Assembly (NCBI RefSeq): GCF_003853705.1
Contig: NZ_QTQI01000010.1
Coordinates: 124,001-188,000 of the forward strand
Length of the DNA stretch: 64,000 nucleotides
Reading direction: 5' to 3'
From: Burkholderia sp. Bp8992
GTDB lineage: Bacteria; Pseudomonadota; Gammaproteobacteria; Burkholderiales; Burkholderiaceae
Below the pieces are notes generated by a model, which searched no databases, was not told the DNA's origin, and saw only the letters and a list, made by a program, of their open reading frames with translations. The translations under genes were made by a program, and so were the position numbers. Each line of letters opens with the position of its first letter. Position 1 is the stretch's first letter. Shown here piece by piece: positions 1 to 64,000 of this stretch.

Positions 1-444
1 CTTGCGGACCGAAGCGAGATTATACGCCGCGAGGGTTTCGATCACGGCCTCCTCGATCTTCGTCACGAGCGTGCGCACCATCAGCTTGCGCCGGCGCAGG
101 TCCAGCAGCAGGTAGACGACGATCTGGCCGGGGCCGTGGTAGGTGATTTGCCCGCCGCGGTCGACCTTCACGAGCGGCACGCCGCTGTCGGCCACCAGCA
201 GGTGGGCCGGGTCGCCGGCCTGGCCGAGCGTGTAGACGGGCGGATGTTCGACCACCCAGATCTCGTCGCCGGTGTCAGCCGTGCGCGTGTCGGTGAACGC
301 GCGCATCGCGTCGAAGCTCGTCTCGTAGGCCTCGAGGCCCCGCCAGCGCACGGTGACCGGCTGGGCCGGCTGATCCGGGGCTCCGGCGGGTGATGCGGAA
401 ACGGCGACAGGCGTGGACACGATGAAAACCGGCGAAACGGACAT
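1..444 (-). CDS. lipB: Octanoyltransferase LipB, 3' end cut off by the window
   Basis: Transfers octanoyl groups from octanoyl-ACP to lipoyl domains of 2-oxoacid dehydrogenases and GcvH, the first step of lipoate synthesis in the cytoplasm. The first 148 codons are present. The family signature HPPVYTLGQ is at residues 67-75 and [12 protein letters not shown] at 96-107. The catalytic Lys and Cys lie beyond the left edge. The ATG at 444 gives an N-terminal extension of about 30 residues rich in Ala, Pro and Val before the conserved fold, so a later start is possible. The usual lipB-DUF493 neighbourhood is interrupted here by the DUF2917/LysR pair. Identification is secure; the exact start is less so. 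Confidence 0.94.
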
Positions 445-527
445 GGGCGGTAGTTTACCGAAAACCCATGGGTCTCGCCGGGCCAGGAAAGGGACGGATT
501 GTCAGTATCCGTCGGACGAAACGAAGG

Positions 528-854
528 TCAGACCGTGCGCCAGCCGTCGTGCAGCAGTGCGCTCACGCGTTCGCGCAGCCGTGCCAGCCCGCCGAGCGCG
601 ACTTCCTTGGGCGGCCGCGACACCGAGAACGCGACGCGCGCGCCCTCGCGCCCTTCCGCGCTGAGCCACAGCCGCTCGCCGCGGCGCAGCTTCAGCGTCT
701 CGCCATCGACCAGGAAGTAGTCGTCGACGTCGTCGCTGCGCGTGGCCCACACCGGCCCGCATTGAACGATCAGCCGCGTGCTGCGTTGCACCTTCATCGG
801 CACGGTTTCGCCCACGGGGATTTCGAACGTGATGCTTGAGGAAATTTCTTGCAT
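528..854 (-). CDS. DUF2917 family protein
   Basis: A cytoplasmic protein of 108 residues with no signal peptide or membrane segment. It is beta-rich and contains the family's Trp and Gly landmarks (CGPVWATR about residue 33, then a Gly-Glu-Arg-Leu-Trp-Leu stretch about residue 61). I recognise it as DUF2917, whose function is unknown. The ATG at 854 is preceded by GGCGGAG at a good distance; a TTG five codons upstream is less likely. It is divergent from the LysR regulator at 957, a pairing that suggests it is that regulator's target. The region 855-956 holds both promoters. Confidence 0.8.
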   Translation of the reverse strand: MQEISSSITFEIPVGETVPMKVQRSTRLIVQCGPVWATRSDDVDDYFLVDGETLKLRRGERLWLSAEGREGARVAFSVSRPPKEVALGGLARLRERVSALLHDGWRTV

Positions 855-885
855 GATCGACTCCGCCAAAAAGTGCTTCGATGGC

Positions 886-917
886 TACAATCGTAGTCAC
901 TTCAAGGCGTCTGACAA
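886..917. promoter_or_regulatory. Divergent promoter region, DUF2917 / LysR
   Basis: On the minus strand TTGTCA (917-912), 16 bases, then TACGAT (895-890) looks like a sigma-70 promoter for the DUF2917 gene. On the plus strand TACAAT (886-891) is a good -10 for the LysR gene, without an obvious -35. The two -10 elements overlap, so the genes probably compete or are co-regulated. Pattern match only. Confidence 0.4.
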
Positions 918-956
918 AACGACCAATTTTCACGTCGATGTGAGGAAAATTAGCAA

Positions 957-1946
957 ATGGACCTCCGACAGCTACCCGCGCTGAACGCCGTTCGTGCGTT
1001 CGAAGCCGCTGCCCGTCACGAGAATTTCTCGCGCGCCGCCGACGAGCTGTTCGTCACGCACGGCGCGGTCAGCCACCAGGTGCGCGCGCTCGAGGAAGAG
1101 CTGGGCGTGCAGCTGTTCACGCGCAACGGCAAGCGGCTGTGCCTGACCGATGCCGGCATGCGCTACGCGCAGCAGATCCGCACCGCGCTGATGGTGATCG
1201 CCGACGCGACGCGCGACGTGCGCGCCAGCGACCGCGACCGGCGGCTCGTGGTGTCGATGCTGTCGTCGTTCGCCGCGCGCTTCATCACGCCGCGCATCGG
1301 CACGTTCATCGAGCGGCATCCGGAGATCGACGTCGAGCTGCAGTCGACCAATTCGCTCACCGATTTCGCGCGCGACGACGTCGATCTCGCGATCCGCTTC
1401 GGCGGAGGCACCTATCCGGGCCTGCATGTCGAGCCGCTGTTCGAGGAGGTGTTCTTTCCGGCGTGCGCGCCGACGCTGAACGGCGGCAAGCTGCCGCAGA
1501 CGCCCGCCGATCTCGTGCACTACAACCTGCTGCGCTCGGACGACGAGCTGTGGCGGCCGTGGTTCGACGCGGCCGGGCTCGACACGCTGACCGAACCGAA
1601 ACGGGGGATCCTGTACCAGGATTCGTCGAACCTGCTGCTGGCCGCGATCGACGGCCAGGGCATCGCGCTGGTGCGCCGCTCGCTCGCGGTGCACGATCTG
1701 CTCGACGGGCGCATCGTGCGCCTGTTCGACATCGACGGGCAGAGCCCGTGGCACTACTTTTTCGTGTGTCCGCCGCCGGTTTTGAACACGCCGCGCGTGC
1801 AGGCGTTCAGGACCTGGCTGCTCGAGCAGGTCGTGGAATACAAGCGGATGTGCGAAGAACTGGACGCGCGGCGCGCGGCGGGGAAATGCCCCGCCGAGTG
1901 TGCGCTGGAAGGAGGATGGAAAGGGATCAGCGGCCGTTCGCGCTGA
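957..1946 (+). CDS. LysR-family transcriptional regulator, GcvA-like
   Basis: A DNA-binding regulator of 329 residues. The N-terminal winged helix-turn-helix (about residues 6-65) opens with LPALNAVRAFEAAARHENFS and includes the typical SHQVRALEEELGVQLFTR segment. The rest is a LysR substrate-binding domain with the conserved D-DLAIRFG strand near residue 140. Overall it resembles the GcvA/AmpR subgroup. The C-terminal tail of about 30 residues, with two Cys, is longer than usual. It is divergent from the DUF2917 gene, its most likely target, and convergent with DUF493 (24 bp between stops). The effector is unknown. Confidence 0.92.
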   Translation: MDLRQLPALNAVRAFEAAARHENFSRAADELFVTHGAVSHQVRALEEELGVQLFTRNGKRLCLTDAGMRYAQQIRTALMVIADATRDVRASDRDRRLVVSMLSSFAARFITPRIGTFIERHPEIDVELQSTNSLTDFARDDVDLAIRFGGGTYPGLHVEPLFEEVFFPACAPTLNGGKLPQTPADLVHYNLLRSDDELWRPWFDAAGLDTLTEPKRGILYQDSSNLLLAAIDGQGIALVRRSLAVHDLLDGRIVRLFDIDGQSPWHYFFVCPPPVLNTPRVQAFRTWLLEQVVEYKRMCEELDARRAAGKCPAECALEGGWKGISGRSR

Positions 1947-1970
1947 TCCCCGGGCCGCCAGGGCGGCCGC

Positions 1971-2282
1971 TCAGAGCACGACCTTGACCATCGGATGGCC
2001 GGTCAGTGCGCGGTAGATATTGTCGAGCTGTTCCTGGCTCGTTGCCCGCACGGTGATCGTGAGGCCCGTGTAATTGCCGCCGCTCGATGCACGCTCCTCG
2101 ATCTTCTCGACATCGATCTCGTTGTCGTGAACGGCCACGACCTTGAAGATCGTGTCCTTGAATTCGGGGTGCGCCTTGCCCATGATCTTGATCGGGAAAT
2201 CGCACGGAAACTCCAGCAGCGACTCCTTCCGGGTATCGATCGCGCCGGTCACCTCGATGGTTTTGGTCGGTTCGCTCATCAT
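1971..2282 (-). CDS. DUF493 (YbeD-like) protein
   Basis: A small cytoplasmic ACT-like protein of 103 residues. It has the family pattern FPCDFPIKIMG near residues 25-35 and a Y-[ST]-x-T-[IV]-x-V strand (YTGLTITVRA) in the middle. E. coli YbeD sits beside lipB, and the family is linked to lipoate metabolism by neighbourhood only; no activity is established. Two adjacent ATG codons (2282 and 2279) follow a clear GGAG, and the start overlaps the stop of the upstream aminotransferase gene in an ATGA arrangement, so the two are translationally coupled. Confidence 0.9.
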   Translation of the reverse strand: MMSEPTKTIEVTGAIDTRKESLLEFPCDFPIKIMGKAHPEFKDTIFKVVAVHDNEIDVEKIEERASSGGNYTGLTITVRATSQEQLDNIYRALTGHPMVKVVL

Positions 2283-3205
2283 TTTCTCCGGGTTAGGTCA
2301 AACTGTTCAAACTCGCGTGCCTTCGCACGCTGGTACGCGTCATACAGCGCCGCGAACACGGGGCCCGGCTTGCCGCCCTGGACGGGCAGGTCGTCGAGCG
2401 ACGTGACAGGCAGCACTTCCTTCGTGGCCGACGTGATCATGATCTCGTCGGCCGCGCGCAACTCCACTTCGCTGATCTCGCGCGCGACGAACGGGATCTT
2501 GCATTCGTCGGCCAGCTGCTCGACCAGCGCGTAGCGGATCCCTTCGAGGATCTTGTTGCTGCGCGGCGGCGCGAACAGCTCGCCGTTCTTCACGATCCAT
2601 ACGTTCGACGACGAGCCTTCGGTCAGGTAGCCGTCGCGCAACTGCAGCGTCTCGAACGCATCGCGTTCGGCCGCATGCTGCGCCATCAGCACGTTGCCGA
2701 GCAGCGAGATCGACTTGATGTCGCAATGCAGCCAGCGGCGATCCTCGGCCGTCACGCAGCGCACGCCCTTCGCGCGCTCTTCTGCCGACGGCAGGCGCAG
2801 CGGGCTCGTCATCGCGAACACCGTCGGCACCGCGTTCGCGGGGAACGCGTGGCCGCGCTTCGCGACGCCGCGCGTCACCTGCAGGTAGACGAGCGCGTTG
2901 CCGTCGCCGAGGCCTTCGGCATTCGCCGCGACCACGCGCTCGATCAGCGCGCGCCAGCCGGCCGCGTCGTGCGGATTGTCGATGCCGATCTTCTTCAGGC
3001 TGCGCGCGAGCCGCTCCAGGTGCTGCTCGATCCGGAACGGCACGTGCGCGCCGTCATGCGCATAGACGGGGACGACTTCATACACGCCATCGCCGAAGAT
3101 GAACCCGCGGTCGAGCACCGGCACACGGGCTTCGGACAGCGGCACCAGTTCCTCCTGCGCCGAGACGCTGAGGTAGACGATCGGTTCGAATTCGGCTTGG
3201 CTCAT
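2279..3205 (-). CDS. dat: D-amino acid aminotransferase (class IV PLP enzyme)
   Basis: A PLP-dependent enzyme of 308 residues that interconverts D-alanine and D-glutamate with 2-oxo acids, supplying peptidoglycan precursors. Class IV hallmarks: LDRGFIFGDGVYEVVPVY near residues 30-47; the catalytic Lys in CDIKSISLLGN around residue 162; a phosphate-binding TEGSSSNVWIV segment near 196-206. The CDIKS context and the GDGVYEV loop favour D-amino acid aminotransferase over branched-chain aminotransferase (which has EG-[TS]-SRN) or ADC lyase. It lies downstream of dacC and is coupled to DUF493, fitting a cell-wall role. The substrate is inferred from motifs only. Confidence 0.88.
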   Translation of the reverse strand: MSQAEFEPIVYLSVSAQEELVPLSEARVPVLDRGFIFGDGVYEVVPVYAHDGAHVPFRIEQHLERLARSLKKIGIDNPHDAAGWRALIERVVAANAEGLGDGNALVYLQVTRGVAKRGHAFPANAVPTVFAMTSPLRLPSAEERAKGVRCVTAEDRRWLHCDIKSISLLGNVLMAQHAAERDAFETLQLRDGYLTEGSSSNVWIVKNGELFAPPRSNKILEGIRYALVEQLADECKIPFVAREISEVELRAADEIMITSATKEVLPVTSLDDLPVQGGKPGPVFAALYDAYQRAKAREFEQFDLTRRK

Positions 3206-3253
3206 GGCAATGACAGATGGGGATGAAGTCGTGAAAACAAAGGCCCGTCGTGC

Positions 3254-4567
3254 TTACTTCTTCTTGCTGAACATCAGCAGGATCGAGTCCCAGATACGCC
3301 CGAAGATACCCGCTTCCGGCACGGCCTGCAGCGCGACGACCGGGAATTCCGACAGCGTCTTGCCGTCGGCGACGATCTTCACGGTGCCGACCTGCTGGCC
3401 TTCCGCGAGCGGCGCGATCAGCGGCGCGTTCACGACGACTTCGGTCTTGACCTTGTCGCCGAGGCCGCGCGGCACGGTCGCCCACTGGTCGCCCTTCACG
3501 CCGACCTGCACGGTGTTTTCCTTGCCCTTGTAGAGGCGCGGCGTCGAGATCGCCTGGCCGCCCTTGAACAGGCGCACCGAATCGAACGCGCTGTAGCCGT
3601 AGTTCAGCATCTTCATGCTGTCCTGCGTGCGCTCGCCTTCCTTCTGCTCACCCATCATCACCGACACCAGGCGGCGCTGGCCGTCGACACCCGGGATCGC
3701 GCGCTTCGCCGATGCGATCAGGCAGTAGCCGGCCGCCTGCGTATGGCCGGTCTTCAGGCCGTCGACCGTCGGGTCGAGCCACAGCAAGCGGTTGCGGTTG
3801 CCCTGGCGGATGTTGTTGTACTTGAATTCCTTCTCCGAGAAGATGCTGTAGTACTGCGGAAAATCGCGGATCAGGTGGGCCGACAGCTTCGCGAGGTCGC
3901 CGGCCGTCGTGTAGTGGTTCGGGTCGGGCATGCCGTTCACGTCGGCGAAGTGCGTGCCCTTCATGTCGAGGCGCTGCGCCTCGGCGTTCATCAGCGTGAC
4001 GAACTGCCCTTCGCTGCCGCCGACGAGCTCGGCCAGCGCGATCGCGGCATCGTTGCCCGACTGGATGATCATCCCGTACACGAGGTCGTGCACGGACACC
4101 GGCTTGTTCGCCTCGATGAACATGCGCGACTCGTCGCGGCCGACGCGGCGCACCGCTTCGCTCGGCGTGACGATCTGCTCCATCGAGATCTTCTTCTTGT
4201 CGAGCGCCTCGAACACGAGGTATGCGGTCATCAGCTTCGTCAGCGACGCAGGCTCGACGCGTTCATCCGCATTGCCCGACGCGAGCACCGTGTTGCTGGT
4301 CGCGTCGACGAGCACCCACGAGCGTGCGTTCACGCCCGGCGGCGGCACCGCGCCCGGCATGTAGGTCGCGGGCGCGCCGGTGAACTGCTCGGCGGCGGCC
4401 GGCGCCGCATGCGCGGCCTTGGCCTTGGCGGCCGGCTTCGCCTCGGCGACGACGATCGTCGACGCGAGCGCGACAGGCAGCATCACGCCGAGCGCGACGT
4501 TGCGCGCGGCGGTGCCGAAGGCGATGGAGGAAGCGAGGGACTTGAGGCCTTGGGAAGACAGACGCAT
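3254..4567 (-). CDS. dacC: D-alanyl-D-alanine carboxypeptidase DacC (PBP5/6 family)
   Basis: A periplasmic penicillin-binding protein that trims the terminal D-Ala from peptidoglycan pentapeptides. The 437-residue product has a long N-terminal signal/anchor region (about residues 20-42) and an Ala-rich linker. It has the three active-site motifs SLTK (108-111), SGN and KTG (in DGLKTGHTQ), and a C-terminal domain ending in the amphipathic FGRIWDSILLMFSKKK membrane anchor. I chose the ATG at 4567 because it opens the signal sequence; the open frame continues upstream without homology. A strong TATAAT lies about 225 bases upstream. It is followed by the D-amino acid aminotransferase after 48 bases. 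Confidence 0.95.
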   Translation of the reverse strand: MRLSSQGLKSLASSIAFGTAARNVALGVMLPVALASTIVVAEAKPAAKAKAAHAAPAAAEQFTGAPATYMPGAVPPPGVNARSWVLVDATSNTVLASGNADERVEPASLTKLMTAYLVFEALDKKKISMEQIVTPSEAVRRVGRDESRMFIEANKPVSVHDLVYGMIIQSGNDAAIALAELVGGSEGQFVTLMNAEAQRLDMKGTHFADVNGMPDPNHYTTAGDLAKLSAHLIRDFPQYYSIFSEKEFKYNNIRQGNRNRLLWLDPTVDGLKTGHTQAAGYCLIASAKRAIPGVDGQRRLVSVMMGEQKEGERTQDSMKMLNYGYSAFDSVRLFKGGQAISTPRLYKGKENTVQVGVKGDQWATVPRGLGDKVKTEVVVNAPLIAPLAEGQQVGTVKIVADGKTLSEFPVVALQAVPEAGIFGRIWDSILLMFSKKK

Positions 4568-5064
4568 GATCGATTCAGGCTGATGGCAGAAAGTGCGGTG
4601 CGAAACGCGCAGGGTTGAACGGCAAGGCGGCGGGCGTTCCGGGCACGCGCCCGACAACGTCGGGCGGCGCGAAACGCGCCGGTTGGACTCGTGCGGAGGC
4701 GTTCGGTTCGCGGCCGTCGCGAGCGGGCGGACAGGCGGCGAAACGAGCGCCGCATGGGCCCAGCCGGGCCGCGGGCGACGCGGAATGCGGCCATTATACG
4801 TGGCCGCGCAGGGCGTTTTCGCGAACCTGGCGCCGCACGGCCGCGCAGCGGCTTCGGGAGGATAGCGCGAGCAGGTTGCGGGCAAGCGCGCTCGAAGCCG
4901 CGCGAAAGGCATGCGCAGGCCGCGTGCAAGTCGGGTTGCGCCGTCGTGCGGCAAGCGACGCGCCGCGCGGTGCGGCGCGATGTCGCGCGAGGTTTCGGGA
5001 AGCGGCACGCATCATCCGGCCGGGTGCCGGTGCGTGCGACGGGACGCCGGCGCTTGCCCGCGGG
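4568..5064. other. Gene-free stretch upstream of dacC
   Basis: About 500 bases of very GC-rich sequence (runs of CGCG and GGCG) between the stop of the hydrolase gene at 5065 and dacC. I see no credible gene. Only the dacC promoter element at 4793-4798 stands out, leaving an unusually long dacC leader of roughly 220 bases. The frames that stay open here are composition artefacts. Confidence 0.6.
4793..4798 (-). promoter_or_regulatory. -10 element for dacC
   Basis: A perfect TATAAT on the minus strand in otherwise GC-rich DNA. No good -35 lies at 16-18 bases (CGAAAA is the best). The predicted transcript would carry a leader of about 220 bases. Confidence 0.5.
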
Positions 5065-5709
5065 CTAGCGCCACGCGTCGACGATGATGCGCTTCAGCAC
5101 GTGCAGCTTGCGGTGGAGGAAATGCTCGGCGCCGGGGATCACGACCACCGGCAGTTCCTGCGGCCGCGCCCAGTCGTACACCGACGCGATCGGCACCGTG
5201 TCGTCGGTTTCGCCGTGGATCACGAGCGTGTTCTCGGGCACGTCGGCCACCTGCCAGCGGCTCGCGGCCGTACCGACGAACACCATCCGCTCGATCGACT
5301 CGCCCGCGTCGCGCAGCCGCTTGGCGACGTGCGACAGCACGAAGGTGCCGAACGAGAAGCCCGCGAGCACGAGCGGCAGGTCCGCGTACGCGGGCTGCGC
5401 GCGCATGTGCGCGAGCACCGCCACGAGGTCGTCGGCTTCGCCGGTACCGTTGTCGTGCACGCCTTCGGTCGCACCGACGCCACGGAAGTTCGACCGGTAG
5501 ACGACATAGTTCAATTGCACGAGCGTGCGCGCGAGCGTCTGCGCAACCTTGTTGTCCATCGTGCCGCCGAACAGCGGATGCGGATGCGCGACGAGCGCGA
5601 TGCCGCGCGGCGCGGCGCCATCCTCGCGCACGGCGTCAGGCAGGTCGACCGCGATTTCGATCTGCCCGACCGGGCCCGCGATCAGCGATTTCTGCGTATG
5701 TACGTTCAT
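5065..5709 (-). CDS. Alpha/beta hydrolase, short dienelactone-hydrolase-like (COG2945 type)
   Basis: A cytoplasmic protein of 214 residues with an alpha/beta-hydrolase fold. Visible are the HPHPLFGGTMDNKV oxyanion region (about 42-55), the nucleophile elbow GFSFG (about 117-121), the acid in GETDDTVP and the catalytic His in PGAEHFLHRKL near the C-terminus. This HPHPxxGG pattern is typical of the COG2945 family of uncharacterised hydrolases. The substrate is unknown. It lies 13 bases downstream of the [2Fe-2S] protein gene, so the two form an operon. Confidence 0.88.
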   Translation of the reverse strand: MNVHTQKSLIAGPVGQIEIAVDLPDAVREDGAAPRGIALVAHPHPLFGGTMDNKVAQTLARTLVQLNYVVYRSNFRGVGATEGVHDNGTGEADDLVAVLAHMRAQPAYADLPLVLAGFSFGTFVLSHVAKRLRDAGESIERMVFVGTAASRWQVADVPENTLVIHGETDDTVPIASVYDWARPQELPVVVIPGAEHFLHRKLHVLKRIIVDAWR

Positions 5710-5722
5710 TCGACCGGCCCGC

Positions 5723-6040
5723 TCAGATCTTCAGGCGGTCGACGACCTTGCCGTCGCGCAGGTGCGATTCGACGATCTCGTCGATGTCGGCCCGGTCGAC
5801 GTACGTGTACCACGTGCCTTCCGGATACACGACCATCACGGGCCCTTCCTCGCAGCGATCGAGGCAGCCGGCCTTGTTGATGCGGACCTTGCCGGGCCCC
5901 GCGAGGCCGAGTTCCTTCACGCGCTTTTTCGCGTATTCCTGCATGGTCTGCGCGTCGCATTGCGCGCAGCTCGGGCGTTCGGCGCCCGGTTCGCGCTGGT
6001 TCAGGCAGAAGAAGACGTGGTGCTGGTAGTAGGAATCCAT
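5723..6040 (-). CDS. [2Fe-2S] thioredoxin-like ferredoxin
   Basis: A protein of 105 residues of the thioredoxin-like ferredoxin family (like the NuoE C-terminal domain), a small electron carrier. Cluster ligands are likely Cys12, Cys25 and the pair in GCLDRCEEGP (about 59 and 63); Cys28 is an extra. The conserved context is VFFCLNQR, then RPSCAQCDA, and VVYPEGTWYTYV follows. The ATG at 6040 gives MDSYYQHHVF, the usual beginning. The frame stays open to 6106 but nothing upstream is conserved. A TATAAT sits about 80 bases upstream. It is cotranscribed with the hydrolase; the redox partner is not evident. Confidence 0.9.
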   Translation of the reverse strand: MDSYYQHHVFFCLNQREPGAERPSCAQCDAQTMQEYAKKRVKELGLAGPGKVRINKAGCLDRCEEGPVMVVYPEGTWYTYVDRADIDEIVESHLRDGKVVDRLKI

Positions 6041-6121
6041 GATGATGGCGAGCGGCCCGGCGCGAGGCCGTGCGGAAAGAGGAGCGATTGCCGTTGCGCG
6101 CGGCAACGGAGGATGCCGAAG

Positions 6122-6127
6122 ATTATA
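6122..6127 (-). promoter_or_regulatory. -10 element for the ferredoxin-hydrolase operon
   Basis: TATAAT on the minus strand, about 80 bases before the ferredoxin ATG. There is no clear -35 at the right distance (GGGCAG is the nearest candidate). Confidence 0.4.
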
Positions 6128-6187
6128 GCGACCGGCGCGCGCGGCTGCCCGCGATACGGCCGCCGCCGCACGGCCCGGACCGCCGCG

Positions 6188-7339
6188 TCAGCGGCGCAGC
6201 GCGGCCGGCAGCCACGCGCGCTCGACGCGCTGGCCGAGCCAGATCAGCGCCGCGTAGGGCCAGATCCACGCGAGCCAGCGCGCGATGCTGTTGAAGTGCA
6301 CGTAACGCCCCTGCCGCCAGCCCGACAGCGTGAAGTCGAAGAACGGATTGACCGGCAGCAGGTTCACGAGCGCCACGCCGGCCAGCAGCGCGAGTGCCGC
6401 GAGCGTTGCACGCCACGTCTCCGGCACGCGCAGCGCGACGAGCGCCGCGGCGAAGCCGAGCTCGATGCCGAGCCGCGCGCCGGGCGTCGCCCATACGACG
6501 ACGAGGCCGGTGGCCGACTGCATGAACGTCGCGGCCGCCTTCAGCACGAGCGTCGCCACGACGAGCGCGATCAGCAGCCGGATGCGCGGCGCGCGCGGCC
6601 GCATCGCGAGCGACGCGACCGCCAGCGCGGCGAACAGCATCAGCCCGCCGAGCGTCGCCTCCCACGCGGAATCGGACAGCCAGCCGTCGACGCGCTCGGG
6701 CCATTCGCTGACCTGCCACGCGGCCGGTAGCCACGCGAGCAGCGCGCCCTGCATCGACGCGTCGGCGCGTTCCCACAGCGCGGCCGGCCAGTCGCCGATG
6801 CCGAACAGGAACGGCGACGGAAACAGGATCGCGAACGGCCACAGCGCGGCGAGCAGCAGCGGCGTCGCGCCGTCGGCCTCGAACCACGCGAAGCGCAGCC
6901 GGCGCAGCGCGCCGCGGTCGAGCAGCGCGCCCGTGGCCGGTGCGACGAGCGCCGCCCCCAGCAGCGCACCGAGCGCGTTGGCGCCGAGATCGAGATTCGA
7001 CGCGATACGCGTCGGCAGGTAGGTCTGCAGCGCTTCCATCGAGCCCGACAGCAGGACGCCGAGCACGCCCGCGATCAGCGTCGCGGTCACGCCGCGCCAG
7101 CGCGGGTGCAGCGCGAGCACGCCGAGCGCGCCGAACGGCAGGTAGCCGAGCACGTTCGTGACCACGTCGAACGCGGTCACATAGCGCTGCATCGGCGCGA
7201 ACAGGTAGTCGAACGGCCCGATGCCGAGCGACACCCAGCCTTCGAACGGATACAGCGACGCGTAGACGACCAGCGCCGCGTAAGCGGCGAAGGCCTGCCG
7301 CGCGAGCGGCGATGCGCGATGCGTGCCGGTCGCACTCAT
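6188..7339 (-). CDS. VanZ-like membrane protein
   Basis: An integral membrane protein of 383 residues with about eight or nine hydrophobic segments. The N-terminal half (residues about 15-145) matches the VanZ-like family: a short Asp/Asn-bearing TM block with VTNVLGYLPFGALG and a SGSMEALQTYLPTRIASNLDL segment carrying the conserved Glu, Arg and Asp. The C-terminal half adds further TM segments ending near a basic tail. VanZ gives low-level teicoplanin resistance in enterococci; in proteobacteria the role is unknown and probably envelope-related. It lies 19 bases downstream of the lipid-transport lipoprotein gene and may share its transcript. Confidence 0.85.
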   Translation of the reverse strand: MSATGTHRASPLARQAFAAYAALVVYASLYPFEGWVSLGIGPFDYLFAPMQRYVTAFDVVTNVLGYLPFGALGVLALHPRWRGVTATLIAGVLGVLLSGSMEALQTYLPTRIASNLDLGANALGALLGAALVAPATGALLDRGALRRLRFAWFEADGATPLLLAALWPFAILFPSPFLFGIGDWPAALWERADASMQGALLAWLPAAWQVSEWPERVDGWLSDSAWEATLGGLMLFAALAVASLAMRPRAPRIRLLIALVVATLVLKAAATFMQSATGLVVVWATPGARLGIELGFAAALVALRVPETWRATLAALALLAGVALVNLLPVNPFFDFTLSGWRQGRYVHFNSIARWLAWIWPYAALIWLGQRVERAWLPAALRR

Positions 7340-7358
7340 CGCGGCTGCGCGGCGCGCG

Positions 7359-7982
7359 TCACGGGGTGCCCGCGTACGCCTGCATGCCGGCCCACGCGGC
7401 GATCTGCGACACGAGCTCGTCGCTCGCGGCTGCGAGCGCGCGGGCGCCGCCGGCCGCGTCCGGCGTGCTCGACGGCGCGCGCGCGACGAACGTGCGCTGG
7501 CCGAGCACCTTGCCGTCGAGCGTCAACGTCGCGCGTGCGGTGACGGCGCCGTGGCTCTGCGACTGCCCGTCGAACACCTGCTCGAATTCGTTCAGGTCGA
7601 CCTTGAGGGTCGGCGCGCGCACGCCGTCGGACCCTTCGAGCACCGCGCCGCGCGACGACAGCGCGCCGCGCAGCCGCTGCGTGAGCAGTTGCGCGGGCGG
7701 CGCGGTCCAGCGGCTGTCGCGATAGACGGCCACGTGCTGCACATCCGCGTACGCGAGGCGGTACGCGAACTTGTCCGAATCGAGCGCATCGGGCGCGGCG
7801 ACGTCGAGCACCTTCAGCGCGGGGCCGGAACCGGCCGTCACCACCGACGATGCGGGCCCGAGGTCGTAGCGGACATTCGACAGCACCGCGCTGTTGTCGG
7901 CGCAGCCGGCCGCCAGCGCGAGCGTCAGCACGGCAAGCGCGGCCGCGGCGGGACGCAGCGCGCGGTCAAGGATTCGTGGCAT
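7359..7982 (-). CDS. Lipoprotein component of an MCE/Mla-type transporter (PqiC/DUF330-like)
   Basis: A 207-residue outer-envelope lipoprotein. It has a signal sequence with lipobox LAAGC (Cys about residue 27), followed by a domain like the ABC-type transport auxiliary lipoproteins (PqiC family): YDLGP near the start, VAAPDALDSDKFAYRLAYAD in the middle. These proteins form outer-membrane partners of MCE systems. I chose the ATG at 7982 because AGGAA lies six bases upstream and it opens directly on a signal peptide; an ATG 12 bases upstream is possible. It is the fourth gene of the operon permease-ATPase-MCE-lipoprotein. Confidence 0.87.
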   Translation of the reverse strand: MPRILDRALRPAAAALAVLTLALAAGCADNSAVLSNVRYDLGPASSVVTAGSGPALKVLDVAAPDALDSDKFAYRLAYADVQHVAVYRDSRWTAPPAQLLTQRLRGALSSRGAVLEGSDGVRAPTLKVDLNEFEQVFDGQSQSHGAVTARATLTLDGKVLGQRTFVARAPSSTPDAAGGARALAAASDELVSQIAAWAGMQAYAGTP

Positions 7983-8067
7983 GGCGTGTTCCTGCATGAT
8001 GTTTCCGGTTTCGATGGGCGTCATGTCCGGCCTTCCGGCCGGACGATCGATGAACTGCTGCCGTGTC

Positions 8068-8997
8068 TCACTTGCCGGCCGTCGCACCCGGCCAGACGAA
8101 GCCCGCTTCGCCGGGCCCCGGCGCCGCGCCGGGCGAACCGAACAACAGACTGCGCGGATTGCGGCCGAGTTCACCGGCCACGTCCTTCAATTGCCGCGAC
8201 GCATCGCCGACGCTGCCGGCCAGCGAATTGAAACGCGGCAGCGTGTCGTACTGCACGCGCGCGTTCAGGTCGTTCAGCGCGACGCCGACCTGCTCGGCGG
8301 CCGTGCCGGCCTTGTTCAGGTTCGACACGAGCGGCCCGTTCGGCTGCAGCAGCGTGTTCGCCGACGCCATCGCGCGGTTCACCTCGTGCATCGTTTCCGG
8401 CAGCGCGGTGACTGCCGGGCCGAGCTGCTTCGTCAGCGTTGCCGCGCCATCGGCCGCGTGCTGCAGGCTTTCGGCCGTCGCACGCAACTGCTCGCGCATC
8501 TCGGGCGACATCAGCGCGTTCGCGCTCTTGGCGGCCAGTTCGAGCTGCCGCAGCAGCACGTCGCCGCGCTCCTGGATCTGGTCGAACAGGCTCGGCCGCA
8601 TCGGGATCTGCGCGATCGCCTTCGGCGACGACGGCAGCGGCGCCAGGTCGCGCCCCGTATCCTCGAGCTGCACGAACGCGATGCCCGTCACGCCCTGGAA
8701 CCCGAGGCTGCCGTAGGTCGACTGCGTGATCGGCGCATCGTGATCGACGAGGATCCGGATCCGGATCTGGCCCGGATGCGTGCGATCGAAGCCGATCGAC
8801 TGCACCTTGCCGACGTCGAGGCCGCGAAAGCGCACGGCCGCGTCCGGGAACAGCCCCGTCACGTTGGTGCGCGCGAGCAGGTCGTACGGCACCCGCACGG
8901 TGCGGTCGACGTTGAACCAGAACACGGTGCCCGCGATCGCGAGCGTCAGCGCGATCGTGAACAGGCCGGCCCAGAACGCATGTGATTTGTTTTCCAT
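8068..8997 (-). CDS. MCE-domain protein of a lipid transport system (MlaD-like)
   Basis: A 309-residue protein anchored by one N-terminal TM helix (about residues 8-30), with a single MCE/MlaD domain (about 38-118, including FPDAAVRFRGLDVGKV and GVTGIAFVQLEDTG). A long helical C-terminal part (residues 140-290) probably forms the periplasmic tunnel or needle. In established systems MCE rings carry phospholipids between the inner and outer membranes. The ATG at 8997 gives MENKSHAFW, the typical cytoplasmic stub before the TM helix. It follows the ATPase gene by 17 bases. The direction of transport and the exact lipid are not known. Confidence 0.92.
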   Translation of the reverse strand: MENKSHAFWAGLFTIALTLAIAGTVFWFNVDRTVRVPYDLLARTNVTGLFPDAAVRFRGLDVGKVQSIGFDRTHPGQIRIRILVDHDAPITQSTYGSLGFQGVTGIAFVQLEDTGRDLAPLPSSPKAIAQIPMRPSLFDQIQERGDVLLRQLELAAKSANALMSPEMREQLRATAESLQHAADGAATLTKQLGPAVTALPETMHEVNRAMASANTLLQPNGPLVSNLNKAGTAAEQVGVALNDLNARVQYDTLPRFNSLAGSVGDASRQLKDVAGELGRNPRSLLFGSPGAAPGPGEAGFVWPGATAGK

Positions 8998-9014
8998 TCG
9001 CGGGTTCCTTGCTT

Positions 9015-9929
9015 CTACAGCTCGACGCTCGACAGCGCCGGTTCGAGGGCCGCCTTCGGCAGCTTCGCGCGCCGCTCGGGCGGCAGCGCCTGCAATGCGC
9101 GGCGCCCGCGCAGCCCCAGGAAATATTCGTGGATGAACGGATGGTCGACGTTCGCGGCCTCCTCGACCGGCGCGGCGACCAGCACCTTGCGGTCGGCCAG
9201 CACCGCGACGCGCGTCGACAGCGCGACCATCGTGTCGAGGTCGTGCGTCACCATCACGACGGTCAGCCCGAGCGTGCGGTGCAGCGTCGCGATCAGCTCG
9301 ACGAATTCGTCCGACGCCTGCGGATCGAGGCCGGCCGTCGGCTCGTCGAGGAACAGCAGCTCGGGCTCCAGCGCGATCGCGCGCGCGATGCCGACGCGTT
9401 TCACCATCCCGCCCGACAGCGCGGCCGGCATCTTCGACGCGTGCTTGCACGGCAGCCCGACCATCTCGAGCTTCAGCATCACGATGTCGTGCAGCAGGTC
9501 CGGCGGCACGCGGCCGAGCTCGCGCAGCGGCTGCGCGACGTTGTCGAACACCGTCATCGACGAGAACAGCGCGCCCTGCTGGAACAGCATCCCCGAACGC
9601 GTACGCATCATCCTCGCGCTCGCGTCGTCGATCGTCGCGGTATCTTCGCCGAACACCTTGATCGTGCCCGACGTCGGCCGCTCGAGGCCGAGGATCTGCC
9701 GCACGAGCGTCGTCTTGCCGGAGCCCGAGCCGCCGACGATCGACACGATCTCGCCGCGCCGCACGTCGAAGTCGAGCTTCTGGTGAATGATGTTGCGCCC
9801 GTAGCGCTTGGTCAGGTTGCGCACCTCGATCACGAGATCGCCGGCTCCGGCCTCCCCGGCCGGCCGCGTGCCGACCGACCCGGCGCCGACGGCCGCCGCG
9901 TGCGCGGTCGTTTCGTTCGATGCGTTCAT
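9015..9929 (-). CDS. ABC transporter ATP-binding protein (MlaF-like)
   Basis: A 304-residue ATPase that powers the MCE lipid transporter. After a variable N-terminus of about 30 residues come Walker A GGSGSGKTT (about 67-75), the Q-loop, an ABC signature LSGGM rather than LSGGQ (the M is typical of MlaF proteins), Walker B ELLFLDEPTAGLDP and the switch His in VMVTHD. The start codon overlaps the permease stop (ATGA). The C-terminal 40 residues may hold the MlaF tail that contacts the STAS partner. Strong family assignment; the transported lipid is inferred. Confidence 0.94.
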   Translation of the reverse strand: MNASNETTAHAAAVGAGSVGTRPAGEAGAGDLVIEVRNLTKRYGRNIIHQKLDFDVRRGEIVSIVGGSGSGKTTLVRQILGLERPTSGTIKVFGEDTATIDDASARMMRTRSGMLFQQGALFSSMTVFDNVAQPLRELGRVPPDLLHDIVMLKLEMVGLPCKHASKMPAALSGGMVKRVGIARAIALEPELLFLDEPTAGLDPQASDEFVELIATLHRTLGLTVVMVTHDLDTMVALSTRVAVLADRKVLVAAPVEEAANVDHPFIHEYFLGLRGRRALQALPPERRAKLPKAALEPALSSVEL

Positions 9930-11050
9930 CCGAGCCCCACGTTCTGGAACAGGATCGCGAACACCGCGTCGGCGAGGATCACGACCGTGATCGACGATAC
10001 GACCGAGGTGGTCGTGCCTTCACCGAGGCTCTGCGAGTTCGCCTTGATCCGGAAGCCGAAATGGCACGCGACCAGCGCGATCAGCATGCCGAACACGACG
10101 CCCTTGCCGACGCCGATGTACAGGTTCGCGATCGGCACGACGCCCGGCAGCGAGCGCACGAAATAGTTGACGTCGATCCCGAGCACGAGCTTCGCGGCGA
10201 GCGCGCCGCCCGTCAGCGCGATGATGTTGGTCCACATCACGAGCAGCGGCATGGCGATGCCGAGCGCGAGCACGCGCGGCAGGATCAGCCGCAGCCCGTG
10301 CGGGATGCCCATCACGCGCATCGCGTCGAGCTCCTCGGTCACGCGCATCACGCCGATCTGCGCGGTGATCGCCGAGCCCGAGCGGCCCGCGACGAGGATC
10401 GCCGACAGCACCGGGCCGAGCTCGCGGATCACCGACAGCCCGAGGATGTTCACGATGTAGCGGTTCGCGCCGAACATCTGCAGCTGTTGCGCGGACAGGT
10501 AGCTGAGCACGATGCCGATCAGGAACGCGACGAGCGCGGTGATCGGCAGCGCCTGCGCGCCCGCGCTGTAGATGTTCGCCGAGGTTTCCTTCCACGGCAT
10601 CGTCTTCGGGCGGCGCAGCACCGACAGCGCATCGAGGATCACGCGGCCGAACATCGCGATGCCGCCCTGCAGGTGTTCGCCGAACGCGAAGATCGCCAGG
10701 CCGAGCCGCGTGACGGGACCGAAGCGCACGACGCGTTCCGGCGCCTCGCGCTCGCTGTCGAGCCGCTCGATGCGCTCGAAGATCGTGCGCTGCGTGGCGC
10801 TCAGCGCGACGCCGGCCGGCAGCTTGCGGCCCCACACGCGCCACAGCGCCTGCCCGCCGACGTGGTCGAGCCGCTCGATGCCGGACAGATCCCATTCGCT
10901 CACGCGCCCGGTGGCGATGCTCGCGACGCGGCGTGCGACCGCGCCGCGATTGCGCGCGAGCGCGAGCGCGGTCCACTGGCCGTAGAGGCGCACCGTCTGG
11001 CCCTGGCCGCCGGCGTCGACCGACAGGCCGGGAGGAGTCTCGAAGTCCAA
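9926..11050 (-). CDS. MlaE-type permease with fused N-terminal STAS domain
   Basis: An inner-membrane permease of about 374 residues. The N-terminal 105 residues are a STAS (MlaB-like) domain with the DLSGIERLDHVGGQALW pattern. The rest is the MlaE/DUF140 permease, with Pro- and Gly-rich helices, YSAGAQALPI, ELGPVLSAILVAGR and ELDAMRVMGIPHG. In E. coli MlaB and MlaE are separate; here they are one chain. No ATG fits: the frame has only a TTG at 11050, about 27 bases after the predicted transcription start, and I use it with caution. It is the first gene of the operon; no mlaC or mlaA homologue follows. Confidence 0.86.
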   Translation of the reverse strand: MDFETPPGLSVDAGGQGQTVRLYGQWTALALARNRGAVARRVASIATGRVSEWDLSGIERLDHVGGQALWRVWGRKLPAGVALSATQRTIFERIERLDSEREAPERVVRFGPVTRLGLAIFAFGEHLQGGIAMFGRVILDALSVLRRPKTMPWKETSANIYSAGAQALPITALVAFLIGIVLSYLSAQQLQMFGANRYIVNILGLSVIRELGPVLSAILVAGRSGSAITAQIGVMRVTEELDAMRVMGIPHGLRLILPRVLALGIAMPLLVMWTNIIALTGGALAAKLVLGIDVNYFVRSLPGVVPIANLYIGVGKGVVFGMLIALVACHFGFRIKANSQSLGEGTTTSVVSSITVVILADAVFAILFQNVGLG

Positions 11051-11083
11051 GGGCAGGTTGTTTGCAAAAGGATGACAGCGGCC

Positions 11084-11089
11084 ATTGTA
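11084..11089 (-). promoter_or_regulatory. -10 element for the MCE transport operon
   Basis: TACAAT on the minus strand within CTACAATGG, a context seen before several genes in this window. It supports a start of the permease gene downstream of it (TTG 11050) and argues against the far longer open frame. No -35 recognised. Confidence 0.45.
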
Positions 11090-11359
11090 GCGAACCGCCC
11101 GGCGCCGCGACGTGAGGATTTCGGTGCGGGCGCGGGGCTCGGGGCGCGCAGCCGCGGGCGCCGGGCCGGGGAGGCTGGGCTGGGCCGGGCCTGCCCGCTG
11201 CCGCCCGCGTCGGCCCGCCGCCGACATCGCGACCTTTCATTCTTCCGTCACGTTTCCTTTCGATACTCTCACGCGCCGCACCTCAGGCCGTCGGCGCCCC
11301 GCGCCGCCATTCGTGCGTACCTCGCGTTTCATAAAACAGAACACCGAACAGGACAACCG

Positions 11360-13429
11360 ATGCGTTTCCCCCCGCTTTCCCGCCGGCACGTACCGGCCGC
11401 CGCCGCGCTCGCCAGCCTCGCCTTCGCCCTCGCCGGCTGCGGCGGCGACGACGTCACCGCCACGCAGCCGTCGCAGCCGCAGGCCCAGGCGCCCGTCGGC
11501 ACGACGGCCACGCTCGCGCTGCTGGAGACGACCGACCTGCACACCAACGTGCTGTCGTATGACTATTTCAAGCTCGCCGCCGACAATTCGCTCGGCTTCG
11601 AGCGCGTGTCGACGCTGATCGCGCAGGCGCGCAAGCAGTATCCGAACACGCTGCTGCTCGACAACGGCGACACGATCCAGGGCACCGCACTGTCGGACTA
11701 CCAGGCGCTCGTGAAGCCGGTCGGCTGCGACCAGACGCTCGCGATCTACAAGGTGATGAACGCCGCGAAGTTCGACGGCGGCGGGATCGGCAACCACGAA
11801 TTCAACTACGGGCTGCCGTACCTGTCGCAGGTGACCGGCAACACGTTCGAGATCGACGGCCTGCCGGCGCCGGCCCAGCAGAAGAAGTGCGCGGGCCCGA
11901 ACTTCCCGCAAGTGCTCGCGAACGTGATCAGCGCGAAGACCAACGCGCCGCTGTTCACGCCGTACACGATCCTGACCCGCACGGTGACGGCGACGACGCC
12001 GGACGGCAAGACCGTCAGCGCGCCCGTGAAGATCGGCATCATCGGCTTCACGCCGCCCGCGATCATGAACTGGGACAAGCGCTGGCTCGACGGCAAGGTC
12101 TACACGACGGGCCTGAAGGAAGCGGCCGAGAAGTACATTCCGGAAATGCGCGCGAAGGGCGCCGATCTCGTCGTCGCGATCTCGCACGGCGGCCTCGACA
12201 ATTCCGCGTACTCGCCGACGATGGAAAACGGCAGCTGGTGGCTGTCGAAGGTGAGCGGCATCGACGCGATGCTGATCGGCCACTCGCACCAGGTGTTCCC
12301 GGACGCGAACAGCACCGTGTCGCAGTTCAACCTGCCGGGCGTCGACAAGGTCAAGGGCACCGTCAACGGCGTGCCGACCGTAATGGCCAACTACTGGGGC
12401 AAGCACCTCGGCGTGATCAAGCTCGGCCTGAAGTTCGACGGCAAGACGTGGAGCGTCGACAAGTCGCAGACGACCGTCGAGGCGCGGCCGATCCAGAACG
12501 CCGACAAGAGCTATGTCGCGGTCGATCCGTCGGTGTCCGCCGCGATCGCGGCCGAACACCAGGCGACGATCGACTACGTGAAGACGCCGATCGGCTCGAC
12601 CGACTACCGGATGAACTCGTACTTCGCGGATGTCGGCGATCCGGGCGCGATCCAGATCGTCAACGAGGCGCAGGCCGACTACGTGAAGACCTACGTGCAG
12701 GCGAACCTGCCGCAGTACGCGTCGCTGCCGGTGCTGTCGGTCAGCGCGCCGTTCAAGAGCGGCTTCGGCGGCGGCACCGACTACACGGACGTCGCGCCGG
12801 GCGCGCTCGCGATCAACAACGCGGCCGACCTGTACCTGTACCCGAACACCGTGTACGCGGTGAAGGTGAGCGGCGCCGACGTGAAGAACTGGCTCGAGAC
12901 GGCCGCCAAGCGCTTCAACCGGATCGACCCGACCAAGGCGACCGTGCAGCCGCTCGTCAGCACGTTCCCCGGCTACAACTTCGACATGTTCACGTCGGCC
13001 GATCTCGCGTATGAAATCGACGTCACGCAGCCGCTCGGCAGCCGCATCAGGAACCTGACGTACAAGGGCGCGCCGATCGACCCGAACGCGCAGTTCATCG
13101 TCGCGACCAACAACTACCGCGCGAGCGGCGGCGGCAACTTCCCCGGCCTCGACGGCAGCAAGACGATCTTCGCGTCGCCCGACGCGAACCGCGACGTGCT
13201 GATCGCATTCATCAAGAAACGCGGCGCGATCACGCGCACGGCGGACGGCGCGCAGCGCAGCTGGCGCTTCACGAAGCTCGCGAGCTCGGTCGCGCACGTC
13301 CAGTTCGCGTCCGCGCCGAACCGTCTCGGCGACGCGGCGGCGGCCGGCCTGGCCGGCATCACGCAGGTCGCGGCCGACGACGGCTCGGGCAAGAACCTCG
13401 CCACCTACGAGATCGACCTGACCCAATGA
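11360..13429 (+). CDS. 5'-nucleotidase / 2',3'-cyclic-nucleotide 2'-phosphodiesterase (CpdB-like lipoprotein)
   Basis: A 689-residue exported metallophosphoesterase that scavenges extracellular nucleotides. The signal sequence ends in a lipobox (LAFALAGC, Cys27), so it is probably a lipoprotein, unlike soluble periplasmic E. coli CpdB. N-terminal metal-binding motifs: TTDLHTNV, DNGDTIQG, GNHEFNYG, SHGG and GHSHQVFP. The C-terminal 5'-nucleotidase domain (about residues 400-620) has the substrate-binding TNNYRASGGGNFPG segment. The start at 11360 is the ATG opening the signal peptide; the reading frame stays open far upstream by chance. Its stop overlaps the next start (ATGA). Confidence 0.9.
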   Translation: MRFPPLSRRHVPAAAALASLAFALAGCGGDDVTATQPSQPQAQAPVGTTATLALLETTDLHTNVLSYDYFKLAADNSLGFERVSTLIAQARKQYPNTLLLDNGDTIQGTALSDYQALVKPVGCDQTLAIYKVMNAAKFDGGGIGNHEFNYGLPYLSQVTGNTFEIDGLPAPAQQKKCAGPNFPQVLANVISAKTNAPLFTPYTILTRTVTATTPDGKTVSAPVKIGIIGFTPPAIMNWDKRWLDGKVYTTGLKEAAEKYIPEMRAKGADLVVAISHGGLDNSAYSPTMENGSWWLSKVSGIDAMLIGHSHQVFPDANSTVSQFNLPGVDKVKGTVNGVPTVMANYWGKHLGVIKLGLKFDGKTWSVDKSQTTVEARPIQNADKSYVAVDPSVSAAIAAEHQATIDYVKTPIGSTDYRMNSYFADVGDPGAIQIVNEAQADYVKTYVQANLPQYASLPVLSVSAPFKSGFGGGTDYTDVAPGALAINNAADLYLYPNTVYAVKVSGADVKNWLETAAKRFNRIDPTKATVQPLVSTFPGYNFDMFTSADLAYEIDVTQPLGSRIRNLTYKGAPIDPNAQFIVATNNYRASGGGNFPGLDGSKTIFASPDANRDVLIAFIKKRGAITRTADGAQRSWRFTKLASSVAHVQFASAPNRLGDAAAAGLAGITQVAADDGSGKNLATYEIDLTQ

Positions 13430-14283
13430 GACACGCGATGCAACCGATCCGGACGATGCGGCCGGCCGAAACCGGCCTCGCCGCTGCCGCGCGGCGCGTG
13501 CTGCGCGCGAAACTCCCGCCGGCCGCGCTGCTCGCGGCGGCGGCCGTGACCGTCGCCGCCGTCGTCGCGACGACCGGCCTGCGCGGCGCCGGCCCCGCGC
13601 CGAGCGCCGCGCAGCTCGACGAGTGGCAGGCGATGGTCACGCAGGCCACCGAGCCGCACGCGCTGGCGCAGTTGCGCACGCTCGCGCGCCGCGGCTCGGG
13701 CGCCGCGCAGGCGGCGCTCGGCATCGCGCTCGTCGATGCGCACGAACCGGGGCTGCGCGACGAAGGGCGCGGCTGGCTGGAAACGGCCGCGACGGCCGAC
13801 GGCAAGGCCGACGCGCCGGCCGCACGGCGCGCCCAGCTCGCGCTCGGCAAGGCGCTGCTGCTCGGCAGCAACGACATCCCGAAAGACTATGCACGCGCCC
13901 GCGCGCTGCTCGGCGCGGCGGCCGGACAGGGCGACCCGGCCGCCGCGTATTACCTCGGGCTGATCTATCGCAGCGGTTACGGCGTCGCCGCCGATCCCGT
14001 GCAGGCCGCGCACTGGTTCGAGGTCGCGTCGCAAGCCGACATCCCGGCCGCGGACTTCATGCTCGCGAACGCGTATCGCGACGGCAGCGGCGTGCCGCGC
14101 GACGACGCGCGCGCACTGGCGCTGTATCGCCGGGCCGCCGAGCACGAGCTGCCGGAGGCCGTGCAGACGCTCGCGATGGCCTATCGCAACGGCGAGCTCG
14201 GGCTCAAGCCCGACGCGGACGCGTTCCACGCGCAGTGGATCGAGACCGCGCACGCGCTGAAGCATCCGGTCGTCGCGCCGTGA
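13426..14283 (+). CDS. Sel1-repeat protein with N-terminal membrane anchor
   Basis: A 285-residue protein with a TM segment at about residues 32-52 and a periplasmic part of four or five Sel1-like (TPR-related) repeats, e.g. GLIYRSGYGVAADPVQAAHW and NAYRDGSGVPRDDARALALY. Sel1 repeats mediate protein contacts, often in envelope complexes; no partner is visible. The start overlaps the nucleotidase stop (ATGA), so it is translationally coupled; an ATG at 13438 is an alternative. Confidence 0.85.
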   Translation: MRHAMQPIRTMRPAETGLAAAARRVLRAKLPPAALLAAAAVTVAAVVATTGLRGAGPAPSAAQLDEWQAMVTQATEPHALAQLRTLARRGSGAAQAALGIALVDAHEPGLRDEGRGWLETAATADGKADAPAARRAQLALGKALLLGSNDIPKDYARARALLGAAAGQGDPAAAYYLGLIYRSGYGVAADPVQAAHWFEVASQADIPAADFMLANAYRDGSGVPRDDARALALYRRAAEHELPEAVQTLAMAYRNGELGLKPDADAFHAQWIETAHALKHPVVAP

Positions 14284-14485
14284 CGGCCGTTCGGCCGGGA
14301 CGCGCGCGAGCGTGACCTGGCCGGACAGCCGTGGTTGCGACACGCACCACGCGCGCCTCGACCCCGCGCATCGATCGTCCGGAAACGGCATCGATCGCGG
14401 GGCGTCGATTCGAACGCGCCCGCCGATGCGCGCGCGGCAATGCCTTAACATGCAGCCTCACAACAAAACCTGAGAGAACTGCATC

Positions 14486-15028
14486 ATGTCCAATCGCCTG
14501 TCGCGGCTTCGCGCCGTCCTCGGCGTGGCCGTCATTTCGGTCACGGCCGCCCCGCTCGCCGCACTCGCCGCACCGCCCGCCCACTACGACATCTTCAACG
14601 CCGCGCTCTGCAAACCGCCGTTCGCGTCGGACCTGATGGACTCGATCTACAACACCGCGAAGGCGGCCGATCCGAAGCCGGACCAGTCGATGCTGGGCGC
14701 CGCGGTCTATCGCCTGCCCGAGCCGATCCGCCGCGACGGCTTCACGACGCAGCACGTGGTGTTCGTCAGTACCGGCATCGGCGTGCTCGTCGACGGCGAA
14801 GTCGCCAGCCAGCTCGCCGAGCGCTACCAGCTCACACGCGAGAAGGGCCACATGCTGGGCGCGTCGTCCGTCGGCTATTCGCGCCGGCTGACCGTCCGCG
14901 GCCCGGGCGGCGCGCTGATCCTCGTATCGGCCCGCCAGGGCCCGGCGCTGAAGGGCAAGACGCTGCTGGCCTGCGAAATGACGTCCGAAGAGGACATCAA
15001 GGCGCTGGAGGGGATGGAGCAGCATTAA
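14486..15028 (+). CDS. Exported protein of unknown function
   Basis: A 180-residue protein with a clear signal peptide (about residues 1-29, cleavage after LAALAA). The mature part has two Cys, one near each end (about 42 and 164), that may form a disulfide, and mixed alpha/beta composition. I do not recognise the family. GAGAG lies at a good distance before the ATG. It stands alone between the Sel1 gene and birA. Its codon use matches the neighbours. Confidence 0.75.
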
Positions 15029-15099
15029 GCCGCGGGGCGGCGGGCCGCCGCCCCGCAGGTTGCGCGCGCCGTCCGGCGCGCGCCAACGCCCCCTGTCGC

Positions 15100-15105
15100 T
15101 ACAAT
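15100..15105 (+). promoter_or_regulatory. -10 element for birA; possible leaderless start
   Basis: TACAAT ends eight bases before the birA ATG and no Shine-Dalgarno lies between. A transcript starting the usual 6-8 bases after the -10 would begin at or next to the start codon, suggesting a leaderless or nearly leaderless mRNA. Confidence 0.45.
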
Positions 15106-15112
15106 AGGCGCC

Positions 15113-16033
15113 ATGAACGCCCCCACCTCCTCCGACACGCCCGAATCCGGCGACGCGCACATCGCGCGCAACCGGCTCGAGGCCCATCTGGACGCCGCGC
15201 CGCGCGCGTGGCCGCTCGACATCGTCGCCGCCACCGGCTCGACCAACGCCGACGTCGCGACGCGGCTCAAGGCGCTGCCGCGCAACGCAAAGGCTCTGCC
15301 CGCACCGCTCGTGCGCGTCGCATTCGAGCAGACGGCCGGCCGCGGCCGGCAAGGCCGCCCGTGGTTCGCACAGCCCGGCAATGCGCTGCTGTGTTCGGTC
15401 GGCTGCATCGTGCCGCGCCCCGTCGACGCGCTCGGCGGCCTCAGCATCGCGATCGGCGTCGCGCTCGCCGAAGGGCTGGCCGCGCTGCCGCTCGACGCCG
15501 GCTCGCGCGTCGCGCTCAAATGGCCGAACGACCTGCTGCTGACGACCACCGGCGACGGCGCGCCGCGCATCATCGGCAAGCTCGCCGGGATCCTGATCGA
15601 AACCGTCTGGACCACCGCCGACGCCACCGCCGTCGTGATCGGCTTCGGCATCAACGTGCGCGGCGCGGACGCCGTCGCCGCGCAGGTCGATGCGCTGCGT
15701 GCGCGCGAAGCGACGCTCGCGAGCGGGCTGCCGCCGGCCGCGCTGTCGATCGCGTGCGCATCGGCCAACCTCACCGACACGCTCGCCGCATCGCTGAACG
15801 CGCTCACGCCCGCACTCGCGCAGTTCGGCACCGACGGCCTCGCGCCGTTCCTGCCGCGCTGGCATGCGCTGCACGCGTACGCGGGCCGCGAAGTCGTGCT
15901 GCTCGAACAGGGCGTCGAACGCGCACGCGGCATCGCAACGGGCATCGATGCGACCGGGCAGTTGCTGCTCGACACACCGAGCGGCATGCAGACGATCGCG
16001 GCCGGCGACGTGTCGCTGCGCGAAGCGCAATGA
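15113..16033 (+). CDS. birA: Biotin-[acetyl-CoA-carboxylase] ligase, monofunctional
   Basis: Attaches biotin, via biotinyl-AMP, to the carrier lysine of acetyl-CoA carboxylase. In this 306-residue protein the ATP/biotin loop GRGRQGRPW is at residues 76-84 and KWPNDLL around 136. The loop lies about 40 residues earlier than in E. coli BirA (115-120), so the N-terminal helix-turn-helix is missing: a group I ligase that cannot repress the bio operon. The residues before STNADVA (43-49) are poorly conserved. The stop overlaps the coaX start. A -10 element lies immediately upstream. Confidence 0.93.
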
Positions 16034-16815
16034 GCGAGCCGCACCTGCTGATCGACGCCGGCAACAGCCGGATCAAGTGGGCGCTCGCCGACGCGCAGCG
16101 CACGCTCGTCGAGACGGGCGCGTTCGGCCACACGCGCGACGGCGGCGCCGACCCCGACTGGTCGCACCTGCCGCAGCCGCGCGGCGCCTGGATCTCGAAC
16201 GTCGCGGGCGCCGACGTGGCCGCACGGCTCGACGCGCTGCTCGACGCGCGCTGGCCGGGCCTGCCGCGCACGACGATCCGCTCGCGGCCCGTGCAATGCG
16301 GCGTGACGAACGGCTATACGACGCCGGGACAGCTCGGCAGCGACCGCTGGGCCGGCCTGATCGGCGCACACGCGGCGTTTCCGGGCGAGCATCTGCTGAT
16401 CGCGACGTTCGGCACCGCGACGACGCTCGAGGCGCTGCGCGCAGACGGCCGCTTCACGGGCGGGCTGATCGCACCGGGCTGGGCGCTGATGATGCGCGCG
16501 CTCGGCACGCACACCGCGCAGTTGCCGACGCTGACCACCGACATCGCGAGCGGCCTGCTCGCGGGCGCGCAGGCCGACCCGTTCCAGGTCGACACGCCGC
16601 GCTCGCTGTCGGCCGGCTGCCTGTATGCGCAGGCCGGACTGATCGAACGCGCATGGCGCGACCTTGCCGAAGCGTGGCAGGCACCCGTGCGGCTCGTGCT
16701 GGCCGGCGGCGCGGCGGACGACGTCGCGCGTGCGCTGACGGTCCCGCATACGCGGCACGATGGGCTGATCCTGTCCGGGCTCGCGCTGATTGCGGCGGAA
16801 GCCGCGCAGGATTGA
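16030..16815 (+). CDS. coaX: Type III pantothenate kinase
   Basis: Phosphorylates pantothenate in the first step of coenzyme A synthesis, with monovalent cation and little feedback inhibition. The 261-residue product has the acetate/sugar-kinase (ASKHA) fold of CoaX: phosphate loop [14 protein letters not shown] (6-19), substrate segment [12 protein letters not shown] near 98-109, [12 protein letters not shown] with the second nucleotide-binding loop, GGLIAPGW, and LAGGAAD near the C-terminus. Members in Bordetella and Burkholderia are also called Baf. It overlaps birA by four bases (ATGA), the usual arrangement in beta-proteobacteria. Confidence 0.95.
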
Positions 16816-16940
16816 CGAAAAAGACGCCGGCATCGCACCGGTGCTCGGCGACGCGGGTCCGGACGGACACGCGGCATGCTGACGAAGCAGTGCGCGCGGG
16901 GCGGCGGCAACCGCCCGCGCAATCGATCGGCGGAAGCCAT

Positions 16941-16965
16941 GAAAAAGCCGGCCATGCGGCCGGCT
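16941..16965 (-). terminator. Intrinsic terminator reading leftward
   Basis: A perfect 8-bp stem (AGCCGGCC / GGCCGGCT) with a 4-base loop, followed on the minus strand by five T. It would end the transcript of the heptose adenylyltransferase gene (17272-17757) after it has run antisense through the small gene at 17013-17255. On the plus strand there is no T tract. Confidence 0.6.
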
Positions 16966-17012
16966 CGACTGAATGACGTGAACGACGTCGATGACGACAA
17001 GGAGTTTCGACG

Positions 17013-17255
17013 ATGCTGCGCTGGCTGATCGCTGTTCTCTTTCTCGCCAACATGCTCGCGTTCGTGGTGGCGCGCGGCGTGTTCGGGCCGCTGCCGTCGG
17101 CCGGCCCGCGCGAACCCGGCGTGCTGTTGCGGCAGGTACGGCCCGATGCGCTGCACGTGACGCCGCTCGCGCAGGCGACCGACCAGCCCGTCATCGGCGG
17201 CCCGATCGCGCCGCCGGCCGTCACGACTGCACCGCTCGCGGCGTCCGCGCCCTGA
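17013..17255 (+). CDS. Small membrane protein, possibly a shortened SPOR-type protein
   Basis: An 80-residue protein with one N-terminal TM helix (residues 2-22) and a Pro/Ala-rich tail. It has an excellent AAGGAG ribosome site eight bases before the ATG, so it is a real gene. From memory of other beta-proteobacteria, the gene after coaX is often a larger protein that starts similarly (MLRWL...) and ends in a SPOR domain. Here translation stops before any such domain, so it may be a truncated remnant or a minimal version. It is convergent with the heptose enzyme gene, 16 bases apart. Confidence 0.65.
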   Translation: MLRWLIAVLFLANMLAFVVARGVFGPLPSAGPREPGVLLRQVRPDALHVTPLAQATDQPVIGGPIAPPAVTTAPLAASAP

Positions 17256-17271
17256 CGGCGCCGGTCCGCGC

Positions 17272-17757
17272 TCAGGACTGCTGCGCGCGCACCTTCTTCA
17301 GCAACGCAGTGGTCGAGCGGTCGTGCTCGAACGGAATCGCCAGCGCGCGACCGCCCCAGCCGCGCACGAGTGCCGATTCCGGCAGCGCATCCATGTCGTA
17401 GTCGCCGCCCTTCACGAGGATGTCCGGACGCACGGCCTCGATCAGCGACACCGGCGTCTTTTCCCCGAACGTCACGACCCAGTCGACGCTTTCCAGCGCC
17501 GCGAGCAGTGCCGCGCGGTCTTCTTCGCGGTTGATCGGCCGGTCGTCGCCCTTGCCGAGCATGCGCACCGACGCATCGCTGTTCACGCCGACGATCAGGC
17601 ACGCACCGAGCGCTTTCGCATCGGCGAGATACGTGACGTGGCCGCGGTGCAGGATGTCGAATACGCCGTTGGTGAACACGACGGGCGACGGCAGCGACGC
17701 GCGCAGCGCGACGAGGGCATCACGGGTGATCAGCTTGCGTTCGAAGGTAGCGGACAT
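17272..17757 (-). CDS. rfaE2: D-glycero-beta-D-manno-heptose 1-phosphate adenylyltransferase
   Basis: Makes ADP-heptose for the LPS inner core by transferring AMP to heptose 1-phosphate. The 161-residue protein corresponds only to the C-terminal half of E. coli HldE. The nucleotidyltransferase signature TNGVFDILHRGH is near residues 29-40, and the LVKGGDY and STT segments near the C-terminus complete the site. The kinase half must be encoded elsewhere, as is usual in beta-proteobacteria. The ATG at 17757 starts the conserved MSATFERKL; the upstream 11 codons in frame are not conserved. Confidence 0.93.
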   Translation of the reverse strand: MSATFERKLITRDALVALRASLPSPVVFTNGVFDILHRGHVTYLADAKALGACLIVGVNSDASVRMLGKGDDRPINREEDRAALLAALESVDWVVTFGEKTPVSLIEAVRPDILVKGGDYDMDALPESALVRGWGGRALAIPFEHDRSTTALLKKVRAQQS

Positions 17758-17807
17758 GGTGAAGGTCGGACGGAATGAACGACGGCGCACGCGACGGCGG
17801 CGCCAGT

Positions 17808-17839
17808 TAAAAAGCCCGCCGGGCTGGCCAGGCGGGCTT
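17808..17839 (-). terminator. Intrinsic terminator of the ferritin-like gene
   Basis: A 9-bp stem (AAGCCCGCC / GGCGGGCTT) around a 10-base loop, followed on the minus strand by TTTTTAA. It lies 70 bases after the stop of the gene at 17908-18786. Confidence 0.75.
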
Positions 17840-17907
17840 CATGCAACGGATACGACACGGCGCCACACGGCCGGCGCGATTCACGCCGGCGGCGGCACCT
17901 GCCGGCC

Positions 17908-18786
17908 TCAGGCCGGTTGCGCAGCCGACGACGGGCCGCTTTCGGCCTGCAGGCGGCCGGTGACTTCCTTGCGGTAGCGGTTCAGTTCCTGCGCGGTCGC
18001 GAACGTGCGCTCGAACAGGATCGACAGGTTGTGCAGGATGCGCTCGACGACCTTCTTTTCCCACTCGCCGTCGAAACGGATCTGCTCGTCGAGCCAGCGC
18101 TCGAGCCACTCCGGATCGGGCAGGCGCGACTGCACGGTGTCGCGCGGGAACAGCGCCTGGTTCACGTGCAGGTTGGTCGGGTGCAGCGGCTTCTCGGTGC
18201 GGCGCGCCGACGCCATCAGCACGCCGATCTTCGCGAATGCGGCACGCGCGACGTCGCCGCAGTTGTTCAGCGCCTTCTTCATGTAGCGCAGGTACGCGCC
18301 GCCATGACGTGCCTCATCGCGCGAGATCGTTTCGTAGATCTGCTTGATGACGGGCTCGGTGTGCCAGTCGGCCGCACAGCGATACCAGTGGTTCAGGCGG
18401 ATCTCGCCGCAGAAGTGCAGCATCAGCGTCTCGAGCGGCGGCGCCGGGTCGAACTGGAAGCGCACCGCGTGCAGTTCCTCTTCGGTCGGCACCATTTCCG
18501 GCTTGAAGCGGCGCAGGTATTCCATCAGCACGAGCGAATGCTTCTGCTCTTCGAAGAACCACACGCTCATGAACGCGGAAAAGTCGCTGTCGTGCTGGTT
18601 GTCGCGCAGGAACATTTCGGTCGCGGGCAGCGCCGACCATTCGGTGATCGCGTTCATCTTGATCGTCTTCGCCTGCTCGTCGGTGAGCAGCGAAGCGTCG
18701 AACTTGTCCCACGGAATGTCCTTCTCCATGTCCCAGCGGACGGCTTCGAGCGACCTGTAAAGTTCCGGATAAAGCATCGTGTTCAT
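17908..18786 (-). CDS. Ferritin-like di-iron protein
   Basis: A 292-residue, mainly helical soluble protein. It carries two carboxylate/His motifs spaced as in di-iron four-helix bundles: EEQKHS (about residues 79-84) and DEARHG (about 158-163), each with an upstream Glu (ITEWSALPATEMF near 47-59, and CGEIRLNHWYR near 127-137). This matches the ferritin/acyl-ACP-desaturase superfamily and is usually annotated simply as ferritin family. Whether it is an oxidase, a desaturase-like enzyme or an iron store cannot be told. Single gene with its own -10 (TAAAAT, 18898-18893 minus) and terminator. Confidence 0.85.
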   Translation of the reverse strand: MNTMLYPELYRSLEAVRWDMEKDIPWDKFDASLLTDEQAKTIKMNAITEWSALPATEMFLRDNQHDSDFSAFMSVWFFEEQKHSLVLMEYLRRFKPEMVPTEEELHAVRFQFDPAPPLETLMLHFCGEIRLNHWYRCAADWHTEPVIKQIYETISRDEARHGGAYLRYMKKALNNCGDVARAAFAKIGVLMASARRTEKPLHPTNLHVNQALFPRDTVQSRLPDPEWLERWLDEQIRFDGEWEKKVVERILHNLSILFERTFATAQELNRYRKEVTGRLQAESGPSSAAQPA

Positions 18787-19252
18787 GATGGTCCCACCCC
18801 TGTTCTGCGCAATGCGACTTCTCTAAACGTGACTGTTGCCGCGCAAGCACGCCCAAGCGCGCTTTTTGCAGCCAAGACTCTAATTTTACGCGGGAAACCG
18901 ACCGGCCGGACGCTGATTCCTCGTCCGGCGGCCGGGCGGCCGCGTGCCGCCGTTGGGCATGCCGCAGCCCCGCCCCGTTCGGACGGAGCCGGCCGCGCTT
19001 GCCTGAGTTGGGGGCCGGCGCTGGCCGGCTCGTTGGCGCGCCCGTCCCCTGCCCCAGGCGGGTTCCCCGGAAGGCCCCGTGCGGATGCCGGATCGGCGGG
19101 CTGCTCGATATGGTGTATACGGCGGCGGCCATGATAGCACGCGTGCATGACGGTTCCGAGACGCCCGCCCGGTCGCACGCCGCCAATCGCGGTGCGGCGA
19201 TCGGTCGCGGGCGACCGTCGCGAAAACGCAACCTTACATTAGCTTGCACGTG
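18787..19252. other. Intergenic stretch upstream of the ferritin-like gene
   Basis: 466 bases between the patatin stop (19253) and the ferritin-like start. It holds TAAAAT (minus, 18893-18898) as the likely -10 of the ferritin-like gene and a second minus-strand -10-like TATCAT at 19131-19136 whose product, if any, is unknown. I see no convincing ORF or terminator. Confidence 0.5.
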
Positions 19253-20479
19253 TCAGACCCGTATTTCGCCGGCGGCGAGACCGTCTTCCGGCGGCGTGCC
19301 GGCCGCCGGCGCACTGCCGCCGGCCGCCTGCGCGATCCATCCGGCCAGCGTGTCACGCTGCGCGCGCCCGTCGACGTAGCCGAGCTCGATCAGTTCACGT
19401 GTGAACGCCTCCTCGAACAGCAGATAGCTCGCGAACGACGCGCCGGCCGGCTGGCTGCCGCCGATCGCGCCGAGCAGCCCGCGCATCGTGGCCGGCATCT
19501 GCTTCAGGTGTTTCGCGGCGATCAGCTCGATGCGCTCGGACGGCGCGATCGCGAGCACATCGACGTGCCGCCAGCCGCTGTCGAGCTCGACCTGGTGCGG
19601 CAGGTGCTCGATCATCCGGTTGATGTGCTCGATGCGTTCGATGTCCGAGCCGATCGAGTCGAGGAACACGCTCGCGAGCACCTGCTGGCCGATCTGCGCG
19701 AGCGTCGGGTAGCCGCGCACCAGCCCGGCGCCGTTCGCGGCGGGGATCTCGGGCCGCGGGTCGGCCGCGCCGACGACGACGATCCGGTCCGCACCGAAGT
19801 GGATGGCCGGCGACAGCGGCGCGATCTGCCGGATCGAACCGTCGCCGAAGTATTCGATCTGCCCGTCGAGCACGAGCGGCACGGCCGGGAACACGAACGG
19901 AATGGCCGACGACGCGAGCAGGTGCGACGCCGACAGGTCGACGAGCCGCGCGGTGCGCTGCGCGCGTCGCCATGCCTGGATCGGCTGCGCCGCCTGGTAG
20001 AACGTCAGGTGCCGGCCGCTCGAATAGCTGAGCGCGGTGATCGACAGCGCATGCAGCAGGCGCGCCTCGAGCATCTGCTCGATCCGGTGGAAGCTCAGCT
20101 CGCGCTGCAGCAGGTGCGCGAGCGGCGCGTTGTCGAGCAGCCCGCGCGGCGAGCGGCGGGCGGCCCAGCCGAACGTCATGGTCGCGAGCCAGCGCGCGCC
20201 GGCGCCCGCGATGCCGAGCCAGTCGGTGCGATACACGTAATCGGCACGCAATGGCTCCCAGAATTCGAGCAGGCGCCGCACGCCGTGGGAAAAGTCGTCC
20301 GCGTGGCTCGCGATCGACGTCGCGTTGATCGCACCTGCCGACGAGCCGCACACGACCGCGAACGGCAGCGTGTGCCGCTGCGGATCGGCTTCGCGCGCGA
20401 TTTCGGCCAGTGCCTTCAGCACGCCGACCTGATAGGCGGCACGTGCGCCGCCTCCCATCAGAACGAGCGCGAGCCGCAT
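19253..20479 (-). CDS. Patatin-like phospholipase
   Basis: A serine-Asp dyad lipid acyl hydrolase of 408 residues. The oxyanion loop MGGGARAAYQVGVLKAL is at about 8-24, the nucleophile elbow GSSAG at about 45-49, and the catalytic Asp in FGDGSIRQIAPLSPAI near 210-225. The chain is longer than the bare patatin core (about 200 residues); the C-terminal 130 residues are of unknown role, as in other proteobacterial patatins. There is no signal peptide, so it is cytoplasmic or membrane-associated. It is followed by no close partner; PhaM lies 24 bases upstream on the same strand, possibly the same transcript. Confidence 0.9.
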   Translation of the reverse strand: MRLALVLMGGGARAAYQVGVLKALAEIAREADPQRHTLPFAVVCGSSAGAINATSIASHADDFSHGVRRLLEFWEPLRADYVYRTDWLGIAGAGARWLATMTFGWAARRSPRGLLDNAPLAHLLQRELSFHRIEQMLEARLLHALSITALSYSSGRHLTFYQAAQPIQAWRRAQRTARLVDLSASHLLASSAIPFVFPAVPLVLDGQIEYFGDGSIRQIAPLSPAIHFGADRIVVVGAADPRPEIPAANGAGLVRGYPTLAQIGQQVLASVFLDSIGSDIERIEHINRMIEHLPHQVELDSGWRHVDVLAIAPSERIELIAAKHLKQMPATMRGLLGAIGGSQPAGASFASYLLFEEAFTRELIELGYVDGRAQRDTLAGWIAQAAGGSAPAAGTPPEDGLAAGEIRV

Positions 20480-20503
20480 GATCGACCTGCTACCTGCGCC
20501 GCG

Positions 20504-21244
20504 TCACGTCGAGCGCTTCGGCGGACGCGTTTCGGGCGACGAAGCGGCGGCTGCGCGCGCGGCGGCGGAGCCGGACGGCTTCGCGCGCTTCGCGGCCGGC
20601 TTGCGCGGCGCGGCGGCGGCCGGTGCCGGCTTCGCGGCCGGCTCCGGTGCGGCAGCCGCGTCCGGCTGCGCGTCGCCGGGCGCGGCGGGCTGCATGCCCG
20701 GCTGCGCCATCGCGAGGCTCGCGAGCTGGTTGAACTGCGACTGCAGCAGGTTCCACCAGCCGGACGGATCGAACGCCTGCCCTGCGGCGTCGCCGGCCGG
20801 CGCATCGGCGGCATCCGGCGCCGGCGCTGCATCGCCGGACGGCGCCGCCTTCGCCGCCTGCGCGGCTGCCACGGCCGCGTCCTCGGCCGCCGACATCGAG
20901 CTTTGCGCGAACGCGCCGAACGCACGCAGCGTCGCGAGCGTCGCGCGCTGCACCTCGAGCGCCTGGATCGCGGACTGCAGCATCCCGAGGTTGAGCTTCA
21001 GCCACTGCTCGACCGCGCGCAGATCGGTGATCCGCTTGTCGAGCTCCTCGACGCTCGTGAGCGGCGCCATCATGTCGGACATGCTCGACAGCGACGGCGG
21101 CAGCCCTGGCGTGGCGCCCGGAAACGACGCCATCCCGCCGAACGGCGACATCCGCATCATGTCCCACATGCGGTCCATCATGTCGGCGGGCTTGAAGCCG
21201 GCAAAGCCGGCGAAAGGGTTGGCGCCGGAGGCATCGGTCGTCAT
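20504..21244 (-). CDS. phaM: PhaM-family polyhydroxyalkanoate granule protein
   Basis: In Cupriavidus necator PhaM links PHB granules to the nucleoid and activates the synthase PhaC. This 246-residue protein fits. It has an N-terminal Met/Phe/Pro-rich segment, a conserved helical block around residues 55-115 containing LDKRITDLRAVEQWLKLNL, a middle FDPSGWWNLLQSQFNQLA, and a C-terminal tail rich in Ala, Pro and Lys (AAPRKPAAKRAKPSG) like histone H1, suited to DNA binding. Identification is by this architecture; the symbol follows the C. necator protein. It lies just upstream of the patatin gene. Confidence 0.83.
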   Translation of the reverse strand: MTTDASGANPFAGFAGFKPADMMDRMWDMMRMSPFGGMASFPGATPGLPPSLSSMSDMMAPLTSVEELDKRITDLRAVEQWLKLNLGMLQSAIQALEVQRATLATLRAFGAFAQSSMSAAEDAAVAAAQAAKAAPSGDAAPAPDAADAPAGDAAGQAFDPSGWWNLLQSQFNQLASLAMAQPGMQPAAPGDAQPDAAAAPEPAAKPAPAAAAPRKPAAKRAKPSGSAAARAAAASSPETRPPKRST

Positions 21245-21323
21245 ACGGGCATCCTGGTTGACTGGGGGAGCGAGGCGGCCGCCATGCGTCGCGCAGCCGC
21301 GCGTGGTTTGATCATAGCGCGCG

Positions 21324-22151
21324 TCAGAACGGTGCGTCGCCGGGGAACGCGGGCGGGCGCCGCTCGCGCAGCGAACGGATGCCTTCCTGCACGTCGGGCC
21401 CCGAGAAGCCCATGAATTCGAGCGCGAGCGACGTATCGAAGGCCGGCCCGGCCGAGCGCAGCCAGTTGTTCAGCGCGTACTTGGTCCAGCGGATCGCCGA
21501 CTGCGAACCGTGCGCGAGCCGCTCGGCCACTTCGTACGCCTTCGGCAGCAGGTCGGCCGGCTCGACCGCGAGCGAGACCAGCCCGATTCGCTCGGCCTCC
21601 TCACCGCTCACGGGCTCGCACAGCAGCAGGTAGTACTTCGCCTTCGCCATCCCGCACAGCAGCGGCCACACGATCGCCGCGTGGTCGCCGGCCGCGACGC
21701 CGAGCCGCGTATGGCCGTCGATGATGCGCGCATCCTTCGCGGCGATCGAGATGTCGGCGAGCAGCCCGGCGACGAGCCCCGCGCCGACGGCCGGGCCATG
21801 CATCGCCGACACGATCGGCTTGCTGCAGTTGATCACGTTGTAGACGAGGTCGCGCGCCTCGCGCCACACGCGGGCGCGCACGTCGAAGTCGTTCGCCATG
21901 TCCTCGACGAGCGCGAGATCGCCGCCCGCCGAAAAGCCCTTGCCTTCGCCGCGGATCACCGCGACGCGCGTGTCGGGATCGCGATCGACGTCGCGCCAGA
22001 TGTCGGCGAGCTCGCGATGCATGCGCGCGTTCGCGGTCGCGAGGCCGCTGCGGTTCGCGCCCTCGCCGCTCATCACGATGTCGAGCACGCCGTGGTCGCG
22101 GCGCGTCACCTTCAGTGCTTCGTAACCGCCGTACGCGGCGAGATCGGCCAT
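21324..22151 (-). CDS. Enoyl-CoA hydratase/isomerase family protein
   Basis: A crotonase-fold protein of 275 residues. The oxyanion-hole segments [18 protein letters not shown] (about 70-87) and [22 protein letters not shown] (about 114-135) are clear. At the second acid position the [12 protein letters not shown] segment carries Asp/His rather than the Glu of classical hydratases, so the true reaction may differ. AAGGAG precedes the ATG at 22151. It is separated from the upstream FAH-family gene by 122 bases with a strong hairpin. The substrate is unknown. Confidence 0.88.
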
Positions 22152-22214
22152 GTGCCGCTCCTTGTTCGAGGCTCTTGAATCGAGTGTAGCCAAGCCTGCG
22201 CGGTCAAACATCGG

Positions 22215-22250
22215 GCGAAACCCGGCGCGCGGGCCGGAGCCGGGTTTCGC
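22215..22250. other. Strong hairpin between the FAH-family and enoyl-CoA hydratase genes
   Basis: A perfect 12-bp inverted repeat (GCGAAACCCGGC / GCCGGGTTTCGC) with a 12-base loop. On neither strand is it followed by a T tract, so it may be a weak terminator, an mRNA-stabilising element or a processing site for the minus-strand transcript. Confidence 0.6.
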
Positions 22251-22273
22251 GGTATGTGACGCCCCCGCGCGGC

Positions 22274-23266
22274 TTACGCCGTGCCGTCGGGCGGGGCGAC
22301 CGACTGCTCGATCGCGCCGAAGATCGACTTGCCGGCCGCGTCGAACATCTCGATGCGCACGGTGTCGCCGTAGCGCATGAATCCGGTCTGCGGCGCGCCG
22401 TGCTCGATCGTCTCGAGGCAGCGCTTCTCGGCGATGCAGCAGTAGCCGCGCTTCGCGTCCTTGTTCGACACGGTGCCGGAACCGACGATCGAGCCGGCAC
22501 GCAGGTTGCGCGTCTTCGCGGCGTGCGCGACCAGCTGGCCGAAGTGGAACACCATGTCGGTGCCCGCATCGGGCTGGCCGACCTTCTTGCCGTTCCAGTG
22601 GACGATCATCGGCCGGTGCACGCGGCCTTCGCGCCATTCGTCGCCGAGCTCGTCGGGCGTCACGGCGACCGGCGCGAACGCGGTGGCCGGCTTGCTCTGG
22701 AAGAAGCCGAAACCCTTCGCGAGCTCGGCCGGAATCAGGTTGCGCAGCGACACGTCGTTCACGAGCGTGACGAGGCGCACGGCCTTCAGCGCGGCGTCGG
22801 GCGAGGTGCTCATCGGCACGTCGCCGGTGATCACAGCGATTTCCGCCTCGAAATCGATGCCCCATTCCTCCGACGGGCACACGACGTCGTCGCGCGGCCC
22901 CAGGAAATCGTCGCTGCCGCCCTGGTACATCAGCGGATCGGTCCAGAACTCGGGCGGCATCTCGGCGCCGCGCGCGCGGCGTACCAGCTCGACGTGGTTC
23001 ACGTAGGCGGAGCCGTCGGCCCACTGGAACGCGCGCGGCAACGGCGCCATGCAGTTGGCCGGATCGAACGCGAACGTGTTGCGCGCGCGGCCGTGGTTCA
23101 GCGCGTCGTACAGGTCGCGCAGCTGCGGTGCGTAGAACGCCCAGTCGTCGAGGACGCGCTGCAGCGTCGGCGCGATCGCGTCGGCGATCGCCGCGGTGTG
23201 CAGGTCGCGCGATACGACGATCAGCTGGCCGTCGCGCGTGCCGTCCTTCAGCGAAGCAAGTTTCAT
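22274..23266 (-). CDS. Fumarylacetoacetate hydrolase family protein
   Basis: An enzyme of 330 residues in the FAH superfamily, which cleaves C-C bonds of 1,3-diketo acids in aromatic amino acid and aromatic catabolism. Metal ligands are the two Glu in [13 protein letters not shown] (about 137-149) and the Asp in [10 protein letters not shown] (about 167-176); the C-terminal SGTVSNKD is also typical. An N-terminal domain of about 70 residues is present. It is divergent from an IclR regulator 142 bases away, which probably controls it. No hydroxylase or dioxygenase of tyrosine catabolism is next to it, so the substrate stays open. Confidence 0.9.
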
Positions 23267-23408
23267 AAGGGGGACTCTGCCGTTGTAGTGACGATGGAGG
23301 GAATCTATTTTACGATGGTGAATCCATGCGGCGCGCGACGATCGCGCCTGCCGTTTTCACCCCCGTTTTCACCCCGATTCCTGCCGCATTTTCGCGCACC
23401 CGCTGCCC

Positions 23409-24275
23409 ATGCCCGCCAACCCGCTTCCCGACGACGATCTCGCCGACTCCGACACCGACGACGCCGCTTCCGGCGAGCACGGCGAGAAGGTCCGTTCCGG
23501 CATCCAGTCGATCGAGGTCGGCTTCCGCCTGCTCGACGTGCTGACGAGCGAGCCGCGCGCGATGATGCTGCGCGATCTCGCGCAGCGCGCGGGCATGAGT
23601 CCTGCGAAGGCGCACCGCTACCTCGTCAGCTTCTCGCGGCTCGGCGTCGTGTCGCAAGACCCCGTCTCCGGGCGCTACGAACTCGGCGGCTTCGTGTTGC
23701 AGATGGGGCTCGCGCGGCTCGCGCGCGTCGACGGCGTGAAGCTCGCGCGGATCGCGCTGACCGAATTCCGCGACCGCCTCGACCAGACGGTCGGCATCGC
23801 GGTGTGGGGCAACCAGGGGCCGACGATCGTGCACTGGATGGAATCGAGCCATCCGGCGAAGGCGTCGCTGAAGCTCGGCGACGTGATGCCGCTGCTCGGC
23901 TCGGCAACCGGCCTGCTGTTCGCCGCGTACCTGCCGCGCAGCAAGACCGCCGCGATGCTCGAGCGCGAACTCGCCGATACGCGCCGCTCGCCGCACCACG
24001 GCGGCCCGCGCACGCTCGACGAAGTCGACGCGGTGCTGGCCGACGTGCGCCGGCACGAGGCCGCGCGCGTCGAAGGGATGCTGCTGCCGACGATCCACGC
24101 GTTCTGCATGCCGGTGTTCGACGCGGTCGGCGAACTCGCGCTCGCGATCGTCGCGCTCGGCCAGGAAGGTTCGTTCGACATCGCGTGGGGCGGCGAGATC
24201 GACACCGCGCTGCGCGCATGCGCGCAAAAACTGTCTTACGAACTCGGCTATAGTCCCGACGCACGCGACGCCTGA
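23409..24275 (+). CDS. IclR-family transcriptional regulator
   Basis: A 288-residue DNA-binding regulator with a winged helix-turn-helix (about 30-92, IQSIEVGFRLLDVL...LAQRAGMSPAKAHRYLVSF) and a C-terminal GAF-like effector domain (about 110-275), including the HAFCMPVFD segment near residue 235. The first 25 residues are acidic and disordered. IclR proteins usually respond to aromatic or acyl metabolites. It is divergent from the FAH-family gene, the likely target. A TTTTACGATGGTGAATCC stretch at 23308-23325 lies in the shared control region. Confidence 0.92.
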   Translation: MPANPLPDDDLADSDTDDAASGEHGEKVRSGIQSIEVGFRLLDVLTSEPRAMMLRDLAQRAGMSPAKAHRYLVSFSRLGVVSQDPVSGRYELGGFVLQMGLARLARVDGVKLARIALTEFRDRLDQTVGIAVWGNQGPTIVHWMESSHPAKASLKLGDVMPLLGSATGLLFAAYLPRSKTAAMLERELADTRRSPHHGGPRTLDEVDAVLADVRRHEAARVEGMLLPTIHAFCMPVFDAVGELALAIVALGQEGSFDIAWGGEIDTALRACAQKLSYELGYSPDARDA

Positions 24276-24387
24276 CGCACCGGATTCATCCCGCGTCACG
24301 CGGCGCGAACGCGCGGCGCATCCGACGGTCCGATTCCTGTGACGCGCCGTGCGCCCGACGTCACGCGACCGCCCCGATCCTGTTCCG

Positions 24388-25665
24388 ATGCCCATGCCGC
24401 CTGCCGACATCCGCCCGAGCCATGCCCTGCCCCGCCGCTGGCTGCGCGTGGGCGTCGCGCTCGTCGTCGTGCTGGTGCTGCACGCGCTTGCGGCGTTCTG
24501 GCTGATGCGCAACCGCGATGCGTTCACGCCGCCGCCCGCCGAGATCCCCGTGCAGATCGAGCTGCTGAAAGCGGAACCGATCGAGCGCCAGCCCGCGCCG
24601 CCGCCCCCCAAGCCGGCCGAGCATCCGGTCGCGCCAGCGCCCGCGGCACCCAAGGCCGCCGCGCCGAAGCCCGCGCCGTCGCCCGAACCGGTCCTCACGT
24701 CGACGCAGACCGCCGAGCACGGCGAACCGCCGGCTGCCGTATCCGCCGCGAGCGGCGCATCGGGTGCATCGGGGGCGAACGCCGCATCGGCCGCCGGCGG
24801 CGCCGCAACGCCAGGCCCCGCGACGAATGGCGTGAAGTTCGCCGCGCCGCCGTCCGGCGACTTGCAGTACGACACGTTCTACAACGGGATGCAGAACATG
24901 ATCGGCACGATCCGCTGGCGCACCGACGGGCATACGTACGACCTGTCGGTGTCGATGCCCGTGCCGTTCGTCGGCCCGTTCACCTATCGCAGCGAGGGCC
25001 GCATCGACGCATTCGGCGTCGCGCCCGACCGTTATGTCGAGAAGCGCGGCAAGCGGCCGGAAGACATCGCGATCTTCAACCGCGAGATCCGGCAGGTCGT
25101 GTTCACGCGCACGCCGAACAACGCGCCGCTGCCCGACGGCGTGCAGGACCGCTTCAGCATGCTGATGCAGCTGTCGGGGCTCGTGCGCGGCAATCCGTCC
25201 GCGTACAAGCCGGGCGTCACGCAGCAGTTCTTCGTGATCGACAACAACAGCGGCGAGAACTGGCCGATCGCCGTGATCGGCGACGAGCAGGTGCAGACGC
25301 AGGCCGGCATCGTCGACGCGCGGCACTTCATGCGCCTGCCGCGCCGCGACGGCGACACGCGCCGCATCGACATGTGGCTCGCGCCGTCGCTCGGCTGGCT
25401 GCCCGCGCGGCTGATGCAGACCGAGCCGAACGGCGCGCAGATCGAGCTGGTGTGGCATGGCCGCCTCTCGGCACCGAACGTGCCGGCCGACGCCGCGCCT
25501 GCAGGCGGCGCAACGAACGCGCCTGCGGGCACACCGGCGCCCGATGCGCCGGCCGCACCGGCCGCGGAACCGGCACAACCCGCGCCGCCGGCCGCCGTGC
25601 AACCTTCCGCACAACCGCCCGCGCAACCGGCTGCACCGCCGGCATCTTCGACTGTCACACAGTGA
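24388..25665 (+). CDS. DUF3108 domain protein with Pro-rich periplasmic linker
   Basis: A 425-residue protein with one N-terminal TM helix (about residues 15-37) in a TonB-like arrangement, then a Pro/Ala-rich stretch (about 55-145). A beta-rich DUF3108 domain (about 155-355) follows, containing GTIRWRTDGHTYDLSVSM and YRSEGRIDAFGVAPDRYVEK. The C-terminal 70 residues are low-complexity Ala/Pro. It is probably periplasmic with a membrane anchor; function unknown. The start is uncertain: I use the ATG at 24388, but a GTG at 24349 would add 13 residues. It follows the IclR gene by 112 bases. Confidence 0.82.
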   Translation: MPMPPADIRPSHALPRRWLRVGVALVVVLVLHALAAFWLMRNRDAFTPPPAEIPVQIELLKAEPIERQPAPPPPKPAEHPVAPAPAAPKAAAPKPAPSPEPVLTSTQTAEHGEPPAAVSAASGASGASGANAASAAGGAATPGPATNGVKFAAPPSGDLQYDTFYNGMQNMIGTIRWRTDGHTYDLSVSMPVPFVGPFTYRSEGRIDAFGVAPDRYVEKRGKRPEDIAIFNREIRQVVFTRTPNNAPLPDGVQDRFSMLMQLSGLVRGNPSAYKPGVTQQFFVIDNNSGENWPIAVIGDEQVQTQAGIVDARHFMRLPRRDGDTRRIDMWLAPSLGWLPARLMQTEPNGAQIELVWHGRLSAPNVPADAAPAGGATNAPAGTPAPDAPAAPAAEPAQPAPPAAVQPSAQPPAQPAAPPASSTVTQ

Positions 25666-25729
25666 ACTCGCGCGTGAACGCGCACGATTCGGCAATTTCG
25701 ACCGATTACAGATTTCCGTGAAATGGCCG

Positions 25730-25801
25730 ATGACACTCTTTAACAACTATTTCCGTCCACCGGCAGACAATGGGAAACGTTTCATAGACATCGGCTTCTA
25801 A
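25730..25801 (+). CDS. Possible 23-residue leader or small protein
   Basis: An ATG-to-TAA frame (begins MTLFNNYFRP, ends FIDIGF) in a stretch clearly richer in A and T than its surroundings. It lies just before two stable hairpins and the DUF3567 gene. The ribosome site is weak. It may be a leader peptide, a small protein, or chance; there is no run of one codon that would suggest classical attenuation. Confidence 0.3.
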   Translation: MTLFNNYFRPPADNGKRFIDIGF

Positions 25802-25804
25802 CCG

Positions 25805-25880
25805 ATACACCCCACGCGAACGGGAACGGGGTGTGCAGCGCAAGCCCCTTGAAACCGGCAAGGCTTGCCCCACCTAGGGG
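25805..25880 (+). promoter_or_regulatory. Structured leader upstream of the DUF3567 gene
   Basis: Three stems follow one another: ACACCCC / GGGGTGT (from 25806), GCAAGCC / GGCTTGC (about 25839-25868), and CCCC / GGGG around CCTAGG near 25869-25880. They end about 40 bases before the DUF3567 ATG. It looks like a folded 5' leader or a small RNA rather than a terminator, as no T tract follows. I do not recognise it as a known riboswitch class. Confidence 0.45.
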
Positions 25881-25919
25881 ACAACAAGGCCAGATGCCAC
25901 TGCGAAGAGGAGTGCCGCC

Positions 25920-26177
25920 ATGCAAATGATCTACAACAGCCCCAACTACTGCGTCGTCGAATTTGCGCCGCAGGCCGGCCATCACCTGATGAATGCCGGC
26001 GGATACGAAATCGTCGACAAGAATGCGCAGCGCGAAATCTTCATCGATGGCGAACTTGCCGAGCGATTCCGCGCACACGTGAAGCAGCTGATCGAGGATG
26101 AACCGTCGCTCGACGAAGTCGACGAATTCCTCGGACAATTCGACAGCCTGATGATGATGCCCGTCGTGCTGCACTGA
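25920..26177 (+). CDS. DUF3567 family protein
   Basis: A small acidic cytoplasmic protein of 85 residues, of a family seen in beta-proteobacteria with no known function. Features: MIYNSPNYCVVEF start, a GGYEIVDKN segment, and a C-terminal acidic helix followed by Met-rich LMMMPVVLH. GAGGAG lies upstream of the ATG. It has its own terminator 80 bases after the stop and stands between the DUF3108 gene and metH. Confidence 0.85.
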   Translation: MQMIYNSPNYCVVEFAPQAGHHLMNAGGYEIVDKNAQREIFIDGELAERFRAHVKQLIEDEPSLDEVDEFLGQFDSLMMMPVVLH

Positions 26178-26253
26178 CGACTCGCGGCCCGGCGCGTCAT
26201 GCGGCCGGGCCATTCGCCGCGCATCGATGCGGCGCCGCGTGCACTCCGATCCT

Positions 26254-26287
26254 GCCCCCGTCCGGCTCGCCGGCGGGGGCTTTCCTT
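26254..26287 (+). terminator. Intrinsic terminator after the DUF3567 gene
   Basis: A 7-bp stem GCCCCCG / CGGGGGC with extra pairing in the 13-base loop (CCGG / CCGG), followed by TTTCCTTT. Confidence 0.7.
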
Positions 26288-26341
26288 TGGCGGGCCGTCC
26301 GGCCCGCGCGGCGAGGGCCGACGACCGCTTGACGCACCGGC

Positions 26342-26347
26342 TACAAT
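26342..26347 (+). promoter_or_regulatory. -10 element for the split metH operon
   Basis: TACAAT about 34 bases before the first metH ATG. TTGACG at 26329-26334 is too close (7 bases) to be the matching -35. Confidence 0.4.
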
Positions 26348-26380
26348 GACGGTTTTCCCGTCTTCGCCGATCTTCCGCCC

Positions 26381-27448
26381 ATGTCTGCGACTCCTCTCGC
26401 CGCTTCCGCCCCGCTCGACGCGCGCTACACGCGCGGCGCCGCCCTGCCCGCGCTGCTGAAATCGCGCATCCTGATCCTCGACGGTGCGATGGGCACGATG
26501 ATCCAGCGCTACAAGCTCGACGAAGCCGCGTATCGCGGCGAGCGCTTCAAGGATTTCCCGCGCGACATCAAGGGCAACAACGAGCTGCTGTCGCTCACGC
26601 AGCCGCAGATCATCCGCGAGATCCACGACCAGTACTTCGCGGCCGGCGCCGACATCGTCGAGACCAACACGTTCGGCGCGACGACCGTCGCGCAGGCCGA
26701 CTACGGGATGGAAGATCTCGTCGTCGAGATGAACGTCGAATCGGCGAAGCTCGCCCGCGAATCGGCCGCGAAATACGCGACGCCGGACAAGCCGCGCTTC
26801 GTCGCGGGCGCGATCGGGCCGACGCCGAAGACGGCCAGCATCTCGCCGGACGTCAACGATCCGGGCGCGCGCAACGTCACGTTCGACGAACTGCGCACGT
26901 CGTACTACCAGCAGGCGAAGGCGCTGCTCGACGGCGGCGTCGACCTGTTCCTCGTCGAGACGATCTTCGACACGCTGAACGCGAAGGCCGCGCTGTTCGC
27001 GCTCGACGAGCTGTTCGAGGACACCGGCGAGCGCCTGCCGATCATGATCTCGGGCACCGTCACCGATGCGTCGGGCCGGATCCTGTCGGGCCAGACGGTC
27101 GAGGCGTTCTGGAATTCGCTGCGTCACGCGAAGCCGCTCACGTTCGGCCTGAACTGCGCGCTCGGCGCGGCGCTGATGCGCCCGTACATCGCCGAGCTCG
27201 CGAAGCTGTGCGACACCTACGTGTCGTGCTACCCGAACGCGGGCCTGCCGAACCCGATGAGCGACACGGGCTTCGACGAAACGCCGGACGTCACGTCGGG
27301 CCTGCTGAAGGAATTCGCGCAGGCCGGGCTCGTGAACCTCGCGGGCGGCTGCTGCGGCACGACGCCCGAACACATCGCCGAAATCGCGAAGGCGCTCGCC
27401 GACGTGAAGCCGCGCCGCTGGCCGAACCAGTACAGCGACAACGTCTGA
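26381..27448 (+). CDS. metH: Methionine synthase, homocysteine-binding subunit (split MetH, part 1)
   Basis: A 355-residue protein equal to the N-terminal homocysteine S-methyltransferase domain of cobalamin-dependent methionine synthase. It binds homocysteine on a zinc ion held by three Cys: one in [10 protein letters not shown] (about 247-256) and two in [10 protein letters not shown] near 318-327. The TIM-barrel start [13 protein letters not shown] is at 31-44. E. coli MetH carries this and four further domains on one 1227-residue chain; here the remaining domains are on the next gene, 41 bases downstream. Both are complete, so the split is functional, not a frameshift. Confidence 0.94.
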
Positions 27449-27489
27449 CCCGACCGCCCCACGTCCTTCATCAAAAAATTCGCACCGCC

Positions 27490-30207
<2,718 letters not shown>

Positions 30208-30251
30208 TCGATGCGGACGGGCGGCCGGCCGCCCGTTTTATCAGACAAAAG

Positions 30252-30280
30252 AAAAGCCCGCTCGAAAGCGGGCTTTTTCC
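30252..30280. terminator. Bidirectional terminator between metH and the DUF1840 gene
   Basis: A perfect 9-bp stem AAGCCCGCT / AGCGGGCTT with loop CGAA. Rightward it is followed by TTTTTCC, leftward by TTTTCTTTTGT, so it serves the converging metH and DUF1840 genes. Confidence 0.85.
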
Positions 30281-30317
30281 TGTCTTACTTACCTTTCGTC
30301 CAGCCAGGCAAGGAAGC

Positions 30318-30641
30318 TCAGAAGCCCCAGTGGACGTCGGCCTGGCCGGCCTTCGCTTCGCGCAGCATCGTGAGGAACGGCGCGACACGCTGGGCCAGGC
30401 TCGGCGGCACTTCGTGGTGCGCGTGGTCGGCTTCGTCCTCGTGGAAATGGCCGGCGTGCTCGGCGCGTTCCTGCTTCGCCTGCGCCACGGCGCCTTCCAG
30501 CTTGGCGATCGCGTGGTCCAGCTCGTCGTGCGTAATCACACCGCGCTCGCCCAGCTGCTTGCCGACGAGACCCAGCACATACACGGCGAAATCCTTCAGC
30601 ACGTCGAGATCCTGTGCCGCCTTGCTCTTGAACGTAATCAT
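30318..30641 (-). CDS. DUF1840 family protein
   Basis: A cytoplasmic protein of 107 residues. It starts MITFKSKAAQDLDVL, a typical DUF1840 opening, has a His/Glu/Asp-rich middle (HAGHFHEDEADHAHHE, possibly metal-binding) and ends in PFLTMLREAKA. The function of the family is unknown. AAGGGAA lies upstream of the ATG at 30641. It is convergent with metH and divergent from argS. Confidence 0.85.
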   Translation of the reverse strand: MITFKSKAAQDLDVLKDFAVYVLGLVGKQLGERGVITHDELDHAIAKLEGAVAQAKQERAEHAGHFHEDEADHAHHEVPPSLAQRVAPFLTMLREAKAGQADVHWGF

Positions 30642-30752
30642 GACAATTCCCTTTTCATCTTGTTGTGCCTGCGCGGCGCGGTTGGGGAACGCCGGCAGAC
30701 CGGCGTCCGGCCTCGCGGACGCGGGCCGCCTGAGCGGCATATTAGCACCTGT

Positions 30753-30758
30753 TAAAAT
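30753..30758 (+). promoter_or_regulatory. -10 element for argS
   Basis: TAAAAT within GTTAAAATTC, 84 bases before the argS ATG, in a short AT-rich patch. No clear -35. Confidence 0.4.
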
Positions 30759-30841
30759 TCTGCGATCCCTGAAACGCGCGCTTAAAAAGCGCGCCGGCGG
30801 GCCGGCGTTTCCGGCCGCCACCAACGAAGCCTTCTACCAGC

Positions 30842-32623
30842 ATGCTGCCAGCACACAAACAGACCCTCGAAGCCCTGCTCGCGGATAGCGTCAAGCAGGT
30901 CGCACACGCGCTGAAAGGCGCCGACGCAGCGTCCGTCGCCCCGACCATCACGCTTGAGCGCCCGAAGGTCGCCGCGCACGGCGACGTCGCGTGCAACGTC
31001 GCGATGCAGCTCGCCAAGCCGCTCGGCACGAACCCGCGCCAGCTCGCCGAGCAGATCGTCGCCGCGCTCACCGCGCAGCCGGCCGCGCAAGGCCTCGTCG
31101 AGGCCGCCGAGATCGCCGGCCCCGGCTTCATCAACCTGCGCCTGTCGGCCGCCGCGAAGCAGGCGGTGATCGCCGCCGTGTTCGACCAGGGCCGCGCATT
31201 CGGCACGTCGGATCGCGAGAAAGGCAAACAAGTGTTGCTCGAATTCGTGTCGGCGAACCCGACCGGCCCGCTGCACGTCGGCCACGGCCGCCAGGCCGCG
31301 CTCGGCGACGTGCTCGCGAACGTGATCGCGAGCCAGGGCTACGCGGTGCACCGCGAGTTCTACTACAACGACGCAGGCGTGCAGATCGGCAACCTCGCGA
31401 TCTCGACGCAGGCGCGCGCACGCGGCCTGAAGCCGGGCGACGCAGGCTGGCCGGAAGCCGCGTACAACGGCGAATACATCGCCGACATCGCACGCGACTT
31501 CCTGAACGGCGAAACGGTCGCCGCGTCGGACGGCGAGCCGGTCAAGGGCACGGGCGACGTCGAGGATCTCGACGCGATCCGCAAGTTCGCGGTCACCTAC
31601 CTGCGCCGCGAACAGGACATGGACCTGCAGGCGTTCGGCGTGAAGTTCGACCAGTACTACCTCGAATCGTCGCTGTACAGCGAAGGCCGCGTCGAGAAGA
31701 CGGTCGACGCGCTGGTCAAGGCCGGCATGACCTACGAGCAGGACGGCGCGCTGTGGCTGCGCACGACCGACGAAGGCGACGACAAGGATCGCGTGATGCG
31801 CAAGTCGGACGGCACGTACACGTACTTCGTGCCGGACGTCGCGTACCACGTGACGAAGTGGGAGCGCGGCTTCACGAAGGTGATCAACATCCAGGGCTCG
31901 GACCACCACGGCACGATCGCGCGCGTGCGCGCCGGCCTGCAGGGGCTGCACATCGGGATTCCGAAGGGCTATCCCGACTACGTGCTGCACAAGATGGTCA
32001 CCGTGATGCGCGACGGCCAGGAAGTGAAGATCTCGAAGCGCGCGGGCAGCTACGTGACGGTGCGCGACCTGATCGAATGGTCGGGCGGCGCGGCGGCGGG
32101 CCAGGAAGCGGCGCCCGACCTGATCGACGAGGCGACCATCACGCGCGGCCGCGACGCGGTGCGTTTCTTCCTGATCTCGCGCAAGGCCGATACCGAGTTC
32201 GTGTTCGACATCGACCTCGCGCTGAAACAGAACGACGAAAACCCGGTCTATTACGTCCAGTACGCGCATGCGCGGATCTGCTCGGTGCTCAACGAACTGA
32301 AGTCGCGCTACAACGTCGACGTCGCGCAGTTGCCGGGCGCCGACCTGTCGCAGCTGACGAGCGCGCAGGCGGCGTCGCTGATGCAGAAGCTGGCCGCGTA
32401 CCCGGACATGCTCACGCACGCGGCGAACGAACTGGCGCCGCACGCGGTCGCGTTCTACCTGCGCGATCTCGCTGGCGAATTCCACTCGTTCTACAATGCG
32501 GAGCGCGTGCTGGTCGACGACGAAGCGCCGCGCAATGCGCGCGCCGCGCTCCTCGCCGCGACCCGGCAGGTGCTCGAGAACGGTCTGGCGGTGCTCGGCG
32601 TGTCCGCGCCCGCCAAGATGTAA
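30842..32623 (+). CDS. argS: Arginyl-tRNA synthetase
   Basis: Charges tRNA-Arg; 593 residues, class I. Visible are the N-terminal Add-1 domain (about 1-115), the ATP-binding HIGH-type motif HVGHGR within [18 protein letters not shown] (about 138-155), and a KMSKS-type motif KISKRAGSY (about 396-404). The C-terminal anticodon-binding domain (about 470-593) begins near [15 protein letters not shown]. Length and motifs are normal. It is followed by the SPOR protein, dsbA and an SDR on the same strand, possibly one transcription unit. Confidence 0.97.
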
Positions 32624-32710
32624 GGATGCAAGCAGCCCGATCCGGGCTGTGAACGGCCGCGGCAGCGCCCGCCGCGGCTCTCACGATTCTTTTTGCAGGT
32701 GACTCAAGCA

Positions 32711-33613
32711 ATGGCACAACCACGCCGAACTTCGAAGCAATCGAAACAAGCCGGAGGGACATTTCTTGGAATCGTGCTGGGCCTGATCGTCGGCCTCGCG
32801 ATCGCAGTGGTGGTGGCGCTCTACATCACGCGTTCGCCGTCGCCGTTCGTGTCGAAGGTCGCACCGCCGCCGGCCGACAACGGCGCGAGCCAGCCTCAGC
32901 AGTTCGACCCGAACCGTGCGCTGCAGGGCAAGACGCCCGGCCAGCCGGTGCCGCAGGCCGCGCAGTCGGCGCCGCCGAACACCGCGCCCGGCCAGGCTGC
33001 GAACCAGACCCAGGGCGGCCTGCTGCCCGAGCCGCAGATCGTCGAAGTGCCGCCGTCGGCCAACGGATCGAGCGGCTCGAACAACACGGGCAGCTCGAGC
33101 AACACGACCGCGTCGAACAATACGTCGTCGGGCAACGGCGTCGCCGTCGCGCCGAAGCCGGCCGACACCACGCCGCCGCCGAAGAAGACGCAACAGGCGC
33201 AGCAACAGCAGCAAGGCGGCGAGGACGATCTCGCACGGTTCGCCGCGCAGAAGCAGGCGCAGCAGGCCGCCGCGCAAAAGCAGCAGCAACAGCAGCTGGC
33301 CGCGAACACGCCGAAGCCGACGTCGTCCGCCACGGCCGCAGCAGCGGCGAAGCCGCCGACCGCGAACGACGCGAACACCGGCTACTTCCTGCAAGTCGGC
33401 GCGTACAAGACCGAAGGCGACGCCGAGCAGCAGCGCGCGCGCCTCGGCTTCCAGGGCTTCGAGTCGAAGGTGTCGAAGCGCGATGTCAGCGGCGTGACCT
33501 ATTTCCGCGTGCGCGTCGGCCCGTTCTCGAAATTCGAGGATATGAACTCGGCCCGTCAACGCTTGTCCGATGCAGGTGTCGACACGGCGGTGATCCGCTT
33601 CACGAAGCAGTAA
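32711..33613 (+). CDS. SPOR-domain membrane protein (FtsN-like)
   Basis: A bitopic protein of 300 residues: a short basic cytoplasmic part, a TM helix (about 19-41), and a long periplasmic linker rich in Gln, Asn, Ser, Pro and Ala (with Gln runs near 160-200). A C-terminal SPOR domain (about 220-298, YFLQVGAYKTEGDAEQQRAR...VTYFRVRVGPFSKFEDM) should bind denuded septal peptidoglycan. This architecture is that of FtsN, the late division activator; identity is likely but not proven. I chose the ATG at 32711 with AGGTGA upstream. It is located between argS and dsbA. Confidence 0.88.
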   Translation: MAQPRRTSKQSKQAGGTFLGIVLGLIVGLAIAVVVALYITRSPSPFVSKVAPPPADNGASQPQQFDPNRALQGKTPGQPVPQAAQSAPPNTAPGQAANQTQGGLLPEPQIVEVPPSANGSSGSNNTGSSSNTTASNNTSSGNGVAVAPKPADTTPPPKKTQQAQQQQQGGEDDLARFAAQKQAQQAAAQKQQQQQLAANTPKPTSSATAAAAAKPPTANDANTGYFLQVGAYKTEGDAEQQRARLGFQGFESKVSKRDVSGVTYFRVRVGPFSKFEDMNSARQRLSDAGVDTAVIRFTKQ

Positions 33614-33641
33614 GCCAACCGGCCGAGCCCACGCAGAACCC

Positions 33642-33656
33642 GTTACGTTCCGTAAC
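33642..33656. repeat. Short palindrome upstream of dsbA
   Basis: GTTACG and CGTAAC flank TTC, giving a perfect 6-bp inverted repeat 28 bases before the dsbA ATG. It could be an operator or a small RNA hairpin; there is no further support. Confidence 0.35.
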
Positions 33657-33683
33657 CCGAGCAACTGATTCGACGTTCACAAC

Positions 33684-34322
33684 ATGAAAAAACTGCTTAG
33701 CACGCTCCTTCTGTCCCTGGGCCTGGCTGCCGGCCTCGCCCAGGCTTCGCCCGCCGCACCGGTCGCCGGCAAGGACTTCGAGGTGATGAAGTCGCCGCAG
33801 CCGGCATCCGCTCCGGCCGGCAAGGTCGAGGTGATCGAGTTCTTCTGGTACGGCTGCCCGCACTGCTACGAATTCGAGCCGACGATCGAGGCCTGGGTGA
33901 AGAAGCAGGGCAACAACATCGAGTTCAAGCGCGTGCCGGTTGCATTCCGTGACGATTTCGTCCCGCATTCGAAGCTGTTCTACGCGGTGTCCGCGCTCGG
34001 CATCTCCGAGAAGGTCACGCCGGCGATCTTCAACGCGATCCACAAGCAGAAGAACTACCTGCTGACGCCGCAGGCGCAGGCCGACTTCCTGGCCACGCAG
34101 GGCGTCGACAAGAAGCAGTTCATGGACGCGTACAACTCGTTCAGCGTGCAGGGCGAGGTGAACCAGTCGGCCAAGCTGCTGAAGGACTACGCGATCGACG
34201 GCGTGCCGACGGTCGTCGTGCAGGGCAAGTACAAGACTGGCCCCGCCTACACGAACAGCATCCCGGGCACGGCCCAGGTGCTCGACTTCCTCGTGAAGCA
34301 GGTTCAGGACAAGAAGCTCTGA
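33684..34322 (+). CDS. dsbA: Thiol:disulfide interchange protein DsbA
   Basis: A periplasmic oxidase that introduces disulfide bonds into secreted proteins. The 212-residue precursor has a signal peptide (1-21) and the redox centre CPHC (58-61) in FFWYGCPHCYEFEP, followed by the helical insert and the cis-Pro loop DGVPTVVVQGKY (about 170-181). Length and motifs are normal. It follows the SPOR gene by 70 bases and precedes an SDR gene by 19. Confidence 0.96.
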   Translation: MKKLLSTLLLSLGLAAGLAQASPAAPVAGKDFEVMKSPQPASAPAGKVEVIEFFWYGCPHCYEFEPTIEAWVKKQGNNIEFKRVPVAFRDDFVPHSKLFYAVSALGISEKVTPAIFNAIHKQKNYLLTPQAQADFLATQGVDKKQFMDAYNSFSVQGEVNQSAKLLKDYAIDGVPTVVVQGKYKTGPAYTNSIPGTAQVLDFLVKQVQDKKL

Positions 34323-34341
34323 TCGCCGCACGCGCACCGGC

Positions 34342-35115
34342 ATGACTACTCCGCTGAAGGTCTTCATCACCGGTGCGTCGAGCGGCCTCGGCCTCGCGAT
34401 GGCCGAGGAATACGCCCGCCAGGGCGCCACGCTCGCCCTCGTCGCGCGACGCACCGATGCACTCGATGCGTTCGCGCGGCGCTTCCCCAAGCTGTCCATT
34501 TCCGTCTATTCCGCCGACGTGCGCGATGCCGATGCGCTGGCCACCGCCGCCGCGTCGTTCATCGCCGCGCACGGCTGCCCCGACGTCGTGATCGCGAACG
34601 CGGGCATCAGCCAGGGCGCCGTCACGGGCCAGGGCGATCTCGCGACGTTCCGCGACGTGATGGACATCAACTATTACGGGATGGTCGCGACGTTCGAGCC
34701 GTTCGTCGGCCCGATGACGGCCGCGCGCCACGGCACGCTGGTCGGCGTCGCGAGCGTCGCCGGCGTACGCGGCCTGCCGGGCTCCGGCGCGTACAGCGCG
34801 TCGAAATCGGCCGCGATCAAGTACCTGGAAGCGCTGCGCGTCGAGCTGCGCCCGGCCGGCGTCGGCGTCGTGACGATCGCGCCCGGCTACATCCGCACGC
34901 CGATGACCGCGCACAACCCGTACCGGATGCCGTTCCTGATGGACGCCGACCGCTTCGCCGCACGCGCGGCGCGCGCGATCGCGCGGCAGCACGCGTTCCG
35001 CGTGATTCCGTGGCAGATGGGCGTCGTCGCGAAGGTGCTGCACGTGCTGCCGCGCTGGCTGTACGACCGCCTGTTCGAAAAGGCGCCGCGCAAGCCGAAG
35101 GCCGGCACGCACTGA
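34342..35115 (+). CDS. Short-chain dehydrogenase/reductase
   Basis: An NAD(P)-dependent classical SDR of 257 residues. The cofactor loop TGASSGLG is at 10-17, NAG (in IANAGIS, about 87-89), then the active-site Ser region VGVASVAGVRGLPG and the catalytic YSASK (about 152-156). The C-terminus is basic (PRKPKAGTH) and preceded by hydrophobic stretches, so it may sit at the membrane. It lies 19 bases after dsbA and probably shares its transcript. The substrate is unknown. Confidence 0.92.
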   Translation: MTTPLKVFITGASSGLGLAMAEEYARQGATLALVARRTDALDAFARRFPKLSISVYSADVRDADALATAAASFIAAHGCPDVVIANAGISQGAVTGQGDLATFRDVMDINYYGMVATFEPFVGPMTAARHGTLVGVASVAGVRGLPGSGAYSASKSAAIKYLEALRVELRPAGVGVVTIAPGYIRTPMTAHNPYRMPFLMDADRFAARAARAIARQHAFRVIPWQMGVVAKVLHVLPRWLYDRLFEKAPRKPKAGTH

Positions 35116-35529
35116 GCGCGTCGTGGATCCGGCGCGCATCTCGCCGGGGCGCCGTCCGGCCTCGGCCTGATCTGCATCGCCATACCGCGCGAACCCGCGC
35201 GGGTCTATACCGTCGTGTCGCATCACGCGCCGCGCACATCTGTCGCGATTCCGTCCGTTCCGGCGTTTGAGCCGCGCAGTCGCAGCCGCCCGCCCTGTCC
35301 CGCCCTCTCGCCTCCCGCGTCGCGCTCGCACTACGCGAACCGCCGCATCAGCACCCATTCCGTCGCGAACGCAGCCGTTTGTCGCTCAATTCACCGCGTT
35401 CCGGCGCCTTTTTCCACGCGTCGCGCGCTTTGACGGTATGCTATTCGCCAGCCGCGCCGGCCGGTCCTCGACCGCGCCGCGCCCGCATTCCGACAGCCAG
35501 CAAAAATCACAAGTCACGTGGGAGAACCT
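35116..35529. other. Gene-free stretch between the SDR and the peptide-binding protein genes
   Basis: About 410 bases. A hairpin CCGCGCG / CGCGCGG at about 35185-35202, without a T tract, may end the argS-SDR unit. TTGACG at 35430-35435 and TATGCT at 35437-35442 are promoter-like but wrongly spaced. I see no ORF worth calling. Confidence 0.45.
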
Positions 35530-37125
35530 ATGCACGTCAAGCTGTTCGCCGTGGCCGCACTCGCGGCCGCCCTTGCCGCCCCCGGCCTCGCCGCCGCCAA
35601 GCCGCTCACCGTCTGCACGGAATCGAGCCCGGACGGCTTCGACGTCGTGCAGTACAACTCGCTCGTCACGACCAACGCGTCGGCCGACGTGATCTTCAAC
35701 ACGCTCGTGTCCTACGACGAAGCCGCGAAGAAAGTCGTACCCGCGCTCGCCGACAAATGGGAAGCGAGCGCCGACGGCCTCACGTACACGTTCCACCTGC
35801 GCCCGAACGTCGCGTTCCAGACCACCGATTATTTCAAGCCGGGCCGCACGCTGAACGCGGACGACGTCGTGTTCACGTTCGCGCGGATGCTCGACGATGC
35901 GAACCCGTGGCACAAGGTGGCCGGCGCGAGCGGCTTCCCGCACGCGCAGTCGATGGGCCTCGTGAAGCTCGTGAAGTCGGTCACGAAGGTCGACGACAGC
36001 ACGGTGAAGTTCGTGCTGAACGAGCCGAACGCGACGTTCGTGCCGATCCTGACGATGGGCTTCGCATCGATCTACTCGGCCGAATACGCGGACCAGCTGC
36101 TGAAGGCCGGCAAGCAGGCCGACCTGAACGCGAAGCCGGTCGGCACGGGCCCGTTCGTGCTGAAGAGCTACACGAAGGACGCGCTGATCCGCTATGACGC
36201 GAACCCGACGTACTGGGGCACGAAGCCAAAGGTCGACCGGCTGATCTACGCGATCACGCCCGACCCGTCGGTGCGCCTGCAGAAGGTGAAGGCCGGCGAA
36301 TGCCAGATCGCGCTGTCGCCGAAGCCGCAGGACGTGCTCGCCGCGAAGGGCGAAAGCGCGCTGAAGGTCGTGCAGACGCCTGCGTTCATGACCGCCTTCG
36401 TCGCGCTGAACACACAGAAGAAGCCGCTCGACAACGACAAGGTGCGCGAGGCGCTGAACCTCGCGTTCGACCGCACGACCTACCTGAAGGTCGTGTTCGA
36501 CAACACCGCGACGGCCGCGAACAACCCGTATCCGCCGAACACGTGGAGCTATGCGAAGGACGTCGCGCCGTATGCGTACGATCCCGCGAAGGCGAAGCAG
36601 CTGCTCGCGCAGGCCGGCTTCCCGAACGGCTTCTCGACGACGATCTGGACGCGCCCGACCGGCAGCGTGCTGAACCCGAACCCGAAGGTCGGCGCGGAAC
36701 TGCTGCAGGCCGACCTCGCGAAGATCGGCGTGAAGGCCGAGGTGAAAGTGATCGAATGGGGCGAACTCATCAAGCAGGCGAAGCTCGGCCAGCATGACAT
36801 GCTGTTCATGGGCTGGGCCGGCGACAACGGCGATCCGGACAACTATCTGTCGCCGCTGTTCAGCTGCAATGCGGTGAAATCGGGCATCAACTTCGCGCGT
36901 TTCTGCGATGCGCAGCTCGACAAGCTGATCGCCGACGGCAAGTCGACGGCCGACCAGGCGAAGCGCGCGAAGCTGTATGAATCGGCGCAGAAGATCATCC
37001 ACGACCAGGCGCTGTGGATCCCGCTCGGCTATCCGACCGCGGCGGCGCTGACGCGCACGACCGTGAACGGCTATCACGTGAGTCCGTTCGGACGGCAGAA
37101 CTTCACGACGGTCGCCGTGCAGTGA
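35530..37125 (+). CDS. ABC transporter periplasmic peptide-binding protein (DppA-like)
   Basis: A 531-residue precursor with a signal peptide (about 1-23) and the SBP family 5 fold: it starts KPLTVCTESSPDGFDVVQYN and includes YTFHLRPNVAFQTTDYF and the GTGPFVLKSYTKD segment in mid-chain. Four Cys occur in positions typical of DppA. It most resembles dipeptide-binding DppA rather than OppA. The membrane and ATPase subunits are not in this window, so it may be an orphan or serve a distant permease. GGGAG precedes the ATG. Confidence 0.93.
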   Translation: MHVKLFAVAALAAALAAPGLAAAKPLTVCTESSPDGFDVVQYNSLVTTNASADVIFNTLVSYDEAAKKVVPALADKWEASADGLTYTFHLRPNVAFQTTDYFKPGRTLNADDVVFTFARMLDDANPWHKVAGASGFPHAQSMGLVKLVKSVTKVDDSTVKFVLNEPNATFVPILTMGFASIYSAEYADQLLKAGKQADLNAKPVGTGPFVLKSYTKDALIRYDANPTYWGTKPKVDRLIYAITPDPSVRLQKVKAGECQIALSPKPQDVLAAKGESALKVVQTPAFMTAFVALNTQKKPLDNDKVREALNLAFDRTTYLKVVFDNTATAANNPYPPNTWSYAKDVAPYAYDPAKAKQLLAQAGFPNGFSTTIWTRPTGSVLNPNPKVGAELLQADLAKIGVKAEVKVIEWGELIKQAKLGQHDMLFMGWAGDNGDPDNYLSPLFSCNAVKSGINFARFCDAQLDKLIADGKSTADQAKRAKLYESAQKIIHDQALWIPLGYPTAAALTRTTVNGYHVSPFGRQNFTTVAVQ

Positions 37126-37165
37126 CCGTGCGTGGCACGCAAGCGACGGCGCACACGCCGCTCGC

Positions 37166-37195
37166 TTGCGGCCCGCGCGCCGCGCTTGCTACACT
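37166..37195 (+). promoter_or_regulatory. Promoter of the ABC-F ATPase gene
   Basis: TTGCGG (37166-37171), 18 bases, TACACT (37190-37195). One of the better sigma-70 matches in the window, about 120 bases before the start codon. Confidence 0.55.
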
Positions 37196-37317
37196 GCGCG
37201 CCTGTTCCTCATACCGGACGCCAGCCAAAGTGAACAACTAAGCCTTCCCGAAATGTTTTCGCCGCCCGTGCCACGCACGCCGCATGCGAAGGTCTTCACG
37301 CATTTTTGGAGGTGCTT

Positions 37318-38970
37318 ATGGCTGCAGCCACGCCCACCGGCGCGCTCGTCGCGCTTCATCACGTTTCCTTCCGCTTCGACGACGGCATCACGCTGTTCGA
37401 TTCGCTCGACCTGGCCATCGATCGCACGCCGACCGGCATCGTCGGCCGCAACGGCATCGGCAAGAGCCTGCTCGCGCAACTGATCGCGGGGCGCCGCGCA
37501 CCAAGCGCGGGGACGATCGAGCGGCATACGCCCGTCGTCTACGTCGCGCAGCAGCATGACGATGACGACGACAACGCAGCAGCCCGCCCGCGGACCGTCG
37601 CGCAGGTCGCCGCGCTCGACGCACCGCTCGGCGCGCTCGCGCGTATCGCGGACGGCCGCGGGGAACCGCACGACTTCGACCTGATCGGCGATCGCTGGGA
37701 TCTCGCGGAGCGGCTACGCACGGCGCTCGACGCGGCCGGGCTGCGCGACGTACAGCCCGACACGCCCGCGCACGCGCTGAGCGGCGGCCAGCTCGCACGT
37801 GTCGCGCTGATCGGCGCACTGTTGTCGAGCGCTGGCCTGCTCGTGCTCGACGAACCGACCAATCACCTCGACGCGCCGGGCCGCGCGTGGCTGCACGCGG
37901 CGCTCGACGGCTGGCGCGGCGGCGTCGTCATCGTGAGCCACGATCGTGCGCTGCTCGCCGGCGTGCAGCGCATCGTCGAGTTGACGCCGCACGGCGCGCA
38001 CTCGTACGGCGGCAACTACGCGCTCTACCGCGCGCAGCGCGACGCGCAACGGGATGCCGCGCAAGCGGCGCTCGACCATGCGCGCACCGAGCGCGGGCGC
38101 GTGCGGCGCAGGCTCGAACAGGAACACGACACGATCCAGCGCCATGCGGCCGCGTCGCTGCGCGACGCGAAGACGGCCAACCTGTCTTCGGGCGCAAAGC
38201 AAAGCCGCAAAGGTGCGGCGCGCAGCATCATGGGGGCGGTCCGGCGTCATCAGGGCGACTTCAAGGCGACGCTCGACGAGCGCGTGCAGGAAGCGGCCGC
38301 GCGCGTCGAAGCCGACGCACCCGTGCTCGTGTCGCTGCCGGCTACCGAAGTCAGCGCACGCCGCCAGCTATTCACGCTCGAACACGCGAAACTGCCGTGG
38401 CGCGTCGCCGGCAACGCCGACACGATCACGTGGTCAGCGAGCGGCGCCGTGCGTATCGCGCTGACGGGCCCGAACGGCTGCGGCAAATCGACGTTGCTGA
38501 GAATGCTCGCGGGCGAACTCGCGCCGCGCTCAGGTAGCTGCACGACGCACGTGAGCGCCGCGTATCTCGACCAGCGACTCGCGCTGCTCGACCCCGAGCG
38601 CTCGATCGTCGAGCAGTTGGACCTGCTCGATACGCCGCTTGCCGAAGGCGACCTGCGCAGCCGTCTCGCGCTGCTGCAGCTCGACGCGACGCGCGCGACG
38701 CAGCCGGCCCGGCAACTGAGCGGCGGCGAACGGCTGAAGGCCGCGCTCGCATGCGCGTTGTGGCGCGGCACGCCCGCGCAGCTGTTGCTGCTCGACGAGC
38801 CGACCAATCACCTCGATCTCGAATCGGTGCGCGCGATCGAAGCCGCGCTGGGCGGCTTCCCGGGCGCGATCGTCGTCGCGTCGCACGACCCCGCGTTTCT
38901 CGCGGCGCTCGAACCGACGCACACGATGCAATGGCATCACGACGGGTGGCGCTACGAGCCCGTCGTGTAA
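37318..38970 (+). CDS. ABC-F family ATPase (duplicated ATP-binding cassettes)
   Basis: A soluble 550-residue protein with two ABC domains and no TM helices. Cassette 1: Walker A GRNGIGKS (43-50), LSGGQLAR, LLVLDEPTNHLD. Cassette 2: GPNGCGKST, LSGGERLK, LLLLDEPTNHLD. The linker between them (about 245-345) is charged and helical, as in the ABC-F ribosome-binding proteins (Uup/EttA/YheS). Members act in translation or drug resistance; the subgroup cannot be fixed by eye. An Asp-rich loop (residues about 81-85) follows the first cassette's Q-loop. GGAGGT lies before the ATG at 37318. Confidence 0.92.
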   Translation: MAAATPTGALVALHHVSFRFDDGITLFDSLDLAIDRTPTGIVGRNGIGKSLLAQLIAGRRAPSAGTIERHTPVVYVAQQHDDDDDNAAARPRTVAQVAALDAPLGALARIADGRGEPHDFDLIGDRWDLAERLRTALDAAGLRDVQPDTPAHALSGGQLARVALIGALLSSAGLLVLDEPTNHLDAPGRAWLHAALDGWRGGVVIVSHDRALLAGVQRIVELTPHGAHSYGGNYALYRAQRDAQRDAAQAALDHARTERGRVRRRLEQEHDTIQRHAAASLRDAKTANLSSGAKQSRKGAARSIMGAVRRHQGDFKATLDERVQEAAARVEADAPVLVSLPATEVSARRQLFTLEHAKLPWRVAGNADTITWSASGAVRIALTGPNGCGKSTLLRMLAGELAPRSGSCTTHVSAAYLDQRLALLDPERSIVEQLDLLDTPLAEGDLRSRLALLQLDATRATQPARQLSGGERLKAALACALWRGTPAQLLLLDEPTNHLDLESVRAIEAALGGFPGAIVVASHDPAFLAALEPTHTMQWHHDGWRYEPVV

Positions 38971-38983
38971 GGACGACGCGCGC

Positions 38984-40063
38984 TCAGCCGGCCGTGCGGA
39001 ATCGCAGCACGCCGTCGTCGCCCTGCTCGCGCACGAGTTCGCCCGCGAGCCACAGCAGGTTCAGGTGCGCAAGCGCCTCGCCGAGCGCGAACGTCATCTG
39101 GTGGATGTCGAGTTCGCGGCGGCGGAACATGATCGGCACGATGTCCGCTGCGCTCGTCGGCTTCTCCGCGCACGCGACGCGCACTTCGGCAAGCCGCGCA
39201 TCGTGGTGTTCGCGCAGTTGCGCGATGCGCGTGCGCACACCGCGGAACGGCTTGCCGTGCGACGGCAGCACGAGCGTATCGGGCGCCATCGTCTCGTAGC
39301 GGCCGAGCGACTGCAGGTACAGCGCGAGCGGGTTGCCTTCCGGCTCGAGGTCGAACACCGACACGTTCGTCGAGATGCGCGGCAGCACCATGTCGCCGGA
39401 GATCAGCACGCCGTCCGCCTCGCTGTGCAGCGCGCAATGTTCAGGCGAATGACCGAAGCCCGTGACGACGCGCCACGTGCGCGCACCGATCGTCACCGCA
39501 TCGCCTTCGCGCAGGCGCCGGTAGCGCGGCGGCACGGCCGGCACGAGATCCGAGTAGTAGCTGCGGCGGTTGCGCAGCTTGTCGAGCGCGGCCGGATCGG
39601 TGAGCCCGTGGCGCGCGAAATGATCGGCAGCCGCGGCGCCACCAGCGTTCGAGCCGTTGCCGGCCGCCATCAGGCAGCCGAACATGTATTCGCCGAGCGT
39701 CATCCACAGCCGCACGTTCCAGCGGCCCCGGTCGCCGCCTTCGCACAGCCAGTTCGCGAGGCCGAAGTGATCGGGGTGGCAGTGCGTGACGAGCACGCGC
39801 AGCACCGGCAGGCCGTCGAGATGCGTGTCGAAGATCTGCTCCCAGTGCGTGCGGATCGCGTCCGACGCGATCCCGCAATCGACGATCGTCCAGCCGGCCT
39901 GCCCGTCGATCTCGTCGCGCAGCAGCCAGAGGTTGATGTGGTCGAGCGAGAACGGCAGCGGCATGCGCAGCCAGCGCACGCCGGGCGCGACCTCGAACGT
40001 GTCGCCCGCGGCGGGCAGCGTGTCGGCGAAGGGGTAGTCGAGTTGGTGTTCCAGTGCGTTCAT
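38984..40063 (-). CDS. Metallo-beta-lactamase fold hydrolase
   Basis: A 359-residue cytoplasmic MBL-fold protein. The di-metal motif THCHPDHFGL (about 93-102) fits HxHxDH; further metal ligands are the His in GFGHSPEHCAL, the Asp in LISGDMVLP and the His in PSHGKPF. The long C-terminal helical region (about 270-359) resembles the winged-helix tail of lactamase-like family 2 (LACTB2-like) proteins. The substrate is unknown; thioesters and glyoxalase-type esters are typical. It is convergent with the ABC-F gene. Confidence 0.9.
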   Translation of the reverse strand: MNALEHQLDYPFADTLPAAGDTFEVAPGVRWLRMPLPFSLDHINLWLLRDEIDGQAGWTIVDCGIASDAIRTHWEQIFDTHLDGLPVLRVLVTHCHPDHFGLANWLCEGGDRGRWNVRLWMTLGEYMFGCLMAAGNGSNAGGAAAADHFARHGLTDPAALDKLRNRRSYYSDLVPAVPPRYRRLREGDAVTIGARTWRVVTGFGHSPEHCALHSEADGVLISGDMVLPRISTNVSVFDLEPEGNPLALYLQSLGRYETMAPDTLVLPSHGKPFRGVRTRIAQLREHHDARLAEVRVACAEKPTSAADIVPIMFRRRELDIHQMTFALGEALAHLNLLWLAGELVREQGDDGVLRFRTAG

Positions 40064-40302
40064 CGGTGGGGCGTCTCGTCGTTATCGGTGCGAATGCGTG
40101 CCGGCGGCAGGGCGCGGCGGGCGGTGCGTCGATTCTATCGCCGTCGCGCGAAACAGGTGCCCGACGAGCGCCGGCCCGCCAGAAAAAAGTTCGTGTCAGA
40201 ATCGGTTCCGTACCCGCATCTTTACGCGAAGATGTATCGAACGGCGCCCAACGGCGAACAACGCGCCGATTGACGGCCGTCGGCGCGTCACCGCGAAAGT
40301 CA

Positions 40303-40329
40303 TTGAAACGCCGACTTGGGCGCTAAAAT
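40303..40329 (+). promoter_or_regulatory. Promoter of aceK
   Basis: TTGAAA (40303-40308), 15 bases, TAAAAT (40324-40329), about 40 bases before the aceK ATG. The spacer is short. It lies in the 304-base divergent region (40064-40367) between the metallo-hydrolase gene and aceK, in which I see nothing else. Confidence 0.45.
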
Positions 40330-40367
40330 GGCGAGTGCTTACAGCCCCTTGAACGAGCCTGCACGCG

Positions 40368-42185
40368 ATGAATCACTTCCCCAAACTGCTGTCGTCGCAG
40401 ATCGGTTTCGACGTCGCGCAGACGATGCTCGAATACTTCGATCGCCATTACCGGATCTTCCGCGAAGCGGCGGTCGAGGCGAAGACGCTGTTCGAGCGCG
40501 GCGACTGGCACGGGCTGCAGCGGCTCGCGCGCGAGCGGATCACGTCGTACGACGATCGCGTGCAGGAATGCGTCGAGGTGCTCGAAGACGAATACGACGC
40601 GGAGAACATCGACGACGAAGTGTGGCAGCAGATCAAGCTGCACTACATCGGCCTGCTCACGTCGCACCGCCAGCCCGAGTGCGCGGAAACCTTCTTCAAT
40701 TCGGTGTGCTGCAAGATCCTGCACCGTTCGTACTTCAGCAACGATTTCATCTTCGTGCGCCCGGCGATCTCGACCGAGTACCTGGAGAACGACGAACCGG
40801 CCGCGAAGCCGACCTACCGCGCGTACTATCCGGGCACCGACGGGCTCGCCGCCACGCTCGAGCGCGTCGTCACGAACTTCCAGCTCGAACCGGCATTCGA
40901 GGATCTGCCGCGCGACATCGGCTGCGTGATGCAGGCGATCGACGACGAATTCGGCCACTTCGACGCGGCGCCGAATTTCCAGATCCACGTGCTGTCGTCG
41001 CTGTTCTTCCGCAACAAGAGCGCGTACGTCATCGGCCGCATCATCAACGCCGACCGCGTGCTGCCGTTCGCGGTGCCGATCCGCCACGTACGTCCGGGCC
41101 TGCTCGCGCTCGACACGGTGCTGCTGCGCCGCGACCTGCTGCAGATCATCTTCAGCTTCTCGCACTCGTACTTCCTCGTCGACATGGGCGTGCCGTCCGC
41201 GTACGTCGACTTCCTGTGCACGATCATGCCGGGCAAGCCGAAGGCCGAGATCTACACGTCGGTCGGCCTGCAGAAGCAGGGCAAGAACCTGTTCTACCGC
41301 GACCTGCTGCACCATCTGTCGCATTCGAGCGACCGCTTCATCATCGCGCCCGGCATCAAGGGCCTCGTGATGCTCGTGTTCACGCTGCCGTCGTTCCCGT
41401 ACGTGTTCAAGATCATCAAGGACCAGTTCCCGCCGCCGAAGGAAACGACCCGCGCGCAGATCATGGAGAAGTACCAGCTCGTGAAGCGCCACGACCGCCT
41501 GGGTCGGATGGCCGACACGCTCGAGTATTCGAGCGTCGCGCTGCCGCTCGCGCGGCTCGACCACGCGCTCGTGCGCGAACTCGAGAAGGAAGTGCCGTCG
41601 CTGCTCGAATACGAGGACGACAACCTCGTGATCAAGCACCTGTACATCGAGCGCCGGATGACGCCACTCAACCTGTACCTGCAGAACGGCAGCGATGCGG
41701 ACGTCGAGCACGGCGTGAAGGAATACGGCAACGCGGTGAAGGAGCTGATGAAGGCGAACATCTTCCCCGGCGACATGCTGTACAAGAACTTCGGCGTCAC
41801 GCGCCACGGCCGCGTCGTGTTCTACGACTACGACGAGATCGAGTACCTGACCGACTGCAACGTGCGCCGCGTGCCGCCGCCGCGCAACGAGGAAGACGAG
41901 CTGTCCGGCGAACCGTGGTATACCGTCGGCCCGCACGACATCTTTCCGGAAACCTACGGACCGTTCCTGCTCGGCGACCCGCGCGTGCGCAGCGTGTTCA
42001 TGAAGCATCACGCGGACTTTTTCGATCCCGCGCTGTGGCAGGCGAGCAAGGACAAGCTGATGCAGGGCGAACTGCCCGACTTTTACCCGTACGACACGGC
42101 GCTGCGCTTCAGCGTGCGCTACCCCGCGCGCTTCGGTGCGGCGGACCAGAACGACGGCGAAGGCAACGCGCAGCGCGCGGCCTGA
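40368..42185 (+). CDS. aceK: Isocitrate dehydrogenase kinase/phosphatase
   Basis: A bifunctional enzyme that phosphorylates and dephosphorylates isocitrate dehydrogenase, directing carbon to the glyoxylate shunt on acetate or fatty acids. The 605-residue protein matches AceK along its whole length: an N-terminal regulatory domain (about 1-310), then the kinase domain with the ATP-binding loop [20 protein letters not shown] (about 326-345), [12 protein letters not shown], and the catalytic region [19 protein letters not shown] (about 474-492). In E. coli it follows aceBA; here it is separate from aceA and aceB. Confidence 0.96.
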
Positions 42186-42241
42186 CGCCGGTGACACCGA
42201 AACCGATATCGACCCGATTTCCGCCAACGGAATCCACACCG

Positions 42242-43015
42242 ATGAACACCCAAGACAATCCGCTTTCACATCTGTTCGACAACAACGAAGCCTGGGTCAA
42301 GCGCAAGCTCGAGGACGATCCGGAATTCTTCGCGCGCCTCGCCGACCAGCAGGCGCCGGAATATCTGTGGATCGGCTGCTCGGATTCGCGCGTGCCCGCG
42401 AACCAGATCATCGGCCTGCCGCCGGGCGAAGTATTCGTGCACCGCAACATCGCGAACGTCGTCGTGCACAGCGACCTGAACTGCCTGTCGGTGATCCAGT
42501 TCGCGGTCGACATCCTGCGCGTGAAGCACATCATGGTCGTCGGCCACTACGGCTGCTCGGGCGTCAACGCGGCACTGCTCAACCGGCGCGTCGGCCTCGC
42601 GGACAACTGGCTGCACCACGTGCAGGACGTGCGCGAGCGCCACGCGGCCCTGCTCGACGGCTGGCCGGTCGGCGAAGCGCGCTATCGCCGCCTGATCGAG
42701 CTGAACGCGATCGAGCAGGTCGTCAACGTGTGCCGCACGACGATCGTCAACGACGCGTGGGCGCGGGGCCAGTCGCTCACCGTGCATGGGCTCGTGTACG
42801 GCGTGCACGACGGCCGGATGCGCAACCTCGGGATGGCCGTGTCGAACTTCGACGCGCTCGACGAGACCTACAAGCGCTGCGTGGCCGCGCTGACCGCCGG
42901 CGGCCAGCATGCACCGGACAACGACATGATCGCGGCGGACGCCGCCGCGCGGCTCGAAGGCGTCGCGCAGGCGGTCGCCGCGACGCTGAAGCCGTGCGAC
43001 GACGCGAAGCAGTAG
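42242..43015 (+). CDS. can: Beta-class carbonic anhydrase
   Basis: Interconverts CO2 and bicarbonate, supplying carboxylases. 257 residues, cytoplasmic. Zinc ligands: Cys46 in WIGCSDSR (with Asp48 and Arg50 of the catalytic dyad) and the His/Cys pair in GHYGCSG (about 102-108). Gly and Leu-rich core segments ANQIIGLPPGEVFVHRNIAN are typical of the E. coli Can type. It lies 56 bases after aceK on the same strand. The C-terminal 40 residues are a variable extension. Confidence 0.95.
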   Translation: MNTQDNPLSHLFDNNEAWVKRKLEDDPEFFARLADQQAPEYLWIGCSDSRVPANQIIGLPPGEVFVHRNIANVVVHSDLNCLSVIQFAVDILRVKHIMVVGHYGCSGVNAALLNRRVGLADNWLHHVQDVRERHAALLDGWPVGEARYRRLIELNAIEQVVNVCRTTIVNDAWARGQSLTVHGLVYGVHDGRMRNLGMAVSNFDALDETYKRCVAALTAGGQHAPDNDMIAADAAARLEGVAQAVAATLKPCDDAKQ

Positions 43016-43078
43016 TGCGCCAGCAGCCTGGCGGCGGCCGCGGCGCGGCCGCGGCACGCATCGAACGGATCTGACACC

Positions 43079-43098
43079 GGCGCCGCCAAGGCGGCGCC
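43079..43098. other. Hairpin just upstream of the SDR gene
   Basis: A perfect 9-bp stem GGCGCCGCC / GGCGGCGCC around two A. It ends only a few bases before the AGGAG of the next gene, so it could mask the ribosome site or form part of the carbonic anhydrase 3' end. There is no T tract. Confidence 0.45.
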
Positions 43099-43117
43099 CA
43101 GGAAAGGAGCGATGGGC

Positions 43118-43795
43118 ATGAAAACCGTACTGATCGTCGGTGCATCGCGCGGCCTCGGCCGCGAATTCGTCCGGCAATACCGGCGCGACGGCTGGAACGT
43201 GATCGCGACCGCGCGCGACGAAGCGTCGCTCGACGCGCTGCGCGCGCTCGGCGCGCACGCGCATGCGCTCGACATCACGCAGCCCGAGCAGATCGCGGTG
43301 CTCGGCTGGAAGCTCGACGGCGAACGGCTCGATGCAGCCGTGCTCGTGTCGGGCGTGTACGGGCCGCGCACCGAAGGCGTCGAGACGATCACGGCCGAGG
43401 ATTTCGACGCGGTGATGCATACGAACGTGCGCGGACCGATGCAGCTGCTGCCGATCCTGCTGCCGCTCGTCGAGGACGCACGCGGCGTGCTGGCCGTCGT
43501 GTCGAGCCGGATGGGCAGCATCGCCGAGGCGACCGGCACGACCGGCTGGCTGTACCGCGCGAGCAAGGCGGCGCTGAACGACGCGCTGCGCATCGCGTCG
43601 CTGCAGACGCGCCATGCCGCGTGCATCTCGCTGCATCCCGGCTGGGTGCGCACCGACATGGGCGGCGCGCAGGCCGCGATCGATCCCGAAACGAGCGTGA
43701 CCGGCATGCGCCGCGTGATCGCCGAATCCGGCTCGGACGTGTCGCAGGCCAACGGCCGCTTCTTCCAGTACGACGGCGTCGAGCTGAGCTGGTGA
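43118..43795 (+). CDS. Short-chain dehydrogenase (C-factor-like SDR)
   Basis: A 225-residue NAD(P)-binding SDR. The cofactor loop VGASRGLGREF is near residues 7-17; the central region NVRGPMQLLPILLPL and the active-site segment SSRMGSIA then YRASK (about 148-152) follow. The C-terminal YDGVELSW is typical of the CsgA/C-factor group of short SDRs. The ATG at 43118 has AGGAG at eight bases; an ATG six bases upstream would be too close to it. The substrate is unknown. Confidence 0.9.
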   Translation: MKTVLIVGASRGLGREFVRQYRRDGWNVIATARDEASLDALRALGAHAHALDITQPEQIAVLGWKLDGERLDAAVLVSGVYGPRTEGVETITAEDFDAVMHTNVRGPMQLLPILLPLVEDARGVLAVVSSRMGSIAEATGTTGWLYRASKAALNDALRIASLQTRHAACISLHPGWVRTDMGGAQAAIDPETSVTGMRRVIAESGSDVSQANGRFFQYDGVELSW

Positions 43796-43834
43796 GCCGA
43801 CTCGACAACCGATCGTCGTTAATTCCCGTTTCGC

Positions 43835-44272
43835 ATGATTTTGAACCGACCTGACGCGTGCCCGTGCGGCGGCGCGTCCCCCGCACCCGCCGGCAAAGCG
43901 CCGGCGCCGCGCTACGCGGCCTGCTGCGGCCGCTTCATCGACGGCGGCGAAGCCGCGCCGACCGCGCTCGAGTTGATGCGTTCGCGGTACAGCGCGTACG
44001 TGCTCGGCGCGACCGGCTACCTGCGCGCGACGTGGGCCGTGCGCACCTGCCCGCCCGATCTCGATGCCGACCCCGACGCACCCGACGCGCCGCGCTGGCT
44101 CGGCCTCGCGGTCAAACGCCATGCGCCGCTCGACGAACGCCACGCGGAGGTCGAGTTCGTGGCCCGCTACAAGGTGGGCGGACGCGCGTACCGGCTCCAC
44201 GAGACGAGCCGTTTCGAGCGCGACGAACACGGTTTCTGGCGCTATGTCGACGGCGAAGTAAGTGAACGCTGA
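43835..44272 (+). CDS. YchJ-like (UPF0225) SEC-C zinc protein
   Basis: A 145-residue protein with an N-terminal Cys motif (CPCGGASP, then YAACCGRFI), the SEC-C-type zinc site, and a following domain of the YchJ family with LMRSRYSAYVLGATGYLRATW (about 50-70) and a C-terminal FVARYKVGGRAYRLHETSRF beta segment. The function is unknown; SEC-C motifs also occur in SecA, where they bind SecB. It is 39 bases after the SDR gene and may be cotranscribed. Confidence 0.9.
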   Translation: MILNRPDACPCGGASPAPAGKAPAPRYAACCGRFIDGGEAAPTALELMRSRYSAYVLGATGYLRATWAVRTCPPDLDADPDAPDAPRWLGLAVKRHAPLDERHAEVEFVARYKVGGRAYRLHETSRFERDEHGFWRYVDGEVSER

Positions 44273-44378
44273 CAAATAGTTGCCATGTCAGACGCCGGGT
44301 AATTCCCGCATTGCACAACCCGATTTTGTCGGGCTACGATGACCTCGAATTGGTCATGTTGCATGGCAGGGCTTACGA

Positions 44379-45644
44379 ATGGCGTTCAGCAAGGTATTGG
44401 TGGGATGGATGGCGGCCTGTGCGCTGTCGGCCGCTCAGGCCGGTACGCTGCCGAACGCAAATACGGGTACGGGCGCCAGCGGGTCGCTCGCCCATGCCGA
44501 GCGCTTCGATTACGGCGACTCGAACCTGCCGCAGGTCGCGGCCGATCTCAACGAACAGGTTCTCCGCATCCCGGCCGATGCGTCGGGCGCCGTCACGCTC
44601 GAGGCGACGCTCTTCAAGCCGGACGGCCCCGGGCCGTTCCCGCTCGTCGTCTTCAATCACGGCAAGAACACCGGCGATCTCCATCTGCAGCCGCGCAGCC
44701 GGCCGCTCGCGTTCGCACGCGAATTCGTGCGGCGCGGCTACGCGGTGATCGCGCCGAACCGCCAGGGCTTCGCCGGCTCGGGCGGCACGTACCAGCAGGA
44801 AGGCTGCAACGTCGGCAAGAACGGCCTCGCGCAGGCCGCCGACGTCGACGCGACGGTGCGCTACATGTCGCACCAGCCGTACGTCGATGCGTCGCGCATC
44901 GTCGTCGCCGGCACGTCGCACGGCGGCCTCGCATCGGTCGCGTACGGCACCGAAGCCGCACCGGGCGTGCGCGGCATCATCAACTTCTCGGGCGGGCTGC
45001 GCCAGGACCTGTGCGACGGCTGGCAGCGCAACCTCGTCGATGCGTTCGACCAGTACGGGGCGCATACGGCCGTGCGCTCGCTGTGGCTGTACGGCGACAA
45101 CGATTCGGTCTGGACGCCCGCGCTCGTCGCGCAGATGCACGACGCGTACGTGTCGCACGGCACGCAGGCGCAGTTCATCGATTTCGGCCGCTACAAGGAC
45201 GACGCGCACCGGCTGATCGTCGATCGCGACGGCGTGCCCGTGTGGTGGCCGGCCGTCAATGCGTTCCTCGCGACCCTGAACCTGCCGACCTCGGTGCGCT
45301 ATGCGGTCGCGAACCCGCACGAGCCGAAGGCCACCGGCTACGCGTCGATCGATGCGGTCAACGCGGTGCCGTATGTCGACGAAGCCGGTCGCGAAGGCTA
45401 TCGCCGCTTCCTGAACCAGCATCCGAGCCGCGCGTTCGCGGTGTCGTCGGAAGGCGCCTGGTCGTGGGCGGAAGGCGGCGACGACCCGATGGCGCTCGCA
45501 CTCGACAACTGCGCGAAACAAGGCGCGGGCGCATGCCGGCTGTACGCGGTCAACGACCATGTCGTGTGGAACACGACGCAGACGGCCGACAACGGCGACG
45601 CCAACGCGCGCGACGCCGATACGCACGCACTGGCTTCGCGCTGA
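44379..45644 (+). CDS. Secreted alpha/beta hydrolase, dipeptidyl-aminopeptidase-like
   Basis: A 421-residue precursor with a signal peptide (about 1-21, SAAQAG). In the hydrolase core, VVFNHGKNTGD (about 89-99) is the oxyanion region, GTSHGG (about 174-179) the nucleophile elbow with Ser176, the acid is likely in YGDNDSVW, and the His in KDDAHRLIVD (about 273-282). The C-terminal 130 residues have two Cys (NCAKQGAGAC) suitable for a disulfide. The substrate is unknown. It stands alone upstream of the bio operon. Confidence 0.85.
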   Translation: MAFSKVLVGWMAACALSAAQAGTLPNANTGTGASGSLAHAERFDYGDSNLPQVAADLNEQVLRIPADASGAVTLEATLFKPDGPGPFPLVVFNHGKNTGDLHLQPRSRPLAFAREFVRRGYAVIAPNRQGFAGSGGTYQQEGCNVGKNGLAQAADVDATVRYMSHQPYVDASRIVVAGTSHGGLASVAYGTEAAPGVRGIINFSGGLRQDLCDGWQRNLVDAFDQYGAHTAVRSLWLYGDNDSVWTPALVAQMHDAYVSHGTQAQFIDFGRYKDDAHRLIVDRDGVPVWWPAVNAFLATLNLPTSVRYAVANPHEPKATGYASIDAVNAVPYVDEAGREGYRRFLNQHPSRAFAVSSEGAWSWAEGGDDPMALALDNCAKQGAGACRLYAVNDHVVWNTTQTADNGDANARDADTHALASR

Positions 45645-46053
45645 CGCGCGGCGGGTCCGCCGCCGCCGCACCCTTCCCGCCTGATCCGGTTCTGCCTCCC
45701 GCCCGTCCTCCCGTGCGGTTATGCCTGCGTGCCGTTCCTGCCGGCTGTTTCCTCCCCTGATTCCGTAGACGATTCGAGCGCCGCCTCGTAGGCGCGACGT
45801 CGCCGCGCTCCCCCGCACCCGCCTTCGATCCCCGTTTTTCCCTGGTCATGCCGGCGCGCGGCCCGCGATTTTTTTCTGTCTGGGCGGCTCACTCGAACGT
45901 CGTCATCTACGGTCATTTCCCCGCTTCCGCCGCGTTCCGTCCCGAGCACCCCCGAACTGCGCCGAACTCCCGCCCGGCAAGGCTTTGCAGCGTTTGTAAC
46001 CGCTAGTGCAACGTCCCGCGGAACACGCTAATCTCAGCGCGTTTCGTGTCCCG
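45645..46053. other. Intergenic region between the hydrolase gene and the bio operon
   Basis: Holds a terminator-like element at about 45853-45875 (short GC stem then seven T), then an AT-richer stretch with TTGCAG (45985-45990) and TTGTAA (45994-45999) and GCTAAT (46027-46032) as candidate bio promoter elements. None is spaced ideally. TTGTAACC recalls the left half of a BirA operator, but no matching right half follows. No gene is visible. Confidence 0.45.
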
Positions 46054-46090
46054 CCGCGCGGCATCCATTCGATGCCGCGCGGTCGTTTTA
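46054..46090 (+). terminator. Terminator-like hairpin in the bioA leader
   Basis: A perfect 12-bp stem (CCGCGCGGCATC / GATGCCGCGCGG) with a 5-base loop, followed by TCGTTTTA, sixteen bases before the bioA start codon. Any transcript of the bio operon starting upstream must read through it, so it is a candidate attenuator; alternatively it ends upstream read-through and a start lies after it. Confidence 0.6.
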
Positions 46091-46105
46091 CCCCCCGGAG
46101 TCGCC

Positions 46106-47452
46106 TTGAGTACGCCAGCCACCGACGACTGGGTCGCGCGCAGCCTGCGCGCGGTCTGGCATCCCTGCACCCAGATGAAGCATCACGAGCGCCTGCCGCT
46201 CGTCCCCGTCGCGCGTGGCGCGGGCGTGTGGCTGTACGACCACGACGGCCGCCGCTACTTCGACGCGATCAGCTCGTGGTGGGTCAACCTGTTCGGCCAT
46301 GCGAACCCGGACATCAACGCGGCGCTGAAGGACCAGCTCGACACGCTCGAGCACGCGATGCTCGCCGGCTGCACGCACGAGCCCGCGATCGAGCTCGCCG
46401 AACGGCTGCACGCGCTCACCGCGCGCAACCTCGGCCATGCGTTCTTCGCGTCGGACGGTGCGTCGGCCGTCGAGATCGCGCTGAAGATGAGCTTCCACGC
46501 GTGGCGCAACCGCGGCCGCGCGAACAAGCAGGAATTCGTCTGCGTCGCGAACAGCTATCACGGCGAGACGATCGGCGCGCTCGGCGTGACCGACGTCGCG
46601 CTGTTCAAGGATGCGTACGATCCGCTGATCCGCCACGCGCACGTCGTCGCGTCGCCCGATGCGCGCGGTGCGCTGCCGGGCGAGACGGCCGCCGACGTCG
46701 CGGGCCGTGCGCTCGCGGACGTGCGGCGCCTGTTCGCCGAACGCGGCGACCGGATCGCCGCGCTGATCGTCGAGCCGCTCGTGCAGTGCGCGGCCGGCAT
46801 GGCGATGCACGATCCGTCGTACGTGCGCGGGCTGCGCGCGCTGTGCGACGAATTCGGCGTGCACCTGATCGCCGACGAGATCGCGGTCGGCTGCGGCCGC
46901 ACGGGCACCTTCTTCGCGTGCGAGCAGGCCGGCGTCTGGCCCGATTTCATGTGCCTGTCGAAAGGCATCAGCGGCGGCTATCTGCCGCTGTCGCTCGTGC
47001 TCACGCGCGACGACGTGTACGCGGCGTTCTACGACGACGACACGACGCGCGGCTTCCTGCACTCGCACTCGTACACCGGCAACCCGCTCGCGTGCCGCGC
47101 GGCGGTCGCGACGCTCGACCTGTTCGCGCGCGACGACGTGCTCGCGGGCAATGCGCGCAAATCGGCGACGCTGCGCGCCGCGCTCGCGCCGCTCGACACG
47201 CACCGCCAAGTTCGCCACCTGCGCGAGCGCGGCACGCTGTTCGCGTTCGACGTCGCGCTCGACGGCGACGCGGCGCGCGGTTTCTCGCGGCGGTTCTTCG
47301 AACGCGCGCTGGAGCGCGAGCTGCTGCTGCGCCCGATCGGCACGACCGTCTACCTGATGCCGCCGTACGTGATGAGCGACGACGACATCGCGTGGCTCGC
47401 GCAGCGCACGCGCGACACGCTCGACGCGACGCTGGCGGAGGTCGCGCAATGA
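46106..47452 (+). CDS. bioA: Adenosylmethionine-8-amino-7-oxononanoate aminotransferase
   Basis: Third-to-last step of biotin synthesis: transfers the amino group of S-adenosylmethionine to KAPA, giving DAPA, with PLP. 448 residues, fold type I class III aminotransferase: [11 protein letters not shown] near residues 17-27, [13 protein letters not shown] (about 54-66), [11 protein letters not shown] with the cofactor Asp, and the PLP Lys in [13 protein letters not shown] (about 279-291). The start is TTG at 46106: GGAG sits five bases before it and the next ATG is far inside. First gene of bioA-bioF-bioD-bioB. Confidence 0.96.
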
Positions 47453-48639
47453 CCGTGCCGCTGCTCGACACCCTGCAACGCAGCCTCGCCGATCTCGACG
47501 CACAAGGGCTGCGCCGCGTGCGCCGCATCGCCGACACCGCGTGCGACGCGCGCATGACCGTGAACGGCCGGGAAATCATCGGCTTCGCGAGCAACGACTA
47601 TCTCGGCCTCGCCGCGCATCCGGCGCTCGTCGCCGCGTTCGCCGAAGGCGCGCAGCGCTACGGCTCCGGCAGCGGCGGCTCGCACCTGCTCGGCGGCCAT
47701 TCGCGCGCGCACGCCAAACTGGAAGACGAACTCGCGGGCTTCGCGGGCGGCTTCTCCGATGCACCGCGCGCGCTGTACTTCAGCACCGGCTACATGGCGA
47801 ACCTCGCGGCGATGACGGCGCTCACCGGCAAGGGCGCGACGATCTTCTCCGACGCGCTGAACCACGCGTCGCTGATCGACGGCATGCGGCTGTCGCGCGC
47901 GAACGTGCAGGTCTATCCGCATGCGGACATGGCCGCGCTCGCCGCGCTGCTCGACGCATCGGATGCCGAAACGAAACTGATCGTCAGCGACACCGTGTTC
48001 AGCATGGATGGCGATATCGCGCCGCTCGCCGAACTCGTCGCGCTGGCCGAACGCCACGGTGCATGGCTCGTCGTCGACGATGCGCACGGCTTCGGCGTGC
48101 TCGGCCCGCAGGGCCGCGGCGCGCTCGCGGCCGCCGCGCTGCGTTCGCCGCATCTCGTGTACGTCGGCACGCTCGGCAAGGCCGCCGGCGTCGCGGGCGC
48201 GTTCGTGATCGCGCATGAAACCGTGATCGAATGGCTGATCCAGCGCGCGCGCAGCTACATCTTCACGACGGCCGCGCCGCCGGCCGTCGCGCACGCGGTC
48301 TCGGCGAGCCTGAAGGTCATCGCCGGCGACGAAGGCGACGCGCGCCGCGCGCACCTCGCCGCGCTGATCGAACGCACGCGCGCGCTGCTGCGCAACACGC
48401 GCTGGCAGCCGGTCGATTCGCACACGGCCGTGCAGCCGCTCGTGATCGGCAGCAACGAGGCGACGCTCGCGGCCATGCGCGCGCTCGACGCACACGGCCT
48501 GTGGGTGCCCGCGATCCGGCCGCCGACGGTGCCCGCCGGCACGTCGCGGCTGCGCGTGTCGCTGTCGGCCGCGCATTCGTTCGACGATCTCGCGCGGCTC
48601 GACGCGGCGCTGATCGAAGCCAGCGAGGCGGCAGCATGA
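47449..48639 (+). CDS. bioF: 8-amino-7-oxononanoate synthase
   Basis: Condenses pimeloyl-ACP/CoA with L-alanine to KAPA, PLP-dependent. 396 residues. It has the family's [13 protein letters not shown] (about 44-56), [20 protein letters not shown], and [10 protein letters not shown] with the PLP Asp and His; the Schiff-base Lys is in [14 protein letters not shown] (about 240-253). The ATG overlaps the bioA stop (ATGA), so translation is coupled. No bioC or bioH, which make the pimeloyl precursor, is in this operon. Confidence 0.96.
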
Positions 48640-49355
48640 CGGCCCCGCTCTCGCTGTTCGTCACCGGCACCGACACCGAAATCGGCAAGACCTTCGTGTC
48701 GGCCGCGATGCTGCATGGCTTCGCGCGGCACGGCCTGCGCGCGGCCGCGCTGAAGCCCGTCGCGGCCGGCGCGTACGAACGCGACGGCGTCTGGCGCAAC
48801 GAGGACGCCGACCAGCTCGATGCCGCCGCGAACGTCGTGCTGCCGCCCGAGCTGCGCACGCCGTTCCTGCTGAAGGCGCCGGCCGCGCCGCATATCGTCG
48901 CCGCGCAGGAAGGCGTGACGCTCGACATCGGCACGATCGCCGCGTGCCATCGCGAAGCGCTGACGCGCGCGGACGTCGTCGTCGTCGAAGGCGCCGGCGG
49001 CTTCCGCGTGCCGATGAACGACACGCAGGACATGGCCGATCTCGCCGTCGCGCTCGACGTGCCGGTCGTGCTCGTGGTCGGCGTGCGGCTCGGCTGCATC
49101 AACCACGCGCTGCTCACCGCCGACGCGATTGCCGCACGCGGCCTCAAGCTCGCGGGCTGGGTCGCGAACCACGTCGACCCGGCCATGTCGTTCCCAGACG
49201 AGAACATCGCGACGATGCGCGACTGGCTCGCGCGCGAGCACGGCGCACCGCTCGTCGGCCGCATTCCGCACATGAGCCCGGCCGCCCCCGAATCCGCAGC
49301 GGCGATGCTCGACATCGCCGCGCTCGTCGAGACGCTGCGCACCGCGCAGCATTGA
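48636..49355 (+). CDS. bioD: Dethiobiotin synthetase
   Basis: ATP-dependent carboxylation of DAPA to dethiobiotin. 239 residues. P-loop [10 protein letters not shown] (about 10-19), KPVAAG (about 40-45), the substrate EGAGGFRVP (about 119-127) and the nucleotide-base segment near VANHVDP. The start overlaps the bioF stop (ATGA). Confidence 0.96.
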
Positions 49356-49418
49356 CCCAACCGAAACAGATCCCCCGATCCCCCGATCCCTCATCCCCGA
49401 CCAGGACAGGAAACCGAA

Positions 49419-50438
49419 ATGACCCAAGCCCAGACCGCCGCCGTGCAACCCGACGCGATTCCCGTGGCTGCGCCGGCCCCGCAGCGCTGGCGCGTCGCCG
49501 ACGTCGTCGCGCTGTTCGAGCTGCCGTTCAACGACCTGCTGTTCCGCGCGCAGCAGGTGCACCGCGAGCACTTCGATGCGAACGCGGTGCAGCTGTCGAC
49601 GCTGCTGTCGATCAAGACGGGCGGCTGCGAGGAAGATTGCGGCTACTGCTCGCAATCGTCGCATCACGATACGGGCCTGAAGGCCGAGAAGCTGATGGAC
49701 GTCGACGCGGTGCTCGACGCCGCGCGCGCGGCGAAGGCGAACGGCGCGAGCCGTTTCTGCATGGGCGCCGCGTGGCGCAACCCGAAGGAGCGCCACATGC
49801 CGGCGCTGACCGAGATGGTGCGCGGCGTGAAGGAACTCGGCCTCGAGACCTGCATGACGCTCGGCATGCTCGAGGACGAACAGGCGCAGGAACTCGCGAA
49901 CGCCGGCCTCGACTACTACAACCACAACCTCGACACGTCGCCGGAGTTCTACGGCCAGGTGATCTCGACGCGCACGTACCAGGACCGCCTCGACACGCTC
50001 GACCGCGTGCGCGACGCCGGCATCAACGTGTGCTGCGGCGGCATCATCGGGATGGGCGAATCGCGCCGCGAACGCGCGGGGCTGATCTCGCAGCTCGCGA
50101 ACCTGAACCCGTATCCGGATTCGGTGCCGATCAACAACCTCGTCGCGATCGAAGGCACGCCGCTCGAAGGCACCGCACCGCTCGACCCGTTCGAGTTCGT
50201 GCGCACGATCGCGGTCGCGCGCATCACGATGCCGAAGGCCGTCGTGCGCCTGTCGGCCGGCCGCGAGCAGCTCGACGACGGGCTGCAGGCGATGTGCTTC
50301 CTCGCCGGCGCGAACTCGATGTTCTACGGCGACCAGCTGCTGACGACCAGCAACCCGCAATCGCAGAAGGACCGCGCGCTGTTCGAGCGCCTCGGCATCC
50401 GTGCGAGCGACGCGGACGCGATGTCGGCCCGCGCGTAA
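49419..50438 (+). CDS. bioB: Biotin synthase
   Basis: Radical-SAM enzyme that inserts sulfur into dethiobiotin. 339 residues. The [4Fe-4S]/SAM motif [10 protein letters not shown] (about 69-78) is intact. The ligands of the second, [2Fe-2S] cluster lie in ETCMTLGML and [12 protein letters not shown], with Arg in [14 protein letters not shown] lies before the ATG. It is 63 bases after bioD and followed by a strong terminator, so it ends the operon. Confidence 0.97.
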
Positions 50439-50473
50439 GCGGCATCCGCCGGCGGGCCGGGCCCGCCAACGAG

Positions 50474-50501
50474 AAAGCCGGGGCATGCCCCGGCTTTTTT
50501 T
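50474..50501. terminator. Terminator at the end of the bio operon, shared with the cutC strand
   Basis: An 11-bp stem AAAGCCGGGGC / GCCCCGGCTTT centred on AT, followed rightward by more T (seven in all). Leftward it gives GGCTTTCTC, weaker. It ends bioB and probably also the transcript from cutC. Confidence 0.85.
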
Positions 50502-50601
50502 CATCCGATCGTCTGCACCGGGTTGCCCTGCGCGTCGCGGATCACCGGCGCGCGGCGTCAGCGTGCGCGCCGCCCTGCTCGTCGGGTGTTGCGCCGGCCA
50601 T
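50501..50601 (-). pseudogene. Short, apparently frameshifted ORF after cutC
   Basis: An ATG at 50601, with GGGAG upstream, opens a 19-codon frame that stops at 50542. A different frame then reads VIRDAQGNPVQTIG and stops exactly against the terminator at 50501. The whole is 101 bases, one short of 34 codons, so a single missing base would join the two into a 33-residue product. It may be a tiny gene broken by a frameshift or a remnant of one; I do not recognise it. Confidence 0.35.
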
Positions 50602-50636
50602 GCGGCCCGCTCTCCCGATTCGTGTTCCGGTGCACG

Positions 50637-51362
50637 TCACACGTGCGCCGCCGCGCCGTCGAGCGCCGCGCGCACGCGCTCGACGCGCTGCTCGTCGACG
50701 GGCGCCAGCACCTCGCCGCGCGGTCGCACGCCCGAGCCGAAATGCACCGCGCGCACGCCGGTCGCGCGGACGAAATCGCCGACGGCGTCGATCGTCAGCC
50801 CCGAGCCGGCCAGCACCGTGCAGGTCGAGCCGGCCGCCTGCCGCACCAGCCGCGTGATCGTCGCGACCGCGTCGAGCACCGACGGATGGCCGCCCGAGGT
50901 CAGCACGGACGTGACGGCCGGCACGCGCAGCAGCGCGTCGAATGCGGCGTTGAGATCGCGCGCGACGTCGAACGCACGGTGGAACGTGAGCGCACGCCCG
51001 TCGGCGGCGGCCGCGATGCGGGCCAGCGCATCGAGATCGACGTCGCCGCGCGCATCGAGCGCGCCGAACACGACACCGTTCGCACCGGCCGCGACGGCCG
51101 CGCGCACGTCGCGTTCGATCACGCGCAGGTCGTCGGCGTCATAGACGAACGACCGGCTGTGCGGGCGCACGATCACGTTGACGGGAATCGGCACGGCAGC
51201 CACGACGGCCTCGATCAGGCCGACGCTCGGCGTCAGCCCGCCTTCCGTGATCGCGGTCACGAGCTCGAGGCGGTCGGCGCCCGCGCGGGCGGCGGCCTTC
51301 GCGTCGCCGACGGTCGTGGCGATCACTTCGAGGAGGATGGAAGAAGCGGCGTTTCGGTTCAT
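50637..51362 (-). CDS. cutC: CutC family protein
   Basis: A 241-residue TIM-barrel protein of the CutC family, named for copper tolerance in E. coli; a direct metal role is disputed. Family landmarks: LLEVIATTVGDAKAAARAGADRLELV in the first strand (10-35), EGGLTPS, NVIVRPHSRSFVYD (about 62-75), FHRAFDVARD, VLTSGGHPS and VHFGSGVR near the C-terminus. It faces bioB across the shared terminator and follows no obvious partner. Confidence 0.93.
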   Translation of the reverse strand: MNRNAASSILLEVIATTVGDAKAAARAGADRLELVTAITEGGLTPSVGLIEAVVAAVPIPVNVIVRPHSRSFVYDADDLRVIERDVRAAVAAGANGVVFGALDARGDVDLDALARIAAAADGRALTFHRAFDVARDLNAAFDALLRVPAVTSVLTSGGHPSVLDAVATITRLVRQAAGSTCTVLAGSGLTIDAVGDFVRATGVRAVHFGSGVRPRGEVLAPVDEQRVERVRAALDGAAAHV

Positions 51363-51444
51363 GGGCGGCCCGCGAATCGTCAGGACAATTCGCGCATCCT
51401 AGTCAGTATGACTCCGCGGGGCAAGGGCTGGCGTGCCGTGCGCG

Positions 51445-51846
51445 TCAGGCGCGCCGCACGAGCCCGATGCCGGCCAGCGCGGACAACGCCGTCAATGCGG
51501 TGCCGGGCACGAACCTGAACATCCGCGCGTCGAAGTACGCACTCTGCTGCATCATGTCGACGATCTTCGGTGTGAGCACGAGCATCGCCCAGCCGAGCGC
51601 GCCGAACGCGGTGATCGCGGTCGCGACGAGCAGCGCGATGCCCGCGCCGCGCGTACGCGGCCGGAATGTGCCGGCAAACGCGCCTGCGGCGAGGAGCACG
51701 GCCGACACCGCGAACAGCACGGCGACGAATACGGTCGTCGCGCCCGCATGGCCGACTTTCATGAACGTGACCGTCTGCGCGGCGCTCACGCAGAAGCCCG
51801 CGATCGCGAACAGCACGATCGCGATCGCATTGCGCACGATGCTCAT
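51445..51846 (-). CDS. Small four-helix membrane protein
   Basis: A 133-residue integral membrane protein with four hydrophobic segments (about 6-24, 34-56, 66-90, 112-130). No recognised family. It overlaps the upstream membrane-protein gene by four bases (ATGA), so the two are made together and may interact. Confidence 0.75.
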   Translation of the reverse strand: MSIVRNAIAIVLFAIAGFCVSAAQTVTFMKVGHAGATTVFVAVLFAVSAVLLAAGAFAGTFRPRTRGAGIALLVATAITAFGALGWAMLVLTPKIVDMMQQSAYFDARMFRFVPGTALTALSALAGIGLVRRA

Positions 51847-52229
51847 GCGGGCGTCTGGCGGAAATACGCGGTCGCGGGGCGCCGGAACAGCAGGTAGACG
51901 AACAGCGCGAACAGCAGGACGCCGGGAATCAGCACCGCGAGCATCGACGCCGGCATGTTGACCAGCGAGAACGCGATGCCGAACACGAACGTCGCGACGT
52001 ACGCCGTGCGCGACCATTCGCGCCCCTTCAGGATCGCGATGCCGATCACGACGTTCGCGACTTCGATGATCATGCTGATGCCGAACGTCGCCCAGACCGG
52101 CAGCAGGTAGTGCGACATCAGCGCCTGGGTGGTCGGCATGCCGATCGAGAACGGCGTATAGACGCACGTGATCGCGTTGGTCACGATGACGACCCACGCG
52201 AGGATGGTCAGCGAAATCGGTCTTTTCAT
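51843..52229 (-). CDS. Small membrane protein
   Basis: A 128-residue protein with about four hydrophobic segments, starting MKRPISLTILAWVVI, and an Arg-rich C-terminal end (FRRPATAYFRQTPA). No recognised family. It is the first gene of a two-gene unit with the overlapping membrane protein at 51445-51846. Confidence 0.75.
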   Translation of the reverse strand: MKRPISLTILAWVVIVTNAITCVYTPFSIGMPTTQALMSHYLLPVWATFGISMIIEVANVVIGIAILKGREWSRTAYVATFVFGIAFSLVNMPASMLAVLIPGVLLFALFVYLLFRRPATAYFRQTPA

Positions 52230-52385
52230 GATGTTGTCCTTTTATTCGCCGCCATGGTGGCCCCCGGGGCGGCGCGATCGCGGACACGACGGCCGCGATC
52301 GCGCCATTGTCGGGGAAGCATGCAGCGAACGCAACGGCCGCCCCGCGCCGCCGCGCCCCGATCGCCGCATGCGATCCGTGCGGCG

Positions 52386-53672
52386 CTAGCCGCCGTCCGC
52401 TTCCTCGTCGACCCAGTCGATATCGCCGCACAGCACACGCTGCGCATCGCCGACGCGCACGGCCACCGACAGCGTCACGCACGGCTGCGCCTCGTTGATC
52501 GACAGGTACGGCCGCGTGACCTGCACGCGTCCCGGCTCGGCGATCGCCGAACGGAAATACGGCCGGCGCAGCCAGTTCGCGCCCTGCGCGTCCGCCAGCG
52601 GCGAGAAGCGCGCCTCGGCGAGCGCGCGATCGGCGCGCAGCACGACGTTGCGGCCCGACTGGCGGCCGTGTGCGTCGAGCAGGAAGCAGCGCGCGGCCGC
52701 GTCGAGCGCGAGGAAGTTCCAGCACACCTCGTCGAGCGGTTCGCCGGCCGCGAGACGCTCGGACGCCCGCTCGAACGCACGCAGGTACGGCGCGAGCCGC
52801 TGCGCGTCGCGCCGTTCGCGCGCTTCGGTCTGCTGACGAAAGCGCTCGGTCAGCTCGCCGATGCAGCCGGTCGCGGTCGCGCTGTCGGGCAGCCCCGGCG
52901 CCGGTCGCCCGAAGTAGTAGCCCTGCACGAAATCGGCCTCGCACGACAGCGCGATCTGCGCCTCGTGCTCGGTCTCGATCCCTTCGACGAGCACGAGCTT
53001 GCCGGCCTCGTGCAGCAGCGTGACGAGCCCGTGCAGGATCGCGGTGAGCCCGGTGCGGTGCGCCGCGTGCGACAGCATGATCCGGTCGAGCTTCACGATG
53101 TCCGGGTTCAGTTGCCAGATCCGTTCGAGGTTCGAATGACCGGCGCCGAAATCGTCGAGCGCGATCAGGAAGCCGTGCGTGCGGAATTCGCGCACGGCCT
53201 CCGCGAGCCGCTCGACGTCTTCCGCGCGCTGTTCGAGCACTTCGAGCACGATACGACGCGGCGGCATGCCGAGCCGCTTCAGGTTCGCCAGCAGCGCGGC
53301 GGCCTGGAACGGGTCGGTCAGCACGCCCGGATGGACGTTGAGAAACAGCCACTCGCGCTCGGCGCCGAGCAGCGCGAAGTTCTCCAGATGCAGCGCCTGC
53401 GCGAGCCGGTCGAGCTGCAGCAGCTCGCCATGGCGCGCGGCGGCGCCGAACACGTCGAGCGGCGACACCGCGCGGTCGAGCGCATCGTGCGCGCGCAACA
53501 GCGCCTCGTAGCCGACCGCACGCTGGTGCGACAGGCTGAATATCGGCTGGAACACGGTCGTCAGCGTCAGGTCGCGATGCTGCGTGGCCAGACGTTCGAA
53601 GCCGGAACTCATCTCCCGCTCGAACCGGTACGGCGACGCGGCGGACGGACGCTCCTGTTGAACGATCGTCAT
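52386..53672 (-). CDS. EAL-domain cyclic-di-GMP phosphodiesterase
   Basis: A cytoplasmic protein of 428 residues. The EAL domain (about 20-265) looks active: the EAL motif in YEALLRAH (E56), the Asn in LNVHPGV, Glu in VLEVLEQ, DDFGAG, the Lys in VKLDRIML, Glu in LVEGIETE and QGYYFGRP. No GGDEF is present. The C-terminal 140 residues resemble the YkuI-type C-terminal (PAS/PDC-like) domain, possibly sensory, with a YFRSAIAEPGRVQVTRPYLS segment. AGGAGG precedes the ATG at 53672. It is probably involved in motility or biofilm switching; partners are not visible. Confidence 0.9.
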   Translation of the reverse strand: MTIVQQERPSAASPYRFEREMSSGFERLATQHRDLTLTTVFQPIFSLSHQRAVGYEALLRAHDALDRAVSPLDVFGAAARHGELLQLDRLAQALHLENFALLGAEREWLFLNVHPGVLTDPFQAAALLANLKRLGMPPRRIVLEVLEQRAEDVERLAEAVREFRTHGFLIALDDFGAGHSNLERIWQLNPDIVKLDRIMLSHAAHRTGLTAILHGLVTLLHEAGKLVLVEGIETEHEAQIALSCEADFVQGYYFGRPAPGLPDSATATGCIGELTERFRQQTEARERRDAQRLAPYLRAFERASERLAAGEPLDEVCWNFLALDAAARCFLLDAHGRQSGRNVVLRADRALAEARFSPLADAQGANWLRRPYFRSAIAEPGRVQVTRPYLSINEAQPCVTLSVAVRVGDAQRVLCGDIDWVDEEADGG

Positions 53673-53968
53673 GCCTTCCTCCTGGTGATGCCTTCGAACG
53701 CGCCGCCCGGCGAAACGGACGGCGCACTCAATGTCATGGTTGGACCCTCGATTGCCCGATCGATGCCGGGCGGCTGCCCACTTCAAGCAAGCTCCGTGCA
53801 AGGCGCCGACAATCCATATGCCATGCGGTTCGGCCGGGCCATCGCACCACCGCGGCGCACGCCGGGCGCACCATTTTCGTGCGCACGCACCGGCCGCTTG
53901 AGCGCAGCCGTCACGTCGGCACGCTACACTCCGTACGATCGTTTCATTCCGCGTTATTCGCCGTATCG

Positions 53969-55636
53969 ATGGAAATCGTTTTCACAGTCCTGATTCTGCT
54001 GCTGACCGTCGCACTGTCCGGCGCCGTCACGCGCCTCCTGCCGTTGCAATTGCCGCTGCCGTTGATGCAGATCGCGTTCGGCGCGATGCTCGCATGGCCG
54101 AACCTGAACCTGCACGTCACGTTCGATCCTGAAATCTTCATGCTGCTGTTCATTCCGCCGCTGCTGTTCGCGGACGGCTGGCGGATCCCGAAACGCGAGC
54201 TGTACCTGCAGCGCCGCGCGATCCTGATGCTCGCGTTCGGCCTCGTGTTCATGACGGTACTCGCAGTGGGCTACTTCGCGCATTGGCTGATTCCCGAGTT
54301 GCCGCTGCCTATCGCGTTCGCACTCGCGGCCGTGCTGTCGCCGACCGACGCGGTCGCGCTGTCCGGCATCGCCGGCAAGGGCCGGATTCCGCCGCAACTG
54401 ATGCACATCCTCGAAGGCGAGGCGCTGATGAACGACGCGTCGGGCCTCGTCGCGCTGAAATTCGCGATCGCGGCCGCGCTGACGGGCGTGTTCTCGCTGC
54501 GCGCCGCGTCGGTCACGTTCGTGATCGTCGCGGCCGGCGGGCTCGCGACGGGCGCGATCGTGTCGTGGTTGTTCAGCGCGCTGTCGACGCGCTTCCTGAA
54601 CGCCGAGCAGGAAGGCGATCCGGCCCCCGGCATCGTGATGACGCTGCTCGTGCCGTTCGCGGCCTACCTGTTCGCCGAGCACCTCGACCTGTCGGGCGTG
54701 CTCGCGGCCGTATCGGCCGGGATGATGATGAATTACACGAGCTTCTCGCGCAAAAGCACGGTCGCGTCGCGCGTGCGCGCCGAAAGCACGTGGGCGATGA
54801 TCGAGTTCGTCTTCAACGGCATGGTGTTCATCATGCTCGGGCTGCAGTTGCCGCACATCATCGGCCGCGCGCTCGTCGACGCGCACCACACGAGCGATGC
54901 GCTGGTCGGCCGCATGATCTTCAACGTGGGCGCGATGATGCTCGCGCTGTATGCGATCCGCTTCACGTGGGTGTGGCTGCTGCGCTGGTTCGCGAGCCGC
55001 CGCGCCGCGCGCCAGGGCCTCGCGGGCACGATGGCCGGCGTGCGCACGATCGCGGTGATGACGGTCGGCGGCGTGCGCGGCGCGGTCACGCTCGCCGGCG
55101 TGCTGTCGATTCCCGTCGCGTTGTCGGACGGCGCACCGCTGCCGGGGCGCGACACCGCGATCTTCGTCGCGTCGGCCGTGATCCTCGGCTCGCTGATCGT
55201 CGCGGTGATCGGGCTGCCGCTGCTGCTGCGCGGCGTGCGCTCGACGCGCAACCCGCTCGGCGACGAAGAGCGCATCGCACGCTCGGCCGCCGCGCAGGCC
55301 GCGATCCGTGCGATCGACTCGTCGCACGATGCGATCTCGGCCGAGCTCGACGAATCGGGTGCGGCGCGCTGCGCGGACATCTCCGCGCGCGTGATGGACC
55401 AGTATCGCCGCCGGCTCTCCGCACTCGCCGAGGACGGCCCCACGCCGCGCGCGGAAGCGAAGCAGGCCGAAACGATGGAGCTGCAGATGCGGATCGCGGC
55501 CGTGCGCGCGGAACGCTCCGCGCTGTACCGGCTGCGCAGCGACAGCAAGATTTCCGACGAGACGCTGACGAAGCTGATCCGCGAGATCGACCTGTCGGAA
55601 ACCGCGCTGTCGACGCGCAAGAAAGGCATTCTCTGA
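53969..55636 (+). CDS. Na+/H+ antiporter, CPA1 family
   Basis: A membrane protein of 555 residues with about 12 TM helices in the first 420 residues and a charged cytoplasmic tail of about 130. CPA1 motifs: FIPPLLFADGW (about 61-71), LSPTDAVALSGIAGKG (about 115-130) and EGEALMNDASGLVALKFA (about 139-156), which hold the ion-binding Asp residues. It exchanges Na+ or K+ for H+. The ATG at 53969 opens the first TM helix; upstream in-frame codons are not conserved. It is divergent from the EAL gene. Confidence 0.93.
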   Translation: MEIVFTVLILLLTVALSGAVTRLLPLQLPLPLMQIAFGAMLAWPNLNLHVTFDPEIFMLLFIPPLLFADGWRIPKRELYLQRRAILMLAFGLVFMTVLAVGYFAHWLIPELPLPIAFALAAVLSPTDAVALSGIAGKGRIPPQLMHILEGEALMNDASGLVALKFAIAAALTGVFSLRAASVTFVIVAAGGLATGAIVSWLFSALSTRFLNAEQEGDPAPGIVMTLLVPFAAYLFAEHLDLSGVLAAVSAGMMMNYTSFSRKSTVASRVRAESTWAMIEFVFNGMVFIMLGLQLPHIIGRALVDAHHTSDALVGRMIFNVGAMMLALYAIRFTWVWLLRWFASRRAARQGLAGTMAGVRTIAVMTVGGVRGAVTLAGVLSIPVALSDGAPLPGRDTAIFVASAVILGSLIVAVIGLPLLLRGVRSTRNPLGDEERIARSAAAQAAIRAIDSSHDAISAELDESGAARCADISARVMDQYRRRLSALAEDGPTPRAEAKQAETMELQMRIAAVRAERSALYRLRSDSKISDETLTKLIREIDLSETALSTRKKGIL

Positions 55637-55673
55637 CGGTCCTGCAACTGCCCGCGTACGGGTACTGAGACGC

Positions 55674-55707
55674 AAAAAAAACGGCGACGCTCAAGCGTCG
55701 CCGTTTT
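55674..55707. terminator. Bidirectional terminator
   Basis: A 12-bp stem AAACGGCGACGC / GCGTCGCCGTTT with loop TCAA. Leftward it is followed by a run of T (eight A on the plus strand), rightward by TTTTC. It ends the antiporter and the oxidoreductase genes, which converge here. Confidence 0.88.
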
Positions 55708-55727
55708 CACATCCACCCGCGTTCGCG

Positions 55728-58700
55728 TTACTTCGCGACGACGACCGGAATCCCCTTCAGCATCCCCGCGCCCTTCATCTCGTCAAGCGCGTGCTGCACG
55801 GCCGCGCTCGTCGCCGCGTCGATGCCGAGCTGCAGCGCGAGCTCGCGCTCCGCGCGCTTCACGCCGGCCAGGTTGCGCACCTTCACGTGGCCGAAGCCGC
55901 GCACGCGGGCGTGCAGGTCGGCCAGTTGCACGACCTGCGCCGCATTGCCGGCCGTCATCGCGGCGAATGCGCGCGTGAGCGTCGTCTCGTAGTCGTCGGC
56001 GAGTGCGCGCTCCATCTTGCGCTCGACGGTGCGGCCGAACGGATCGAGCCCCGTGCCGCGCAGGCTGCGCACGCGCGCCAGCACGCCGAACACCGGCCAC
56101 ATCCACTGGCCGAACACACGCTTCTTCGGCGTGCTGCCGTCGCGGCCGGCCTTCGCGACCGTCGGCGGCGCAAGGTTGAACTTCACGCGATACGCCTGCC
56201 CCGGCACGCCTTCGAACTGCGCTTCGAGCGCCGTGCGGAATGCGTCGTCCGTGTACAGCCGCGCGACCTCGTATTCGTCCTTCACCGCGAGCAGCCGGTA
56301 GAACGTCGTCGCGACCGCGCGCGTCAGCGCGTCGTCGCCCTTCGCGCGTGCGGCGTTCACGAGCGCCCGGTAGCGCTCGACGTAACGCGCGCCGCCGTAG
56401 CCGTCGAGTCGCGCTTCGCGATCGGCGATCAGCTCGGCGAGCGTCTCCGGCGCGGCACGTGCGGCCACCGTGTGACGCGCATTCCACAACGCATCGAGGC
56501 CCGCCGCGTCGCCGGCCGCCATCCGGCCGATCGAGAACGCGAGCTTGTTCATCGGCACCGCGACGTTGTTCAGCTCGATCGCGCGCATCATCGCGGCGAG
56601 CGACACCGGCACGAGGCCGAGCTGCCACGCATAGCCGAGCATCAGGATATTCGCGCCGATCGAATCGCCGAGGAATTTCGCGGCGAGCGCCTGCGCGTCG
56701 CAGCTCGACAGGTAGCCGTCGCCGGCCGCATGGTGCATCTTCTCGAGCAGCGCGTCCGCATGCAGGTTCGCGTCGGGGTTCTGCACGAACGACGCGTTCG
56801 GGATCCGGTGCGTGTTGACGACGATCCGCGTGCGCTCGTGGCGCACCGTCTGCAGCGCTTCGGCGCTCGCGCCGACGACCATGTCGCACGCGAGCAGCAC
56901 GTCGGCCTGCTGCGTGTCGATACGCACCTGGTTCAGCCACCGGTCGCTCGACGCGATCCGCACGAACGACAGCACCGAGCCGCCTTTCTGCGCAAAGCCC
57001 ATGAAGTCGAGGACCGACGCGCTCTTGCCTTCGAGGTGCGCGGCCATGCTGATCAGCGCGCCGACCGTCACGACACCCGTACCGCCGACACCCGTCACGA
57101 GCATGTCGAACGGCGCCGCGTCGAGATGGGTCGCCGGCACCGGCAGCCCGTCGACGCGCGCGGCGAGCGCCGCTTCGTCGAACGCGGCGCCGGCCGCCTT
57201 CTTCAGCGCCGCGCCTTCGACCGTCACGAAGCTCGGGCAGAAGCCGTTCACGCACGAATAGTCCTTGTTGCACGACGACTGGTCGATGCGGCGCTTGCGG
57301 CCGAGCGGCGTCTCGAGCGGCTCGACCGACAGGCAGTTCGACTGCACGCCGCAGTCGCCGCAGCCTTCGCACACGGCGTCGTTGATGAACAGGCGCTTGT
57401 CCGGGTCGGGGAATTCGCCTTTCTTGCGGCGGCGGCGCTTCTCGGCCGCGCAGGTCTGGTCGTAGATCAGCACGGTGACGCCCGGCGTCTCGCGCAGCTC
57501 GCGCTGCACCGTGTCGAGCTCGCTGCGGTGATGGAACGTCGTGCCCGTCGGAAACTGCCCGTGATGGCCGTCGTACTTCTCCGGCTCGTCGGACACGACG
57601 ACGAAGCGCGACACGCCCTCCGCCTCGACCTGCCGTGCGATCTGCGGCACCGAGATGCTGCCGTCGACCGGCTGGCCGCCCGTCATCGCGACCGCGTCGT
57701 TGTAGAGGATCTTGTACGTGATGTTCGCTTTCGCGGCGACCGCCTGGCGGATCGCGAGGATGCCCGAGTGGAAGTAGGTGCCGTCGCCGAGGTTCTGGAA
57801 CACGTGCTTCGTGTTGGTGAACATCGCGTGCGCGGCCCAGTCGACGCCCTCGCCGCCCATCTGGATCAGCCCCGTCGTGTCGCGCTCCATCCACGACGCC
57901 ATGAAGTGGCAGCCGATCCCGGCCTGCGCGATCGAGCCTTCCGGCACCTTCGTCGACGTGTTGTGCGGGCAGCCCGAGCAGAAGTACGGCGTGCGCTTCA
58001 CCGCGTCGGCTTCGTTCGACAGGATCTGCGGCGCGACCAGATCGACGACGCGTTCGCGGCGGTCGAGCGCGGGCTTGTGCCGCGCGAGCCATTCCGCGAA
58101 CACCGGCAGGATGCGCGACGGGCGCAGTTCGCCGAGCTCGGACAGCAGGCAGGCGCCGGCGGCGTCGTGCTTGCCGAGCACGCGCGGGCGCGCGCCTTCG
58201 CTGCGGTTGTACAGGTAGTCCTTGAGCTGCTGCTCGATGACCGGGCCCTTCTCCTCGATCACGAGCACTTCGTCGAGCCCGTCGACGAAGGTCTCGACGC
58301 GCGTCATCTCGAGCGGATACGACAGGCCGACCTTGTAGATCCGCACGCCGGCGGCGTCGAGATCGGCAACCGTCAGGTCGAGGCGGCGCAGCGCTTCCAT
58401 CAGGTCGAGGTGCGCCTTGCCGCAGGTGACGATGCCGACGTTCGCGTGCGTGCTCGGCGCGATCCACTTGTCGATGCTGTTGGTGCGCGCGAAATGGCGC
58501 ACCGCGTCGAGCTTCGCGGCGAGGCGCGCCTCGATCGTCAGGCTCGGCAGATCGGGCCAGCGGTTGTGCAGGCCGCCCGACGGCGGCGTGAAGCCTTCCG
58601 GTGCCGGCCACTGCGTCTGCAGCGCGTCGAGGTCGACGGTCGAGCCCGACTCGACCGTTTCCGAGATCGCCTTGAAGCCGACCCATGCGCCCGAGTAGCG

Positions 58701-59300
58701 CGACAGCGCCCAGCCGTACAGGCCGAATTCGAGCATGTCGGCGATGTTCGCCGGGTTCACGACCGGCATGTGCCACGCGATCATCGCGAAGTCGCTCTGG
58801 TGCGGCATCGACGACGACACGCAGCCATGGTCGTCGCCCGCGACGACCAGCACGCCGCCGTGCGGCGACGAACCGTACGCGTTGCCGTGCTTCAGCGCGT
58901 CGCCGGCGCGATCGACGCCCGGACCCTTGCCGTACCACATCGCATACACGCCCTCGACCGTGCGCTCGGGATCGGCTTCGACGCGCTGCGTGCCGAGCAC
59001 GGCCGTGCCGCCGAGTTCCTCGTTGATCGCCGGCAGGAAGCGCACGCCGCTGGTATCGAGCAGTTTCTTCGCCTTCCACAGCTGCTGGTCGACCATGCCG
59101 AGCGGCGAGCCGCGATAGCCGCTGACGAAGCCGGCCGTGTTGAGTCCCTGCTCGATGTCGACCGTGCGCTGCATCAGCAGCAGGCGGACCAGCGCCTGCG
59201 TGCCGGTCAGGAAGATCCGGCCGCGCGTCGCGGTCAGGTTGTCGGTCAGGCGGTAGTCGGACAGGGCAGGCGTGCCATCGACGGGCAGGCGGGCGGTCAT
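55728..59300 (-). CDS. Indolepyruvate ferredoxin oxidoreductase, fused form
   Basis: A 1190-residue enzyme that oxidatively decarboxylates 2-oxo acids (arylpyruvates or branched) to acyl-CoA with thiamine diphosphate and iron-sulfur clusters. In order: the pyrimidine-binding domain from about 20, the CoA/transketolase-C part, the TPP-binding region GDGTYFHSG...YNDAVAMTGGQ (about 505-543), a ferredoxin motif CEGCGDCGVQSNC (644-656), and a gamma-type domain from VTGVGGTGVVTVG to the end. The alpha and gamma subunits of archaeal enzymes are thus fused. GGAGA precedes the ATG. It has a private control region with a repeat array upstream. Confidence 0.93.
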   Translation of the reverse strand: MTARLPVDGTPALSDYRLTDNLTATRGRIFLTGTQALVRLLLMQRTVDIEQGLNTAGFVSGYRGSPLGMVDQQLWKAKKLLDTSGVRFLPAINEELGGTAVLGTQRVEADPERTVEGVYAMWYGKGPGVDRAGDALKHGNAYGSSPHGGVLVVAGDDHGCVSSSMPHQSDFAMIAWHMPVVNPANIADMLEFGLYGWALSRYSGAWVGFKAISETVESGSTVDLDALQTQWPAPEGFTPPSGGLHNRWPDLPSLTIEARLAAKLDAVRHFARTNSIDKWIAPSTHANVGIVTCGKAHLDLMEALRRLDLTVADLDAAGVRIYKVGLSYPLEMTRVETFVDGLDEVLVIEEKGPVIEQQLKDYLYNRSEGARPRVLGKHDAAGACLLSELGELRPSRILPVFAEWLARHKPALDRRERVVDLVAPQILSNEADAVKRTPYFCSGCPHNTSTKVPEGSIAQAGIGCHFMASWMERDTTGLIQMGGEGVDWAAHAMFTNTKHVFQNLGDGTYFHSGILAIRQAVAAKANITYKILYNDAVAMTGGQPVDGSISVPQIARQVEAEGVSRFVVVSDEPEKYDGHHGQFPTGTTFHHRSELDTVQRELRETPGVTVLIYDQTCAAEKRRRRKKGEFPDPDKRLFINDAVCEGCGDCGVQSNCLSVEPLETPLGRKRRIDQSSCNKDYSCVNGFCPSFVTVEGAALKKAAGAAFDEAALAARVDGLPVPATHLDAAPFDMLVTGVGGTGVVTVGALISMAAHLEGKSASVLDFMGFAQKGGSVLSFVRIASSDRWLNQVRIDTQQADVLLACDMVVGASAEALQTVRHERTRIVVNTHRIPNASFVQNPDANLHADALLEKMHHAAGDGYLSSCDAQALAAKFLGDSIGANILMLGYAWQLGLVPVSLAAMMRAIELNNVAVPMNKLAFSIGRMAAGDAAGLDALWNARHTVAARAAPETLAELIADREARLDGYGGARYVERYRALVNAARAKGDDALTRAVATTFYRLLAVKDEYEVARLYTDDAFRTALEAQFEGVPGQAYRVKFNLAPPTVAKAGRDGSTPKKRVFGQWMWPVFGVLARVRSLRGTGLDPFGRTVERKMERALADDYETTLTRAFAAMTAGNAAQVVQLADLHARVRGFGHVKVRNLAGVKRAERELALQLGIDAATSAAVQHALDEMKGAGMLKGIPVVVAK

Positions 59301-59635
59301 GGGGGATGTCTCCGGATTGTGCTGTTCTGGGCTGCGCGGCGGGGCGTCGGGCGACGCGTGACCGGCGGCAGCGAATGGCTCTATTTTTTCGTGCGCAGCC
59401 GAGAATGTTTTTTCTCATCTTGCTCGGGCGGGGCTGTAGCGAGAAAAACTGCGCAGGTTTTCGCGTGGATTTGAGAGAGTTTTCGCGCGCGGTGGTGGGG
59501 GCGCGGTTGGCGGGTGTCGACGCGGCCGGCCGTCTTGCCGGGAAAACCGATGCGCGCTTGAGGGCATCGCCATGGCCACGCGATGGGTGCTCGAACCCCG
59601 TCTGCCAAGGGTTTCGAGGGCTTTTGGCAGTCACC
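59301..59635. other. Upstream region of the indolepyruvate oxidoreductase gene
   Basis: No gene. It includes an AT-richer patch (59380-59425, with TATTTTTTC and GTTTTTTCTC) that probably carries the promoter of the oxidoreductase, though no clear -35/-10 pair is visible. It joins the repeat array that starts at 59636. Confidence 0.5.
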
Positions 59636-60955
59636 CTCACCGTTGAATTGCACAGGGTTCCGATTGGTCGAGGGCGCCGGATGTCCACAACGCCGCGCCC
59701 TTCGCGCCGATCGGGTTCGCGCGCTCACCGTTCGATTGCACAGCATTTCGAGTGGCGTCGGGGCCGGGATGTCCACATCCGGAATCGGCATGCCGTTCGC
59801 CCGGGTGTCGACGCTCACCGTTGGAATTCACAGCGCGACGAGTGGGTCCTGACGGTGGATATCCACATCCTGGCCGGCTCGTTTCGACGATCCGCTGTTC
59901 ACCCTCACCGTTCGAATACACAGGGTCGTGAGTGGGTTCGTCGGGCGGATATCCACGCCGGAATACGCATGCTGCGCGACTACCGCTTCGCACTCACCGT
60001 TGAAATGCACAGGGCTTCGACTGGCTGCGGCGGCTGTTTTCCACGGCCGGACCTGCATTGCCAGCGGGCCGTGCGCGTATGCTCACCGGTGAAAATCACA
60101 GCGCTTCGAGTGGCTTGGGGGGCCGGATATCCACATCGGGGAAAATCGGCCGATCGCTCGCGGAGGCGCGTTTCATCGAGCGCCGGCGACGCGGCAATCC
60201 ATGCCGGAGGCGGCTGGTCACCCGATCGGACGCTGACACTCACCGTCGAAAAACACAGTGCCGCGAGTCGTTTCGGCGGGCGGATATCCACACTGAAATG
60301 CGCACGGTGCGCCTGACACGGCACGTGCTCCAGGCGACGTCATCAGCCGGACGGCCGCGCCCGGACGGGCTGCCGGCCAATGATGCGCGGATACTCACCG
60401 TTGAATTCCACAGCGCGTCGAGTCGCTTGGGAGATCGCGAATGCGCGACGAAATTCGCACGTTCCGGACCACGTGCCCGCGCTTGCCGTTAGAATGCACG
60501 CCCGCTCGATCGCGATCCGGACCCGGATATCGGCGTCGCGACGCACATCGGGCTCGGTCGCGCATTCTTGCATTCCGTCAGAATGCGCGGCGCGCCGAAT
60601 CACGGCAAAGGCCGGCGAGCCTTGCTGGAACTGGCGCGTCGCGCGATCGGCTTCGACACTCACCGTTGGATTTCACAGCATTTCGCTTGGTCTCGGAGCG
60701 AGTTGTCCACACCCTTCTTCACGTATTGCGCGACATCAGGCGATCCTCACCGGTGAAATCCACAGCGCGCCGAGTCGTTTCGGAGCGAGGATATCCACAA
60801 CCGGTTGCGCGACGGGATCGCCATGCGCACATCGGCGAACGCCTCGGTGCACCGCAACCGGGGACACCCGCAAAGGCTTGTCCGGACTGCCTCGGCGGCA
60901 CCCTCACCGTTCAAATGCACAGCGTTTCGAGTCGTCGTCTAGCGGGTTGTCCACA
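59636..60955 (+). repeat. Degenerate 89-bp repeat array with DnaA-box-like ends
   Basis: Units begin at 59636, 59724, 59814, 59904, 59993, 60082, 60239, 60394, (60482), (60571), 60659, 60746 and 60903; those in brackets are badly decayed. Steps are 87-90 bp except three of 155-157. Each clear unit has a core of 53-54 bp: it starts close to CTCACCGTTGAAATGCACAG, then a variable GCG..TCGAGTSG middle, and ends in GGATATCCACA, TTGTCCACA, ATGTCCACA or TTTTCCACG. The 34-36 bp linkers are also loosely alike. The period is not a multiple of three, so no protein is encoded. See findings for interpretation. Confidence 0.9.
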
Positions 60956-61002
60956 TCCGCTCATCGATGCGCGATCGCGCCGGCACGCGCGCCCGGGCAA
61001 TG

Positions 61003-61560
61003 TCATTCGGCAATCGACCGGATGACCGCTGCCGGATTGCCGCCGACCAGCGTATTCGGCGGAACGTCGCGCGTGACGACCGCCGCGGCCGCGACGACCG
61101 AATTCTCGCCGACCGTCACGCCACCGATGATCGTCGCGCCGGCGCCGATCCAAACGTTCCGTTCGATCACGATCGGCTTCGCGACGACGCCGTCGCGCCG
61201 CCGCGAAGGCTCGATCGGATGACCGGACGTGATCAGGCTGACGTTCGGGCCGATCATCACGTCGTCGCCGATCTCGAGTCCGCCCAGGTCGTAGAACGTG
61301 CAGTTCTGGTTGACGAACACGTTGCGCCCGAGCTTCATGCCGGTGCCACCCGTCGCGTGAAACGGCGGGATCAGCACGAAGCCGTCGTCGACCTGCGTGC
61401 CGATCAGTTCTCCGAACAATGCACGAACCTCGCATGCATCGTCGAACGTCAGACGGTTGAGCCGCGCGGTGATCGCCATCGCGCGCTTGACCTCGGCCAC
61501 CATGGCCGCCGATTCCGGTGTTCTCCGCGAAATGATCGTGGTGCGATCGTCGTTTGCCAT
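61003..61560 (-). CDS. Hexapeptide-repeat sugar O-acetyltransferase
   Basis: A 185-residue acetyl-CoA-dependent acetyltransferase of the maltose/galactoside (Maa/LacA) group. The left-handed beta-helix begins near residue 75 (GRNVFVNQNCTFYDLGGLEIGDDVMIGP), with the catalytic His in SGHPIEPSRRRDG (about 112-124) and the hexapeptide coil IVIERNVWIGAGATIIGGVTVGENSVVAAAAVVTRDVPP. The N-terminal helical region is typical. Its stop lies 47 bases from the end of the repeat array. It is divergent from the GST gene. Confidence 0.93.
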   Translation of the reverse strand: MANDDRTTIISRRTPESAAMVAEVKRAMAITARLNRLTFDDACEVRALFGELIGTQVDDGFVLIPPFHATGGTGMKLGRNVFVNQNCTFYDLGGLEIGDDVMIGPNVSLITSGHPIEPSRRRDGVVAKPIVIERNVWIGAGATIIGGVTVGENSVVAAAAVVTRDVPPNTLVGGNPAAVIRSIAE

Positions 61561-61680
61561 GCGTGACTTGTCTCCAGTGATGTCCGTGTTTCGCGATGCT
61601 TTGGCGGTCGTGGTCGAATGCCTGCGAGGTCATGTGCCAGGAGGCTGCGGGGGGCGCGGCGTACATGGGGCGCTATGTCA

Positions 61681-61689
61681 TTTTCCACA
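61681..61689 (+). promoter_or_regulatory. DnaA-box-like site
   Basis: TTTTCCACA matches the relaxed E. coli DnaA-box consensus TTWTNCACA at all nine positions. A single site in the acetyltransferase/GST divergent region, 726 bp from the end of the repeat array. It could be chance. Confidence 0.35.
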
Positions 61690-61707
61690 GGATTTTTGTC
61701 GATCTTC

Positions 61708-61731
61708 ATAACTAGTCCTCATATAACTAGT
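61708..61731. promoter_or_regulatory. Paired ATAACTAGT sites, candidate operator
   Basis: The 9-mer ATAACTAGT occurs at 61708-61716 and again at 61723-61731 (15 bp apart, about one and a half turns). Because ACTAGT is a palindrome, each site is also an inverted repeat. It lies in AT-rich DNA within the 371-base divergent region 61561-61931, which holds no gene. It is probably a regulator-binding site for the acetyltransferase gene, the GST gene, or both. Confidence 0.45.
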
Positions 61732-61931
61732 TATTCCAAAACCTCCTTATCCCACCGGGCCTTGCCGGATTTTCCGCCCGATTCACGCTCGACACACAAC
61801 GCCGCCAACAGACTCGCTCAGCCGTACCGCCCTTGGCCGGACGCCCCTCGCCGCCCCTGTCCGAACCTCCTGCGCTCGGGTACGCTTGAGCATCGACCTG
61901 ACCGACACCGGCACCCAAACGCGGAGGCGCG

Positions 61932-62546
61932 ATGAAGCTCTACTACTGGCCGAAGACCCGGGCATTCCGGGCGTTGTGGATGCTCGAGGAAACCGGCGTG
62001 GTGTACGAACTCGTGCCGATCGACCTGCGCTCGCACGAACAGGGCAGCGACGCATTCGTGCAGGTCAACCCGATGGCCAAGCTGCCCGCGCTCGACGACG
62101 GCAGCGCGCCGTTCGCCGAATCGGGTGCCGTGCTGCTCTACCTCGCCGATCGCTGCCCGGGCGCCGGGCTCGGCATCGCGCCCGACGATCCGCTGCGCGG
62201 CCGCTTCCTCCAATGGATGTTCTTCACGCCGACCTGCCTCGAACCGGCGATGGCCGAGAAATTCACCGGCGCGTCGGGCAATCCGGTCGCGTTCGGCTGG
62301 GGCAACATCACGCGTGTGCAACGCGCACTCGCGCAAGCGCTCGCCCATCACCCGTGGCTCGTCGGCGATCGCTTTACCGCGGCCGACCTGCTGCTCGCCA
62401 GCACGCTGAAGATCGCGTTCGACGCGCATCTGCTGCCGGCCGAAGGCGTGCTCGGCGACTACGTCGCACGCGCCGAGGATCGCGACGCGTTTCGTCGCGC
62501 CGTGGCGATCGAACAACGCGAAGCGGCGCGATTGCTGCACGCGTGA
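61932..62546 (+). CDS. Glutathione S-transferase
   Basis: A 204-residue cytosolic GST. The N-terminal thioredoxin-like domain (1-75) runs MKLYYWPKTRAFRALWMLEE, with NPMAKLPAL (about 46-54) holding the cis-Pro and FAESGAVLLYLAD the Glu-Ser glutathione-binding pair. A helical C-terminal domain contains the capping-box-like DRFTAADLLLAS (about 145-156). The substrate is unknown. It is divergent from the acetyltransferase gene. Confidence 0.93.
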   Translation: MKLYYWPKTRAFRALWMLEETGVVYELVPIDLRSHEQGSDAFVQVNPMAKLPALDDGSAPFAESGAVLLYLADRCPGAGLGIAPDDPLRGRFLQWMFFTPTCLEPAMAEKFTGASGNPVAFGWGNITRVQRALAQALAHHPWLVGDRFTAADLLLASTLKIAFDAHLLPAEGVLGDYVARAEDRDAFRRAVAIEQREAARLLHA

Positions 62547-62569
62547 CGCGCGAGAGGCCGGCCCCTCGC

Positions 62570-63538
62570 TCACGCCTGCGCGCCCGGACCCTGCGCCGAC
62601 GCGCCCGCTTCGACCACCACGCCGGGCGACCCACGCTCGTCGGTGTCGACGTCGATCGGCACGACTTCATGAAAATACGTGTAGTCGATGTGCGTGATGC
62701 CGTCCTCGTCGTGCATCAGGTCGACATAGCGGTGACGCCAGCGGATCTCGTCATGCGCCCACGAATGACGCGCCTGCATGACCTGCGCGGTCGTTTCGTC
62801 CGAGCCCTCGATCGTGATCAGCAACGACGCGTCGCGCGCGGCGAGCGATTCGGGCGTCTCGCCGAACAGCGCGCTCGACTCGTCAATCACGTGCATCAGG
62901 TTCCAGCCGAGCAGGAAGATCGGGTGCTCGCTGCGCACGAGCGGCAGGTCGTGGATCTTGCGCAGCGAGTAGCCCTCGTGCGTGCCTTCGATGCGCATCA
63001 GCCGCAACTTCGCCTGCGCCTCGGCAATCACGTTCTGGCGCGCATTCGCGGCGCGCACCATCAGCGTCATCCTGCCGTTCAGCGGCCGCACGATCGCGTT
63101 GCGCGCGAACAGGATCTTCGCCTGCGGCCGCGAGAAGCGCGCGAACACGAGCCCCGTGGCCAATGCGATGCTCGACATCCCGACGAAGATCTCGAACGTC
63201 GCGACGAGGTGCGCATAGACGGTCTGCGGATGCATGTCGCCGTAGCCGACGGTCGCGAGCGTCTCGACGCTGAAGAAGAACGCACCGCCGAAGCCGGCCG
63301 GCGACTGGTTCGCGATCGGCGCATGGCCGAGCAGGTAGAGCGTCGCGAAGCCGCCGTTGAGCAGCAGGAACAGCACCGCGAGCGACAGGAAGAACACGGG
63401 CCAGCTCACCGTCAGCGCGCGATGGTAGAAATCGCGCCAGCCGAGCGGCGGCATCCCGTATGCGATCACCGGGCGGGTGCCCGACCAGATCTTGCGGCCA
63501 CGGCCGCGGGGGGCTGGGGAGGACGAATCGACGGTCAT
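62570..63538 (-). CDS. Inward-rectifier potassium channel, KirBac type
   Basis: A 322-residue tetrameric K+ channel very like KirBac1.1 of B. pseudomallei. N-terminal slide helix region KIWSGTRPVIAYGMP, two TM helices (about 48-70 and 117-142), pore helix and selectivity filter TVGYGD (about 97-102) within FFFSVETLATVGYGDMHPQT, then the cytoplasmic immunoglobulin-like domain (about 150-305) with ARQNVIAEA and EGSDETTAQVMQARHSW. The start is ATG at 63538; upstream codons in frame are not conserved and the ribosome site is weak. Its physiological role in Burkholderia is not established. Confidence 0.95.
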   Translation of the reverse strand: MTVDSSSPAPRGRGRKIWSGTRPVIAYGMPPLGWRDFYHRALTVSWPVFFLSLAVLFLLLNGGFATLYLLGHAPIANQSPAGFGGAFFFSVETLATVGYGDMHPQTVYAHLVATFEIFVGMSSIALATGLVFARFSRPQAKILFARNAIVRPLNGRMTLMVRAANARQNVIAEAQAKLRLMRIEGTHEGYSLRKIHDLPLVRSEHPIFLLGWNLMHVIDESSALFGETPESLAARDASLLITIEGSDETTAQVMQARHSWAHDEIRWRHRYVDLMHDEDGITHIDYTYFHEVVPIDVDTDERGSPGVVVEAGASAQGPGAQA

Positions 63539-63636
63539 CGCGCGGCGCCGGTTGCAGGGAGGCGATGAGCGTAGCATGCGCGGCGGCGGTCGGGAATGCG
63601 TGCCGTCGCGAAACGGAAGTCCGCCGCGCGATGCCG

Positions 63637-63666
63637 AAAAAAAACCGGCCGCGTGTGCAGCCGGCT
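63637..63666 (-). terminator. Terminator of the sulfate-binding protein gene
   Basis: On the minus strand an imperfect stem (AGCCGG with CCGGTT, one G-T pair) is followed by eight T. It lies about 40 bases after the stop of the gene at 63707. Confidence 0.55.
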
Positions 63667-63706
63667 GCGATGTCGTCGTGTGGGCCGCGCGCGATGCGCG
63701 CCGTGC

Positions 63707-64000
63707 TTACTTCCGGTCGACGATCACCTGGTCGAACGTGCCGCCGTCGGCGAAATGCGTCTTTTGCGCGTTCGCCCAGCTGCCGAAAACCTGCTCGACG
63801 CTGAACGTCTTCAGCGCCTTGAACTCGGCCGCATGCTTCTTCAGCACGTTCGCGTCGCGCGGGCGCAGATGGTGCTGCGCGATGATCTCCTGCGCTTCCG
63901 GCGTGTACAGGTAGTCGAGATAGGCCTGCGCGACCTTGCGCGTGCCTTTCTTGTCGACGACCTTGTCGACGACGGCGACGGGCGGCTCCGCGAGGATGCT
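63707..64000 (-). CDS. sbp: Sulfate ABC transporter substrate-binding protein, C-terminal part
   Basis: The last 97 codons of a periplasmic sulfate-binding protein; the 5' end is outside the window. Recognisable C-terminal family segments: the PPVAVVDKVVDKKGT stretch, AYLDYLYTPEAQEI (lobe-2 helix) and FGSWANAQKTHFADGGTFDQ near the end. The protein delivers sulfate or thiosulfate to the CysTWA permease; those genes are not in view. A terminator follows. Confidence 0.88.
   Translation of the reverse strand, partial: SILAEPPVAVVDKVVDKKGTRKVAQAYLDYLYTPEAQEIIAQHHLRPRDANVLKKHAAEFKALKTFSVEQVFGSWANAQKTHFADGGTFDQVIVDRK

What the first reader, a model, noticed from the sequence alone, without database searches (positions are those of the whole stretch)
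59636..60955. 89-bp repeat array with two DnaA-box-like elements per unit
Seen: 13 units (11 clear, two decayed but still in phase) at 59636-60903, spaced 87-90 bp with three gaps of 155-157 bp. On the plus strand each unit carries a first box ending in CACAG (often NNATNCACAG) and a second, 35 bp further, that is mostly TATCCACA or TTGTCCACA. The best ones differ from TTATCCACA by a single base (59859-59867, 60127-60135, 60284-60292, 60703-60711, 60791-60799, 60947-60955). All are in one orientation. Established: clusters of DnaA boxes away from oriC (such as datA in E. coli) titrate DnaA or promote its ATP hydrolysis. Inference: this may be a Burkholderia DnaA-titration or other replication-control locus, or a multi-site binding array of another protein. 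I know of no described element of this form, though I cannot search.
Basis: partly seen in the sequence, partly recalled or inferred. Interest (0 to 1): 0.82.

Follow-up and report, generated by a model that had tools for sequence, protein, structure and literature searches.

The report
Repeated DnaA-box array in Burkholderia
A non-coding stretch of about 1.3 kb on the main Burkholderia chromosome repeats one unit built from origin-of-replication signals some eleven times, and it is probably a sponge for the replication-starting protein DnaA that helps the cell start copying its chromosome only once per cycle.

Summary
The array is real. There are 11 units at 59636-60963, all on the + strand, about 89 bp apart. 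Each unit is CTCACC-N9-CACAG-N5-CGAGT-...-[A/T]T[A/G]TCCACA. A profile of the unit finds 9-25 copies in 52 of 65 genus genomes and none in 13. A 299-genome family sample gave one weak hit outside the genus. In the 31 arrays measured it always lies beside the same gene, IOR, at a median 0.096 of the chromosome from oriC in 18 genomes.

Partial copies of the unit lie at the edges of oriC in most array-bearing genomes aligned and in 0 of 8 array-less ones. Most striking, where box 1 has CACA the next base is G in 378 of 379 units; where box 2 has it, in 2 of 309. Published methylomes show CACAG is adenine-methylated in Burkholderia.

Best reading: a DnaA-binding control locus that works like E. 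coli datA or B. subtilis DnaA-box clusters, with one methylatable and one methylation-proof box per unit. DnaA binding, methylation here and effect on initiation are inferred, not shown.

The parts
59636..60963 (+). whole array: 11 recognisable units, about 89-bp period, in the gap between the IOR gene and a hexapeptide acetyltransferase-like gene
59636..59693 (+). unit 1 (CACAG 59651, TCCAC 59684)
59724..59781 (+). unit 2 (CACAG 59739, TCCAC 59772)
59814..59871 (+). unit 3 (CACAG 59829, TCCAC 59862; one-mismatch DnaA box 59859-59867)
59904..59961 (+). unit 4 (CACAG 59919, TCCAC 59952)
59993..60049 (+). unit 5 (CACAG 60008, TCCAC 60040)
60082..60139 (+). unit 6, best match to the profile (CACAG 60097, TCCAC 60130; DnaA box 60127-60135)
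60239..60296 (+). unit 7 (CACAG 60254, TCCAC 60287; DnaA box 60284-60292)
60394..60433 (+). unit 8, first half only (CACAG 60409)
   Evidence: model positions 1-40
60483..60640 (+). two decayed units in phase (near 60483 and 60572)
   Evidence: by eye; spacing 265 = 3 periods; not found by the profile
60659..60715 (+). unit 9 (CACAG 60674, TCCAC 60706; DnaA box 60703-60711)
60746..60803 (+). unit 10 (CACAG 60761, TCCAC 60794; DnaA box 60791-60799)
60903..60959 (+). unit 11 (CACAG 60918, TCCAC 60950; DnaA box 60947-60955)
55728..59300 (-). IOR: indolepyruvate ferredoxin oxidoreductase-like gene, the constant left neighbour (POR, TPP_enzyme_C and DUF6537 domains; the full name is by recognition)
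   Evidence: homolog in 65 of 65 genus genomes
61003..61560 (-). hexapeptide acetyltransferase-like gene (called maa here), right neighbour in some genomes only

Best explanation
The array is a distal, oriC-related DnaA-binding control locus. Each unit offers DnaA one good site (box 2, [A/T]T[A/G]TCCACA) and one weak site (box 1, RAATNCACAG) about 34 bp away, plus two further conserved blocks (CTCACC and CGAGT) that probably bind a partner protein. About 11 units on chromosome 1, roughly a tenth of the chromosome from oriC, are copied early after initiation. That abruptly doubles the DnaA-binding capacity and lowers free DnaA, or helps inactivate it, so that oriC does not fire twice. Box 1 is a CACAG site, which Burkholderia methylates on one strand, and box 2 avoids that site. 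Methylation could therefore tune the weak box while leaving the strong box constant. Shown here: the anatomy, conservation, phyletic spread, position, sharing of the core with oriC, and the CACAG rule. Inferred: DnaA as the ligand, methylation at this locus, titration or inactivation as the effect, and the partner protein.
For: One place: IOR lies beside 31 of 31 arrays measured, first unit 333-348 bp from its start in 28 of 31. A profile finds 9-25 units in 52 of 65 genus genomes. Core letters are 94-98% identical, spacers 65-82%. Box 2 keeps T at DnaA-box positions 2 and 4 in 99% of 353 units (box 2 was picked there as the best match to TTATCCACA with at least 6 of 9 letters). Distance to oriC is a median 0.096 of the chromosome in 18 genomes, against 0.10 for E. 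coli datA (PMC5010248, passages). Among aligned oriC sequences, CACAG-N5-CGATT...TTATCCAC is at the left edge in 11 of 16 array-bearing genomes and 0 of 8 array-less ones, and CACAG-N5-CGAGT at the right edge in 10 of 16 and 0 of 8. Unit-profile hits of 8 bits or more: 11 in 34 kb of oriC stretches, 2 in 380 kb of control chromosome. A smaller group of units lies between dnaA and the methyltransferase gene in 5 of 6 genomes checked. In the 11 near-complete genomes shown's capped list, all listed units are on the contig with dnaA.
Against: No binding or phenotype data. Box 2 is a perfect TTATCCACA in only 18 of 353 units; ATATCCACA is commonest (173), and box 1 lacks the TT. No site matching the recalled IHF consensus, a part of datA, was found in the array. 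13 of 65 genus species live without the array. The constant distance to oriC may only reflect gene order, since IOR lies 266-427 kb from oriC in 4 array-less genomes. In two rearranged genomes the array is 485 and 842 kb from oriC. Of 16 array-bearing oriC sequences, 5 lack the exact left and 6 the exact right motif; four (L174, L176, L177, L178) have neither in exact form, and array-less ones still carry a CACAG at the left edge. In one search the oriC stretches are homologous to one another, 4 of the 11 hits match only the DnaA-box half, 2 of 11 are in array-less genomes, and the single best score of that call (23.7 bits) is in the control, not in oriC (best 15.2).
Confidence: 0.56

Rival explanations
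1. Inter-chromosome timer that works like Vibrio crtS: copying the array on chromosome 1 signals to the initiator (RepA) of chromosome 2, perhaps through the CTCACC block.
For: The unit's CTCACC is also in the chromosome 2 iteron (CCCGAAAANNCTCACCT; PMC4948915 passages; pattern found in 65 of 65 genomes). One edge iteron of the G003 chromosome 2 origin reads CTCACCGGTCCGGATTTACAGCGTTTCG, like half a unit. A 2026 paper reports extensive contact of the B. cepacia chromosome 2 origin with a large part of chromosome 1, and calls for finding timers beyond those known in V. cholerae and A. tumefaciens (PMC13342612 passages).
Against: The unit profile finds nothing above control level in eight stretches with chromosome 2 iterons (best 4.6 bits, 0 hits of 8 bits or more in 42.5 kb). 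No CCCGAAAA half precedes the unit: the positions before CTCACC are poorly conserved. The iteron is present equally in the 13 array-less genomes.
Confidence: 0.13
2. Binding array of another DNA-binding protein, for example an origin-sequestration or nucleoid factor that reads CACAG methylation (SeqA-like), with the DnaA-box resemblance secondary.
For: The CACAG rule, two conserved blocks that are not part of a DnaA box, and preference for ATATCCACA over the perfect DnaA box (173 against 18 of 353); with the G before it this makes GATATC, a palindrome.
Against: Box 2 keeps T at positions 2 and 4 and CCACA, and the core is shared with oriC edges, beside perfect DnaA boxes.
Confidence: 0.21
3. 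Neutral or selfish tandem array without function, spread by duplication.
For: Copy number varies and some arrays hold near-identical units (G011, G023).
Against: Core letters 94-98% identical against spacers 65-82%; 195 of 353 same-strand neighbours are 87-91 bp apart although spacers diverge; one locus in the 31 arrays measured.
Confidence: 0.05
4. Transcribed repeat: a family of small RNAs or a peptide-coding repeat.
For: Open frames cross the array, but such frames are common by chance in G+C-rich DNA.
Against: The usual period, 89, is not a multiple of 3; no consensus RNA structure in 72 units; no Rfam match up to E 5.
Confidence: 0.03

Closest known systems
E. coli datA
   Same: Non-coding DnaA-box locus at 0.10 of the chromosome from oriC, binding sites conserved and spacers variable between strains (PMC4585315 and PMC5010248, passages)
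   Different: No IHF-consensus site found in the array; 9-20 units at a regular step in the 31 arrays measured; a CACAG site in nearly every unit; found in part of one genus
B. subtilis DnaA-box clusters and the S. coelicolor DnaA-box cluster
   Same: Box clusters near oriC said to restrain untimely initiation (as told in PMC4585315 and PMC5010248, passages; primary papers not seen)
   Different: Regular period, two-box unit with extra conserved blocks, and the CACAG / non-CACAG split (comparison with those loci is from recall, their sequences were not fetched)
CACAG-marked replication origins of B. cenocepacia
   Same: CACAG methylation, TGCACAG 7-mers and DnaA boxes at replication origins (PMC7364216 and PMC4948915, passages)
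   Different: The passages seen describe origins, not an array hundreds of kb away; in the oriC alignment a perfect DnaA box is followed by G, in the array box 2 avoids G
Vibrio crtS
   Same: A chromosome 1 site at a conserved place with methylation sites and a putative DnaA box (PMC6090056, passages)
   Different: Long repeat array; no likeness of the whole unit to stretches with chromosome 2 iterons above control

Membership tests
datA-type DnaA-control locus | cluster of DnaA-box sequences in a non-coding locus outside oriC | tested here: met
datA-type DnaA-control locus | conserved position fairly near oriC | tested here: inconclusive
   median 0.096 of chromosome in 18 genomes, but the neighbour gene keeps a similar place in 4 array-less genomes
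datA-type DnaA-control locus | binding sites conserved, spacers not | tested here: met
datA-type DnaA-control locus | IHF site within the cluster | tested here: not met
   no [AT]ATCAANNNNTT[AG] on either strand of 59301-61100 (consensus recalled)
datA-type DnaA-control locus | binds DnaA and promotes ATP hydrolysis; deletion causes over-initiation | not testable with these tools
   needs bench work
titrating DnaA-box cluster (B. subtilis type) | several DnaA boxes near oriC that bind DnaA | tested here: inconclusive
   boxes and place met; binding not testable
chromosome 2 iteron array / crtS-like site | recognisable likeness to sites of the chromosome 2 initiator | tested here: not met
   profile best 4.6 bits in stretches with chromosome 2 iterons, within control range; CTCACC shared
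structured RNA or coding repeat | covarying structure, Rfam match or frame-keeping period | tested here: not met

The most novel reading that the evidence does not exclude
A methylation-coded initiator array. A type III methyltransferase encoded some tens of kb from the origin marks one box of each unit on one strand only, while the partner box is kept free of the mark. When a fork passes an array with all units in one orientation, as here, one sister keeps the whole set of marks and the other is bare until remethylated. The array would then be a DnaA sink whose capacity differs between sister chromosomes for a short time, and so a replication clock or sister-identity tag. A linked version is that it also times the secondary chromosomes.
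Probability: 0.18. Interest if true: 0.88.

Novelty: new variant of a known kind. Interest (0 to 1): 0.74.

Why it matters
How bacteria with several large chromosomes limit DnaA and time initiation is largely open for Burkholderia, and no datA-like element of the genus appeared in the listings of the searches made (capped, open-access library only). If the array binds DnaA it gives a naturally repeated and deletable sink whose unit number runs from 9 to 20 in the 31 arrays measured, so the titration model can be tested by counting units. The CACAG rule would link a type III modification system present in 65 of 65 genus genomes (its CACAG specificity inferred) to replication control, and it makes a specific prediction for DnaA binding to methylated and unmethylated boxes.

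Tried and rejected
RNA family or structured RNA: no Rfam match up to E 5, no consensus structure. Coding repeat: usual period not a multiple of 3.

Chromosome 2 iterons and crtS: followed because of the shared CTCACC and because two iteron spacings in G002 (88 and 155) resemble array spacings. The profile found no excess in stretches with those iterons, and the iteron is in 65 of 65 genomes, array-less ones included.

First idea that the units 20-22 kb from dnaA mark oriC itself: rejected in G003, because the cumulative GC-skew minimum falls in the 63-73 kb window and the conserved region at 68 kb fits oriC better. oriC was not confirmed by experiment.

Co-occurrence with the methyltransferase: a homolog is in 65 of 65 genomes, so presence does not track the array. 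Its identity to the query does (89-100% in the 52 with array, 70-86% in the 13 without), but this is what phylogeny alone would give. That P0001 is the CACAG enzyme is inferred from type, length, a neighbouring type III res gene and place; it was not compared with BCAL3494.

Failed or weak searches: one genome-contig scan used a gap I had set wrongly and found nothing; the second scan, allowed after an empty first, found 12 stretches, all Burkholderia. Tandem Repeats Finder did not list the array. A search for a recalled paper on toxic DnaA-binding cloning gaps found nothing.

Biases and dropped rows: the 72-unit model was built from units picked by a pattern that requires CACAG, so the box 1 figure is partly conditioned; the base after box 2 was not required by it. 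Of 400 distinct units, 47 were dropped from the box 2 tables (box not at offset 44-46 or fewer than 6 of 9 letters), and 44 of the 353 kept lack CACA. Gapped positions were left out of the identities (24 core positions in one of four pairs, 3 in another). The 31 arrays were fetched because they lie near IOR: the window and 30 of the 52 array-bearing genomes. In one search, 18 of the 22 array-bearing genomes given to entered the medians; G059 and G065 are told apart and G041 and G056 were left out because I had no contig length. The P value treats related units as independent and is descriptive. Profile searches of over 40 genomes used stricter filters that lose weak units.

Full report
What is there. 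The window holds 11 units of one sequence between 59636 and 60963, all on the + strand. The spacings are 88, 90, 90, 89, 89, 157, 155, 265, 87 and 157, and two decayed copies in phase fill the 265 gap by eye. A unit reads CTCACC-N9-CACAG-N5-CGAGT-about N16-[A/T]T[A/G]TCCACA. 11 of the window's 51 CACAG sites lie in the array, while the window as a whole has fewer CACAG than shuffles predict (51 against 91).

How widespread. A strict pattern matched in 52 of 65 genus genomes, with 0 matches for the reversed control pattern in each. A sequence-only profile from 72 units hits the same number, with 9-25 units per genome, smaller groups near dnaA included, and none in 13. In a family sample of 299 genomes it hit 37, 36 of them in the genus and one weak single hit (G201, E 6.8e-4) outside. 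A tighter pattern over the named species genomes gave 12 stretches, all Burkholderia, among them B. cenocepacia, B. dolosa, B. lata, B. latens and B. aenigmatica.

One locus. The IOR gene left of the array (POR, TPP and DUF6537 domains) has a close homolog in 65 of 65 genomes. In 31 arrays measured (the window and 30 of the 52 array-bearing genomes) the first unit starts 333-348 bp from the IOR start in 28; the other three are at 433, 482 and 3337 bp. In the 13 array-less genomes the stretch fetched beside IOR holds no unit up to E 5 (for G052 the contig ends within 3.1 kb). A GST or ion-channel gene follows within 243-351 bp in 8 of 13, at 2.4 kb in one, and no such neighbour was recognised in four. 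So the array was either gained at this gap by one clade or lost by others.

Spacing and orientation. In 31 arrays with 404 units there are 353 neighbouring pairs on the same strand: 195 are 87-91 bp apart, 46 are 177-181, 31 are 155-157 and 22 are 165-169. Ten of 31 arrays contain units in reverse (one a single unit, the others a block), so a single orientation is usual but not required.

What is conserved. In 400 distinct units CTCACC is 98-99% fixed per letter, CACAG 96-99%, CGAGT 83-98%. Box 2, picked as the best match to TTATCCACA and kept in 353 units, has T at positions 2 and 4 in 99%, C at 5, 6 and 8 in 97-99%, A at 7 in 97% and A at 9 in 90%; positions 1 (A or T) and 3 (A or G) are loose. 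The commonest forms are ATATCCACA 173, TTGTCCACA 43, ATGTCCACA 39 and TTATCCACA 18 of 353. Between the window and four relatives the core letters are 94-98% identical, the rest of the unit 75-89% and the spacers 65-82%.

The CACAG rule. Where box 1 has CACA, the next base is G in 378 of 379 units (21 more units lack CACA). Where box 2 has CACA, the next base is G in 2 of 309 (T 141, C 97, A 69). In the smaller groups of 13 loci the figures are 64 of 64 (5 more lack CACA) and 0 of 65. In the oriC alignment a conserved perfect TTATCCACA is followed by G in nearly every genome, so DnaA itself should tolerate G there. CACAG is methylated at its fourth base, on the forward strand only, in B. cenocepacia, and the enzyme BCAL3494 is a type III methyltransferase (PMC7364216, passages and one section); B. 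pseudomallei has a type III beta enzyme with the same motif (PMC6813387, passages). The same B. [quoted passage not shown] A type III methyltransferase gene (P0001; PF01555) lies 31-33 kb from the contig start in G003, next to a type III res gene, and a homolog is in 65 of 65 genomes. That it is the CACAG enzyme is inferred.

Link to oriC. In G003 the cumulative GC-skew minimum falls in the 63-73 kb window. A region at 68.1-68.6 kb with TTATCCACA boxes and GTTAAC and GTATAC sites is conserved in 65 of 65 genomes. In 24 aligned oriC sequences (16 with array, 8 without), CACAG-N5-CGATT...TTATCCAC is at the left edge in 11 of 16 and 0 of 8, and CACAG-N5-CGAGT at the right edge in 10 of 16 and 0 of 8. 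L174, L176, L177 and L178 have neither in exact form; L177 and some others carry altered letters. Array-less sequences still have a CACAG at the left edge, without CGATT. Scored with the unit profile, 19 oriC stretches (34 kb) have 11 hits of 8 bits or more, control stretches of G003 chromosome 1 have 2 in 380 kb, and eight stretches with chromosome 2 iterons 0 in 42.5 kb. The oriC stretches are homologous, 4 of the 11 hits are the DnaA-box half alone, 2 lie in array-less genomes, and the best score of that call, 23.7 bits, is a lone partial unit in the control.

Place on the chromosome. With the IOR start as the array's position, in 18 genomes with known contig length the array is 217-303 kb from dnaA and 306-485 kb from oriC (median 335 kb, 0.096 of the chromosome); two further genomes give 299 and 842 kb from oriC. 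In G010 and G059, where the array is 485 and 842 kb from oriC, it keeps its distance to dnaA (249 and 256 kb). IOR lies at 266-427 kb from oriC in four array-less genomes, so the distance may be inherited gene order and not selection on the array. datA in E. coli is at 0.10 (PMC5010248, passages). A smaller group of the same units lies between dnaA and the methyltransferase gene in G003, G011, G019, G025 and G031, and beside the methyltransferase but away from dnaA in rearranged G010.

How it probably works. Inference: DnaA binds box 2 of each unit, and box 1 weakly, and a partner binds CTCACC and CGAGT. The array is duplicated early in the replication period and acts as a sink, or as a place where DnaA is inactivated. 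The mark on box 1 could set the affinity of the weak site. None of these steps is shown. The strongest points against are the frequent A at position 1 of box 2, the missing IHF-type site, the 13 species without the array, and the lack of any binding data.

Alternatives. A chromosome 2 timer is the most interesting rival. CTCACC is also in the chromosome 2 iteron and one edge iteron looks like half a unit, but the profile sees no excess there and the iteron is present in 65 of 65 genomes. Another methylation-reading protein is possible. A selfish repeat is contradicted by the conservation, and an RNA or coding repeat is not supported.

Literature. Searches for Burkholderia with DnaA box and intergenic repeat, CACAG and methyltransferase, DnaA titration, repeat arrays, crtS and DnaA-box clusters and one for datA and DnaA-box clusters in general listed no paper whose title or abstract start describes this array; some searches showed only part of the papers they found. 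Only passages of PMC7364216, PMC4948915, PMC12371093, PMC6090056, PMC4585315, PMC6813387, PMC13342612 and PMC5010248 were seen (plus one whole section of PMC7364216). The library lacks most subscription journals, so this is weak evidence of novelty.

Counts of oriC motifs and box 2 forms were redone, gene names were tested, and results against the reading are now told; the confidence was lowered from 0.57 to 0.56 and that of the other-protein rival raised from 0.20 to 0.21 for these.

Noticed in passing
window 61681-61690: A further lone TTTTCCACAG (one mismatch from a DnaA box, CACAG included) beyond the acetyltransferase gene; the profile finds no unit there.
   Followed up: no
L032:1580-1900 and L034:9540-9860: A DnaA-box-rich stretch alike in both genomes, with GTTAAC and GTATAC sites, just before a tRNA-Val gene, about 21-35 kb from dnaA, resembling oriC in parts; a small group of array units lies 1-3 kb before it. 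It may be a second origin-like or control element.
   Followed up: partly
L040:1052-1102 (G003 chromosome 1, about 901 kb): A single partial unit (23.7 bits, perfect TTATCCACA) far from oriC, where an open frame of 413 aa spans it on the other strand; likely coding DNA.
   Followed up: partly
L170 and L171 (oriC of array-less G042 and G017): The left edge of oriC has CTCACC-N7-CACAG, close to but not the unit's CTCACC-N9-CACAG; possibly an early form of the half unit.
   Followed up: no
G010 and G059: Rearrangements separate dnaA and the array from oriC (array 485 and 842 kb from oriC) while the array stays about 250 kb from dnaA.
   Followed up: partly
L202 (G003 chromosome 2, 1847-1852 kb): A second group of chromosome 2 iterons about 135 kb from the origin group, as the 2016 B. 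cenocepacia paper reported for its strain at 140 kb.
   Followed up: no
L033:4307-4936 and L134: Near-identical units inside arrays, at about 190-bp steps in G003 and 88/89-bp steps in G023, so unit number seems to change by tandem duplication.
   Followed up: partly
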